Positions 1 through 30,004 of a stretch of DNA of 30,004 bases are shown here, one piece after another. Source of the stretch: a virus; IMG/VR virus record IMGVR_UViG_3300044701_000435, positions 1 through 30,004 of that record. One strand, given 5' to 3'. A program made the translations under genes and the position numbers. How positions within the stretch are numbered: the first letter of the stretch is position 1; each line of letters starts with the position of its first letter. The notes below the pieces were generated by a model, which was given only the letters and a program-made list of their open reading frames with translations, had not been told where the DNA came from and ran no database searches.

Positions 1-236
1 ACAGCGGTGCTTCCAGTAACAACCTTCAGCCGATCAGTCGCCACCGTCAGATCGCCGGTGATGGTGGCGGAGGCGAGCGTGGCGGTGGGACTACAAGCGA
101 GGATGTTATTGATGCTGATTCGCTTGGTATTCCCTGAAGCCGGTGGAGTTGCTGACACATCCACAATCGGGATCATGTCATTTGCCGGATCGGCTGATGT
201 AAGGTTGTCTAGTGCTGTGATCTTTGAGTCTGCCAT
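1..236 (-). CDS. Tail fibre/structural protein, N-terminal part (cut by window edge)
   Basis: An open frame begins with ATG at 236, one base after the stop of the upstream gene (TGATATG junction), and runs off the left edge after 78 codons with no stop. The N-terminus (MADSKITALDNLTSADPAND, then MIPIVDVSATPPASGNTKRI) is a pattern I recognise from phage fibre or appendage proteins. It is followed by a Thr/Ala-rich stretch (TATLASATITGDLTVATDRL) typical of beta-rich fibre shafts. It is the last gene of the head block. I infer that it is the beginning of the protein whose S74-bearing C-terminus lies at the right edge. This would need sequence missing between the ends, because 236 bases leave two unpaired bases and the right edge begins on a codon boundary. 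Confidence 0.75.
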   Translation of the reverse strand, partial: MADSKITALDNLTSADPANDMIPIVDVSATPPASGNTKRISINNILACSPTATLASATITGDLTVATDRLKVVTGSTA

Positions 237-237
237 A

Positions 238-471
238 TCAGTAAACGGTTAGAATGAATTTTCCGAGGTCTTCTTGTAAAAGGAAACTAACTCCATCCTC
301 CAGCACTATGCTGTCGAATGTACCAAATGAAATAACCAGCTTGCTCACGCCGTCCTCTTGCAGGAGGAAGGTTTCGTCCTCTTGGAGAACATCCCTCCGC
401 ATAATCGGAGGCTCAGGCATGACCGCATTCAGCGGTCGTGTCCTGTTGATGGATGTTCCGATTGAGATCAT
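238..471 (-). CDS. Small structural protein with LQED-type repeats
   Basis: A 77-residue protein starting with ATG at 471 and overlapping the upstream stop (TAATG). I do not recognise a named family. The middle and end hold recurring short units: VLQEDETFLLQEDG, then VLEDGVSFLLQEDL, separated by a hydrophobic strand-like stretch (KLVISFGTFDSI). Alternating hydrophobic and acidic residues suggest a small beta-structured particle protein. A similar LLQES...LILQE pattern occurs in the neck protein at 27302-27757. Its place between capsid and fibre genes suggests a head decoration, head completion or fibre-base role. This is inferred from context only. Confidence 0.6.
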   Translation of the reverse strand: MISIGTSINRTRPLNAVMPEPPIMRRDVLQEDETFLLQEDGVSKLVISFGTFDSIVLEDGVSFLLQEDLGKFILTVY

Positions 472-731
472 TAGCTGCGCGCTAGGAAAGCCACAACGCT
501 ACCGGAGGAGATCTGGAATCCAGTAATCTCACCGGGAAGAGGTTGTCCCGCTGGAATGGTTTTCGACGACCAAGTGCCGCTGATATTAGTGCCAGTGATC
601 GACGTGAAAACGGTTGGCTCGATAGGAACCAATGCAGACCAGTTGCCGGTCTGAGCGGCGGTTGATGTGACAAGCTGGAATCCCTGTCGTCCCATGCTGT
701 ACTCGGTTGCAATGTCTGCTTGAACGGCCAT
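471..731 (-). CDS. Small head-associated structural protein
   Basis: An 86-residue protein starting MAVQADIATEYSMGRQGFQL. It is rich in Thr, Ser, Gly and Ile with predicted beta strands (TVFTSITGTNISGTWSSKTI) and has no charged or membrane segment. The start is an ATG preceded by an A-rich, SD-less leader (CCGAAAAACAAA). It lies two genes after the capsid gene and is coupled to the next gene by TAATG. Small proteins of this look are common in the head block of phages and could be decoration or fibre-base proteins, but I cannot name the family with certainty. Confidence 0.65.
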   Translation of the reverse strand: MAVQADIATEYSMGRQGFQLVTSTAAQTGNWSALVPIEPTVFTSITGTNISGTWSSKTIPAGQPLPGEITGFQISSGSVVAFLARS

Positions 732-748
732 TTTGTTTTTCGGTTAGA

Positions 749-782
749 GGGGAGGTCACCGGAACTTTCCAGCAACCTCCCC
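749..782 (-). promoter_or_regulatory. Perfect 8-bp hairpin between small head genes
   Basis: GGGGAGGT at 749-756 pairs perfectly with ACCTCCCC at 775-782 around an 18-nt loop, inside the 61-bp gap between the genes at 793-969 and 471-731. In the transcribed direction the 3' arm is followed by TCTAACCGAAAAACA, not a U tract. It therefore does not look like a standard intrinsic terminator and may instead be an mRNA stability or processing element. The direct repeat CGGTTA (741-746 and 790-795) flanks it. Confidence 0.45.
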
Positions 783-792
783 AATTTTACGG

Positions 793-969
793 TTAACCTT
801 TACGAACTTTCGGTGCTAAGGCCCCCTGAATCCACAGTACGAGCTTGCCTCCCTCAGGAACAGAAGCAGTGTTGAAATTAGTGCGTTGGAGATCCGCGCT
901 AATCTCGGGACCAGATACCAGCTTAGTCTTGCCGGTCTTGTCCACTGCTATGGTGGTTGCGATACGCAT
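793..969 (-). CDS. Small hypothetical head-region protein
   Basis: A 58-residue frame that starts with ATG at 969 (MRIATTIAVDKTGKTKLVSG) 11 bases after the capsid stop and ends with TAA at 793. It has a beta-like N-terminus, a polar middle (SADLQRTNFNTASVPEGGK) and a basic tail (APKVRKG). It sits immediately downstream of the capsid gene, where head decoration or stabilising proteins are often encoded. I recognise no family. Support comes from the intact frame, the tight spacing and the absence of any competing frame. Confidence 0.6.
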   Translation of the reverse strand: MRIATTIAVDKTGKTKLVSGPEISADLQRTNFNTASVPEGGKLVLWIQGALAPKVRKG

Positions 970-980
970 ATCCGTTGGGA

Positions 981-3122
981 TTAAGCGGTGATGAGAACCT
1001 CAGCTTGCGTCTTATCGCCAGCCGCGACACCAAACATGATATCGTAAGAAGCCATGTGCGAGCGGGTAGCGCGGCTGTACCAGACCGACAGCAAGACCGA
1101 CAGACCGTTCTGGCTCTCAACAGTGCGCTGTTCAACAAACTCACCAGCGATCATGCCAACCGGCAGACCGGAAGCGATAGCGATAGCGTCACGACCACAG
1201 ACGAAGCCAGCGGTGTTGGCAATCGCACCAGTCCAGTCGTTCTGCTCAAAGATGCCTTCAAAGCCAAACAGACCGTTATTCAGCGGACCATAGCGAGCAT
1301 CAGGGAAGGTGTTGGCAGCGGCAGAGAACTGCAAGCGAGCCAGATGTCCACCGTCCAACAGAAGCAGCTTCTGGCGATAGTTCTTAGCGAGAGCCAAGAT
1401 CGCGGGAATGTCGCTAGTGTCGAAGTTAGCAGCAGTGCCAATTGTAGTACCCGCACCATAGTTGGCAGCGGTCATCACAGCGGTAATCTTCTTGCTGATA
1501 CCGAGAGCGAAGACATCAGCAGAACCAGCAGCGAGATCAGCGAGCGCAAACCCCTGATTGAGTTCCTGCTGCGTGACAGCAAACAGCTTACTGATCTGGT
1601 TAACAGTGACAGCAGTAGCGGCAAGCTCGGAGTCGTTGCTGGTCTCAAAGTTGGTCGCGTTATCAACAGTCGCAGAAGAACCGGCTTGGACGAACTTTTT
1701 GACCTGAACGGTGGCTTTCGGTCGCAAGTTATCCAGACCAACGTTGCGAGTGAAGTTGCCAACCATCGCCAACTTGGTCCCCATCTCAGTGATAACCGCA
1801 TCAGCGAGATAATCCACCACCAGACCAGCGGCAAAGGTGTTGCCGTTCTGGGGAGCGATCAGGTTGCTCTGACGGAGCAACTCAGAATGATTCTCGATCA
1901 AAAAGCGACGGCGGTCAGCACCAGCCTTCATCTTCTTGTGCTGCTCCAGCAGCGGGTTGCCGAGGTTCTCGATTACGGGTCGCACCGGCTCGGGAGCGGG
2001 AGCGGCGGTGGGAGCCTTCAAGCTGGCTTCCAGAGCGGAGAGCTTCGCCAGAATAGCGGTGAGATCAACGGAAGCGGCAGGAGCAGCCGCAGCCGTCACA
2101 GTAGTGGTATCGGACATATTTGTGTCGGTTGTTTGTGTTGGTTGCGGCAAAGAATCTTTGCCAGTTTCGCTGACAGCTTGATTGCCATCCGCAGAAATCT
2201 TGTCGTCAGGAGATTCATTCTCCTCATTTTCCTCACGCTCCAATTGAGCGTACAAAGCTTGGAACCAGTCTCGACCGGCAGCACCTCCCCAAAGGTTGGC
2301 AGCTACGTCAGCCGGTGTATTTGGTTCAGCTTCTAAGAATCGCGCATTGCGACCCCACCAAGCGTTTGCTTTTTGGACCTTCGCTTCGGTAGGTGCTTCT
2401 CCAGCAACTAGCGATTCAGCCTCAAGAACAGTTGCCTTCTCAAGACCGTCACCAGCAAGACCTTCAGCGTATTGCTCAAGACCTCTGCGGAGGTTGTTCT
2501 TGACCGTCTCAGGAGCGGTCTTAGTAACAGCGCGAGGATGCCATTTAGCAGCCATCGCAAGCTGTTTGATCGGCTTATCCACAAGACCAAAAGCAACAGC
2601 TTCAGGAGTAGTAAACCAAGTCTCTGCTTTCATCGCAGCGCGGATAGACTCAGGAGAGCGTCCGGTCTTTTTAGCGTACACTCCAACCAGCACCTCAGCG
2701 TGTTGGTCCAAAGCGTCAGCCATCTTCCGCATATCTTCGGACGTACCCGAAGCCATACCAGAAGGATCGTGAATCATCATCAGAGCAGCATCAGCCATCT
2801 CGACCTTATCGCCAGCAAGCGCGATAATCGAAGCAATGGAAGCCGCAATGCCGACAACGCGAGTGGTCACCGGAGCGCGACGACCGCGCAACTGGTTGTA
2901 AATCGACAACCCATCCCACACATTGCCACCGGGAGAGTTAATCTCGACAAGCAGCGGACCATTACCCACTTCGTTGAGAACATCCGAGAACTGCTTGCCA
3001 GACAGACCAGAACCGCCAAACCAGTCTTCGCCAATCTGGTCAAAGATCTGAATGGTCGCAGTCTCACCAGCGGAAGCCGCTGGAGCGTAATACAACCAAT
3101 CGCTTTTCTTAGTGAAGCTCAT
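981..3122 (-). CDS. ClpP-like prohead protease / major capsid protein fusion
   Basis: A 713-residue protein starting with ATG at 3122 in a 4-base overlap with the portal stop. Residues 1 to about 190 are a ClpP-type serine protease. They contain the strand LLVEINSPGGNVWDGLSIYN, the nucleophile region GIAASIAS (candidate Ser95), the MMIHDP motif (His118) and ETWFTTPEAVAFGLVD (acidic residue near 167, in place of the ClpP Asp). A long acidic/Gln/Thr linker follows, then a scaffold-like delta domain with a predicted helix (LTAILAKLSALEASL), and from about residue 410 an HK97-like capsid domain (NTFAAGLVVDYLADAVITEM). Prohead protease/capsid fusions are known in other phages. The protease would cleave internal scaffold during head maturation. 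Met336 is a plausible internal start that would give a 378-residue capsid precursor. Confidence 0.9.
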   Translation of the reverse strand: MSFTKKSDWLYYAPAASAGETATIQIFDQIGEDWFGGSGLSGKQFSDVLNEVGNGPLLVEINSPGGNVWDGLSIYNQLRGRRAPVTTRVVGIAASIASIIALAGDKVEMADAALMMIHDPSGMASGTSEDMRKMADALDQHAEVLVGVYAKKTGRSPESIRAAMKAETWFTTPEAVAFGLVDKPIKQLAMAAKWHPRAVTKTAPETVKNNLRRGLEQYAEGLAGDGLEKATVLEAESLVAGEAPTEAKVQKANAWWGRNARFLEAEPNTPADVAANLWGGAAGRDWFQALYAQLEREENEENESPDDKISADGNQAVSETGKDSLPQPTQTTDTNMSDTTTVTAAAAPAASVDLTAILAKLSALEASLKAPTAAPAPEPVRPVIENLGNPLLEQHKKMKAGADRRRFLIENHSELLRQSNLIAPQNGNTFAAGLVVDYLADAVITEMGTKLAMVGNFTRNVGLDNLRPKATVQVKKFVQAGSSATVDNATNFETSNDSELAATAVTVNQISKLFAVTQQELNQGFALADLAAGSADVFALGISKKITAVMTAANYGAGTTIGTAANFDTSDIPAILALAKNYRQKLLLLDGGHLARLQFSAAANTFPDARYGPLNNGLFGFEGIFEQNDWTGAIANTAGFVCGRDAIAIASGLPVGMIAGEFVEQRTVESQNGLSVLLSVWYSRATRSHMASYDIMFGVAAGDKTQAEVLITA
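2115..2144 (-). promoter_or_regulatory. Candidate internal translation start for the capsid precursor
   Basis: Codon 336 of the fusion is an ATG (2117-2115), in frame, followed by MSDTTTVTAAAAP. It is preceded inside the coding sequence by a C/A-rich stretch that includes AACACAAACAACCGACACAA. That resembles the leaders in front of true gene starts elsewhere in this genome (at 9423, 22983 and 26028). I infer that ribosomes may initiate here to make extra capsid precursor without the protease. No SD sequence is present. Confidence 0.45.
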
Positions 3123-4684
3123 TCTGTTTTCTTAGCTCGCGGCTTGCGTTGTTTCTTTACTACAGCAGTGACAACAGTGTCGTCAACTACTGGTGATGTA
3201 TTACCATTATCAGGAGCAGCAACTGGAGCAGGAGCGTCGTCCTCAGTGTCAATTGCAATAGCAGCAACCGGAACGCTCGGAGCTTTCTCTTTCTGGATTG
3301 TAGAAATCTCAGAAACATCCAAGCCGTACTTTCCAGCCAACTGACGAACAAACAAAGCTTGTTGTGCTTTAGCTTCTAGCGAAGAACGCCAGTCAAGACC
3401 TCTCGCACCATAGACCTCATCGTAAGTCACAATACCAGCTTCCAACTCAGCCAACTGAGCCGCAGAGTTACGGCCAACATCGACATTTGGAGAGCGCGGA
3501 GCGGTAATTGAAACTTCGTACCAATCCGCTGGAGCGTCATTGAGAGCCGGATCTGTCTTGATCGCGTACTCCATAACGTACTCGTAAATACGTCGAGCCG
3601 CCGAAGCCATCACTTGATGCCGAGACTTGAACCAGACCGCAGACATATCTAGCGCACCGCGATAGACAGTTCCCTGCATCGACTCTGGATAGACAAGAAC
3701 GTAAGGAATACCAACGCCAGCACAGACCTTTTCGGTCAGTTGCCGCCAGTATTCGCGCATATTTACACCGGGACGCTCCGTTGCGAACTGCTCAAATGAA
3801 TCACCGTTCTTCAGTACTTTAACAGCAGATCCAAATACCTGCTCGTAGTAATTCTCAGCGGTGTTCTGAGTGGTTCCAGCCGTACCAGCGCGGAGGTTGC
3901 TGGCTTGGACCTCACCGGAAACGGTCTTAACGATCTGAGCGACCGAAGCTCCTAACTTACAAGCTTCCATCTCCAACTTTTGAAGGTCGTCAAGATCGTG
4001 AAGATCGTTGATAACACTAGAGACAAACGGAAGACCGCGAAGCTGTGCGGGACGATTTGGTTCGTAGATATGCACTACGGAGTCCGCGCTGATGCTGCGG
4101 ACATCAACCAGATTCCCCTGACTCTTCTCGTTACCGATAAAGTAAGCGACAGCGCGACCAGTGCGAGGGTCAAAGCGAACACCGTCAAATACGGTTTCGT
4201 CTGACTCCATTCCTTTGGGAGTCGCAATTGATTGAGCTTCTATAAGCTGCAATCGCGGCTTGCCGCTTTCACCTTTGGTTAGCAGCAAGAAACTCTCGCC
4301 ATCGTAGAACCAACCGCGAGCGGCTTGCCCCATCAGAGTGCCAAATGATTGGCGAGAACCGATGTCGGGATAGCGGCTCCAAATATCAAACCACTTCTTA
4401 GCCGCAAGATTCCAAGCCGGATCGCTTGAAGCCGGTTGAACAGAAAAGCTTGAACCAACTGTGTAAGACTCAAACAAGTCTCCCAATCTGTTCATTATCG
4501 CGTTGTTCTGTTCAAAAAACCGCGATTTGCGAACAATGGCTTGACGGGTCGAACTGGTTACGTCGAAGCGAGCCGAAGTGTAAGACGTATCGAGATACGA
4601 ACGACGCAGAGACTGACCGGCTCCTTCGTATTTGTTAACGGGAGCGGGAAACAGCTTGTTGGCTATGGTTTGCAGGATTCCCAT
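3119..4684 (-). CDS. Portal protein (lambda gpB-like family)
   Basis: A 521-residue protein between the large-terminase region and the protease/capsid gene, the usual place for a portal. The N-terminal half carries features typical of the lambda portal family: YLDTSYTSARFDVTSSTRQA, QNNAIMNRLGDLFESYTVGS, and later RGLPFVSSVINDLHDLDDLQ followed by a Cys/Ala-rich helix (EMEACKLGASVAQIVKTVSG). The C-terminus is Pro/Val-rich and ends in a basic KKQRKPRAKKTE tail. The portal forms the dodecameric DNA channel at the head vertex and docks the terminase. The start overlaps the upstream stop (TAATG), and the stop overlaps the capsid-fusion start (ATGA). Confidence 0.9.
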   Translation of the reverse strand: MGILQTIANKLFPAPVNKYEGAGQSLRRSYLDTSYTSARFDVTSSTRQAIVRKSRFFEQNNAIMNRLGDLFESYTVGSSFSVQPASSDPAWNLAAKKWFDIWSRYPDIGSRQSFGTLMGQAARGWFYDGESFLLLTKGESGKPRLQLIEAQSIATPKGMESDETVFDGVRFDPRTGRAVAYFIGNEKSQGNLVDVRSISADSVVHIYEPNRPAQLRGLPFVSSVINDLHDLDDLQKLEMEACKLGASVAQIVKTVSGEVQASNLRAGTAGTTQNTAENYYEQVFGSAVKVLKNGDSFEQFATERPGVNMREYWRQLTEKVCAGVGIPYVLVYPESMQGTVYRGALDMSAVWFKSRHQVMASAARRIYEYVMEYAIKTDPALNDAPADWYEVSITAPRSPNVDVGRNSAAQLAELEAGIVTYDEVYGARGLDWRSSLEAKAQQALFVRQLAGKYGLDVSEISTIQKEKAPSVPVAAIAIDTEDDAPAPVAAPDNGNTSPVVDDTVVTAVVKKQRKPRAKKTE

Positions 4685-5085
4685 TAGCTCATGCGGGTTG
4701 TGGCTTCACGTCGAAATTGCGTGAAATCACCGTAATACCGAGTGGTTGCAACAAGAACACTGCCAAGCATCTTGTTGTAAATCTGGAGATCAGACGGACT
4801 AGTGATGCCGTCTCCATTTAGGAGAACCACAGCGTAATCGTAATCACTCAGCAGTGATTCCCACATTTCCAACATCTCACCAGCGGAGGCGGAACCTTTA
4901 CCGGGTTCAGCGAACTCAACCGAAACATCAGAACTGGAAGTGCTGCGGACTAGCTGACCAGACTCCAGAGTGTTAGCTGCAACAGTAAGCTTTGCGGTTA
5001 ACGCTTGCAGCAAAGTCAAAGCACCGAGACTTGCGTATGTAGTACGCAAGTAAGATCGCTTTGTTGCTACGGTGTAAGTCACCAC
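4684..5085 (-). CDS. Head-joining or small packaging-region protein, unknown
   Basis: A 133-residue frame that opens with tandem GTG codons at 5085, 31 bases after the large terminase stop, and overlaps the portal start by TAATG. The N-terminal half has a small-residue helix (ASLGALTLLQALTAKLTVAA). The C-terminal half has DYDYAVVLLNGDGITSPSDL and a basic end (FTQFRREATTRMS). Many phages of the GpA/lambda type encode a short head-to-tail joining protein (lambda gpW) between terminase and portal. The position fits, but the length and sequence do not let me assign it to that family. Confidence 0.6.
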   Translation of the reverse strand: MVTYTVATKRSYLRTTYASLGALTLLQALTAKLTVAANTLESGQLVRSTSSSDVSVEFAEPGKGSASAGEMLEMWESLLSDYDYAVVLLNGDGITSPSDLQIYNKMLGSVLVATTRYYGDFTQFRREATTRMS

Positions 5086-5116
5086 TGAGCGGACTATCCA
5101 CAGAGCAAAGCTTGTG

Positions 5117-6967
5117 TCAAGCGGCAGAACTTTCCGCTGTGCTAGATCTCAAGTCGTTCCAGAGCATCACCATTGCTAACTGCATGATCTCGCAATCATG
5201 CAAATGATCCGGCCAACGAGTATTCCGCTTAAACCACAAGTGTTTGATTCGACCGGAGCGGTTAGCTGTCGGCTTCAAAACATGAGAGTCCAAGTGCTTC
5301 CAGTATGTATCAGAATCAGCCGCAAATGCTCCTTCAGCCTCAAGTGGTGCTGGTAAGCTGCAAACGGTCCACTGGTTAGCTTCCGATCCTTTACGGAGCC
5401 GCTGGAGAACGTCGCGCATATGCTCAGTGTCAAAGACTAGCAACGGCTGGACGACATCCGTTCGCATTGAAGTTGAGGTTGTGATTCCAAATGGATGGAT
5501 TGAGCCGGTCTTGGAAGTAAACCGCGCACCAGTCTCTCGACCTTTCATCGGCAACCAACCGATTAGCATCGGCTTCCGAAGACCTCCCTCCGGTGGGTAG
5601 CGCAAGCCGCAGGGATAGGTTATCGGAGAGTTGCTGAGTTGGGAAAACTCCGCGCAAGCATCGTACACCGCTTGCGTGTTGTAGCCGGAGTCAATCCCAA
5701 CATCCATGTCATGCACTTTGTAATGTAGCTGGATGCGTCGGAGAGCGGCAAAGTCGTCAGCGTGACCAGCCGCAACCAGTCTTGAGTTGCCGCCAGACCA
5801 TTCTCGACAGACCCACCAGAGAAACGGAGCAGCGGCTTGTACGTCTGCGGTCAAGTAGCGTCTAGCTTCCGGCATCTCTGCATCTGAGACGACCTCCACT
5901 CGCTCCTGTTGGGTCTCTTGGTTTTCCCACGGTTCCGCGAGCATACCGTTGATAAATCCCTGCAATCCCATCATCGAGCTTTTGGCTTCCAAGAATGCGA
6001 CCGCGAGATTTCCCCAAGTGCATTTGCGATCCGGTGAGTAGAGAGACGATAGATGGTAAGAGCGGACACTCGGAAGGCTCGCTTTGTTCTCTGGAACCCA
6101 CTTCCCATGACGCAGCGCGGCAACCTTCTGAGAGTCCGTAATCTTCCCCTGACAAAGTTGGCAAACATAATGAGCAGTGGTCCGTATCTGCTGCCAATCT
6201 GGTCGTCCTTCCTCGGTCTTAGCGTTGTCCCAAGTGACTTGTCGCCACTCTAGTTTGATCGGCTCTTTGCAGTGCGGACATGGAATGTAATACCGTCGCT
6301 GGTCTCCGCGAAGGTAACGCTGCCAGATTCGACCTTCGGAGGTCGTCGGAGTGCTGGTGAAGAACGCTTTGGAGCTTGAGAACGCTTTGAGTCGCTGCTC
6401 GGCAAGATCCAGAGCGTCGGCTTCCTTCGCAGTGGCTTCCGCGAACTTGTCCACTTCATCCCCAACCAGAATGCGGACGGGTCGAGACGCTAGATTCGCT
6501 GGTGAGTTGGAACCGACAAAGGTCAACGTGCATCGGTCAAACTGCTGCTCCAGATTGGTGATCTGGTCTTTGTCAGTTGGGAACCGCGCAACCATTGCTG
6601 GCGAGTCTTCCAGCATTGGCAACCAGCGACTCTTGGAGAAACTGCGAGCTAGATTCTCGGAAGGCATCAACCACAGCGCGGGACTTGGCTCAACGTCAAT
6701 GGACCAAGCGAGACCGGCCATCAATGTCGTTGTCTTGCTGGTTTGTGAACCCCAACAGAGCGTCACTTCCGAGACCGCTGGATCTTTCCAACACTCAAGC
6801 GGCTCTCTGCAATATGGTCTGACTGCTGTGGAGAATGGTCCGGGGTGTTCAGTCTGACGCTGACTTAGCGATAGGTTGGCTTCAGCCCACTCAACCACAG
6901 ACTGCCGTGGAGTTGGTCGCCAGAGTTGCCGTCGGAACTCCAAGATCTCGCGCTCAAGATCAGTCAT
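5117..6967 (-). CDS. Terminase large subunit (GpA family)
   Basis: A 616-residue ATP-driven DNA packaging motor and nuclease. Visible motifs: a Walker A variant CWGSQTSKTTT (residues 71-81), a Walker B strand VRILVGDEVDKF (164-175), a coupling STPTTS segment (205-210), a zinc ribbon made of CPHC (230-233) and CQLC (269-272), and nuclease acidic residues in YLTADVQ (Asp375) and GIDSGYNT (Asp426), with a late HDCEI motif near the C-terminus. The zinc ribbon and nuclease arrangement are typical of GpA-type terminases, which often act at cos sites. The ATG overlaps the upstream nuclease stop by one base (TGATG). Confidence 0.93.
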   Translation of the reverse strand: MTDLEREILEFRRQLWRPTPRQSVVEWAEANLSLSQRQTEHPGPFSTAVRPYCREPLECWKDPAVSEVTLCWGSQTSKTTTLMAGLAWSIDVEPSPALWLMPSENLARSFSKSRWLPMLEDSPAMVARFPTDKDQITNLEQQFDRCTLTFVGSNSPANLASRPVRILVGDEVDKFAEATAKEADALDLAEQRLKAFSSSKAFFTSTPTTSEGRIWQRYLRGDQRRYYIPCPHCKEPIKLEWRQVTWDNAKTEEGRPDWQQIRTTAHYVCQLCQGKITDSQKVAALRHGKWVPENKASLPSVRSYHLSSLYSPDRKCTWGNLAVAFLEAKSSMMGLQGFINGMLAEPWENQETQQERVEVVSDAEMPEARRYLTADVQAAAPFLWWVCREWSGGNSRLVAAGHADDFAALRRIQLHYKVHDMDVGIDSGYNTQAVYDACAEFSQLSNSPITYPCGLRYPPEGGLRKPMLIGWLPMKGRETGARFTSKTGSIHPFGITTSTSMRTDVVQPLLVFDTEHMRDVLQRLRKGSEANQWTVCSLPAPLEAEGAFAADSDTYWKHLDSHVLKPTANRSGRIKHLWFKRNTRWPDHLHDCEIMQLAMVMLWNDLRSSTAESSAA

Positions 6968-7467
6968 CAGAAAAGCTCCTCAATAATCTGACCGCTCTTG
7001 ATTTGGTAGCGAGCGGCTCTAGTCATATCAATCAACGCTACTCTCTCGGTGCGCCCGTTAACCGTTTTGTCGGTGGCTTGATGGTTAGTAGCCCATGTTG
7101 CGTTGCGGTTGAAGATTTCAACCATCAGCACCAAGTCGTCGTCGTGAAGGTGCAGGATTCCAAAGAACGGAAGCTTGGTATGCTTGGAAACCTCAAGCGC
7201 GGCTTGAAGCTTTGACCATGAAATCATCCAGCGGTTGCCGTAAGTGGTCTGGAGCTTAGTGAGACCGTAATTCCGAGTTTTGACCTCATAGCTTCCGACA
7301 ATTACTCCTTTGGCTGGATCATGGATGAAACCATCAATGCGGGATGGCTCATCGTTAGAGATTCCCAAGAACTCAAAGCCGGTTTGACGCTCAATGGCTT
7401 TGAGCGCGATCCGGTTCTGTCGGAGTGCTTCAAGACCGGCTGGAGTCTGGCAGTTTAAGATTTCCAC
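6967..7467 (-). CDS. PD-(D/E)XK-type nuclease-like protein between terminase genes
   Basis: A 166-residue protein with a restriction-endonuclease-like core: SRIDGFIHD (candidate Asp45) followed 15 residues later by YEVKTR (Glu61-x-Lys63), then a helix. This is the order and spacing of a PD-(D/E)XK active site. A preceding helix contains acidic residues (AIERQTGFEF). It starts at a GTG at 7467, overlaps the small terminase end by 13 bases, and couples to the large terminase by TGATG. Being locked between the two terminase genes suggests a role in processing DNA for packaging or in clearing branched DNA. This is inference. It could also be a homing-type or host-DNA-degrading enzyme. Confidence 0.7.
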   Translation of the reverse strand: MEILNCQTPAGLEALRQNRIALKAIERQTGFEFLGISNDEPSRIDGFIHDPAKGVIVGSYEVKTRNYGLTKLQTTYGNRWMISWSKLQAALEVSKHTKLPFFGILHLHDDDLVLMVEIFNRNATWATNHQATDKTVNGRTERVALIDMTRAARYQIKSGQIIEELF

Positions 7468-8096
7468 GGGTCAGTTTGATGCAGAGTCTTGAGACATACT
7501 TCTTGGACCCAACGGTCCAACTCGCGCTCAGCGTGTTCTGGGTCGTGCGGTGCAATGCGTCCAGCCAGTTGCTTCGGCATTGATTTGAGAAGACTGGCGA
7601 CCGCCCCATCATGGTCTTGCATCACTTTCTTGACCCAAGAGCCAGAGACTAGAGTGCGCTCCTTTTCGGATAATGAAATGACATCCTCCCGTGCGCTAAT
7701 AAGGTTTTTTGCAGCAGTAGCGTGAACCGTAACCATTCTACCAGCATCGAGAGATCGAGCAGCAAGAGCTTCGGACGCTAGATTGTAAGCGGCTCGTTCA
7801 ATCTGCTTCTGCCGCTCGTAGGCTCCCTGCGGTGAATCTTCAGTTGCCAAAGCTGCATTGATGGCAATCGCTGCTTCCGGTGGTCTGTAGGGTCCGCTGG
7901 ACGCTTCTGGTGCGCTTTGCTGCTGTTGCATTGCAGCCAGCCGTTGAGCGTCACTTGGTCTCCCTCCAATACCTTTGCGTGAACCTCTCCAAGCGTCGGC
8001 TTCTTCTGGTGAGGTCAACGGCATTCCATTAGCCACAAGCTGTGAGACTCGACCTTTGCTCAAACCGCTGTGCTTGCAGTATTCAGTCTGAGTCAT
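7455..8096 (-). CDS. Terminase small subunit (putative)
   Basis: A 213-residue protein starting MTQTEYCKHSGLSKGRVSQL, an N-terminal helix-turn-helix with the recognition helix around residues 13-22. A flexible Gln/Ser/Pro linker (MQQQQSAPEASSGPYRPPEA) follows, then a long helical segment (residues 80-150, including ARSLDAGRMVTVHATAAKNL) suited to oligomerisation. Its position just upstream of the large terminase, with only the nuclease gene between, and the domain order fit a small terminase that recognises the packaging site. Start ATG at 8096 overlaps the upstream stop (ATGA). A different DNA-binding role is possible. Confidence 0.75.
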   Translation of the reverse strand: MTQTEYCKHSGLSKGRVSQLVANGMPLTSPEEADAWRGSRKGIGGRPSDAQRLAAMQQQQSAPEASSGPYRPPEAAIAINAALATEDSPQGAYERQKQIERAAYNLASEALAARSLDAGRMVTVHATAAKNLISAREDVISLSEKERTLVSGSWVKKVMQDHDGAVASLLKSMPKQLAGRIAPHDPEHAERELDRWVQEVCLKTLHQTDPWKS

Positions 8097-8305
8097 TGCA
8101 GCATGATCGGCAGTTCATCTGGCTTCATCTTCAAGAGTTCTTGAAGACCGCGCTTGACGGTGTTGTACGTCGGTTGCTTCGGGTCTGGCTGGTAAAAAGT
8201 TGCAACTTGATCGACGGTGAAAGATCCGCTTTTTATGCGGCTTAAATGCCATTTAAGCGTCGAGTGTCCGATATTGAGAAGTAGGTAGTCGGTAGCTAGT
8301 GACAT
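8093..8305 (-). CDS. Small hypothetical protein, first gene after the repeat region
   Basis: A 70-residue protein (MSLATDYLLLNIGHSTLKWH...), first gene downstream of the repeat-rich intergenic region and coupled by ATGA to the putative small terminase. The sequence is mostly helical with a possible winged-helix or HTH-like organisation: LKWHLSRIKSGSFTVDQVAT, then PTYNTVKRGLQELLKMKPDE. That would fit a regulator of the packaging/head operon or a DNA-binding partner of the terminase. No family is recognised. Confidence 0.6.
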   Translation of the reverse strand: MSLATDYLLLNIGHSTLKWHLSRIKSGSFTVDQVATFYQPDPKQPTYNTVKRGLQELLKMKPDELPIMLQ

Positions 8306-8472
8306 ATGTTTGTATTACAATAGCGAGTTCGCTCGCGCTAGATCATCGGCCCCGCGCGATCACCTGCGTATTTAACATAAGCGGGAGCCTCCTAACGCTA
8401 TTGCATTAGGTAGCTGAAACGCTATTGATATAGCGTTACCGTTAAATGCTGAGCAAATACGCGAAAACATGG
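8306..8472 (-). promoter_or_regulatory. Intergenic repeat/palindrome region before terminase genes
   Basis: A 167-bp gap between the replication-side and packaging-side genes. It holds two direct copies of AACGCTATTG (8394-8403, 8418-8427). The second is part of a 20-bp palindrome, AACGCTAT-TGAT-ATAGCGTT (8418-8437). An inverted copy of the core, CAATAGCG, lies at 8318-8325. CCTAA/TTAGG arms (8391-8395, 8406-8410) flank the first copy. A hairpin with GCGAG/CTCGC arms sits at 8323-8336. Likely uses are operator, promoter, terminase-binding (pac/cos) or origin. I see no convincing -35/-10 pair. Confidence 0.6.
8418..8437. repeat. 20-bp palindrome (operator-like)
   Basis: AACGCTAT and ATAGCGTT are perfect 8-bp arms around a TGAT centre, the geometry of a homodimeric HTH operator. 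The left arm repeats as a direct copy 24 bp away at 8394. Candidate binders encoded close by are the HTH-bearing proteins at 8473-8901 and 7455-8096. Confidence 0.65.
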
Positions 8473-8901
8473 TCATTTGCTTTTGCTTTTGCTCTTAGGG
8501 ATGAGCTTGTTCACAGTTTCTTTGGATGGTATTGATACTGTAGTAACTCGCTCATTAAGCTTACGTTGTAATACAATCTCCTCACCGCGATTGAGAATGT
8601 GGACAACGCGAGCAATACCACAGCCCATTAGCTTTCCAATCTCACGATAGGTCAATCCTTCCTGCCGCTTGCGATAGGCTCTTTCGCAATCATAGAGACC
8701 AATCCAGCGCGATACGTCATCGTCATCGTCGAGTCCTTCGATCTTGTCAGGATACTTGATCCAACCTCTAGCGACAGCATCAAGCACAAGCTTTGGTGCT
8801 TCACGCAACAGCGTTAGCTTAGCTTGTGACTCAAGCAGGTCGTCATCTTCAATCTCTCCCTCTTGCACTTTGCGACACAGATACTTCTGAGTTCCTCCCA
8901 T
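8473..8901 (-). CDS. Helix-turn-helix DNA-binding protein
   Basis: A 142-residue protein. Residues about 80-115 form a sigma-like or resolvase-like HTH (AYRKRQEGLTYREIGKLMGC, then GIARVVHILNRGEEI). The first half is helical and acidic (EGEIEDDDLLESQAKLTLLR; GLDDDDDVSRW). The C-terminus ends in a low-complexity KSKSKSK tail encoded by a short tandem DNA repeat. It starts with ATG at 8901, one base after the upstream stop (TAATATG). It is the last gene before the palindromic intergenic region, so it is a candidate regulator of that region. It could alternatively be a terminase-like small DNA-binding subunit. Confidence 0.7.
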   Translation of the reverse strand: MGGTQKYLCRKVQEGEIEDDDLLESQAKLTLLREAPKLVLDAVARGWIKYPDKIEGLDDDDDVSRWIGLYDCERAYRKRQEGLTYREIGKLMGCGIARVVHILNRGEEIVLQRKLNERVTTVSIPSKETVNKLIPKSKSKSK

Positions 8902-8902
8902 A

Positions 8903-9115
8903 TTACTTAGCGGCTTTCTCTTCTAATGCTTCCATCTGGTTGTGTAGATCAACAATGGTGTTGTTGGCTTTGGCTAATTCAATTTCAAGCTTACGAGCTA
9001 ACGTCATTATGTTTGCCAAAGTAATAGGGTCGTAATGCTTTCGCAGACGCTCAAATTCTGCATTGCAAAGCGGAGTAAGTGACTCTGTGTACTGGACAAA
9101 TTCTTGTGGTGTCAT
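8903..9115 (-). CDS. Small coiled-coil protein
   Basis: A 70-residue protein (MTPQEFVQYTESLTPLCNAE...) whose second half is a continuous predicted coiled coil (LARKLEIELAKANNTIVDLH, then NQMEALEEKAAK). The start has no SD. A C/A-rich leader (GACCAACCAACAACC) lies upstream. It sits between the SSB-like gene and the HTH gene in the replication block. No family recognised. An oligomerising accessory factor is the most that can be said. Confidence 0.65.
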   Translation of the reverse strand: MTPQEFVQYTESLTPLCNAEFERLRKHYDPITLANIMTLARKLEIELAKANNTIVDLHNQMEALEEKAAK

Positions 9116-9138
9116 GGCTCAAAATGGTTGTTGGTTGG

Positions 9139-9423
9139 TCAGAACGGAATGTCATCTTCAGGTCCAAGCGGATCGTTAGCTGACACCTTCTTCTGTTGTG
9201 GTTGTGGTCGTTGGTCTAAGTCACTGTAGTTGCCAAGAATAGCTCCCTTCTTGCCTTCTTGTCTGGCTTGCTTAGATACAGACTGAACTATCATACCGTC
9301 ATTGCCGTATTGATCGCGGCCAGCTTTGTTAGCTATCAATGCAATATCCAAATACGTTCCAGACTTACCTTTGAACAGGAATGTCTTATCAATCTTCGTA
9401 ACGTCAATCTTGCCGGTTAACAT
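9139..9423 (-). CDS. Single-stranded DNA-binding-like protein with acidic tail
   Basis: A 94-residue protein starting MLTGKIDVTKIDKTFLFKGK. A compact beta-rich N-terminal part (GTYLDIALIANKAGRDQYGN, DGMIVQSVSK) is followed by a Gln/Pro-rich linker (SDLDQRPQPQQKK) and the acidic end DPLGPEDDIPF. A tail ending in D-D-I-P-F is the hallmark of bacterial-type SSB proteins, where it binds replication partners. Its position next to DnaB fits a replication SSB. The N-terminal part is shorter than a full OB fold of classic SSB, so the fold assignment is inferred. Start ATG follows a C/A-rich leader (ACACCACAAACACC). Confidence 0.7.
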   Translation of the reverse strand: MLTGKIDVTKIDKTFLFKGKSGTYLDIALIANKAGRDQYGNDGMIVQSVSKQARQEGKKGAILGNYSDLDQRPQPQQKKVSANDPLGPEDDIPF

Positions 9424-9483
9424 GGTGTTTGTGGTGTTTGATTGCTGCCGAGGGTTAGTCTCTCAGGTTGTTTAGGGTCTTGC

Positions 9484-9500
9484 AACTCTTGTTTAGAGTT
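9484..9500 (-). promoter_or_regulatory. Short hairpin after the helicase gene
   Basis: AACTCT (9484-9489) and AGAGTT (9495-9500) form a 6-bp stem with a 5-nt loop, four bases beyond the DnaB stop, in the 81-bp gap before the SSB-like gene. It is A/T-rich, and in the transcribed direction it is followed by GCAAGACC rather than a U run, so it is not a convincing terminator. Confidence 0.3.
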
Positions 9501-9504
9501 TCTT

Positions 9505-10800
9505 TTAACTATCGAAGTCTGCATCAGAGAATCGGCAGAACTCTCCGTTGTAGTGAAGTTTTACGATACCACACTCACCGTCGCGTTGTTTGGCAATGAC
9601 AATGATTGCCTCTCCCTTTGGTTGGTTGCGGTCTCGGTTAAGAAGCAGCACCAAGTCAGCATCTCGCTCAATCTGACCGGAGTCTGCTAGATCGGTGAGT
9701 CTTGGAGCGCGACCTTTATCCTTCTCATTCTCGCGGTTCAATTGCGCCAACGCGACGATTGCGGTCTTGGTATCGACTGCAACAGACTTCAATTTACCAG
9801 AGACTTCAGCGATCTCATAAGTCTTCTTCTCGGCTGCTTTTGAGCCATGGATCTTCTGTAAGTAGTCGATGATTACCAGCTTGATTCCCCATTTTCGGAC
9901 GGATCTTCGGATAAGAGCAGTAATCGACGCGATATTAGAGACCGAAGAGCCGGAAGCGAAGTGGAGCGGACTGGCAGCAATCTTCGAGTTGGCAACGCTC
10001 ATAGAGCGGAATCCAGCTTCGGTCATCTCTCCGGTCTTGATGTCCTGCATTGGAACTGAGCCAAGAGACGACACCATTCGACGCACAATGGATTCGTCGG
10101 ACATCTCCAATGATATGAAGAGCGTTGGAACCTTTGCGCGGACGGTTGCGGCTTCGGCTATGGCAATCGCCATCGCAGTTTTACCAATGGAAGGTCTGGC
10201 GGCTAGAATCGCCAGTTCTCCAAGCTGAAAACCATCGGTCATTTTGTCCAAATAATGAAAGCCGGAAGTCACTCCGCTAAGTTGCCCCTTCCGGTTAAAA
10301 CGCTCTTGGGTCGAGTCGATAAAACGGTTGACGACTGACTTTGAGGTTTGGATCGCGTCCTTAGAGACCTCAACGCTGAGTCCTGCTTCGGCATTAGAGA
10401 CGATTTGATCAACGGATAGGGTCACCACAGCGGACTCCCTTATCAGACGGTCTCCAGCGAAACGCAGTTTTCTGCGGTGATGGCATTCTAAGACGCTCTT
10501 AGCGAACATCGAATAACCGGCTGGTGATGGGCAGAGTTCGTCGCAGCGATTCCAAGTCTCGAAAGGTACGCTTTCGGCTGGTCGAGTCTTTTTCCATTCC
10601 TTCATCAACTCGGCCATGGTGACCGGCTTGGATTGGTGGACGATGGACTTCAGAACCTCATAGGTCGCGTTAAGTTGATCGTGTTGGATCGCTTCACTCG
10701 GAACATCAGCGAAAGCTTCAAAGCAAACGTCTGAGCCACCAGAGATGCACGATCCAATCAGACCAAACTCATCTTCTTCGGAATAGAATGGGTCGCTCAT
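9505..10800 (-). CDS. dnaB: Replicative DNA helicase (DnaB family)
   Basis: A 431-residue hexameric 5'-3' helicase. The N-terminal helical domain (about 1-105) is followed by a linker and a RecA-like motor: Walker A LAARPSIGKTAMA (199-211), catalytic-Glu motif FISLEMS (228-234), Walker B LVIIDYLQKI (308-317), sensor motif ALAQLNRENE (350-359), LTDLADSGQIERDADLVLLL, and the conserved KQRDG near 404 for the arginine finger. Length is near the usual 430-470. It overlaps the upstream DUF1376 replication gene by ATGA, a pairing seen in many phages where the partner helps load the helicase at the origin. Confidence 0.95.
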   Translation of the reverse strand: MSDPFYSEEDEFGLIGSCISGGSDVCFEAFADVPSEAIQHDQLNATYEVLKSIVHQSKPVTMAELMKEWKKTRPAESVPFETWNRCDELCPSPAGYSMFAKSVLECHHRRKLRFAGDRLIRESAVVTLSVDQIVSNAEAGLSVEVSKDAIQTSKSVVNRFIDSTQERFNRKGQLSGVTSGFHYLDKMTDGFQLGELAILAARPSIGKTAMAIAIAEAATVRAKVPTLFISLEMSDESIVRRMVSSLGSVPMQDIKTGEMTEAGFRSMSVANSKIAASPLHFASGSSVSNIASITALIRRSVRKWGIKLVIIDYLQKIHGSKAAEKKTYEIAEVSGKLKSVAVDTKTAIVALAQLNRENEKDKGRAPRLTDLADSGQIERDADLVLLLNRDRNQPKGEAIIVIAKQRDGECGIVKLHYNGEFCRFSDADFDS

Positions 10801-11582
10801 GAGATGTAGTCCGCAAGATTCGTTGAAAGAACAGTCTTCGCATGAACCTGCATTGGCAGCGATTGCTGCTGGCTTTGCTTCGGTCTAAAGATTCCAGCCC
10901 AATTTGAAGCGATTGCATGATCAACGATGCTCGGAAACTCGGCGGCTGAAAACTCGTTTGACCACTGAGTCAAAGCTTTTGAGAGTCCGGTCTTTTTGTA
11001 CGCTTGTCTCCTCTCGGATTTGTGTTGAAGCCAGAGCTTCACAGCTTGGAGGCAGTTCTCGGTTCTGAAGCTTTCAGGAAGTTCAACTCCGAAGCCAACA
11101 TCCCACGGCGACTTTGGAGCCGCTGTATCTTTCTTTATAGGAGTAGGAGTAGGAGATGGAGAGTTGACTTCCGGTTGCAACCGAATTTCAACCACGGTTG
11201 AACCGCTGTTGGATTCCGGTTGGGTATCCGGTTGAACCGCTGTTGACGCAAGCTTTCTCGATTCTGCGGATTTACGACCTTTTTCCGATTGTTTCTGCAA
11301 GAATCGGTCTCTCTCGCTTCTAACTGCTTCGAGTCTTTGATTCCTAAGCAACCCATCTTCGCACAACCGGAACTTATCCAGTACGTCAACCGAGACGCAA
11401 CCGCCGGTCAACCGCTGTTGCTTTTCGGTTTCAACCGGAATTGAACCACGGTTCCATTGATGGCAGAGAAGTCGGATGAATTGACCAACCTCTTCTTGCG
11501 ACATTTCCAGCGTACCAGCTAAGAAGTCATCAGCGTAGAACTGAAACGCTGGAGCTTTACGGGTTTTCTTGTCTTCGTTCAT
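10797..11582 (-). CDS. DUF1376 family replication initiation/helicase-loader-like protein
   Basis: A 261-residue protein. The N-terminal 90 residues match DUF1376 (YdaU-like): KAPAFQFYADDFLAGTLEMS, then EEVGQFIRLLCHQWNRGSIP. A Ser/Thr/Pro-rich linker follows (QPDTQPESNSGS; SPSPTPTPIKK), then a C-terminal helical domain (SKALTQWSNEFSAAEFPSIV) like that seen in phage primosomal or DnaT-type proteins. I place the start at ATG 11582 (MNEDKKTRKAPAF), because upstream in-frame codons run into the large hairpin. It overlaps dnaB, consistent with origin recognition or helicase loading. Confidence 0.8.
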   Translation of the reverse strand: MNEDKKTRKAPAFQFYADDFLAGTLEMSQEEVGQFIRLLCHQWNRGSIPVETEKQQRLTGGCVSVDVLDKFRLCEDGLLRNQRLEAVRSERDRFLQKQSEKGRKSAESRKLASTAVQPDTQPESNSGSTVVEIRLQPEVNSPSPTPTPIKKDTAAPKSPWDVGFGVELPESFRTENCLQAVKLWLQHKSERRQAYKKTGLSKALTQWSNEFSAAEFPSIVDHAIASNWAGIFRPKQSQQQSLPMQVHAKTVLSTNLADYIS

Positions 11583-11596
11583 GCTACAAACAGAAA

Positions 11597-11659
11597 CCCC
11601 ATCCAGTCTGTGGTAGGAACTCCCGCACAAGCAACGGGACGTACACAGAAAGGATGGGG
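11597..11659 (-). promoter_or_regulatory. 63-nt extended hairpin in the replication gene leader
   Basis: Three nested perfect stems: CCCCATCC/GGATGGGG (11597-11604, 11652-11659), TCTGTG/CACAGA (11607-11612, 11644-11649) and TCCCG/CGGGA (11621-11625, 11635-11639), separated by a 2x2 loop, an 8x4 loop and a 9-nt apical loop. This is 19 Watson-Crick pairs, ending 14 bases before the DUF1376 ATG. In the transcribed direction the 3' arm is followed by TTTCTGTTTG, a weak U-rich run. It could be an attenuator, a cis-regulatory leader or a partial terminator. The whole 11583-11734 gap (152 bp) contains no credible gene. Confidence 0.65.
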
Positions 11660-11734
11660 ATAAATTGGTTGAACATGGCTTGTGTTATGGTTTGCCAACG
11701 CTCGCTTCCTACGGCTCGCGCTGACCACTGACTT

Positions 11735-11917
11735 CTAGCTCGGCATTGGACTTTCGTCCAGCGTGAACTTATCGAAAAATTCGGCTCTGGTTCGGACGTA
11801 AAACTGACCTTCCTTTTGGTAGATCACGCAGAGCCGCTTGGTCTCACCAATGCGGAGTTGCGCTTCGGAGATCAACTCAACGACCAGTTCAGGGTTTGTT
11901 TTTGAGCGAAATTGCAT
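11735..11917 (-). CDS. Small hypothetical protein
   Basis: A 60-residue protein (MQFRSKTNPELVVELISEAQ...) ending with TLDESPMPS. The core, KRLCVIYQKEGQFYVRTRAE followed by FFDKFTLDE, resembles short phage proteins of the DUF1653 kind (a Tyr-x...VR...F pattern). This likeness is weak. The start overlaps the end of the upstream gene by 29 bases. It lies just before the 152-bp gap that holds the large hairpin. Confidence 0.55.
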   Translation of the reverse strand: MQFRSKTNPELVVELISEAQLRIGETKRLCVIYQKEGQFYVRTRAEFFDKFTLDESPMPS

Positions 11918-12173
11918 CTGTTGGGTAATAGTGAAGCGTTGGATAATTACCGCGAGTCTTGGTGTCGATGCGGAACTTCTTGGACCGCATCAAACCAAGC
12001 TTAACGGATCTACCGAGAACTTGACCGGCAGCGTTTGGAGTGACACCCCATTCATCTGACCATTGAGCAGCCGTCTTCCAGCCTTCTGGAACCTCTTCGG
12101 GTTGTTTCTGAATGGCAGACCGGAGTTGCTTCAAAAGCTCGGCAGAGTCCATTTCTTTTCGTTTTGCGGCCAT
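11889..12173 (-). CDS. Small protein with winged-helix-like segment
   Basis: A 94-residue frame (MAAKRKEMDSAELLKQLRSA...). After a charged helix comes GWKTAAQWSDEWGVTPNAAG and QVLGRSVKLGLMRSKKFRID, a pattern like a winged-helix DNA-binding domain in which a helix pair is followed by a basic strand (RIDTKTRGNYPTLHYYP). Start is taken as ATG 12173; ATG 12152 is an alternative. It overlaps the end of the metallophosphoesterase by 43 bases. A replication or regulatory DNA-binding role is inferred. Confidence 0.6.
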   Translation of the reverse strand: MAAKRKEMDSAELLKQLRSAIQKQPEEVPEGWKTAAQWSDEWGVTPNAAGQVLGRSVKLGLMRSKKFRIDTKTRGNYPTLHYYPTDAISLKNKP

Positions 12174-12880
12174 TGGTGAAGGTAGAGTTGCGCTGAGTTG
12201 TCGGTGTATTCGCCAAAAACTATCCCATGAGACCAAGCTAGGGTTGATCGTCGTTTGGTTGCGTAATCCATCGCAGGAATGTCTGCAAGCGTTCCGACAC
12301 AAAAGCCAATCGGATTTGATTGAGTTCGACCAGTCGCTTGACCGGCTCGGTGAGCGTGAGCCACAACGCAGTTGCCAAATGTTTCAGCGGAATCACGCAA
12401 GAAGTTCTCACTGTAGAGTATCCCGTGTCCCCATTTAAATCCGCCCAACCGATAGAAGGAGCGATCAAGTCCGTCATTGTATTTGATAAATGTATGACAG
12501 TGTTTCTCAATTGGTTTTAGCATTCGTTCCCATACAGCTTCGGCGAATCCTCTTACAACAGCGTTATGGTGATTAAGATATTTCTTAGCGCGTTCATCGT
12601 GATTTCCCATTGTGAACACAGTAGGACGTAACTCATTAAGGAACTTTGCTCCTTCTTGAATATCGTCCAGATAATCATCGGCTTGATCCGAGTCGTTTTG
12701 GTCTCGGAGTGAACCAGACCGCAATGCGGCAAGATCGTAAGCGTCCCCGAGATGGATTACTTCGTCGGGTTTGAACTTCTCTCGGAACAGCAGCACCGCA
12801 GCGAGTGCATCTTGATTGGCTCGGTTTCCATGACTGCAACCAATCGCCATGACTCGACGTTGGCTCTTTGTGATGTTCAC
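12131..12880 (-). CDS. Calcineurin-like metallophosphoesterase
   Basis: About 249 residues with the ordered motifs of the metallophosphoesterase fold (numbered from the GTG at 12880): AIGCSHGN (13-19), VIHLGDAYD (42-49), FTMGNHDER (89-97), GHG (about 151-153) and VVAHAHRAG (173-180). These bind a two-metal centre and hydrolyse phosphoesters. The first motif reads C-S-H-G-N where the family usually has an Asp before x-His. The substrate (nucleotide, nucleic acid or protein phosphate) is unknown. The start is uncertain: GTG 12880, TTG 12889 or ATG 12850 are in frame, and the conserved first strand needs residues before ATG 12850. Confidence 0.8.
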   Translation of the reverse strand: MNITKSQRRVMAIGCSHGNRANQDALAAVLLFREKFKPDEVIHLGDAYDLAALRSGSLRDQNDSDQADDYLDDIQEGAKFLNELRPTVFTMGNHDERAKKYLNHHNAVVRGFAEAVWERMLKPIEKHCHTFIKYNDGLDRSFYRLGGFKWGHGILYSENFLRDSAETFGNCVVAHAHRAGQATGRTQSNPIGFCVGTLADIPAMDYATKRRSTLAWSHGIVFGEYTDNSAQLYLHQWPQNEKKWTLPSF

Positions 12881-12947
12881 AATTGGCAATAATCATAGAA
12901 TGACGGCTTAATCAAGACACACTCGCGTTGATAATCGTGAGATATGG

Positions 12948-13205
12948 TTACTTTACTCGCAATTTACCATGTCGAACGCTCCAAACCCAATACTCGGACA
13001 CGTTGTAACGCTTAGAGAGTTCTTTGAGCGTGTAAGTGTCTGACGCTTTACGCACCGCATCGACGACCGATTTGTCAATGTGTCTACCAGTTGGACGGCC
13101 AAGCTTCGGCTTCAGCTTTCGCTTAGGTCTATCTACCGTCTGGTGAATACCAAGCAGCTTTGAGATGGACTCTTTAGTAAGACCGAGTTTTTGCAGTATG
13201 CTCAT
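12948..13205 (-). CDS. Helix-turn-helix regulator-like protein
   Basis: An 85-residue basic protein (MSILQKLGLTKESISKLLGI...). The N-terminal helix is followed by a basic linker (RPKRKLKPKLGRPTGRHIDK) and a C-terminal HTH: SVVDAVRKASDTYTLKELSK then RYNVSEYWVWSVRHGKLRVK, with the recognition helix around SEYWVWSVRHG. Start is ATG 13205. Its leader carries two direct copies of a 9-mer (AATAACGTG on the plus strand), so autoregulation is plausible. The gene divides the tiny-gene cluster from the replication-associated genes. Confidence 0.7.
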   Translation of the reverse strand: MSILQKLGLTKESISKLLGIHQTVDRPKRKLKPKLGRPTGRHIDKSVVDAVRKASDTYTLKELSKRYNVSEYWVWSVRHGKLRVK

Positions 13206-13230
13206 TTTGGAATAATTCTGGATGAAATGT

Positions 13231-13254
13231 AATAACGTGAAAATCAATAACGTG
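13231..13254 (-). repeat. Two direct 9-bp repeats in the HTH gene leader
   Basis: AATAACGTG occurs at 13231-13239 and again at 13246-13254, spaced 15 bp start to start, in the 51-bp gap just upstream of the HTH gene. In the transcribed direction each reads CACGTTATT. The direct-repeat spacing and position fit an operator for the adjacent HTH protein. Confidence 0.45.
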
Positions 13255-13256
13255 TC

Positions 13257-13349
13257 TTAGATATGCTCCCAAGATTTGAAACCGAGTTTTGACGCTTCCT
13301 GTTGTAGTGCTGTGAGTGTTTTGTAATCCATCTCGAAAGATGTATTCAC
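13257..13349 (-). CDS. Candidate 30-residue mini-gene
   Basis: A GTG at 13349 overlaps the upstream stop (GTGA) and opens a 30-codon frame (start VNTSFEMDYKTLTALQQEAS) ending in KLGFKSWEHI. ATG six codons later gives a 24-residue alternative. The coupling geometry is the same as in the longer neighbours, but unlike most of them there is no SD sequence. The product is too short to assign. Confidence 0.35.
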   Translation of the reverse strand: MNTSFEMDYKTLTALQQEASKLGFKSWEHI

Positions 13350-13546
13350 TTTGTCTCTGTTACTATCCAGTCGAAGTTGTTCTGCCATGATTCATTAAGT
13401 TCGTTGTAAGTGTTATTTTTGATCTTCCATGTAGAAGGATCTCGTTTTGATTTAGTGTGGCGACAGACTAGTGATATTGTGAGTTGTGATATTTTAGTGT
13501 TACGGAGTTGGTGTTCTTGTGGTAGCTCGCGGAGTTTGGTAATCAC
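13346..13546 (-). CDS. Small hypothetical protein of the coupled cluster
   Basis: A 66-residue protein beginning at GTG 13546 (VITKLRELPQEHQLRNTKIS). The start is fixed by AAGGAGG seven bases upstream (13554-13560) and by the 4-base GTGA overlap. It is basic and polar with several Trp residues (STWKIKNNTYNELNESWQNN; FDWIVTETK). No family recognised. It belongs to the series of tiny overlapping genes at 15004-13257, where anti-defence or host-takeover factors are commonly found in phages. That role is inference. Confidence 0.6.
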   Translation of the reverse strand: MITKLRELPQEHQLRNTKISQLTISLVCRHTKSKRDPSTWKIKNNTYNELNESWQNNFDWIVTETK

Positions 13547-13770
13547 GGCTTGTCCTCCTTTGCTCGCGTCCATTCTCCGTTCGCATCTGCAATCCGAATC
13601 TTTCCAGATTTTGTGACTCGGATTTGTAGCGAGTTTCTTCCCTGATGCTTTGGTGTTTCCAGAAGCAGCCATACCCAGCCCTTCTCTTTGTCGGAGAATC
13701 CGCGAATGACTTTTACGGCACCCCAATCGAATCCGTACTGCGTATCTGCGAAGTGGATTTGAGAAGTCAC
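13543..13770 (-). CDS. Small hypothetical protein of the coupled cluster
   Basis: A 75-residue protein with GTG start at 13770 (MTSQIHFADTQYGFDWGAVK), supported by AAGGAGG at 13778-13784 and a GTGA overlap. The predicted secondary structure is mostly beta: VWLLLETPKHQGRNSLQIRV, TKSGKIRIADANGEW. The C-terminus reads AKEDKP, nearly the same as the tails of the two genes upstream, because the coding end doubles as the ribosome-binding site of the next gene. Confidence 0.65.
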   Translation of the reverse strand: MTSQIHFADTQYGFDWGAVKVIRGFSDKEKGWVWLLLETPKHQGRNSLQIRVTKSGKIRIADANGEWTRAKEDKP

Positions 13771-13949
13771 GGCTTGGCCTCCTTCTCATTCCACAGCAGC
13801 AGATCAGCGCGGAGTGCGTCGTTCTCGGATTCGAGTTGCTTGATCCGATCCTCCAGTTTTCGCACCTGAAAGGCGATTGCGCGGAGTTCGCGTGGATGGT
13901 TGCAATCGGGAGACTCCGCTAGGAAAAGGATTCGTTCCTCAACACTCAC
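13767..13949 (-). CDS. Small coiled-coil protein of the coupled cluster
   Basis: A 60-residue protein starting at GTG 13949 (MSVEERILFLAESPDCNHPR). The second half is a clear coiled coil with heptad leucines (FQVRKLEDRIKQLESENDAL, then RADLLLWNEKEAKP). AAGGAGG at 13957-13963 lies seven bases before the start, and the start overlaps the upstream stop. The combination suggests an oligomerising small protein. No family recognised. Confidence 0.65.
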   Translation of the reverse strand: MSVEERILFLAESPDCNHPRELRAIAFQVRKLEDRIKQLESENDALRADLLLWNEKEAKP

Positions 13950-14152
13950 AGCTTGGCCTCCTTGGCTTTGAGCATCGCGTCGGCGATGTAGAACGCTCGC
14001 TTGGCTATTTCATCAGCATTTCGATCTGATCCTCTCGATGCTTTTTCCAACGCAGCCGCTGCGAAGTAGTCGCGGAGGGTCATGCCGTCGTTGTGTTGTA
14101 TTCCTGCCGGTGTCGGAAACGCCGGTCCGCCGTCGTTGATTGGTTGGTTCAT
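13946..14152 (-). CDS. Conserved small phage protein (DGGPAFP...GMTLRDYFAAAAL type)
   Basis: A 68-residue protein starting at ATG 14152 (MNQPINDGGPAFPTPAGIQH), in a 4-base overlap with the upstream stop and seven bases after a GGAGG. The signature DGGPAFP followed by GMTLRDYFAAAALEKA is one I recognise from many small, functionally unassigned phage and prophage proteins. A helical C-terminus (ADEIAKRAFYIADAMLKAKE) follows. The function is unknown in this family. Confidence 0.8.
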   Translation of the reverse strand: MNQPINDGGPAFPTPAGIQHNDGMTLRDYFAAAALEKASRGSDRNADEIAKRAFYIADAMLKAKEAKL

Positions 14153-14523
14153 TTCGATTCCTCCACGACCCCACACGGGAGCCAGTTCTTACCACCGTCG
14201 GTGCTGTGTTCGCGTTCGTCCAGCCACATATCTCGGTCAGCTTGGTTTGATGTCCATGCGAGGATGCTTCGGTCATGCAACGCTCTTTTGTACCGTATCC
14301 ACGCCCCCAGCGGAACCTCATCCGCAGTCCACGCTCGCAGCGTTGCGGTGGGTTTTATGCGGTAGTCACAGTTATCGAAATCCCAACACGGGTCATCTGT
14401 ATCGGACCAATCTGGTTTCAAAGACTCTTTGGGATTCCAATGCTTCCCGCACCGCTGGATTTCGTATCCGTCCAAATACGCCTCCATAATTAGGATAGCG
14501 GCTCGTGTTTCATTGCGTGTCAT
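14149..14523 (-). CDS. Conserved hypothetical phage protein
   Basis: A 124-residue protein starting at ATG 14523 with AAAGGAG five bases upstream. Segments such as GYEIQRCGKHWNPKESLKPD, WDFDNCDYRIKPTATLRAWT and ADEVPLGAWIRYKRALHD resemble uncharacterised proteins in phage accessory regions that carry a W...YRIKP motif. Rich in Trp, Asp and Cys (Cys25, Cys46, Cys52 region and one near the end). No enzymatic motif is visible. It overlaps both neighbours by ATGA. Confidence 0.7.
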   Translation of the reverse strand: MTRNETRAAILIMEAYLDGYEIQRCGKHWNPKESLKPDWSDTDDPCWDFDNCDYRIKPTATLRAWTADEVPLGAWIRYKRALHDRSILAWTSNQADRDMWLDEREHSTDGGKNWLPCGVVEESK

Positions 14524-14678
14524 TGTTGCTCCTTTCGCTTGAGATATTCACTAACCGCTTCGTCTGCTACGTATTGTAGTTTGTAACCTTTCTTTTGTGC
14601 GTATTCCTTCAGCCGCTTGTGCGTGTCATCGCTGACGACGAAGATCTTGGGAGTGGGTCGTTTGGGTTTGATGTTCAT
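14520..14678 (-). CDS. Ribbon-helix-helix-like DNA-binding protein
   Basis: A 52-residue protein starting at ATG 14678, in an ATGA overlap with the lysozyme-like gene stop. A basic arm (MNIKPKRPTPK) precedes a strand IFVVSDD, then two helices (HKRLKEYAQKKG and LQYVADEAVSEYLKR) in the order of a MetJ/Arc-type ribbon-helix-helix fold. Proteins of this kind dimerise and bind operators through the strand. It is a likely transcription factor or a plasmid-antitoxin-like protein. No toxin partner is evident nearby. Confidence 0.7.
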   Translation of the reverse strand: MNIKPKRPTPKIFVVSDDTHKRLKEYAQKKGYKLQYVADEAVSEYLKRKEQQ

Positions 14679-15004
14679 TTAAGATGCTTTTTGACTTTGT
14701 TCCAGTAAGTGAGAGTCGCTGACTTCCGGTGACCAGTTGGACCACCGTTCCAGATTCTCGCGGCTTCTTCGTTGGTCTTACCGGCTGCGTACCGACTCAA
14801 ATAGATCTCGCAGACCTGACGAGCCGCAACTCGGTTGGTCATCTGCTGGTGAGTGTAGTGCGTACCAGCGATCCGGTTAACGTCCACCACAACGCTCTTG
14901 TGGATCTGGAGCGCACCGATTGCCGCGCCACCGTCGCCGATTGCATTGTCTCGACCGTTGGACTCCACGGTGATGAGAGCCGCGATAAGAGGTCCAAGAT
15001 TCAC
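14675..15004 (-). CDS. Lytic transglycosylase/lysozyme-like protein (candidate endolysin)
   Basis: A 109-residue protein starting at GTG 15004, chosen because AAGGAG lies four bases upstream and the start overlaps the previous stop (GTGA). It has a transglycosylase-like core: LIAALITVESNGRDNAIGDG with candidate catalytic Glu14, GALQIHKSVVVDVNRIAG (the G-x-x-Q-I pattern), and WNGGPTG near residue 85. It would cleave peptidoglycan. No signal peptide or membrane segment is seen, so export would need a holin. It sits among tiny accessory genes, far from the membrane-protein genes at 28256-28908. Confidence 0.75.
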   Translation of the reverse strand: MNLGPLIAALITVESNGRDNAIGDGGAAIGALQIHKSVVVDVNRIAGTHYTHQQMTNRVAARQVCEIYLSRYAAGKTNEEAARIWNGGPTGHRKSATLTYWNKVKKHLK

Positions 15005-15195
15005 TTGGCTCCTTTCAGCCAAGCTTGCGCTTTGGCTTGATACAGTTCTTCGGCTGAGAGCAAGCGACCGCTGTTGTCGCTGATTCCTATAAGCTCCCGA
15101 GTGTGGAGCCATACTTCCCGCGCTCGCAGTGCTTCCAGAATGCTGGAGTGCTGACTTAACGAACGGTTATCTTTGTCTTTGCAATGGTATTTCAT
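15001..15195 (-). CDS. Small hypothetical protein
   Basis: A 64-residue protein from ATG 15195 (MKYHCKDKDNRSLSQHSSIL), ending AQAWLKGAK and overlapping the lysozyme-like start. The leader is C/A-rich without an SD. An alternative start is the ATG at 15282, which overlaps the upstream stop (TAATG) and would add 29 residues with no obvious structure. The protein is helical and charged (EALRAREVWLHTRELIGISD). No family recognised. Confidence 0.55.
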   Translation of the reverse strand: MKYHCKDKDNRSLSQHSSILEALRAREVWLHTRELIGISDNSGRLLSAEELYQAKAQAWLKGAK

Positions 15196-15281
15196 GGTAT
15201 TTGATGGGTGTTGATGGAGTGTAGCGTTGTGCGGATGCGCTAACCCCCGTCCAGTGATGCGCTCACCGGCAGCGTAAAACA

Positions 15282-15527
15282 TTACAACCAATTCTTCACT
15301 TCAATTGGCTTATCTTGATCCAGTTGGAAGTGATGAGCGCAGCCGCCGTCAACAAAGCTGAACTTAATCGAAGGACCGCCGTACCAGCCCATAATCGGGC
15401 AGAATGTATTAGAGGTGCGGACGATCTTTGAAACGATCTGTGTGCTACGCTCCAGCGGTCCACGCTCGACCCTAACAAGATCACCAACCTCAATGTCAGC
15501 AAACAATTCGATGTCTTTGAATTCCAT
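15282..15527 (-). CDS. Small beta-rich hypothetical protein
   Basis: An 81-residue protein (MEFKDIELFADIEVGDLVRV...). Regular strands (VGDLVRVERGPLERSTQIVS; KFSFVDGGCAHHFQLDQD) and the phrase ADIEVGDLVRV resemble SH3-like or Tudor-like small barrels found in phage accessory proteins. No catalytic motif. It is separated from the upstream gene by 11 bases and starts at an ATG without a clear SD. Confidence 0.6.
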   Translation of the reverse strand: MEFKDIELFADIEVGDLVRVERGPLERSTQIVSKIVRTSNTFCPIMGWYGGPSIKFSFVDGGCAHHFQLDQDKPIEVKNWL

Positions 15528-15538
15528 ATGGTCTTGGA

Positions 15539-15727
15539 TTACTTGTTGTAGGTGCCATCTAAATGACCACCAATAAACAGGATCGTCACCCTCTTGAGAT
15601 CGGAAGCGGACTCAACTCCGTACCAACCTTTACCGTCTTCGCTCCACCATCCAGTTGCTTCAACAACGTAAGCCCCAGAGGTCACGCAAGCATTGTCGTC
15701 CCAAACAGCAGTCATCAATTTGTTCAT
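15539..15727 (-). CDS. Small Trp/Gly-rich hypothetical protein
   Basis: A 62-residue protein (MNKLMTAVWDDNACVTSGAY...) with a Trp/Gly-rich centre (EATGWWSEDGKGWYGVESAS) and a hydrophobic strand (RVTILFIGGHLDG). The leader ends in AATACG directly before ATGAAC, the same as the next gene upstream (15790-15987), which suggests a shared or duplicated initiation region. No family recognised. Confidence 0.55.
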   Translation of the reverse strand: MNKLMTAVWDDNACVTSGAYVVEATGWWSEDGKGWYGVESASDLKRVTILFIGGHLDGTYNK

Positions 15728-15789
15728 CGTATTATTTCGGTTTGATTTTGAGTTTTGCGCGTTGGAGAGTCGCGCCCCTCTTGAGATTG

Positions 15790-15987
15790 TTAGTTGATTC
15801 GACCGTTGGCTTTCGAGATCGCGAATCGGGCAGCGCGGAGCTTGCCGTCGTAATCCATATGCAGACGCTCCAAAAGTTGATCGCGAGTCTTTCCGGCTTC
15901 GTGTGACAGGATGCTTTCAATCTCCAGAGTCAGAGACTTGAGAGCGGCGAGCAGTTCAGGAGCAGCGGAGGTAATGTTTTCGTTCAT
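15790..15987 (-). CDS. Small helical hypothetical protein
   Basis: A 65-residue protein from ATG 15987 (MNENITSAAPELLAALKSLT) that is almost entirely helical (LEIESILSHEAGKTRDQLLE; KLRAARFAISKANGRI). The N-terminal phrase SAAPELLAALK is common in small helical phage accessory proteins of unknown role. It is the first gene after the structured 206-bp intergenic region. An in-frame extension to 16092 exists but would run through the hairpin and looks non-coding. Confidence 0.65.
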   Translation of the reverse strand: MNENITSAAPELLAALKSLTLEIESILSHEAGKTRDQLLERLHMDYDGKLRAARFAISKANGRIN

Positions 15988-16038
15988 CGTATTCTTGTCG
16001 TTTATTCGGAGGCATCGTTGCCGCCGATGGAGAGAGTT

Positions 16039-16056
16039 AAACCCAACGTCGGGTTT
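16039..16056 (-). promoter_or_regulatory. Perfect hairpin in the rusA-downstream gap
   Basis: AAACCC (16039-16044) and GGGTTT (16051-16056) form a 6-bp stem around a 6-nt loop (AACGTC). It lies about 50 bases upstream of the gene at 15790-15987. No U tract follows in the transcribed direction (AACTCTCTCC). Possible operator or mRNA structure. Confidence 0.4.
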
Positions 16057-16113
16057 CCTGCAACAGAAATCTTTAACTTTTTTCAGGAGCATCCAAAACC
16101 AGCGAAAACCTTA

Positions 16114-16187
16114 GGAAAATGCGGTGTTTCGATGAGGCAAAACCTAACCCGTCGTAGGATCTCCCTACGCACCATGCCGCATTTTCC
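16114..16187 (-). promoter_or_regulatory. Nested stem-loop region immediately after rusA
   Basis: GGAAAATGCGG (16114-16124) pairs perfectly over 11 bp with CCGCATTTTCC (16177-16187). The enclosed sequence contains a second hairpin, CGTAGG/CCTACG (16153-16158, 16164-16169) with a 5-nt loop. The outer 5' arm in the transcribed direction begins 6 bases after the RusA stop. What follows is TAAGGTTTTCGC, so it is not a textbook terminator. The gap 15988-16193 (206 bp) holds no supported gene and looks regulatory. Confidence 0.6.
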
Positions 16188-16193
16188 AAGAAT

Positions 16194-16613
16194 TTAAGCG
16201 TCGATTCTCACGCTGCAACCGGAAGCGTTGAGAGCGTAAGATTTGGTCGCTGAGATCTGGCAAATCTGGCTGTCGTCGAGCCAGACCCGTTGAGTGTCGG
16301 TGATCGCATCGGTCACCGCTTTGATGAGGTTGTCCAAGTCCGGCTTTTTGCAGTGCCAGACTGGTGAGTTTGCTTTCACGCTGCCGTCCCGCTTCAGATG
16401 CGCTTTGGGTCTTGGCATGAAGAAGTCTAGCGAAACCCTAACAGGATGCGCCACAGTCGATTCTGGAGCGTTTGCGACGGTCTCTCGACGCACCGCTTGC
16501 TTCCAAGACTCTGCTGAGTCCGGCGTGTAGACTCCCGCATGACCTCCGCGCACAAACGCTTTGACTCGCGGTTGGGCTTTCGGGACTCCGCTCACAAATA
16601 AGTCAACCTTCAC
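16194..16613 (-). CDS. rusA: RusA-like Holliday junction resolvase
   Basis: A 139-residue protein starting at GTG 16613 (VKVDLFVSGVPKAQPRVKAF), which overlaps the upstream stop (GTGA). An ATG at 16667 would add 18 residues without structure. The diagnostic motif KKPDLDNLIKAVTDAI gives Asp92, Asp94 and Lys98, and VWLDDSQI gives Asp113/Asp114. These match the metal-binding residues of the E. coli enzyme (Asp70, Asp72, Lys76, Asp91). The enzyme resolves four-way junctions made by the recombination genes next to it and can also debranch DNA before packaging. Confidence 0.9.
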   Translation of the reverse strand: MKVDLFVSGVPKAQPRVKAFVRGGHAGVYTPDSAESWKQAVRRETVANAPESTVAHPVRVSLDFFMPRPKAHLKRDGSVKANSPVWHCKKPDLDNLIKAVTDAITDTQRVWLDDSQICQISATKSYALNASGCSVRIDA

Positions 16614-16930
16614 GGTGAGTGCGTGATTTCTTGGATGCGTCCGGTGACTCGCGGGTTTGCGTACCACCAGCCGGTGCTGCTCTTGTCAGCGGTTGCATCG
16701 CAGTCTCCGTCGAACATTATGTGCGTTCCAGCGACTAGCTGGTCAGCGATCTCAATATCCAACGGATCAAACGACCGGAACGTGACCCGCTGTGCGTAGG
16801 GTTTCCCGTTTGCCAACTTGCGGGTCTCAAACTCGATGACTGCTAGCAAGAAGGACTTGCCCTCAGCGGTTTGGTGGACTTCAGCGTCAGCGTGGAGCCG
16901 TCCAAAGCCTCTGGCCCAAAGATGCCTCAT
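16610..16930 (-). CDS. Single-stranded DNA-binding-like protein (OB fold)
   Basis: A 106-residue protein. The sequence GFGRLHADAEVHQTAEGKSF, FLLAVIEFETRKLANGKPYA and FDGDCDATADKSSTGWWYAN reads like the strand order of an SSB OB fold (G-R-L, a mid-region V-x-F, then W). It lacks the acidic DDIPF end seen in the other SSB-like protein of this window. It couples to MazG-like and RusA genes by ATGA and GTGA overlaps, so it probably serves recombination or repair with Bet. SSB identity is inferred from pattern. Confidence 0.65.
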   Translation of the reverse strand: MRHLWARGFGRLHADAEVHQTAEGKSFLLAVIEFETRKLANGKPYAQRVTFRSFDPLDIEIADQLVAGTHIMFDGDCDATADKSSTGWWYANPRVTGRIQEITHSP

Positions 16931-17361
16931 CGAGTGTATCCCTCCAATCGAGCCGGTGAATAGCTTGGAGACTTGACGATCTTGCCATCATTGCGACGGA
17001 CAATGTGTCGGTTTTCGCCAACTCGGTGAGAGCGGGAGTCGGCTGGAATGCAGTCGATCTCATCGTCGCTCCAGCACTTGCTCATGTTGGATCGGTGGAT
17101 CTCGCAGAATGCAGCGTCCACTTGATGCGGTGAGAACCCCGCAGCCAGCGCGGCTCCATAGACGACGTACAAGAGGTCGCCAACTGCGTCCAAATACTCT
17201 TTCGCGTTGGTCGCTTCGGACAGTTCTTGAGCCTCCTCATCAATCAGCCGATACCGGAGATTCTGCGTCACCGGATCTGGCATGATCGGAGCAGATGGGG
17301 CGTACTGCTGAAAGGTCCGCATAAACTCGCGGACCAGTTCCATTGGATGGGTTTGATTCAT
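16927..17361 (-). CDS. MazG-like nucleotide pyrophosphohydrolase
   Basis: A 144-residue protein with the all-alpha NTP pyrophosphohydrolase motif: RYRLIDEEAQELSEATNAKE (acidic cluster around 41-46) and EYLDAVGDLLYVVYGAALAA (Asp58, Asp62) bind Mg and hydrolyse NTPs or dNTPs to NMPs. The C-terminus, AAFCEIHRSNMSKCWSDDEI then NDGKIVKSPSYSPARLEGYT, is typical of the phage-type family. Phage MazG-like proteins have been proposed to affect nucleotide pools or alarmone levels. That role is inferred here. Overlaps upstream (ATGA) and downstream (ATGA) genes. Confidence 0.85.
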   Translation of the reverse strand: MNQTHPMELVREFMRTFQQYAPSAPIMPDPVTQNLRYRLIDEEAQELSEATNAKEYLDAVGDLLYVVYGAALAAGFSPHQVDAAFCEIHRSNMSKCWSDDEIDCIPADSRSHRVGENRHIVRRNDGKIVKSPSYSPARLEGYTR

Positions 17362-18461
17362 TTGGTCTTGGTAAGTGTCGGTTGAGAGGTCTTCGATTCA
17401 GTGCAGCCGTCGAGCAGAGCGTCCAGCTTGGCTGTCAACTGCTGACCTTTGAATCCGGTCGCAGTCTTGATCGCTTCTTTGAGCTTCGTTTTGTTCAGCG
17501 TAATTGCGGGACTCAACTGCTCGTAAGTTCCGAGTTCTAAGAAGCGAGAAGCCACTTTCTCGGAGTCAGTGATGGACTCGCGGACCGATCCGTCTTTGAG
17601 CGTCCAACCGTCGATTGCATCTCCCTCACCGAGTCTCCTTCGAGCTTCAGCGCGGCAAGCTTCAATCACAGCTTCGGCTTGCGCTGCTCGATCCAAGAAC
17701 GCTGCGAGCGTCTGGTTGGTCAGCGTCGCTGCAATCGCGTCGGGAGTAATTCCATCGGGAGCGTCAGTGAGCGGTGGCGCAACGGCCAGATCTCGCGCTT
17801 CTTTGCAGTAGGGTTTGCCTTTGCAATACTTACAAGCCGCTTCAGACGGGGTGCGCGGTTGACCAACCTTCTGGACCGCTTTCATCAGTCCGTTGGATTC
17901 CAGAATCGCGGAATGAATGTCTGACGACTCGTAAACCGCAACGCTTGGAGGTCCAGCAAGAGGCTGGATGATTGCGACCGTTATCCGATCCATCGTGAAT
18001 CCCCAAGACTCATCGAGCAGCGCGACCAAGCACCGCAACTGGAGGTTCTCCGCAGCGTTATCGACCAATCCTCTGCCGCTCTTGTAGTCGATAATCAGAC
18101 CATAGAGCATTCCTTCATCGTTTACGGTGTAGATAACGTCCGGCTTGCCGCTCCAGAGCTTGTTTCCGTCTTTGTCGAGCGACCATAGACGTTTTTCTCG
18201 GAAGCAGTTCGTCTCAAGCTCACCAAAGGTTGCTTTGACAAGCTCAAGCTCTTGTTCTTTGCAACGGTCAATGATCCACGTTTCATCGGTGGTTAAATTG
18301 CCCACCGGCTCCAGCGCAAGAGCAGCATGGATGCGATTTCCAATCGCAGCGTCTCCGCTGGACTCGACCTCAGCAACTTGACGCTCTAGATCAAAGCTTC
18401 CAAGACAAGCAGCGTATCGGCTGGCTGCGGACGCTGACGGTAGGTTTCCACGCTCATCCAT
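17358..18461 (-). CDS. Cas4/RecB-like PD-(D/E)XK nuclease with Fe-S cysteines (DUF2800 type)
   Basis: A 367-residue protein starting at ATG 18461, in an 8-base overlap with bet. N-terminal SASAASRYAACLGSFDLERQ carries Cys19. GNRIHAAL gives His45. The catalytic core is SGKPDVIYTV (Asp108) and LIIDYKSGRG (Asp125-x-Lys127), followed by Gln141. The three cysteines CKYCKGKPYC (210, 213, 219) with Cys19 match the 4Fe-4S arrangement of Cas4 and AddB-type nucleases. It probably supplies 5'-3' end resection for Bet-mediated annealing in place of lambda Exo. Confidence 0.85.
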   Translation of the reverse strand: MDERGNLPSASAASRYAACLGSFDLERQVAEVESSGDAAIGNRIHAALALEPVGNLTTDETWIIDRCKEQELELVKATFGELETNCFREKRLWSLDKDGNKLWSGKPDVIYTVNDEGMLYGLIIDYKSGRGLVDNAAENLQLRCLVALLDESWGFTMDRITVAIIQPLAGPPSVAVYESSDIHSAILESNGLMKAVQKVGQPRTPSEAACKYCKGKPYCKEARDLAVAPPLTDAPDGITPDAIAATLTNQTLAAFLDRAAQAEAVIEACRAEARRRLGEGDAIDGWTLKDGSVRESITDSEKVASRFLELGTYEQLSPAITLNKTKLKEAIKTATGFKGQQLTAKLDALLDGCTESKTSQPTLTKTK

Positions 18462-19134
18462 TGGAAACCTCCTGCTGAATGGACTCGCTGGTGGTGACGG
18501 TAGCCGTCGGAACCGGATTGTTTTCGGGGAGGTACTCGTGAGGTTGAGGCTCAACCTTTGGCTCCAACTTGCTGCGGAAGATCGGACGCGACGGAGTGAC
18601 GTTGACCGAGACCGAAGGTGCGGCCTCCTCTTCGTCCACGATTCCACTGAACCCAAACGCTACGCGAGCGCATTGGATCAACGCTTTGTGTCGAAGCATT
18701 CTCCGAGGGTTAACTTTCCACGGCTCGCTTGGTCGATAGCACTCCGAGAAATACTCGGTGACCTCAACCGGATGCGAACGCTCTTTGTGGTGGATCGTCG
18801 CGGTTACACTGAACGGCTTGCCGTCTTTGTCTCCAGTCGTGAACTGGATGCCGTTGAACTGCGGATGCGAGTTCATCATCTTGATCCAGCCATCGACGGA
18901 TACCACCGGCTGAATCCCACCGTTGCGAGCAGGGAATGCGTAGATTTCTCGCGTAAACGGGTTGAGTCCGTACTGGTTAGCGGTGACGACGAACGAGAGC
19001 AGTTCTTCGTTGGTCGCTTTGGGCACCAGAGTTGCCTTCAGCGTCTCCAGCAGCTTTGCCGGTTCAACGCTGAATCGACTCGCCATTACTGCGAGCGCGG
19101 ACTGCTTTTGCTGAGGTATTAGTTCGTTTTTCAT
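18454..19134 (-). CDS. bet: Phage recombination protein Bet (RecT family)
   Basis: A 226-residue single-strand annealing protein. Conserved features: MASRFSVEPAKLLETLKATL, ELLSFVVTANQYGLNPFTRE, IYAFPARNGGIQPVVSVDGW, then KMMNSHPQFNGIQF and ALIQCARVAFGFSGIVDEEE. Together they are diagnostic for the RecT/Bet family, which anneals complementary strands and promotes recombination. Start is ATG 19134 (MKNELIPQQKQ). The C-terminal third is a Pro/Glu-rich tail. It overlaps the nuclease gene by 8 bases, a classic annealase-exonuclease pair. Confidence 0.93.
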   Translation of the reverse strand: MKNELIPQQKQSALAVMASRFSVEPAKLLETLKATLVPKATNEELLSFVVTANQYGLNPFTREIYAFPARNGGIQPVVSVDGWIKMMNSHPQFNGIQFTTGDKDGKPFSVTATIHHKERSHPVEVTEYFSECYRPSEPWKVNPRRMLRHKALIQCARVAFGFSGIVDEEEAAPSVSVNVTPSRPIFRSKLEPKVEPQPHEYLPENNPVPTATVTTSESIQQEVSNG

Positions 19135-19273
19135 TGGTCTTCTTCGGTCTTCCGCCAAGCTTGCCGTTCTGGCGAGCCGCAGCGGATTTAGCCGGTGACT
19201 TGGACGCACCAAGCTCCCCTGCGATATCGCGGAGACTTGCGGCAAAGATGCGCTGACAGTGCGGACATTTCAT
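19064..19273 (-). CDS. Small basic CxxC protein
   Basis: A 69-residue protein starting MKCPHCQRIFAASLRDIAGE. It has one CPHC pair and no second cysteine pair, so it is at most half of a zinc ribbon unless it dimerises. The rest is basic (SPAKSAAARQNGKLGGRPKK), a motif I recognise from many small basic, probably DNA-binding, phage and bacterial proteins. It overlaps bet by 71 bases in another frame. It would be the first gene after the candidate promoter at 19285-19313. Confidence 0.5.
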   Translation of the reverse strand: MKCPHCQRIFAASLRDIAGELGASKSPAKSAAARQNGKLGGRPKKTNEKRTNTSAKAVRARSNGESIQR

Positions 19274-19284
19274 CGGCGGGACAG

Positions 19285-19313
19285 GAGATAACCCACCGAT
19301 AGGAATCTGTCAA
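19285..19313 (-). promoter_or_regulatory. Candidate sigma70-like promoter for the recombination block
   Basis: In the transcribed direction TTGACA (19313-19308) is a perfect -35 hexamer, followed by a 17-bp spacer and TATCTC (19290-19285) as a weak -10 (4 of 6 bases). The -35 overlaps the stop codon of the 897-residue tail gene, and transcription would start about 5 bases before the next ATG. It sits exactly at the boundary between late structural genes and recombination genes. Confidence 0.4.
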
Positions 19314-22003
19314 CTGACTTCTAAATCGACGTAGCGAATCAGACGGTAGAGCGGACCGTTCACAACGTCCTCGTAGTTCGCGGCTTGGACCGTCTCACCG
19401 AAGCCGTAAGAGCGCATTTCTCGCCAAGTGGTCGCTGGAGTGATGATTGCGCCATCGGCCATGATGACCTGATTGGAGCAGTCGAAGTTGAAAGCGTTGA
19501 ACCCTTTTGACCGGCTGTAGGTCGCAAGCTCCGTCTGGCTAACAACCCAATAGTATTGAGCCAATGTATTATCGTACAACTCTTTAGCTTGTACTCCATT
19601 CGCTAAGAAAGCGTTGTATTGATTTTGATCTATAAAGAAACACGGTCCTTCTGAAAGGTCTAAGCAAGTGGTTGTAAGATCCTTTGGAATGAGGTCTCCC
19701 AATCTACTTGGACTCAGAATGCCAGATGCATTGAAACTATAAATCGGACACCAGACCTCACCGTGAGCCAATGGAACAGAGCGATTCCAACCGCTGACAT
19801 GGGATTCCAACAAGTTCCACAGAAACGCTGACTTTGGAATCTTGTGGTAAAACTGACCGATTCCGTCGTAGTTGATAGCGTCAACTGTCGGTGCGTAGGG
19901 AAGATTAAAATATGTGTCTGCGGTCCACCTTATGTCGGCAATGTAAGCTTGTTCTGTATTGGTGACAGAAACTTGCGTGAACCATGGAGCCAGACAAGCC
20001 ATTGCAGCGTTGTTCTGATCTTTGAAGATGTCATCCGCAACGCCGTTGTCTTGGACAGTCTGGTTTGGTTGACCAAGTATCCTGACAGATGCATCAACCC
20101 CATCTTTGCCTCCCCACTTGTTGACCCAAAAGTCAGAGCCAAAGACGTTGGTAACGACTGGAGTCAGAGGGTCTGTGGTAAAGACTCGCTCCAAATTGTA
20201 GTCGTAAACACTACTGGAGAAACCCCACGGTCCACCGGACGGAACGTAAGCACAATTGACTGCTGGTCGAGAATTTGCGCCACCAACCGCAGTGCTTATC
20301 TGCGGGAAAACGTAGCCATACTGACCGCTGTAATTGCTCGGTTGAGCGATTATGTAAGTTCTAGTTGCTGAAATGTAAGGCGTATTTGAATAACTAAGAG
20401 CAGGAGAAAAACCTTTGGGTCTTAATTCAGTTCGCAACTCGATAACGTTTGCGCTTCTTTCGTAATTTGTCGCATCACTAAAAGCTATGTCAAACGCATC
20501 AATGCCAACAGCAGTGCTTGCTCGCACTGTTAAACCAATTGGGCTTAATCTAACAATTCCAACCTTCTCTTCAGAGATATCAACTTCGTCGTCATAGTTG
20601 TTAAGAAACCCCTCTTCAACAGCAATGCGTCTGCGGAGAGTCCGCATTGTCTCCATCCATGTTGGAACGTTTCCAGCTAACCACTGAGTTGCCGCTGTTG
20701 GTGAACCTACATTTTGCGTGTAGTAATAGGATGGATACGCAATTGATATGTAAGTGGTTGTTGGATTGATTTCCCAATATGGATCGTTAGCACCAAAAAA
20801 CACATTACAATCAATAGGATAGATCCTAACAATTGCATTTGGTCTCTTACTGGTCATCACTAGCAAGTCACCGCTGACCTCAACATTGATACCAATCTGG
20901 TCCAATGTTGGCATGAATGACGTTACACCAGTGAAGACTTTGAAATAGTCTTCATACACCAAGCCGGAACTTGCATCGTAAATCTGAACTCTAGCGCGTC
21001 CCCAAGTAAAGATTGCGTCGCCTATTGCCGTATTGGCATCCGTAGGGTCTGAGTATTCTGGAAAGGTTGAACGGATATCATAAGCGAAAGCAGCGTCAAC
21101 CCAAGCTCCCATTGCTCGCATCCATTGGAGAAGCAAGAACGGATTGGCAATGTTGTTGGCTTTTGCTGATCGCTCCATGCAAACGGATAGAGAGTCCGCT
21201 TGACCATACATCGGAGGTCCACCAGCAAAGTACGGAACGTCTCCGGTGAAGTACGGGAAGAAATAGACGCATGGAGTGCCATCCCTCCACGTTGCTGCCC
21301 AAGAGCCGTCAGAGCGTCTCCTGAACGATCTACAGCCCATTGCAGGAACTGTGTGCGTCTCTGCTGAACCATCTGGAACTTGCAACAAGACCTGAAGGTC
21401 TTTGCTGCCGCAGTTGTGGACCCGCCAGCAGTCAAACCGCTTGTAACTGTTGAGAATCTTAAAGGTCAAAAGACCTTCAATTTTGATTTCAGCAACAGCG
21501 ATTTTGTGGTTGTGGATTCTACCGGGAGGCAGAGACGGAACAGAACCAACTGAAGAGAAGTAAGATCTAACGTAAGACAGAAAACCGGAATCCCAATCGT
21601 CCCAACCTAAATGGATGTCATACGGAACGTCGTCAACGATCCTTCTGTGTAGCTCAAAAGACTTTTGAATCGCTTCAACATTGCAATATGTAGAGTCGAA
21701 TGTCTCAACATACTGGTCTAAATAGACTTGTCCACCTTCAACGTCTAAGTGTTTGGTCTCAAGCTTTGAGATCTCAATCTCAATTTCAGTCTGCGTTGGA
21801 GTGCTTCCGGTTACATAGAAGCTGGTAGCAGGATCAATACAATAGTCGTACTGAACTCCTAACGGTGTTTTTGAGCTAAGACCAACAACAAACGGAGTCT
21901 TACCATCTAAAGCTCTAGCGCACTTATTGTCGAATCTCGCATACAGGTTATTGAGATTGCGAGCATTCCACATTCGATCTTTGCGATCTTGTGCGAATGG
22001 CAT
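19310..22003 (-). CDS. Large distal tail protein, unrecognised (897 residues)
   Basis: The second-largest structural protein of the window by length after none (largest single frame here), beginning MPFAQDRKDRMWNARNLNNL and coupled to the upstream gene by TGATATG. It is rich in Tyr, Trp and Asp with many predicted strands, for example CRSFRRRSDGSWAATWRDGT and MYGQADSLSVCMERSAKANN. No signal peptide, coiled coil or catalytic motif that I can name. Its place downstream of tape measure and small tail genes suggests a baseplate, hub or adhesin protein. Sequence composition changes along the gene, with a more A/T-rich centre. I do not recognise its family. Confidence 0.7.
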   Translation of the reverse strand: MPFAQDRKDRMWNARNLNNLYARFDNKCARALDGKTPFVVGLSSKTPLGVQYDYCIDPATSFYVTGSTPTQTEIEIEISKLETKHLDVEGGQVYLDQYVETFDSTYCNVEAIQKSFELHRRIVDDVPYDIHLGWDDWDSGFLSYVRSYFSSVGSVPSLPPGRIHNHKIAVAEIKIEGLLTFKILNSYKRFDCWRVHNCGSKDLQVLLQVPDGSAETHTVPAMGCRSFRRRSDGSWAATWRDGTPCVYFFPYFTGDVPYFAGGPPMYGQADSLSVCMERSAKANNIANPFLLLQWMRAMGAWVDAAFAYDIRSTFPEYSDPTDANTAIGDAIFTWGRARVQIYDASSGLVYEDYFKVFTGVTSFMPTLDQIGINVEVSGDLLVMTSKRPNAIVRIYPIDCNVFFGANDPYWEINPTTTYISIAYPSYYYTQNVGSPTAATQWLAGNVPTWMETMRTLRRRIAVEEGFLNNYDDEVDISEEKVGIVRLSPIGLTVRASTAVGIDAFDIAFSDATNYERSANVIELRTELRPKGFSPALSYSNTPYISATRTYIIAQPSNYSGQYGYVFPQISTAVGGANSRPAVNCAYVPSGGPWGFSSSVYDYNLERVFTTDPLTPVVTNVFGSDFWVNKWGGKDGVDASVRILGQPNQTVQDNGVADDIFKDQNNAAMACLAPWFTQVSVTNTEQAYIADIRWTADTYFNLPYAPTVDAINYDGIGQFYHKIPKSAFLWNLLESHVSGWNRSVPLAHGEVWCPIYSFNASGILSPSRLGDLIPKDLTTTCLDLSEGPCFFIDQNQYNAFLANGVQAKELYDNTLAQYYWVVSQTELATYSRSKGFNAFNFDCSNQVIMADGAIITPATTWREMRSYGFGETVQAANYEDVVNGPLYRLIRYVDLEVS

Positions 22004-22004
22004 A

Positions 22005-22220
22005 TCAATAGAACCAAGAATCTTCCGAAGTCTGAACCACAGTGCGACCCACCGGCTGCTTGATCTTCAGCGTTGTTCCGTTTGGGGTCTGCTCAATAGC
22101 TTGATCCGGTCCAGCTACCAACTGGATCTTGCGGACTACATCAATCAACTGATTGATAGCACGAGCGTGTTCGGCTTTGATACCACGCTCTGCAACCTTT
22201 GCTGGTAGTGTTACAGCCAT
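22005..22220 (-). CDS. Small tail-region protein
   Basis: A 71-residue protein (MAVTLPAKVAERGIKAEHAR...) with a helical N-terminal half (AINQLIDVVRKIQLVAG) and a beta-like C-terminal half (TPNGTTLKIKQPVGRTVVQT). The start overlaps the upstream stop (TAATG), and its own stop precedes the 897-residue gene by one base. Short helix-then-strand proteins like this are common between tail genes, often as fibre or hub adaptors. Function inferred from position. Confidence 0.65.
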   Translation of the reverse strand: MAVTLPAKVAERGIKAEHARAINQLIDVVRKIQLVAGPDQAIEQTPNGTTLKIKQPVGRTVVQTSEDSWFY

Positions 22221-22597
22221 TAGATTTCGCAGAATTGAGCGAAGATTTTCGCGGTGCTACCAGCCGTCTGACATTTTACATACAAAGCGAATCTAACATA
22301 TGGAAGCAATATGAATTGCTGCGGAGGTATTTCCATAAAGAAGGTGCCAGTTGTATGTGATGAGACATCTCCAATACCAACTGATGAAACCAAATCCATA
22401 TTGTAGATCAGAACTTTGTACGGCAAAGACAGGTCCGCAGTGATATCAAGACTCTCAGACGCAGAGCCAACGTCTTGAGTCTGCTGACCCATGTCCACGC
22501 CAGTCATGTTTGCTACCGCATTCCAAGTCTGAGCGTTGATCGACGCTCCGTTTTTGCTGGCGTATAGCCGCGCTGACATTTGAATTTCGTCGGCCAT
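22220..22597 (-). CDS. Tail-region structural protein, paralog B
   Basis: A 125-residue protein beginning MADEIQMSARLYASKNGASI. It shares the N-terminus, the GVDMG-Q-TQ motif near residue 35, the PYK-LI phrase near residue 60 and the C-terminal FCEI with the gene immediately upstream (22609-22983). The rest is strand-rich. The pair is a tandem duplication that has diverged. Likely a beta-structured virion protein such as a tail or fibre-base component. The leader is C/A-rich without an SD. Confidence 0.75.
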   Translation of the reverse strand: MADEIQMSARLYASKNGASINAQTWNAVANMTGVDMGQQTQDVGSASESLDITADLSLPYKVLIYNMDLVSSVGIGDVSSHTTGTFFMEIPPQQFILLPYVRFALYVKCQTAGSTAKIFAQFCEI

Positions 22598-22608
22598 AAG
22601 TCAGTTGG

Positions 22609-22983
22609 TTAAATCTCGCAGAAAGTCGCTTGAATCGTCACCGCGCTAGTGTTAGCCAGCAAGTAGAGGCTCGCGTTAATGTAGGGAATCAAAAGCGTCT
22701 CGCCAGCGGGAAGCCGCATTGTGCCAGCACCAGCGGTAAATCCAGAAGTAAACGACAATTCGACATAGTTGGTGTTGTCCAGATTGGAGATCAGCAGCTT
22801 GTAAGGAGCAGTGACATCGACTGGAACATCAAGAATCTCAGATGAGCTTGCGCCAATAGATTGGGTTTGTGAACCCATATCAACGCCAGCCATCGTTGCG
22901 GATTTGGTGTATGTTACGCTCGGCAAAAACGCGCCACCTTTGGAAGCGTACAAGCGAGCCGTCATTTGGATTTCGTCAGCCAT
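22609..22983 (-). CDS. Tail-region structural protein, paralog A
   Basis: A 124-residue protein beginning MADEIQMTARLYASKGGAFL, paralogous to the gene at 22220-22597: same N-terminus, GVDMGSQTQ, PYKLLISNLDN and the FCEI end. Segments such as VELSFTSGFTAGAGTMRLPA indicate beta structure. The leader (CCAACTAACCTAACCCAAC) has no SD. It lies between the 290-residue tail protein and its paralog. Confidence 0.75.
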   Translation of the reverse strand: MADEIQMTARLYASKGGAFLPSVTYTKSATMAGVDMGSQTQSIGASSSEILDVPVDVTAPYKLLISNLDNTNYVELSFTSGFTAGAGTMRLPAGETLLIPYINASLYLLANTSAVTIQATFCEI

Positions 22984-22994
22984 GTTGGGTTAGG

Positions 22995-23867
22995 TTAGTT
23001 GGTTGGATCTAGTCTGTAAACGAAAGTATCCCACGCAGCAAACGTCCAAGTTTCATTGCGCTCAACTTGGTTCGTTTTGACTGTCAAAGATGTTGAATCA
23101 TTAGTCTTCAGCCAAGACCAAAAAGTTCCCTCAGGAGTCAGATTCGGATCTGTAGGTGGCTTTGGCATCACTGTTCTTACAATGCTTGGGAAGTCATTGC
23201 GAATCGCTAAAATCTCGCTTCTGTAAACGGAAGAAATAATCGGAGGAGTCGCAGGAAGACCATTGAGCGCGGAGTAAGAAGATATACGAGTCAGTGACAC
23301 TCTGCTGCTTTGAAACGACTGCTGACCTCTTGCCCACATTAAGACAAGTTGTTTTGCAATTGGAAACGATGTCCCATTAACATCAAACTGGAATGCGTTT
23401 GAATTTGGGTCTTCACCGGCAAGACGTATTTTTGAAAAGTAGTCAGCTTTGGTAGGCGCTGGTGGGGTTGATATGCTGTAAAACCGCTCCCATCTAGCTG
23501 CCTCCTCCCTAGCTGCTGGCAATTCAAATATTGATGCGTCGTAATATTCAGTCCTAAATTCAAATCTTATGGCTGGCTCTTCATTTAGAAGATCGCTTTG
23601 AGTTACTGGCTGCGGATTGCTTTCTTTAAGAATGGCAGATGGTCCACTGTATGTAACAGTAGCGATTGAATATGGGCCATCTTCGATGATCTGATACTTG
23701 CCACCAGCAGCTACCCATTGAGCAGACGCTAATCTAAGAGCGTCTTTGCTTCCTCTGTATTTGTAAGTTACAACAAGACCAGTGCCATCAGCATTGTTTA
23801 CATCACGAGCAATCGGAATGTACGCTGTTAGCGTTGGTTGAATTACATTGGTTTTGATTGTTGCCAT
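22995..23867 (-). CDS. Distal tail protein, unrecognised
   Basis: A 290-residue protein following the tape measure gene by 3 bases (MATIKTNVIQPTLTAYIPIA...). It is strand-rich with a central region PAIRFEFRTEYYDASIFELP and a C-terminal part ending WTFAAWDTFVYRLDPTN. Genes immediately after a tape measure normally encode distal tail or baseplate proteins, and the length suits that. I do not recognise a named family. Confidence 0.7.
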   Translation of the reverse strand: MATIKTNVIQPTLTAYIPIARDVNNADGTGLVVTYKYRGSKDALRLASAQWVAAGGKYQIIEDGPYSIATVTYSGPSAILKESNPQPVTQSDLLNEEPAIRFEFRTEYYDASIFELPAAREEAARWERFYSISTPPAPTKADYFSKIRLAGEDPNSNAFQFDVNGTSFPIAKQLVLMWARGQQSFQSSRVSLTRISSYSALNGLPATPPIISSVYRSEILAIRNDFPSIVRTVMPKPPTDPNLTPEGTFWSWLKTNDSTSLTVKTNQVERNETWTFAAWDTFVYRLDPTN

Positions 23868-23870
23868 AAC

Positions 23871-24986
23871 TTAAGCGTTCGCAAGATCTCTTGCCATTTG
23901 CTCTGTATTCTTATTGATTCCCTGCAAATACCTTTTCTGGTCAATTGCTTGTCTTATCATCTCGCTTTGACCAGACGAAAAAGCTCCAAATCCACCAATA
24001 CGAGAAAGCGGATCTTGCGCTCCACCTAATGAGAACTTCATTGTTTCAGACTTAAGAAGCTCTCTTCCCAATGTTCCAATTGCTGGAGCAGCTAGTTCTG
24101 GAGAAGTAAAATTTGCTCCACCTGTTCTTGATTTTGGTTTGATTCCTAAAAGTCCCAACAAACCCGCAGCAGGAATTGCCATTGTTTGCGAAAGGAAGCC
24201 AGCAACTTGAGATAAATCAAATCCATGTATATTGTAGTATGTTGTTTTTCCCATTGCCTCCTTTCCTCTTTTCATAATTTCATTGTATTGGTCAATGAAG
24301 TTTGCAAAATATTCAATTACTCCAGAAGCCGGTTTAGCAGACAATACCTTTAGCATTCTGATGGATTCATCAAGCTGAGCATTTGCTTTTGCTAAATCAT
24401 CAATGGTTTGTTTTGAAATTAACCCTCTGTCAGAAATGCTTTGAAATTCAGCCAAAGCGGCTCCTGCTGTCTTCAATTTCAAGCCATAAAGTTCTGTCAT
24501 CGCAGCGGTGGTTTCCGCAGATCTTCCAGATTGTTTGTACGCTTCCGCTATTCTAATTGAAAGTTCAAGGTTTGAGAGTTGAGCATTTGTTAAATCATCC
24601 AATGACAACCCAAGAGCTTTGAAAACATTAAGAGAATCAACATCTCCAGAAGTTGCTTTAAGTCTTGCTTCTTCAAACTTGTTCAATACAGATGAAAACT
24701 TTTCAAATGCAACACCAGTTTCACCGGCTAAGATTTGAAGACGCTGAATATCATCCGTACTCACATTCAACTGCTCTGATAAATCGGATATGTCATCGGC
24801 AGCTTTTATAATTGAGTTAGCAAATCCAGTGACAGCAGCAACTGACAAAGCTCCAGCAAGTCGGCTTGTTACGGCAGACTTAAAGCTAGATCCAAACTTC
24901 TCGCCCATGCTTTGAGCGCGTTTGATTCCAGTTTCAAACTGAGTAGAATCAACCCCAAGCTTAACAAGTAGAGAAAGTACTCCCAT
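23871..24986 (-). CDS. Tail tape measure protein (short)
   Basis: A 371-residue protein starting at ATG 24986 (MGVLSLLVKLGVDSTQFETG), one base after the upstream stop (TGATATG); the upstream ATG at 25022 is less likely. The N-terminus, VDSTQFETGIKRAQSMGEKF, is typical of tape measure proteins. It is followed by long helices (AADDISDLSEQLNVSTDDIQ; LSIRIAEAYKQSGRSAETTA) and a hydrophobic segment near the middle (VAGFLSQTMAIPAAGLLGLL). It sets tail length and would be ejected during infection. At this length the tail should be short. The gene is visibly more A/T-rich than its neighbours. Confidence 0.85.
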   Translation of the reverse strand: MGVLSLLVKLGVDSTQFETGIKRAQSMGEKFGSSFKSAVTSRLAGALSVAAVTGFANSIIKAADDISDLSEQLNVSTDDIQRLQILAGETGVAFEKFSSVLNKFEEARLKATSGDVDSLNVFKALGLSLDDLTNAQLSNLELSIRIAEAYKQSGRSAETTAAMTELYGLKLKTAGAALAEFQSISDRGLISKQTIDDLAKANAQLDESIRMLKVLSAKPASGVIEYFANFIDQYNEIMKRGKEAMGKTTYYNIHGFDLSQVAGFLSQTMAIPAAGLLGLLGIKPKSRTGGANFTSPELAAPAIGTLGRELLKSETMKFSLGGAQDPLSRIGGFGAFSSGQSEMIRQAIDQKRYLQGINKNTEQMARDLANA

Positions 24987-24987
24987 A

Positions 24988-25539
24988 TCAGTTGGTCTGT
25001 TGGCTTTGCCAGATTGCTTCACTTTGGTCGTCCCACAACTGGACCTGACCCATCATTTCTGCGTGAGCTAGAATCAGCCTCTCAGCGTCACCAATAGGCA
25101 TCTTGATTGCGTCATCCGATCCAATACCAATGTTCAAGCAACCAACCAGAACACGTTCCGGCCACGGCATTGCTGGACGCTTTGATTTGCTTCCAGATTC
25201 CATCAACACTTCGGGAGCGGTTGATTGGTCTTTTAGCCACAACTGGAACTTCTCGGATTCCGCCAGCAGATTGAGCTTGGCGATCCGCTTTCCCCACAAC
25301 CACAAGACAAGATCCTTCCAGACTGACTTGATGGATCGAATGGATTCCAGCGGAGACTGTGAGCAAACAACCACAGCCTCCACTAGATCACTCGAAGTGA
25401 TTTCCCCACCTAAGACGTAAGGAGAACCCAACCGCTGCAAGAGTATCGCGTGTCCTACAGTGTAGGGAACAAGACGAACCCCAAGCACTGTTGGTGCTGG
25501 AGGTCCGGTCTCTGCGAGAATCTTTGCAAGATCAGCCAC
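24988..25539 (-). CDS. Tail assembly chaperone-like protein (by position)
   Basis: A 183-residue protein from GTG 25539, between the tail tube and tape measure genes, where siphoviruses encode tail assembly chaperones. It is largely helical (YTVGHAILLQRLGSPYVLGG; MPIGDAERLILAHAEMMGQV) with a Trp-rich middle (KDLVLWLWGKR). Chaperones in this place often use a -1 frameshift. I see no clear slippery site or overlapping second frame, so a single product is likely. Assigned by synteny, not by sequence family. Confidence 0.6.
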   Translation of the reverse strand: MADLAKILAETGPPAPTVLGVRLVPYTVGHAILLQRLGSPYVLGGEITSSDLVEAVVVCSQSPLESIRSIKSVWKDLVLWLWGKRIAKLNLLAESEKFQLWLKDQSTAPEVLMESGSKSKRPAMPWPERVLVGCLNIGIGSDDAIKMPIGDAERLILAHAEMMGQVQLWDDQSEAIWQSQQTN

Positions 25540-25542
25540 AGA

Positions 25543-26028
25543 TTAGAGTGTGAACGTCGAAGCGTTGCCGGTCAAAGCCGTAGCATCAAGATACTTGGTG
25601 AGAGTAACAGTGACCATAACTTTACCGCTGCTTGTGAATTTTACGCTTCCACCACCGGAATAAACGTAATTTCCATCAATGGAATTAATGGCTTGTCCAG
25701 CAGTAACAACGCCAACATCAATGTCATCGCTTGATGCAATTGTGGCGTAACCATTAACCGCAGGAAGACCAGCGGCAAGCTTGGCTTGAGCAAAGGTGCT
25801 TGCAGACGGAATGAACGTAACGCTTAGGCTAATGCGCTCATTAGCGGACACTTGAGCCACAACTTCACCGGCTCCGTTTTTGATCTGCTCAACGTCGGCT
25901 TCGTGAGTTGCGTCGTAACTCTCAATCGTAGTAATTGCTCCAGTTGTGAGAGCCACTCCAGCAGGAGTGAAAAGAGTTATTGTTCCCTTCGCTCCATAGA
26001 CTAGAGCGAGTCCTTTTGAGTTTGCCAT
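25543..26028 (-). CDS. Tail tube protein
   Basis: A 161-residue protein (MANSKGLALVYGAKGTITLF...). The pattern TTGAITTIESYDATHEADVE QIKNGAGEV, then RISLSVTFIPS and VKFTSSGKVMVTVTLTKY, is that of tail tube proteins of the lambda gpV or phage-tube type, which assemble as stacked hexameric rings. It is Gly/Thr/Ala-rich with no membrane segment, and precedes the chaperone and tape measure genes. Leader: AACAACCCAACAAC, no SD. Confidence 0.75.
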   Translation of the reverse strand: MANSKGLALVYGAKGTITLFTPAGVALTTGAITTIESYDATHEADVEQIKNGAGEVVAQVSANERISLSVTFIPSASTFAQAKLAAGLPAVNGYATIASSDDIDVGVVTAGQAINSIDGNYVYSGGGSVKFTSSGKVMVTVTLTKYLDATALTGNASTFTL

Positions 26029-26040
26029 GTTGTTGGGTTG

Positions 26041-26526
26041 TTAAATTGCGTTTGCTGCTGCGAAAATTGTCATGGAGCGCGTAAAAGTTCTAGCTCTTTC
26101 GCTAGTATCATTGATTCCGAAGTCAACGGGAACAGCGAACTGAGCGTTGTATCCACCAGACGGATCTGTGTCGTCTGCGTTCAACTCCGAGATGTTACCG
26201 TCAACGTAGAGGTATTGCAGGAGGTTGTCGAAGACTTGGACCACAGCGAGCAAGTGAGGCTCTGAGGTATCATCCGCGCTCAACTGGAGAACCGCCGAAA
26301 CGTCTAGCTCGCAAGTGCGGTCCAACGGATGAACCGGAACCGCAGTTGATGCTCGGACAACGATGCGCGGGAAGTCCGGCATCCGGTCTTCAAGATCGGA
26401 ATCCGCGAACGCACCGTGTCCGTAGCTGGTCAGACAAGCAGGAGTCCCAAGCGGAGACGCTGACCAGTCTTGAGCAGCCAGCCAGTCAACCAAAGCGCGT
26501 TCAGTGCGTAGAGCGACAGCGTTCAT
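26041..26526 (-). CDS. Tail terminator/completion-like protein
   Basis: A 161-residue protein (MNAVALRTERALVDWLAAQD...) immediately upstream of the tail tube gene, where tail terminators are usually encoded. Features fit that fold: an N-terminal helix (RTERALVDWLAAQDW), RMPDFPRIVVRASTAVP with a Pro-rich turn before a strand, and a late basic strand (RARTFTRSMTIFAA). It would cap the tail tube and join it to the head. Start overlaps the upstream stop (ATGA). Assigned by position and pattern. Confidence 0.65.
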   Translation of the reverse strand: MNAVALRTERALVDWLAAQDWSASPLGTPACLTSYGHGAFADSDLEDRMPDFPRIVVRASTAVPVHPLDRTCELDVSAVLQLSADDTSEPHLLAVVQVFDNLLQYLYVDGNISELNADDTDPSGGYNAQFAVPVDFGINDTSERARTFTRSMTIFAAANAI

Positions 26527-27305
26527 GTTACGGTTACTCCATGTTTCTCCAGCACTTCTGCGGCTTCTTCCATCTTGGCGCGAATATGGATCTCAAGCTC
26601 TTTTGCTTCGTCGTCGTAAGCTTGCTGCATCGCTTTTGCGTAGATCGAATTGACCTTTCCGATCTGGTTGTCAGCCAGACCAATGTTCATACGAACATGA
26701 GAGTGAGGAGAGATACCGGCTTTCGCGTTGTAAGCGTAAGCAGACGATCCGCGGTGGACCGATACGTTTTCGGTTGGCAGACCGTATTGGTTGGCTAGAT
26801 TCAACAACGCTTGATTAGCTGCGATTGAACGAACACCAGCGGAACCTTTGCGAGCGCGTCGAGTACCACCAAATTGCGTAAACGATGGAGACAGTTTCTT
26901 GATACCTTTGACGACGCAGCTTTTTAGATAACCAACGGAACCAGCAGCGCGACGACGCAAGCTTGCTGCGGCTTCACGCATCTTCTCACCGTAGAGACCT
27001 TCCTTACCGGCTTTCTTGTTCTTGGCTTGAGCGATCAAGTGGACCACTCGCAATTCACGCGAGCGACCAACCAGCTTGCCGGTCTTCTTGTCTCGACGAC
27101 GTTCACCAACCGGACGGTTGAAGTAGTCGAGAATCTTGTTTCTCGCAGCTTGCGGTGACTTAGGGGGAAGCAAGCAATACAGCCGCAGCAACAGATAGAA
27201 CGTGCGAGCGTTGATCGCTTCAGCCAACGACCGCTTAGTTCTCGGGAGGTATTCTCTCCAAGCAGCAGAGAATCGAGTTGTATCGACGACGACGGTTGGG
27301 GTCAT
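26523..27305 (-). CDS. Neck/minor tail protein (HK97 gp10-like by position)
   Basis: A 260-residue, strongly basic protein (MTPTVVVDTTRFSAAWREYL...). It contains RLYCLLPPKSPQAARNKILD, a basic stretch (GERRRDKKTGKLVGRSRELR; GGTRRARKGSAGVRSIAANQ), and a helical C-terminus (DEAKELEIHIRAKMEEAAEV). Basic proteins of this size in this slot are usually head-tail connector or minor tail proteins. It overlaps the neighbours on both sides by ATGA. The family is not certain. Confidence 0.6.
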   Translation of the reverse strand: MTPTVVVDTTRFSAAWREYLPRTKRSLAEAINARTFYLLLRLYCLLPPKSPQAARNKILDYFNRPVGERRRDKKTGKLVGRSRELRVVHLIAQAKNKKAGKEGLYGEKMREAAASLRRRAAGSVGYLKSCVVKGIKKLSPSFTQFGGTRRARKGSAGVRSIAANQALLNLANQYGLPTENVSVHRGSSAYAYNAKAGISPHSHVRMNIGLADNQIGKVNSIYAKAMQQAYDDEAKELEIHIRAKMEEAAEVLEKHGVTVT

Positions 27306-27757
27306 TTGGTTTTGGCTCCCAAGTCCAGAACGTAATACGCACCGGAGCCATCGCGTCGAGCGGACATAATCCGCAGTTGTCGTCCGTCGTAAGTCACCAA
27401 TCGACCAACTACCGGAATCATCTTCCCAAAAGTCAGCAGCAAGCGGTCAGTGTTCTCTTGAAGGATCAAGCTTCCAGACTCTTGCAAGAGCCGGTCAGCG
27501 TTAGAGCCGACATCACAAGACCAGACAGAAGCGTCAACGGTTACAAGCGTGGAGTCAGCTAATCGCCAGTCGGCCAGCTTAACCAGAAGACGGACTTGAA
27601 CGTTGTCTTGGAATCCACCAGCAATGACCGAGTTAGAGTCAGTGATTGCAGCAGGAAGACAACGCACCAGCACTCCCTGCCACAAAAACGACGGGTTTCC
27701 CATCGCGCTCTGTAGCACAGACATCCCCAACTGGAGACTGGTTGCAATCAGGTTCAC
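27302..27757 (-). CDS. Head-tail connector-like protein
   Basis: A 151-residue protein from GTG 27757, overlapping the upstream stop by GTGA. The N-terminal half has a helix (ATSLQLGMSVLQSAMGNPSF) and strands. The centre contains LLQESGSLILQENTDRLLLTF, a repeat unit like the LQED repeats in the protein at 238-471. The end reads RLVTYDGRQLRIMSARRDGS. Position before the neck and terminator genes suggests a stopper or connector protein. Inferred. Confidence 0.55.
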   Translation of the reverse strand: MNLIATSLQLGMSVLQSAMGNPSFLWQGVLVRCLPAAITDSNSVIAGGFQDNVQVRLLVKLADWRLADSTLVTVDASVWSCDVGSNADRLLQESGSLILQENTDRLLLTFGKMIPVVGRLVTYDGRQLRIMSARRDGSGAYYVLDLGAKTK

Positions 27758-28254
27758 GCTTTAAAGTAGACACCAGAGATAAGAATGCGCGAAGTGGCTT
27801 GGAGTTGGCTTGCAAGACTTGTGATGTCTCCGTTTTCGTAATGGCTCAACTCGCAGTAGGAAGTCCCACCGACAACCTTACCAATCACAGAAGTCTTCGC
27901 TTGAGTCGTCGCATTGTCCAACCAAATGGACACAGCAGCGTCGTAGGTCGCAGCATCAGGAAGACCCAACCGAAGGTTTCCGGTCGCAGAACCACTTACC
28001 GAGTTAATGGTCAGATCAACGGTAAATGTCTCAACAAAACCAACAGCCGTTCGTCGAGCAGTGTTGACGGTAAAGTTAAACGTGCGACCACCACCGGAAT
28101 CAATCAGCGTAGGAACCCACGTTGACGGAGCCAGCATCGGCAGCGCGGCGTAGATCTCCGAGAAGTTGTCGTTGGCCTTCTGCCAAGACGCACGGAGCGT
28201 GTCTCCGGTGTTGTCGTTTGCGGTTGATCCGGTGTTAATGACTTGTTGCGACAT
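27754..28254 (-). CDS. Structural protein with NTGSTANDNTGDTLR motif
   Basis: A 166-residue protein starting MSQQVINTGSTANDNTGDTL, then RASWQKANDNFSEIYAALP. This N-terminal module (Asn-Thr-Gly-x-x-Ala-Asn-Asp) is one I recognise from virion and fibre-associated proteins of many aquatic phages. The remainder is beta-rich (TFNFTVNTARRTAVGFVETF; YCELSHYENGDITSLASQLQ). It is probably a particle surface or fibre-attachment protein. Start follows the lipoprotein stop by one base (TGATATG). Confidence 0.75.
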   Translation of the reverse strand: MSQQVINTGSTANDNTGDTLRASWQKANDNFSEIYAALPMLAPSTWVPTLIDSGGGRTFNFTVNTARRTAVGFVETFTVDLTINSVSGSATGNLRLGLPDAATYDAAVSIWLDNATTQAKTSVIGKVVGGTSYCELSHYENGDITSLASQLQATSRILISGVYFKA

Positions 28255-28255
28255 A

Positions 28256-28486
28256 TCAATCCTTTGGCAATGCGTACCAACCTTCTGCGAGCGTTATACG
28301 GTTGCTAGAGCGCACAGAAACTCCGTCCGCACTTTTGACCCATACTCGCGCTTTAACGCTTTCAGCGAGCCTCACCGGCTCACCGTGAGGTACCATAACA
28401 ACGCGAGTCCCACAGCCACAACTACCCACCAGAGCGGTCAATGCGATCCAGAAGCTTTTCTTTAAGCTCTTTGTCTGGTTTTGCAT
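28256..28486 (-). CDS. Small lipoprotein, possible lysis (spanin-like) component
   Basis: A 76-residue protein from ATG 28486 with a basic N-terminus (MQNQTKSLKK), a hydrophobic core (SFWIALTALVGSC) and a lipobox-like VGSC followed by GC, as in signal-peptidase-II substrates. The mature part, TRVVMVPHGEPVRLAESVKA, is short. Such small lipoproteins next to holin-like genes can be outer-membrane spanins. It overlaps the 47-residue gene by 65 bases in another frame. Spanin identity is inference; there is no Pro-rich Rz1 signature. Confidence 0.6.
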   Translation of the reverse strand: MQNQTKSLKKSFWIALTALVGSCGCGTRVVMVPHGEPVRLAESVKARVWVKSADGVSVRSSNRITLAEGWYALPKD

Positions 28487-28565
28487 CTTCAACGGTAGGA
28501 GGGGTTTTAGCCAGACTAGTCAACCACTTCAAAAGACCGGTGACGATCTGCTCGATGATGTTCAC
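28422..28565 (-). CDS. Candidate 47-residue protein
   Basis: A GTG at 28565 overlaps the upstream stop (GTGA) and opens a 47-codon frame (VNIIEQIVTGLLKWLTSLAK, then a charged tail KPDKELKEKLLDRID). The N-terminus is amphipathic, with no full membrane span. The coding end overlaps the lipoprotein gene. Coupling and an acidic/basic helix suggest a real small protein, but it is short. Confidence 0.5.
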   Translation of the reverse strand: MNIIEQIVTGLLKWLTSLAKTPPTVEDAKPDKELKEKLLDRIDRSGG

Positions 28566-28741
28566 TGCGGTTTCTTGTCAGCGTCTTTGGCAGCGATCAA
28601 ACCAAAGCCAACGGTTACCGCAGCAACGGTTGCGGTGAGGTCAATGTTGGTCGAAGGATCGCCATCGAACAGTGCTTTAAGCGCACCGCCAACAGCGACC
28701 AAGATTGCACCAACACCGGCAAGAGTAGTTTTCCAGTTCAT
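28562..28741 (-). CDS. Small membrane protein, holin-like candidate
   Basis: A 59-residue protein (MNWKTTLAGVGAILVAVGGA...), starting at ATG 28741 in an ATGA overlap. Two hydrophobic segments, WKTTLAGVGAILVAVGGALK and ATVAAVTVGFGLIAAK, are separated by a polar turn (DGDPSTN). The end is charged (DADKKPQ). Small two-span proteins next to membrane and lipoprotein genes are commonly holins. I recognise this N-terminal pattern from uncharacterised phage proteins. Holin function is inferred. Confidence 0.65.
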   Translation of the reverse strand: MNWKTTLAGVGAILVAVGGALKALFDGDPSTNIDLTATVAAVTVGFGLIAAKDADKKPQ

Positions 28742-28908
28742 TTCTTAATGGCTTTGTAGAGTCCAATTGCAGCGGCAATAAAAGCCAACACAGCGGCTCC
28801 AAGTTGAAACCACTGTGTTAGCTGTGGGATGAATGAAACCGCACCAGCAGCGGCAGCGGTCGCTAGAGAGATTCCAACTCCACTGCTGTTGTTGGTATCG
28901 GTTTGCAT
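28738..28908 (-). CDS. Small membrane protein, holin-like candidate
   Basis: A 56-residue protein (MQTDTNNSSGVGISLATAAA...) from ATG 28908, overlapping the upstream stop (TAATG). The main hydrophobic segment is FQLGAAVLAFIAAAIGLYKA near the C-terminus, with an Ala-rich stretch before it and a basic end (IKK). Together with the next gene it looks like a pair of membrane proteins, one possibly the holin and one an antiholin. Inferred from topology and neighbourhood. Confidence 0.6.
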   Translation of the reverse strand: MQTDTNNSSGVGISLATAAAAGAVSFIPQLTQWFQLGAAVLAFIAAAIGLYKAIKK

Positions 28909-29060
28909 TACTCGGATTTAGGTTGGGCGGCGTTGACGATCAAATCGACCAGCGGCAAAGCAACTTTGGCGTTTTGAATGCCACCGGCTTTAACCGCGAT
29001 ATCAATGAGTTGCAGAAGACCGTTGGCTTGCTCTTGAGTCAGCTTGATCGTGATTTCCAT
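28908..29060 (-). CDS. Small helical protein
   Basis: A 50-residue protein (MEITIKLTQEQANGLLQLID...) starting at ATG 29060, one base after the upstream stop (TAATATG). Helical with hydrophobic repeats (VKAGGIQNAKVALPLVDLIV). Proteins of this kind (M-E-I-x-I-K-L-T-x-x-Q at the start) are common in tail/fibre-adjacent regions of aquatic phages. Their function is unknown. Confidence 0.6.
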   Translation of the reverse strand: MEITIKLTQEQANGLLQLIDIAVKAGGIQNAKVALPLVDLIVNAAQPKSE

Positions 29061-29061
29061 A

Positions 29062-29421
29062 TTAGGCGACCACAGCTTCAACGACCGGAGCCACAACGTC
29101 AACAACCGGCGCCACCCACGGCAGCGGCGGAGCGATGACCGGAGGGTTGATCTGGTCGTTGATCTGCTGAGTGACGTTCGCTTCGATGGCGGTCTTGTCC
29201 ACGCCATTGGCGAAGCACCAGTCCAGCACCTGATCCTGCGTCAGATCCTCGTATGGAGTGAAGTTGCCACTCGGAGGAGCGAACGACGCACTGCCGTAGC
29301 AGGTGCCGCTGTACTGATCCTGCGAGCCGTTGCAACGCCAGTCGGCGGTGATGACGACATCGGAGTAGGTGCCTTCGACTTTGCGGACGAGAAGGCGTTC
29401 GATGATCCAAGAGATGTTCAT
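29062..29421 (-). CDS. DUF7936-like tail-region protein
   Basis: A 119-residue protein starting at ATG 29421, one base after the fibre stop (TAATATG). The N-terminal half (MNISWIIERLLVRKVEGTYS, then VVITADWRCNGSQDQYSGTC) is the pattern I know from DUF7936 proteins found beside fibre genes in many phages. It then has LTQDQVLDWCFANGVDKTAI, and ends with Pro/Val-rich repeats (VVDVVAPVVEAVVA). Function unknown. Probably a particle or fibre-associated protein. Confidence 0.7.
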   Translation of the reverse strand: MNISWIIERLLVRKVEGTYSDVVITADWRCNGSQDQYSGTCYGSASFAPPSGNFTPYEDLTQDQVLDWCFANGVDKTAIEANVTQQINDQINPPVIAPPLPWVAPVVDVVAPVVEAVVA

Positions 29422-29422
29422 A

Positions 29423-30004
29423 TTAGGCGTTCTTCAGAGCGTTGACTTCAGCGGCCAGTTCCTGAATGGCTTTCACCAACACGGGAATAAGGTCTTGGCG
29501 AACGGACTTATAAGGAGCTTCGCCTTCGGGAGCAGCGTCCTTCCACTCGTCCACAAGGTTCGGGAACACCTGCTCAAACTCTTGAGCGATGAAACCCCTG
29601 TCACCCTTGATGTCCTTACCCTTACCAGCCTTCCAGTCAAACTTACGCGGCTTGAGTGCGAGAATAGCACCCAGACCAACGTCGATGTCTTGGACGTTTT
29701 CCTTCAGTCGAGAATCGGAGATTGCCGAGATTGTTCCGTTCGTTGCCGACACAGTTCCGCTGTAACTGACGTAAAACTTGAACGCAGCATCAGTGGTCGA
29801 ATAAAGCAAGTATGAGTAGGCATTAGAAGCGTTTGAGCTTCCAACAGTCGAATAATAAGGAGCGGTTGCACTGTACGCCGCCTTGAGTCCAATTCCAGCA
29901 TTGGAAGCGGAACTCGTCGTCCCCACCAACAGATTCCCGCTCGCGTCGAGCGTCATCTTGAGCGACGTAGCCTTCGTGTTAGATGCTTGCTGGCCGTTGT
30001 AGAA
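29423..30004 (-). CDS. Tail fibre C-terminus with peptidase S74 chaperone (cut by window edge)
   Basis: The frame is open from the right edge (30004) through 193 codons to the stop at 29423. The first ATG at 29956 is not a start, because the open frame continues upstream (FYNGQQASNTKATSLK). Repetitive Ser/Thr/Ala/Tyr segments (SSASNAGIGLKAAYSATAPY) precede ISDSRLKENVQDIDVGLGAI, the diagnostic start of the S74 intramolecular chaperone, then LKPRKFDWKAGKGKDIKGDR and GFIAQEFEQVFPNLVDEW. In this family the chaperone trimerises and folds the fibre and then cleaves itself off. Its N-terminus is probably the fragment at 1-236. Confidence 0.85.
   Translation of the reverse strand, partial: FYNGQQASNTKATSLKMTLDASGNLLVGTTSSASNAGIGLKAAYSATAPYYSTVGSSNASNAYSYLLYSTTDAAFKFYVSYSGTVSATNGTISAISDSRLKENVQDIDVGLGAILALKPRKFDWKAGKGKDIKGDRGFIAQEFEQVFPNLVDEWKDAAPEGEAPYKSVRQDLIPVLVKAIQELAAEVNALKNA

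Follow-up and report, generated by a model that had tools for sequence, protein, structure and literature searches.

Repeated 18-base boundary modules that look like plug-and-socket joints for the trading of small phage genes

Four small genes joined by three copies of one module

The window, by which we mean the whole stretch of DNA analysed here, is a 30,004-base linear viral contig from IMG/VR. On its minus strand, four small genes (A to D) are joined end to end by three near-identical 18-base junction modules. Gene A (14152-13946) begins with ATG and encodes a 68-residue, phrog_2201-like protein of unassigned function with the C-terminus KAKEAKL. The genes that follow all begin with GTG: gene B (13949-13767) encodes a coiled-coil-like protein of 60 residues and belongs to the commonest of the cassette families described below, gene C (13770-13543) is a cassette gene for 75 residues, and gene D (13546-13346; 66 residues), which recurs in relatives downstream of cassette clusters, lies 3' of the last module. 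Module 1 (13963-13946; AAGGAGGCCAAGCTGTGA) is composed of the stop codon of gene A, a Shine-Dalgarno (SD) sequence and the start codon of gene B; module 2 (13784-13767; AAGGAGGCCAAGCCGTGA, the consensus form) and module 3 (13560-13543; AAGGAGGACAAGCCGTGA) join B to C and C to D in the same way. Any two of the three copies have one or two mismatches. In each, AAGGAGG sits 7 nt before the GTG, the stop and start codons form a 4-nt GTGA overlap, and the upstream protein receives a tail of KEAKL, KEAKP or KEDKP followed by its stop. A, B, C and D show no similarity when compared with one another. A sequence-only reading of this DNA had described a nearly constant 18-mer at three successive boundaries, with a KEAKP/L or KEDKP tail, a strong SD and a GTGA overlap at each and unrelated genes in between; all of these features are confirmed at 13963-13543 of the minus strand. 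The window holds no further match to the 18-mer at up to three mismatches, with 0.06 expected from dinucleotide shuffles.

The genes around the cluster are likewise on the minus strand. On one side, the conserved flank of the variable region is a lysozyme-like gene with a weak Pfam match to SLT-like transglycosylases (14675..15112). The first gene after it encodes a 52-residue Arc-like/RHH small protein (14520..14678), and the next (14523-14149; 124 residues) overlaps gene A through ATGA and has an SD sequence that differs from the module. The conserved flank on the opposite side is a metallophosphoesterase (12131..12889; phrog_221). An SD is absent from nearly all of the structural and replication genes of the window that were checked, which bears out the statement that an SD is missing from most other starts; because the 14523-14149 gene and gene A, both upstream of the modules, also carry an SD, the SD-rich part of the window extends a little beyond what had been proposed. 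Either the translation habits of the host or an independent origin of the cassettes may explain why a strong-SD cluster lies in such SD-poor surroundings. None of the cluster genes was matched by a defence-system model. A scan of the modules for the sigma-70-type promoter consensus returned no promoter-like site, and no stem-loop was found; the three window copies share no common fold, unusually good folding being confined to the middle copy.

Distribution and conservation of the module

Other genomes also carry the 18-mer. In IMG/VR, the exact sequence AAGGAGGMCAAGCYGTGA is present in at least 119 stretches among the matches listed, many of which have two to seven exact copies. Near-copies (up to three mismatches) number 330 in 232 deduplicated loci, as compared with one in reversed-sequence controls; a single viral record contains up to 11 of them, always on one strand and amid small genes, and an open gene is present on both sides at 242 of 250 core sites. 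When loci were gathered through gene A alone, the CCAAGCC spacer was present in 15 of 40 AAGGAGG-N7-RTGA sites. A sister dialect of the module is seen in G017, the 32,085-base record of L061, in which eleven copies on one strand occupy positions 100-3053, mostly in the ATGA form AAGGAGGCCAAGCCATGA; a relative of the window terminase was not detected in this record. Bacterial and archaeal genomes totalling 257 Gb contain the exact consensus 31 times, at isolated, unrelated sites, none with the upstream extension or with window genes, and the inference of a prophage origin or of a host from cellular genomes was abandoned on these grounds. A search of cultured phages for the extended module gave weak matches only, with E-values of 0.08 or worse.

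A further sample was chosen without the 18-mer, by locating loci through the phosphoesterase and lysozyme-like flank genes. Thirty-four contigs, the window included, span both flanks, with a gap of 1.0-4.6 kb that holds 0-7 modules; at least one module is present in 29 of them, and none of the 34 has a module outside the gap or in antisense. When the 295 four-base overlaps in these gaps are sorted by mismatches to the module, 90 have 0-4, 14 have 5-7 and 191 have eight or more. This bimodal distribution indicates that the module is a distinct class of junction and not the end of a continuum. The recurrent joints AATAAGACCAGAAAATGA and TGGAAGGAGTGCAAATGA also appear several times in the gap region of the spanning contigs.

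Conservation reaches upstream of the 18-mer as TGGnnCAAAGCC. A single large group of upstream genes accounts for most cases of this extension, which some unrelated genes also carry, and the shared homology sometimes amounts to about 24-30 bp (CAAAGCC, then AAGGAGGCCAAGCCGTGA, then GC). The lysine codon at -6 is AAA in 148 of 157 cases, as against 44% within the interiors of the same genes, and the alanine codon at -3 is GCC in 142 of 167, as against 23%. The near fixation of third positions means that the nucleotides are conserved, through descent or repeated recombination, and not the peptide.

The module is also shared across terminase types. Among 20 module-bearing records of 29-62 kb (contigs that may be incomplete), only two have a relative of the window-type large terminase or any GpA-type terminase, and six have a match over the cut-off to a different terminase family. 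All 20 confine their module copies to one strand, and most have one module cluster of about 0.2-3 kb; in G011, copies lie near both contig ends. The record sizes and the terminases argue for different lineages with one common cassette pool. A distant cultured relative of the window is the Verrucomicrobia phage P8625 (ClpP 41%, portal 26%), in which the module is absent; its likeness to the window portal (3122-4684, minus) and ClpP (981-3122, minus) hints at Verrucomicrobiota hosts. The 713-residue frame at 981-3122 carries its ClpP-type protease near the N-terminus (residues 56-184), and the remainder may be the capsid protein, which is a separate gene in P8625.

Exchange of cassettes at module junctions

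Exactly one gene, of 42-190 residues, occupies 200 of the 254 intervals between neighbouring modules. A stricter clustering (loose single linkage merges the coiled-coil genes) sorts 247 one-gene cassettes into 95 families, of which 66 have a single member, and different small genes thus sit between conserved copies of the module. Neither the genes nor their order is fixed: 143 observations include 110 distinct adjacencies, nine pairs of families occur in both orders, and the window order A-B-C is replaced by A-C-B in L041, B-A in L033 and C-B in L021. The family of gene B (cassette family 0) accounts for 88 of the 247 cassettes. Its members are short coiled-coil-like proteins with no Pfam match over the cut-off and no PHROG match, and two of them often adjoin in one phage.

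Comparison of individual cassettes places the limits of shared sequence at the modules. Over gene C and its modules, the window and L021 are 99.2% identical (100% between the modules), the flanks are unrelated, and identity breaks inside the 18-mer at both ends. Copies of gene B with 96-98% identity are carried by L005, L006, L007 and L033, which have no other DNA alignable to the window, and by relatives whose identity to the window elsewhere is only 72-75%. Across the shared copies of window genes B and C, identity is 96-99% with its edges at the modules. Whole cassettes are inserted or deleted cleanly from module to module in seven contig pairs; L068 and L407, for instance, have 99.3% identity to either side of a difference that amounts to exactly two cassettes, with a 24-bp exact repeat at the outer modules. 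In L034 and L032, a hybrid module takes its left part from one side and its right part from the other. Colinear gaps with all four ends at modules are only 13 of 294. In 138 pairs that share the downstream gene only, the sequences match at about 97% beginning with the start codon, and the match declines toward background through the module, and 94 pairs that share the upstream gene only give the mirror-image profile; the partner switch in both sets falls inside module positions 0-17. The proposal that small genes are exchanged at a modular boundary is supported by these data and largely upheld: breakpoints do lie within the 18-mer, and that its homology drives the exchange is what we infer.

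Partner switching was also counted in the flank-gene sample, for genes shared at ≥93% with another contig. Module junctions had switched partners in 66 of 86 cases (77%), other SD overlaps in 43 of 106 (41%) and junctions without an SD in 38 of 134. Fisher's test gave p = 5e-7 when modules were compared with other SD overlaps and 6e-12 when they were compared with all junctions outside the module class, values that overstate independence since the contigs share ancestry. A looser breakpoint measure on the flank-gene loci gave 65% versus 52%, which is not significant (p = 0.10). Exchange thus also takes place at other boundaries, and the module is a favoured site rather than an exclusive one.

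Proposed mechanism, alternatives and related systems

We think it likely that the 18-mer has two roles as a boundary module, serving as a translational coupler and as a short homology for annealing recombination. In the mRNA, the module would supply a strong SD and a stop/start overlap to the next gene, in which case a gene placed between two modules would be read within the operon; the presence of these elements suggests that translation is coupled across modules. In the DNA, it would provide a short homology between two phages or between two sites of one phage, and annealing or crossover within it would swap, insert or delete one-gene cassettes and leave the neighbours intact. The module homology would then drive exchange rather than merely mark tolerated breakpoints, and the cassettes may carry host-adaptive functions. 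The candidate recombinase in the window is a Bet/RecT-like single-strand annealing protein (18454..19137, minus; phrog_252, PF03837), and an exonuclease (17358..18464, minus; phrog_69, PF10926/PF12705) is its likely partner; the two would perform the exchange. Both are found, with a RusA-like Holliday junction resolvase (16194..16667, minus; phrog_140) and an SSB-like protein, in 34 of 36 close relatives as well as in the window. In the 20 diverse module-bearing records, a RecT-family match is present in 11 (several weak, eight over the cut-off) and ERF in none; with matches in only 11, a single recombinase for all of them cannot be claimed, and the exchange enzyme may differ between lineages. 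For pairing, Redbeta needs a minimum of 23-27 bp and RecA one of 31-34 bp (PMC3945230). The 24-bp repeat of L068 and L407 agrees with the Redbeta minimal segment and the extended module comes close to the published lengths, whereas in several of the indel cases the exact repeats between outer modules are only 4-18 bp, below those segments. All of the evidence is computational and comes from metagenome contigs.

The module might instead be purely a translation signal, in which SD and overlap have converged, illegitimate recombination moves genes at any gene boundary and selection keeps the intact operons. SD-bearing NTGA overlaps are indeed common here, those other than the module switch partners at the 41% noted above, and an in-frame AAGGAGG necessarily encodes K-E. 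An SD has no need, however, of a spacer such as the CCAAGCC that dominates, nor would it account for nearly fixed synonymous sites upstream of it, for an exact 18-mer seen only 31 times in the 257 Gb of cellular genomes, or for a rate of partner switching at module junctions about double that at other SD overlaps; the junctions of the lambda nin region, by comparison, differ among themselves at 5-13 of 14 positions. We hold this reading to be unlikely. Shared translational control of the kind proposed for SAS elements, with a bound factor co-regulating the cassette genes and exchange following from the shared element, deserves some weight, although we doubt it as a full account. The location at ribosome-binding sites, the single orientation and the many unrelated small genes all resemble what the passages on SAS describe (PMC3203893), but the three window copies have no common fold and control alone leaves the intra-module breakpoints unexplained. 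Such control is compatible with the two-role module, and the two are not mutually exclusive.

Three further readings meet more direct obstacles. Because KAKEAKP or KEAKP ends many unrelated proteins, a C-terminal peptide (W-x-K-A-K-E-A-K-P, as a tag or degron) could be what is selected, yet the codon test led to its rejection: the Lys and Ala codons are each nearly fixed to one synonym, unlike those of gene interiors, and the residues vary (A/D/V, P/L) where the SD and GTGA nucleotides are constant. We consider a peptide tag highly improbable. Chimeric assembly through short repeats is a natural concern, since the module-bearing data are all metagenome assemblies and repeats invite misjoins. 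Repeats of 18-24 bp are shorter than the usual final assembly word lengths. Against misassembly, 89 of 461 junctions are found again, at ≥90% identity across about 218 nt, in another deduplicated locus, which makes artefacts unlikely, and almost all modules preserve the reading frame, with the copies on one strand and in one region; we give this explanation hardly any credence. Site-specific recombination at the 18-mer, as in integrons, would suit the rows of one-gene cassettes in the same orientation with a recurring separator site. It would also call for features that differ here: no hairpin is common to the sites (an integron-like hairpin was considered and dropped, as unusually good folding is limited to one window copy, the middle one), neither an attC-like hairpin nor an IntI-type integrase was recognised in the window contig among the genes scanned, and crossovers are spread along the module instead of keeping to one position. 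This makes an integron-like system very unlikely.

The two-role module has partial counterparts among known phage systems. The lambda nin region and lambdoid boundary sequences are reportedly the subject of work by Kroger and Hobom in 1982 and by Clark et al. in 2001. The classical case of overlapping genes in a chain is the nin region (PMC8022706), and it resembles the present cluster as a chain of small dispensable genes, with an SD embedded in stop/start overlaps, mosaic exchange at gene boundaries and a phage-encoded annealing-type recombinase. Its joints, in contrast, are not copies of one sequence, whereas here one 18-mer stands at up to 11 joints and in different lineages; it lies between the replication genes and the late activator of a lambdoid early operon, whereas the window cluster is bordered by a lysozyme-like gene and a phosphoesterase. 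Among the window cluster genes, no nin homologues were recognised. The SAS and ESAS of Cluster K mycobacteriophages are, in the passages that describe them, ribosome-binding-site repeats of unproven function for which a role in translation is proposed, the SAS consensus GGGATAGGAGCCC typically lying 3-7 bp upstream of the start (PMC3203893). As far as those passages go, SAS and the module share a position at the ribosome-binding site, an association with unrelated non-structural genes, (nearly always) one orientation and scarcity in cellular DNA, SAS being absent from hosts and the module rare in cellular genomes. The SAS consensus is, however, distinct from the module AAGGAGGCCAAGCCGTGA, which runs from the last codons of the upstream gene through its stop codon to the start of the next gene; inverted-repeat extensions have no counterpart at the module, and the SAS passages do not mention cassette breakpoints.

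Arbiol in 2010 and Comeau in 2014 are said to have described PeSLs as mobile regulatory cassettes of T4-type phages. In the part of the literature on T4-type phages that deals with them, these promoter and stem-loop boundary elements are said to mediate the shuffling of small genes in hypervariable regions (PMC4503421). Gene shuffling bounded by a repeated element, as set out there, is also what the module displays, but a PeSL consists of a promoter and a terminator stem-loop, whereas the module is embedded in coding sequence and has no sigma-70-type promoter site or shared hairpin. Redbeta and RecT carry out relaxed recombination between phages (PMC3945230, PMC2327257). The Bet/RecT-like protein and exonuclease of the window lineage, and a repeat length near the Redbeta minimal segment, fit that precedent; exchange by Redbeta or RecT uses any available homology, whereas here a boundary sequence recurs. 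The module is a coding-embedded combination of the ideas met in nin, SAS and PeSL, with direct breakpoint evidence.

These observations bear on a dispute that dates back to the modular theory of phage evolution, between dedicated short boundary homologies and random joins filtered by selection. Hundreds of copies, sharing across terminases and a comparison with ordinary boundaries in the same genomes make the dispute testable by counting. A metagenome scan for the 18-mer also gives a handle for pulling out many small, mostly unnamed phage genes that are traded, and the modules between them look like plug-and-socket joints for that trade. We suggest, tentatively, that several unrelated lineages, probably sharing hosts, may keep a common open-format island and that the module may be selected for exchangeability itself. 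If this is true, a small gene flanked by the 18-mer could be inserted, swapped or removed and would be translated at once, as a standard part across packaging systems.
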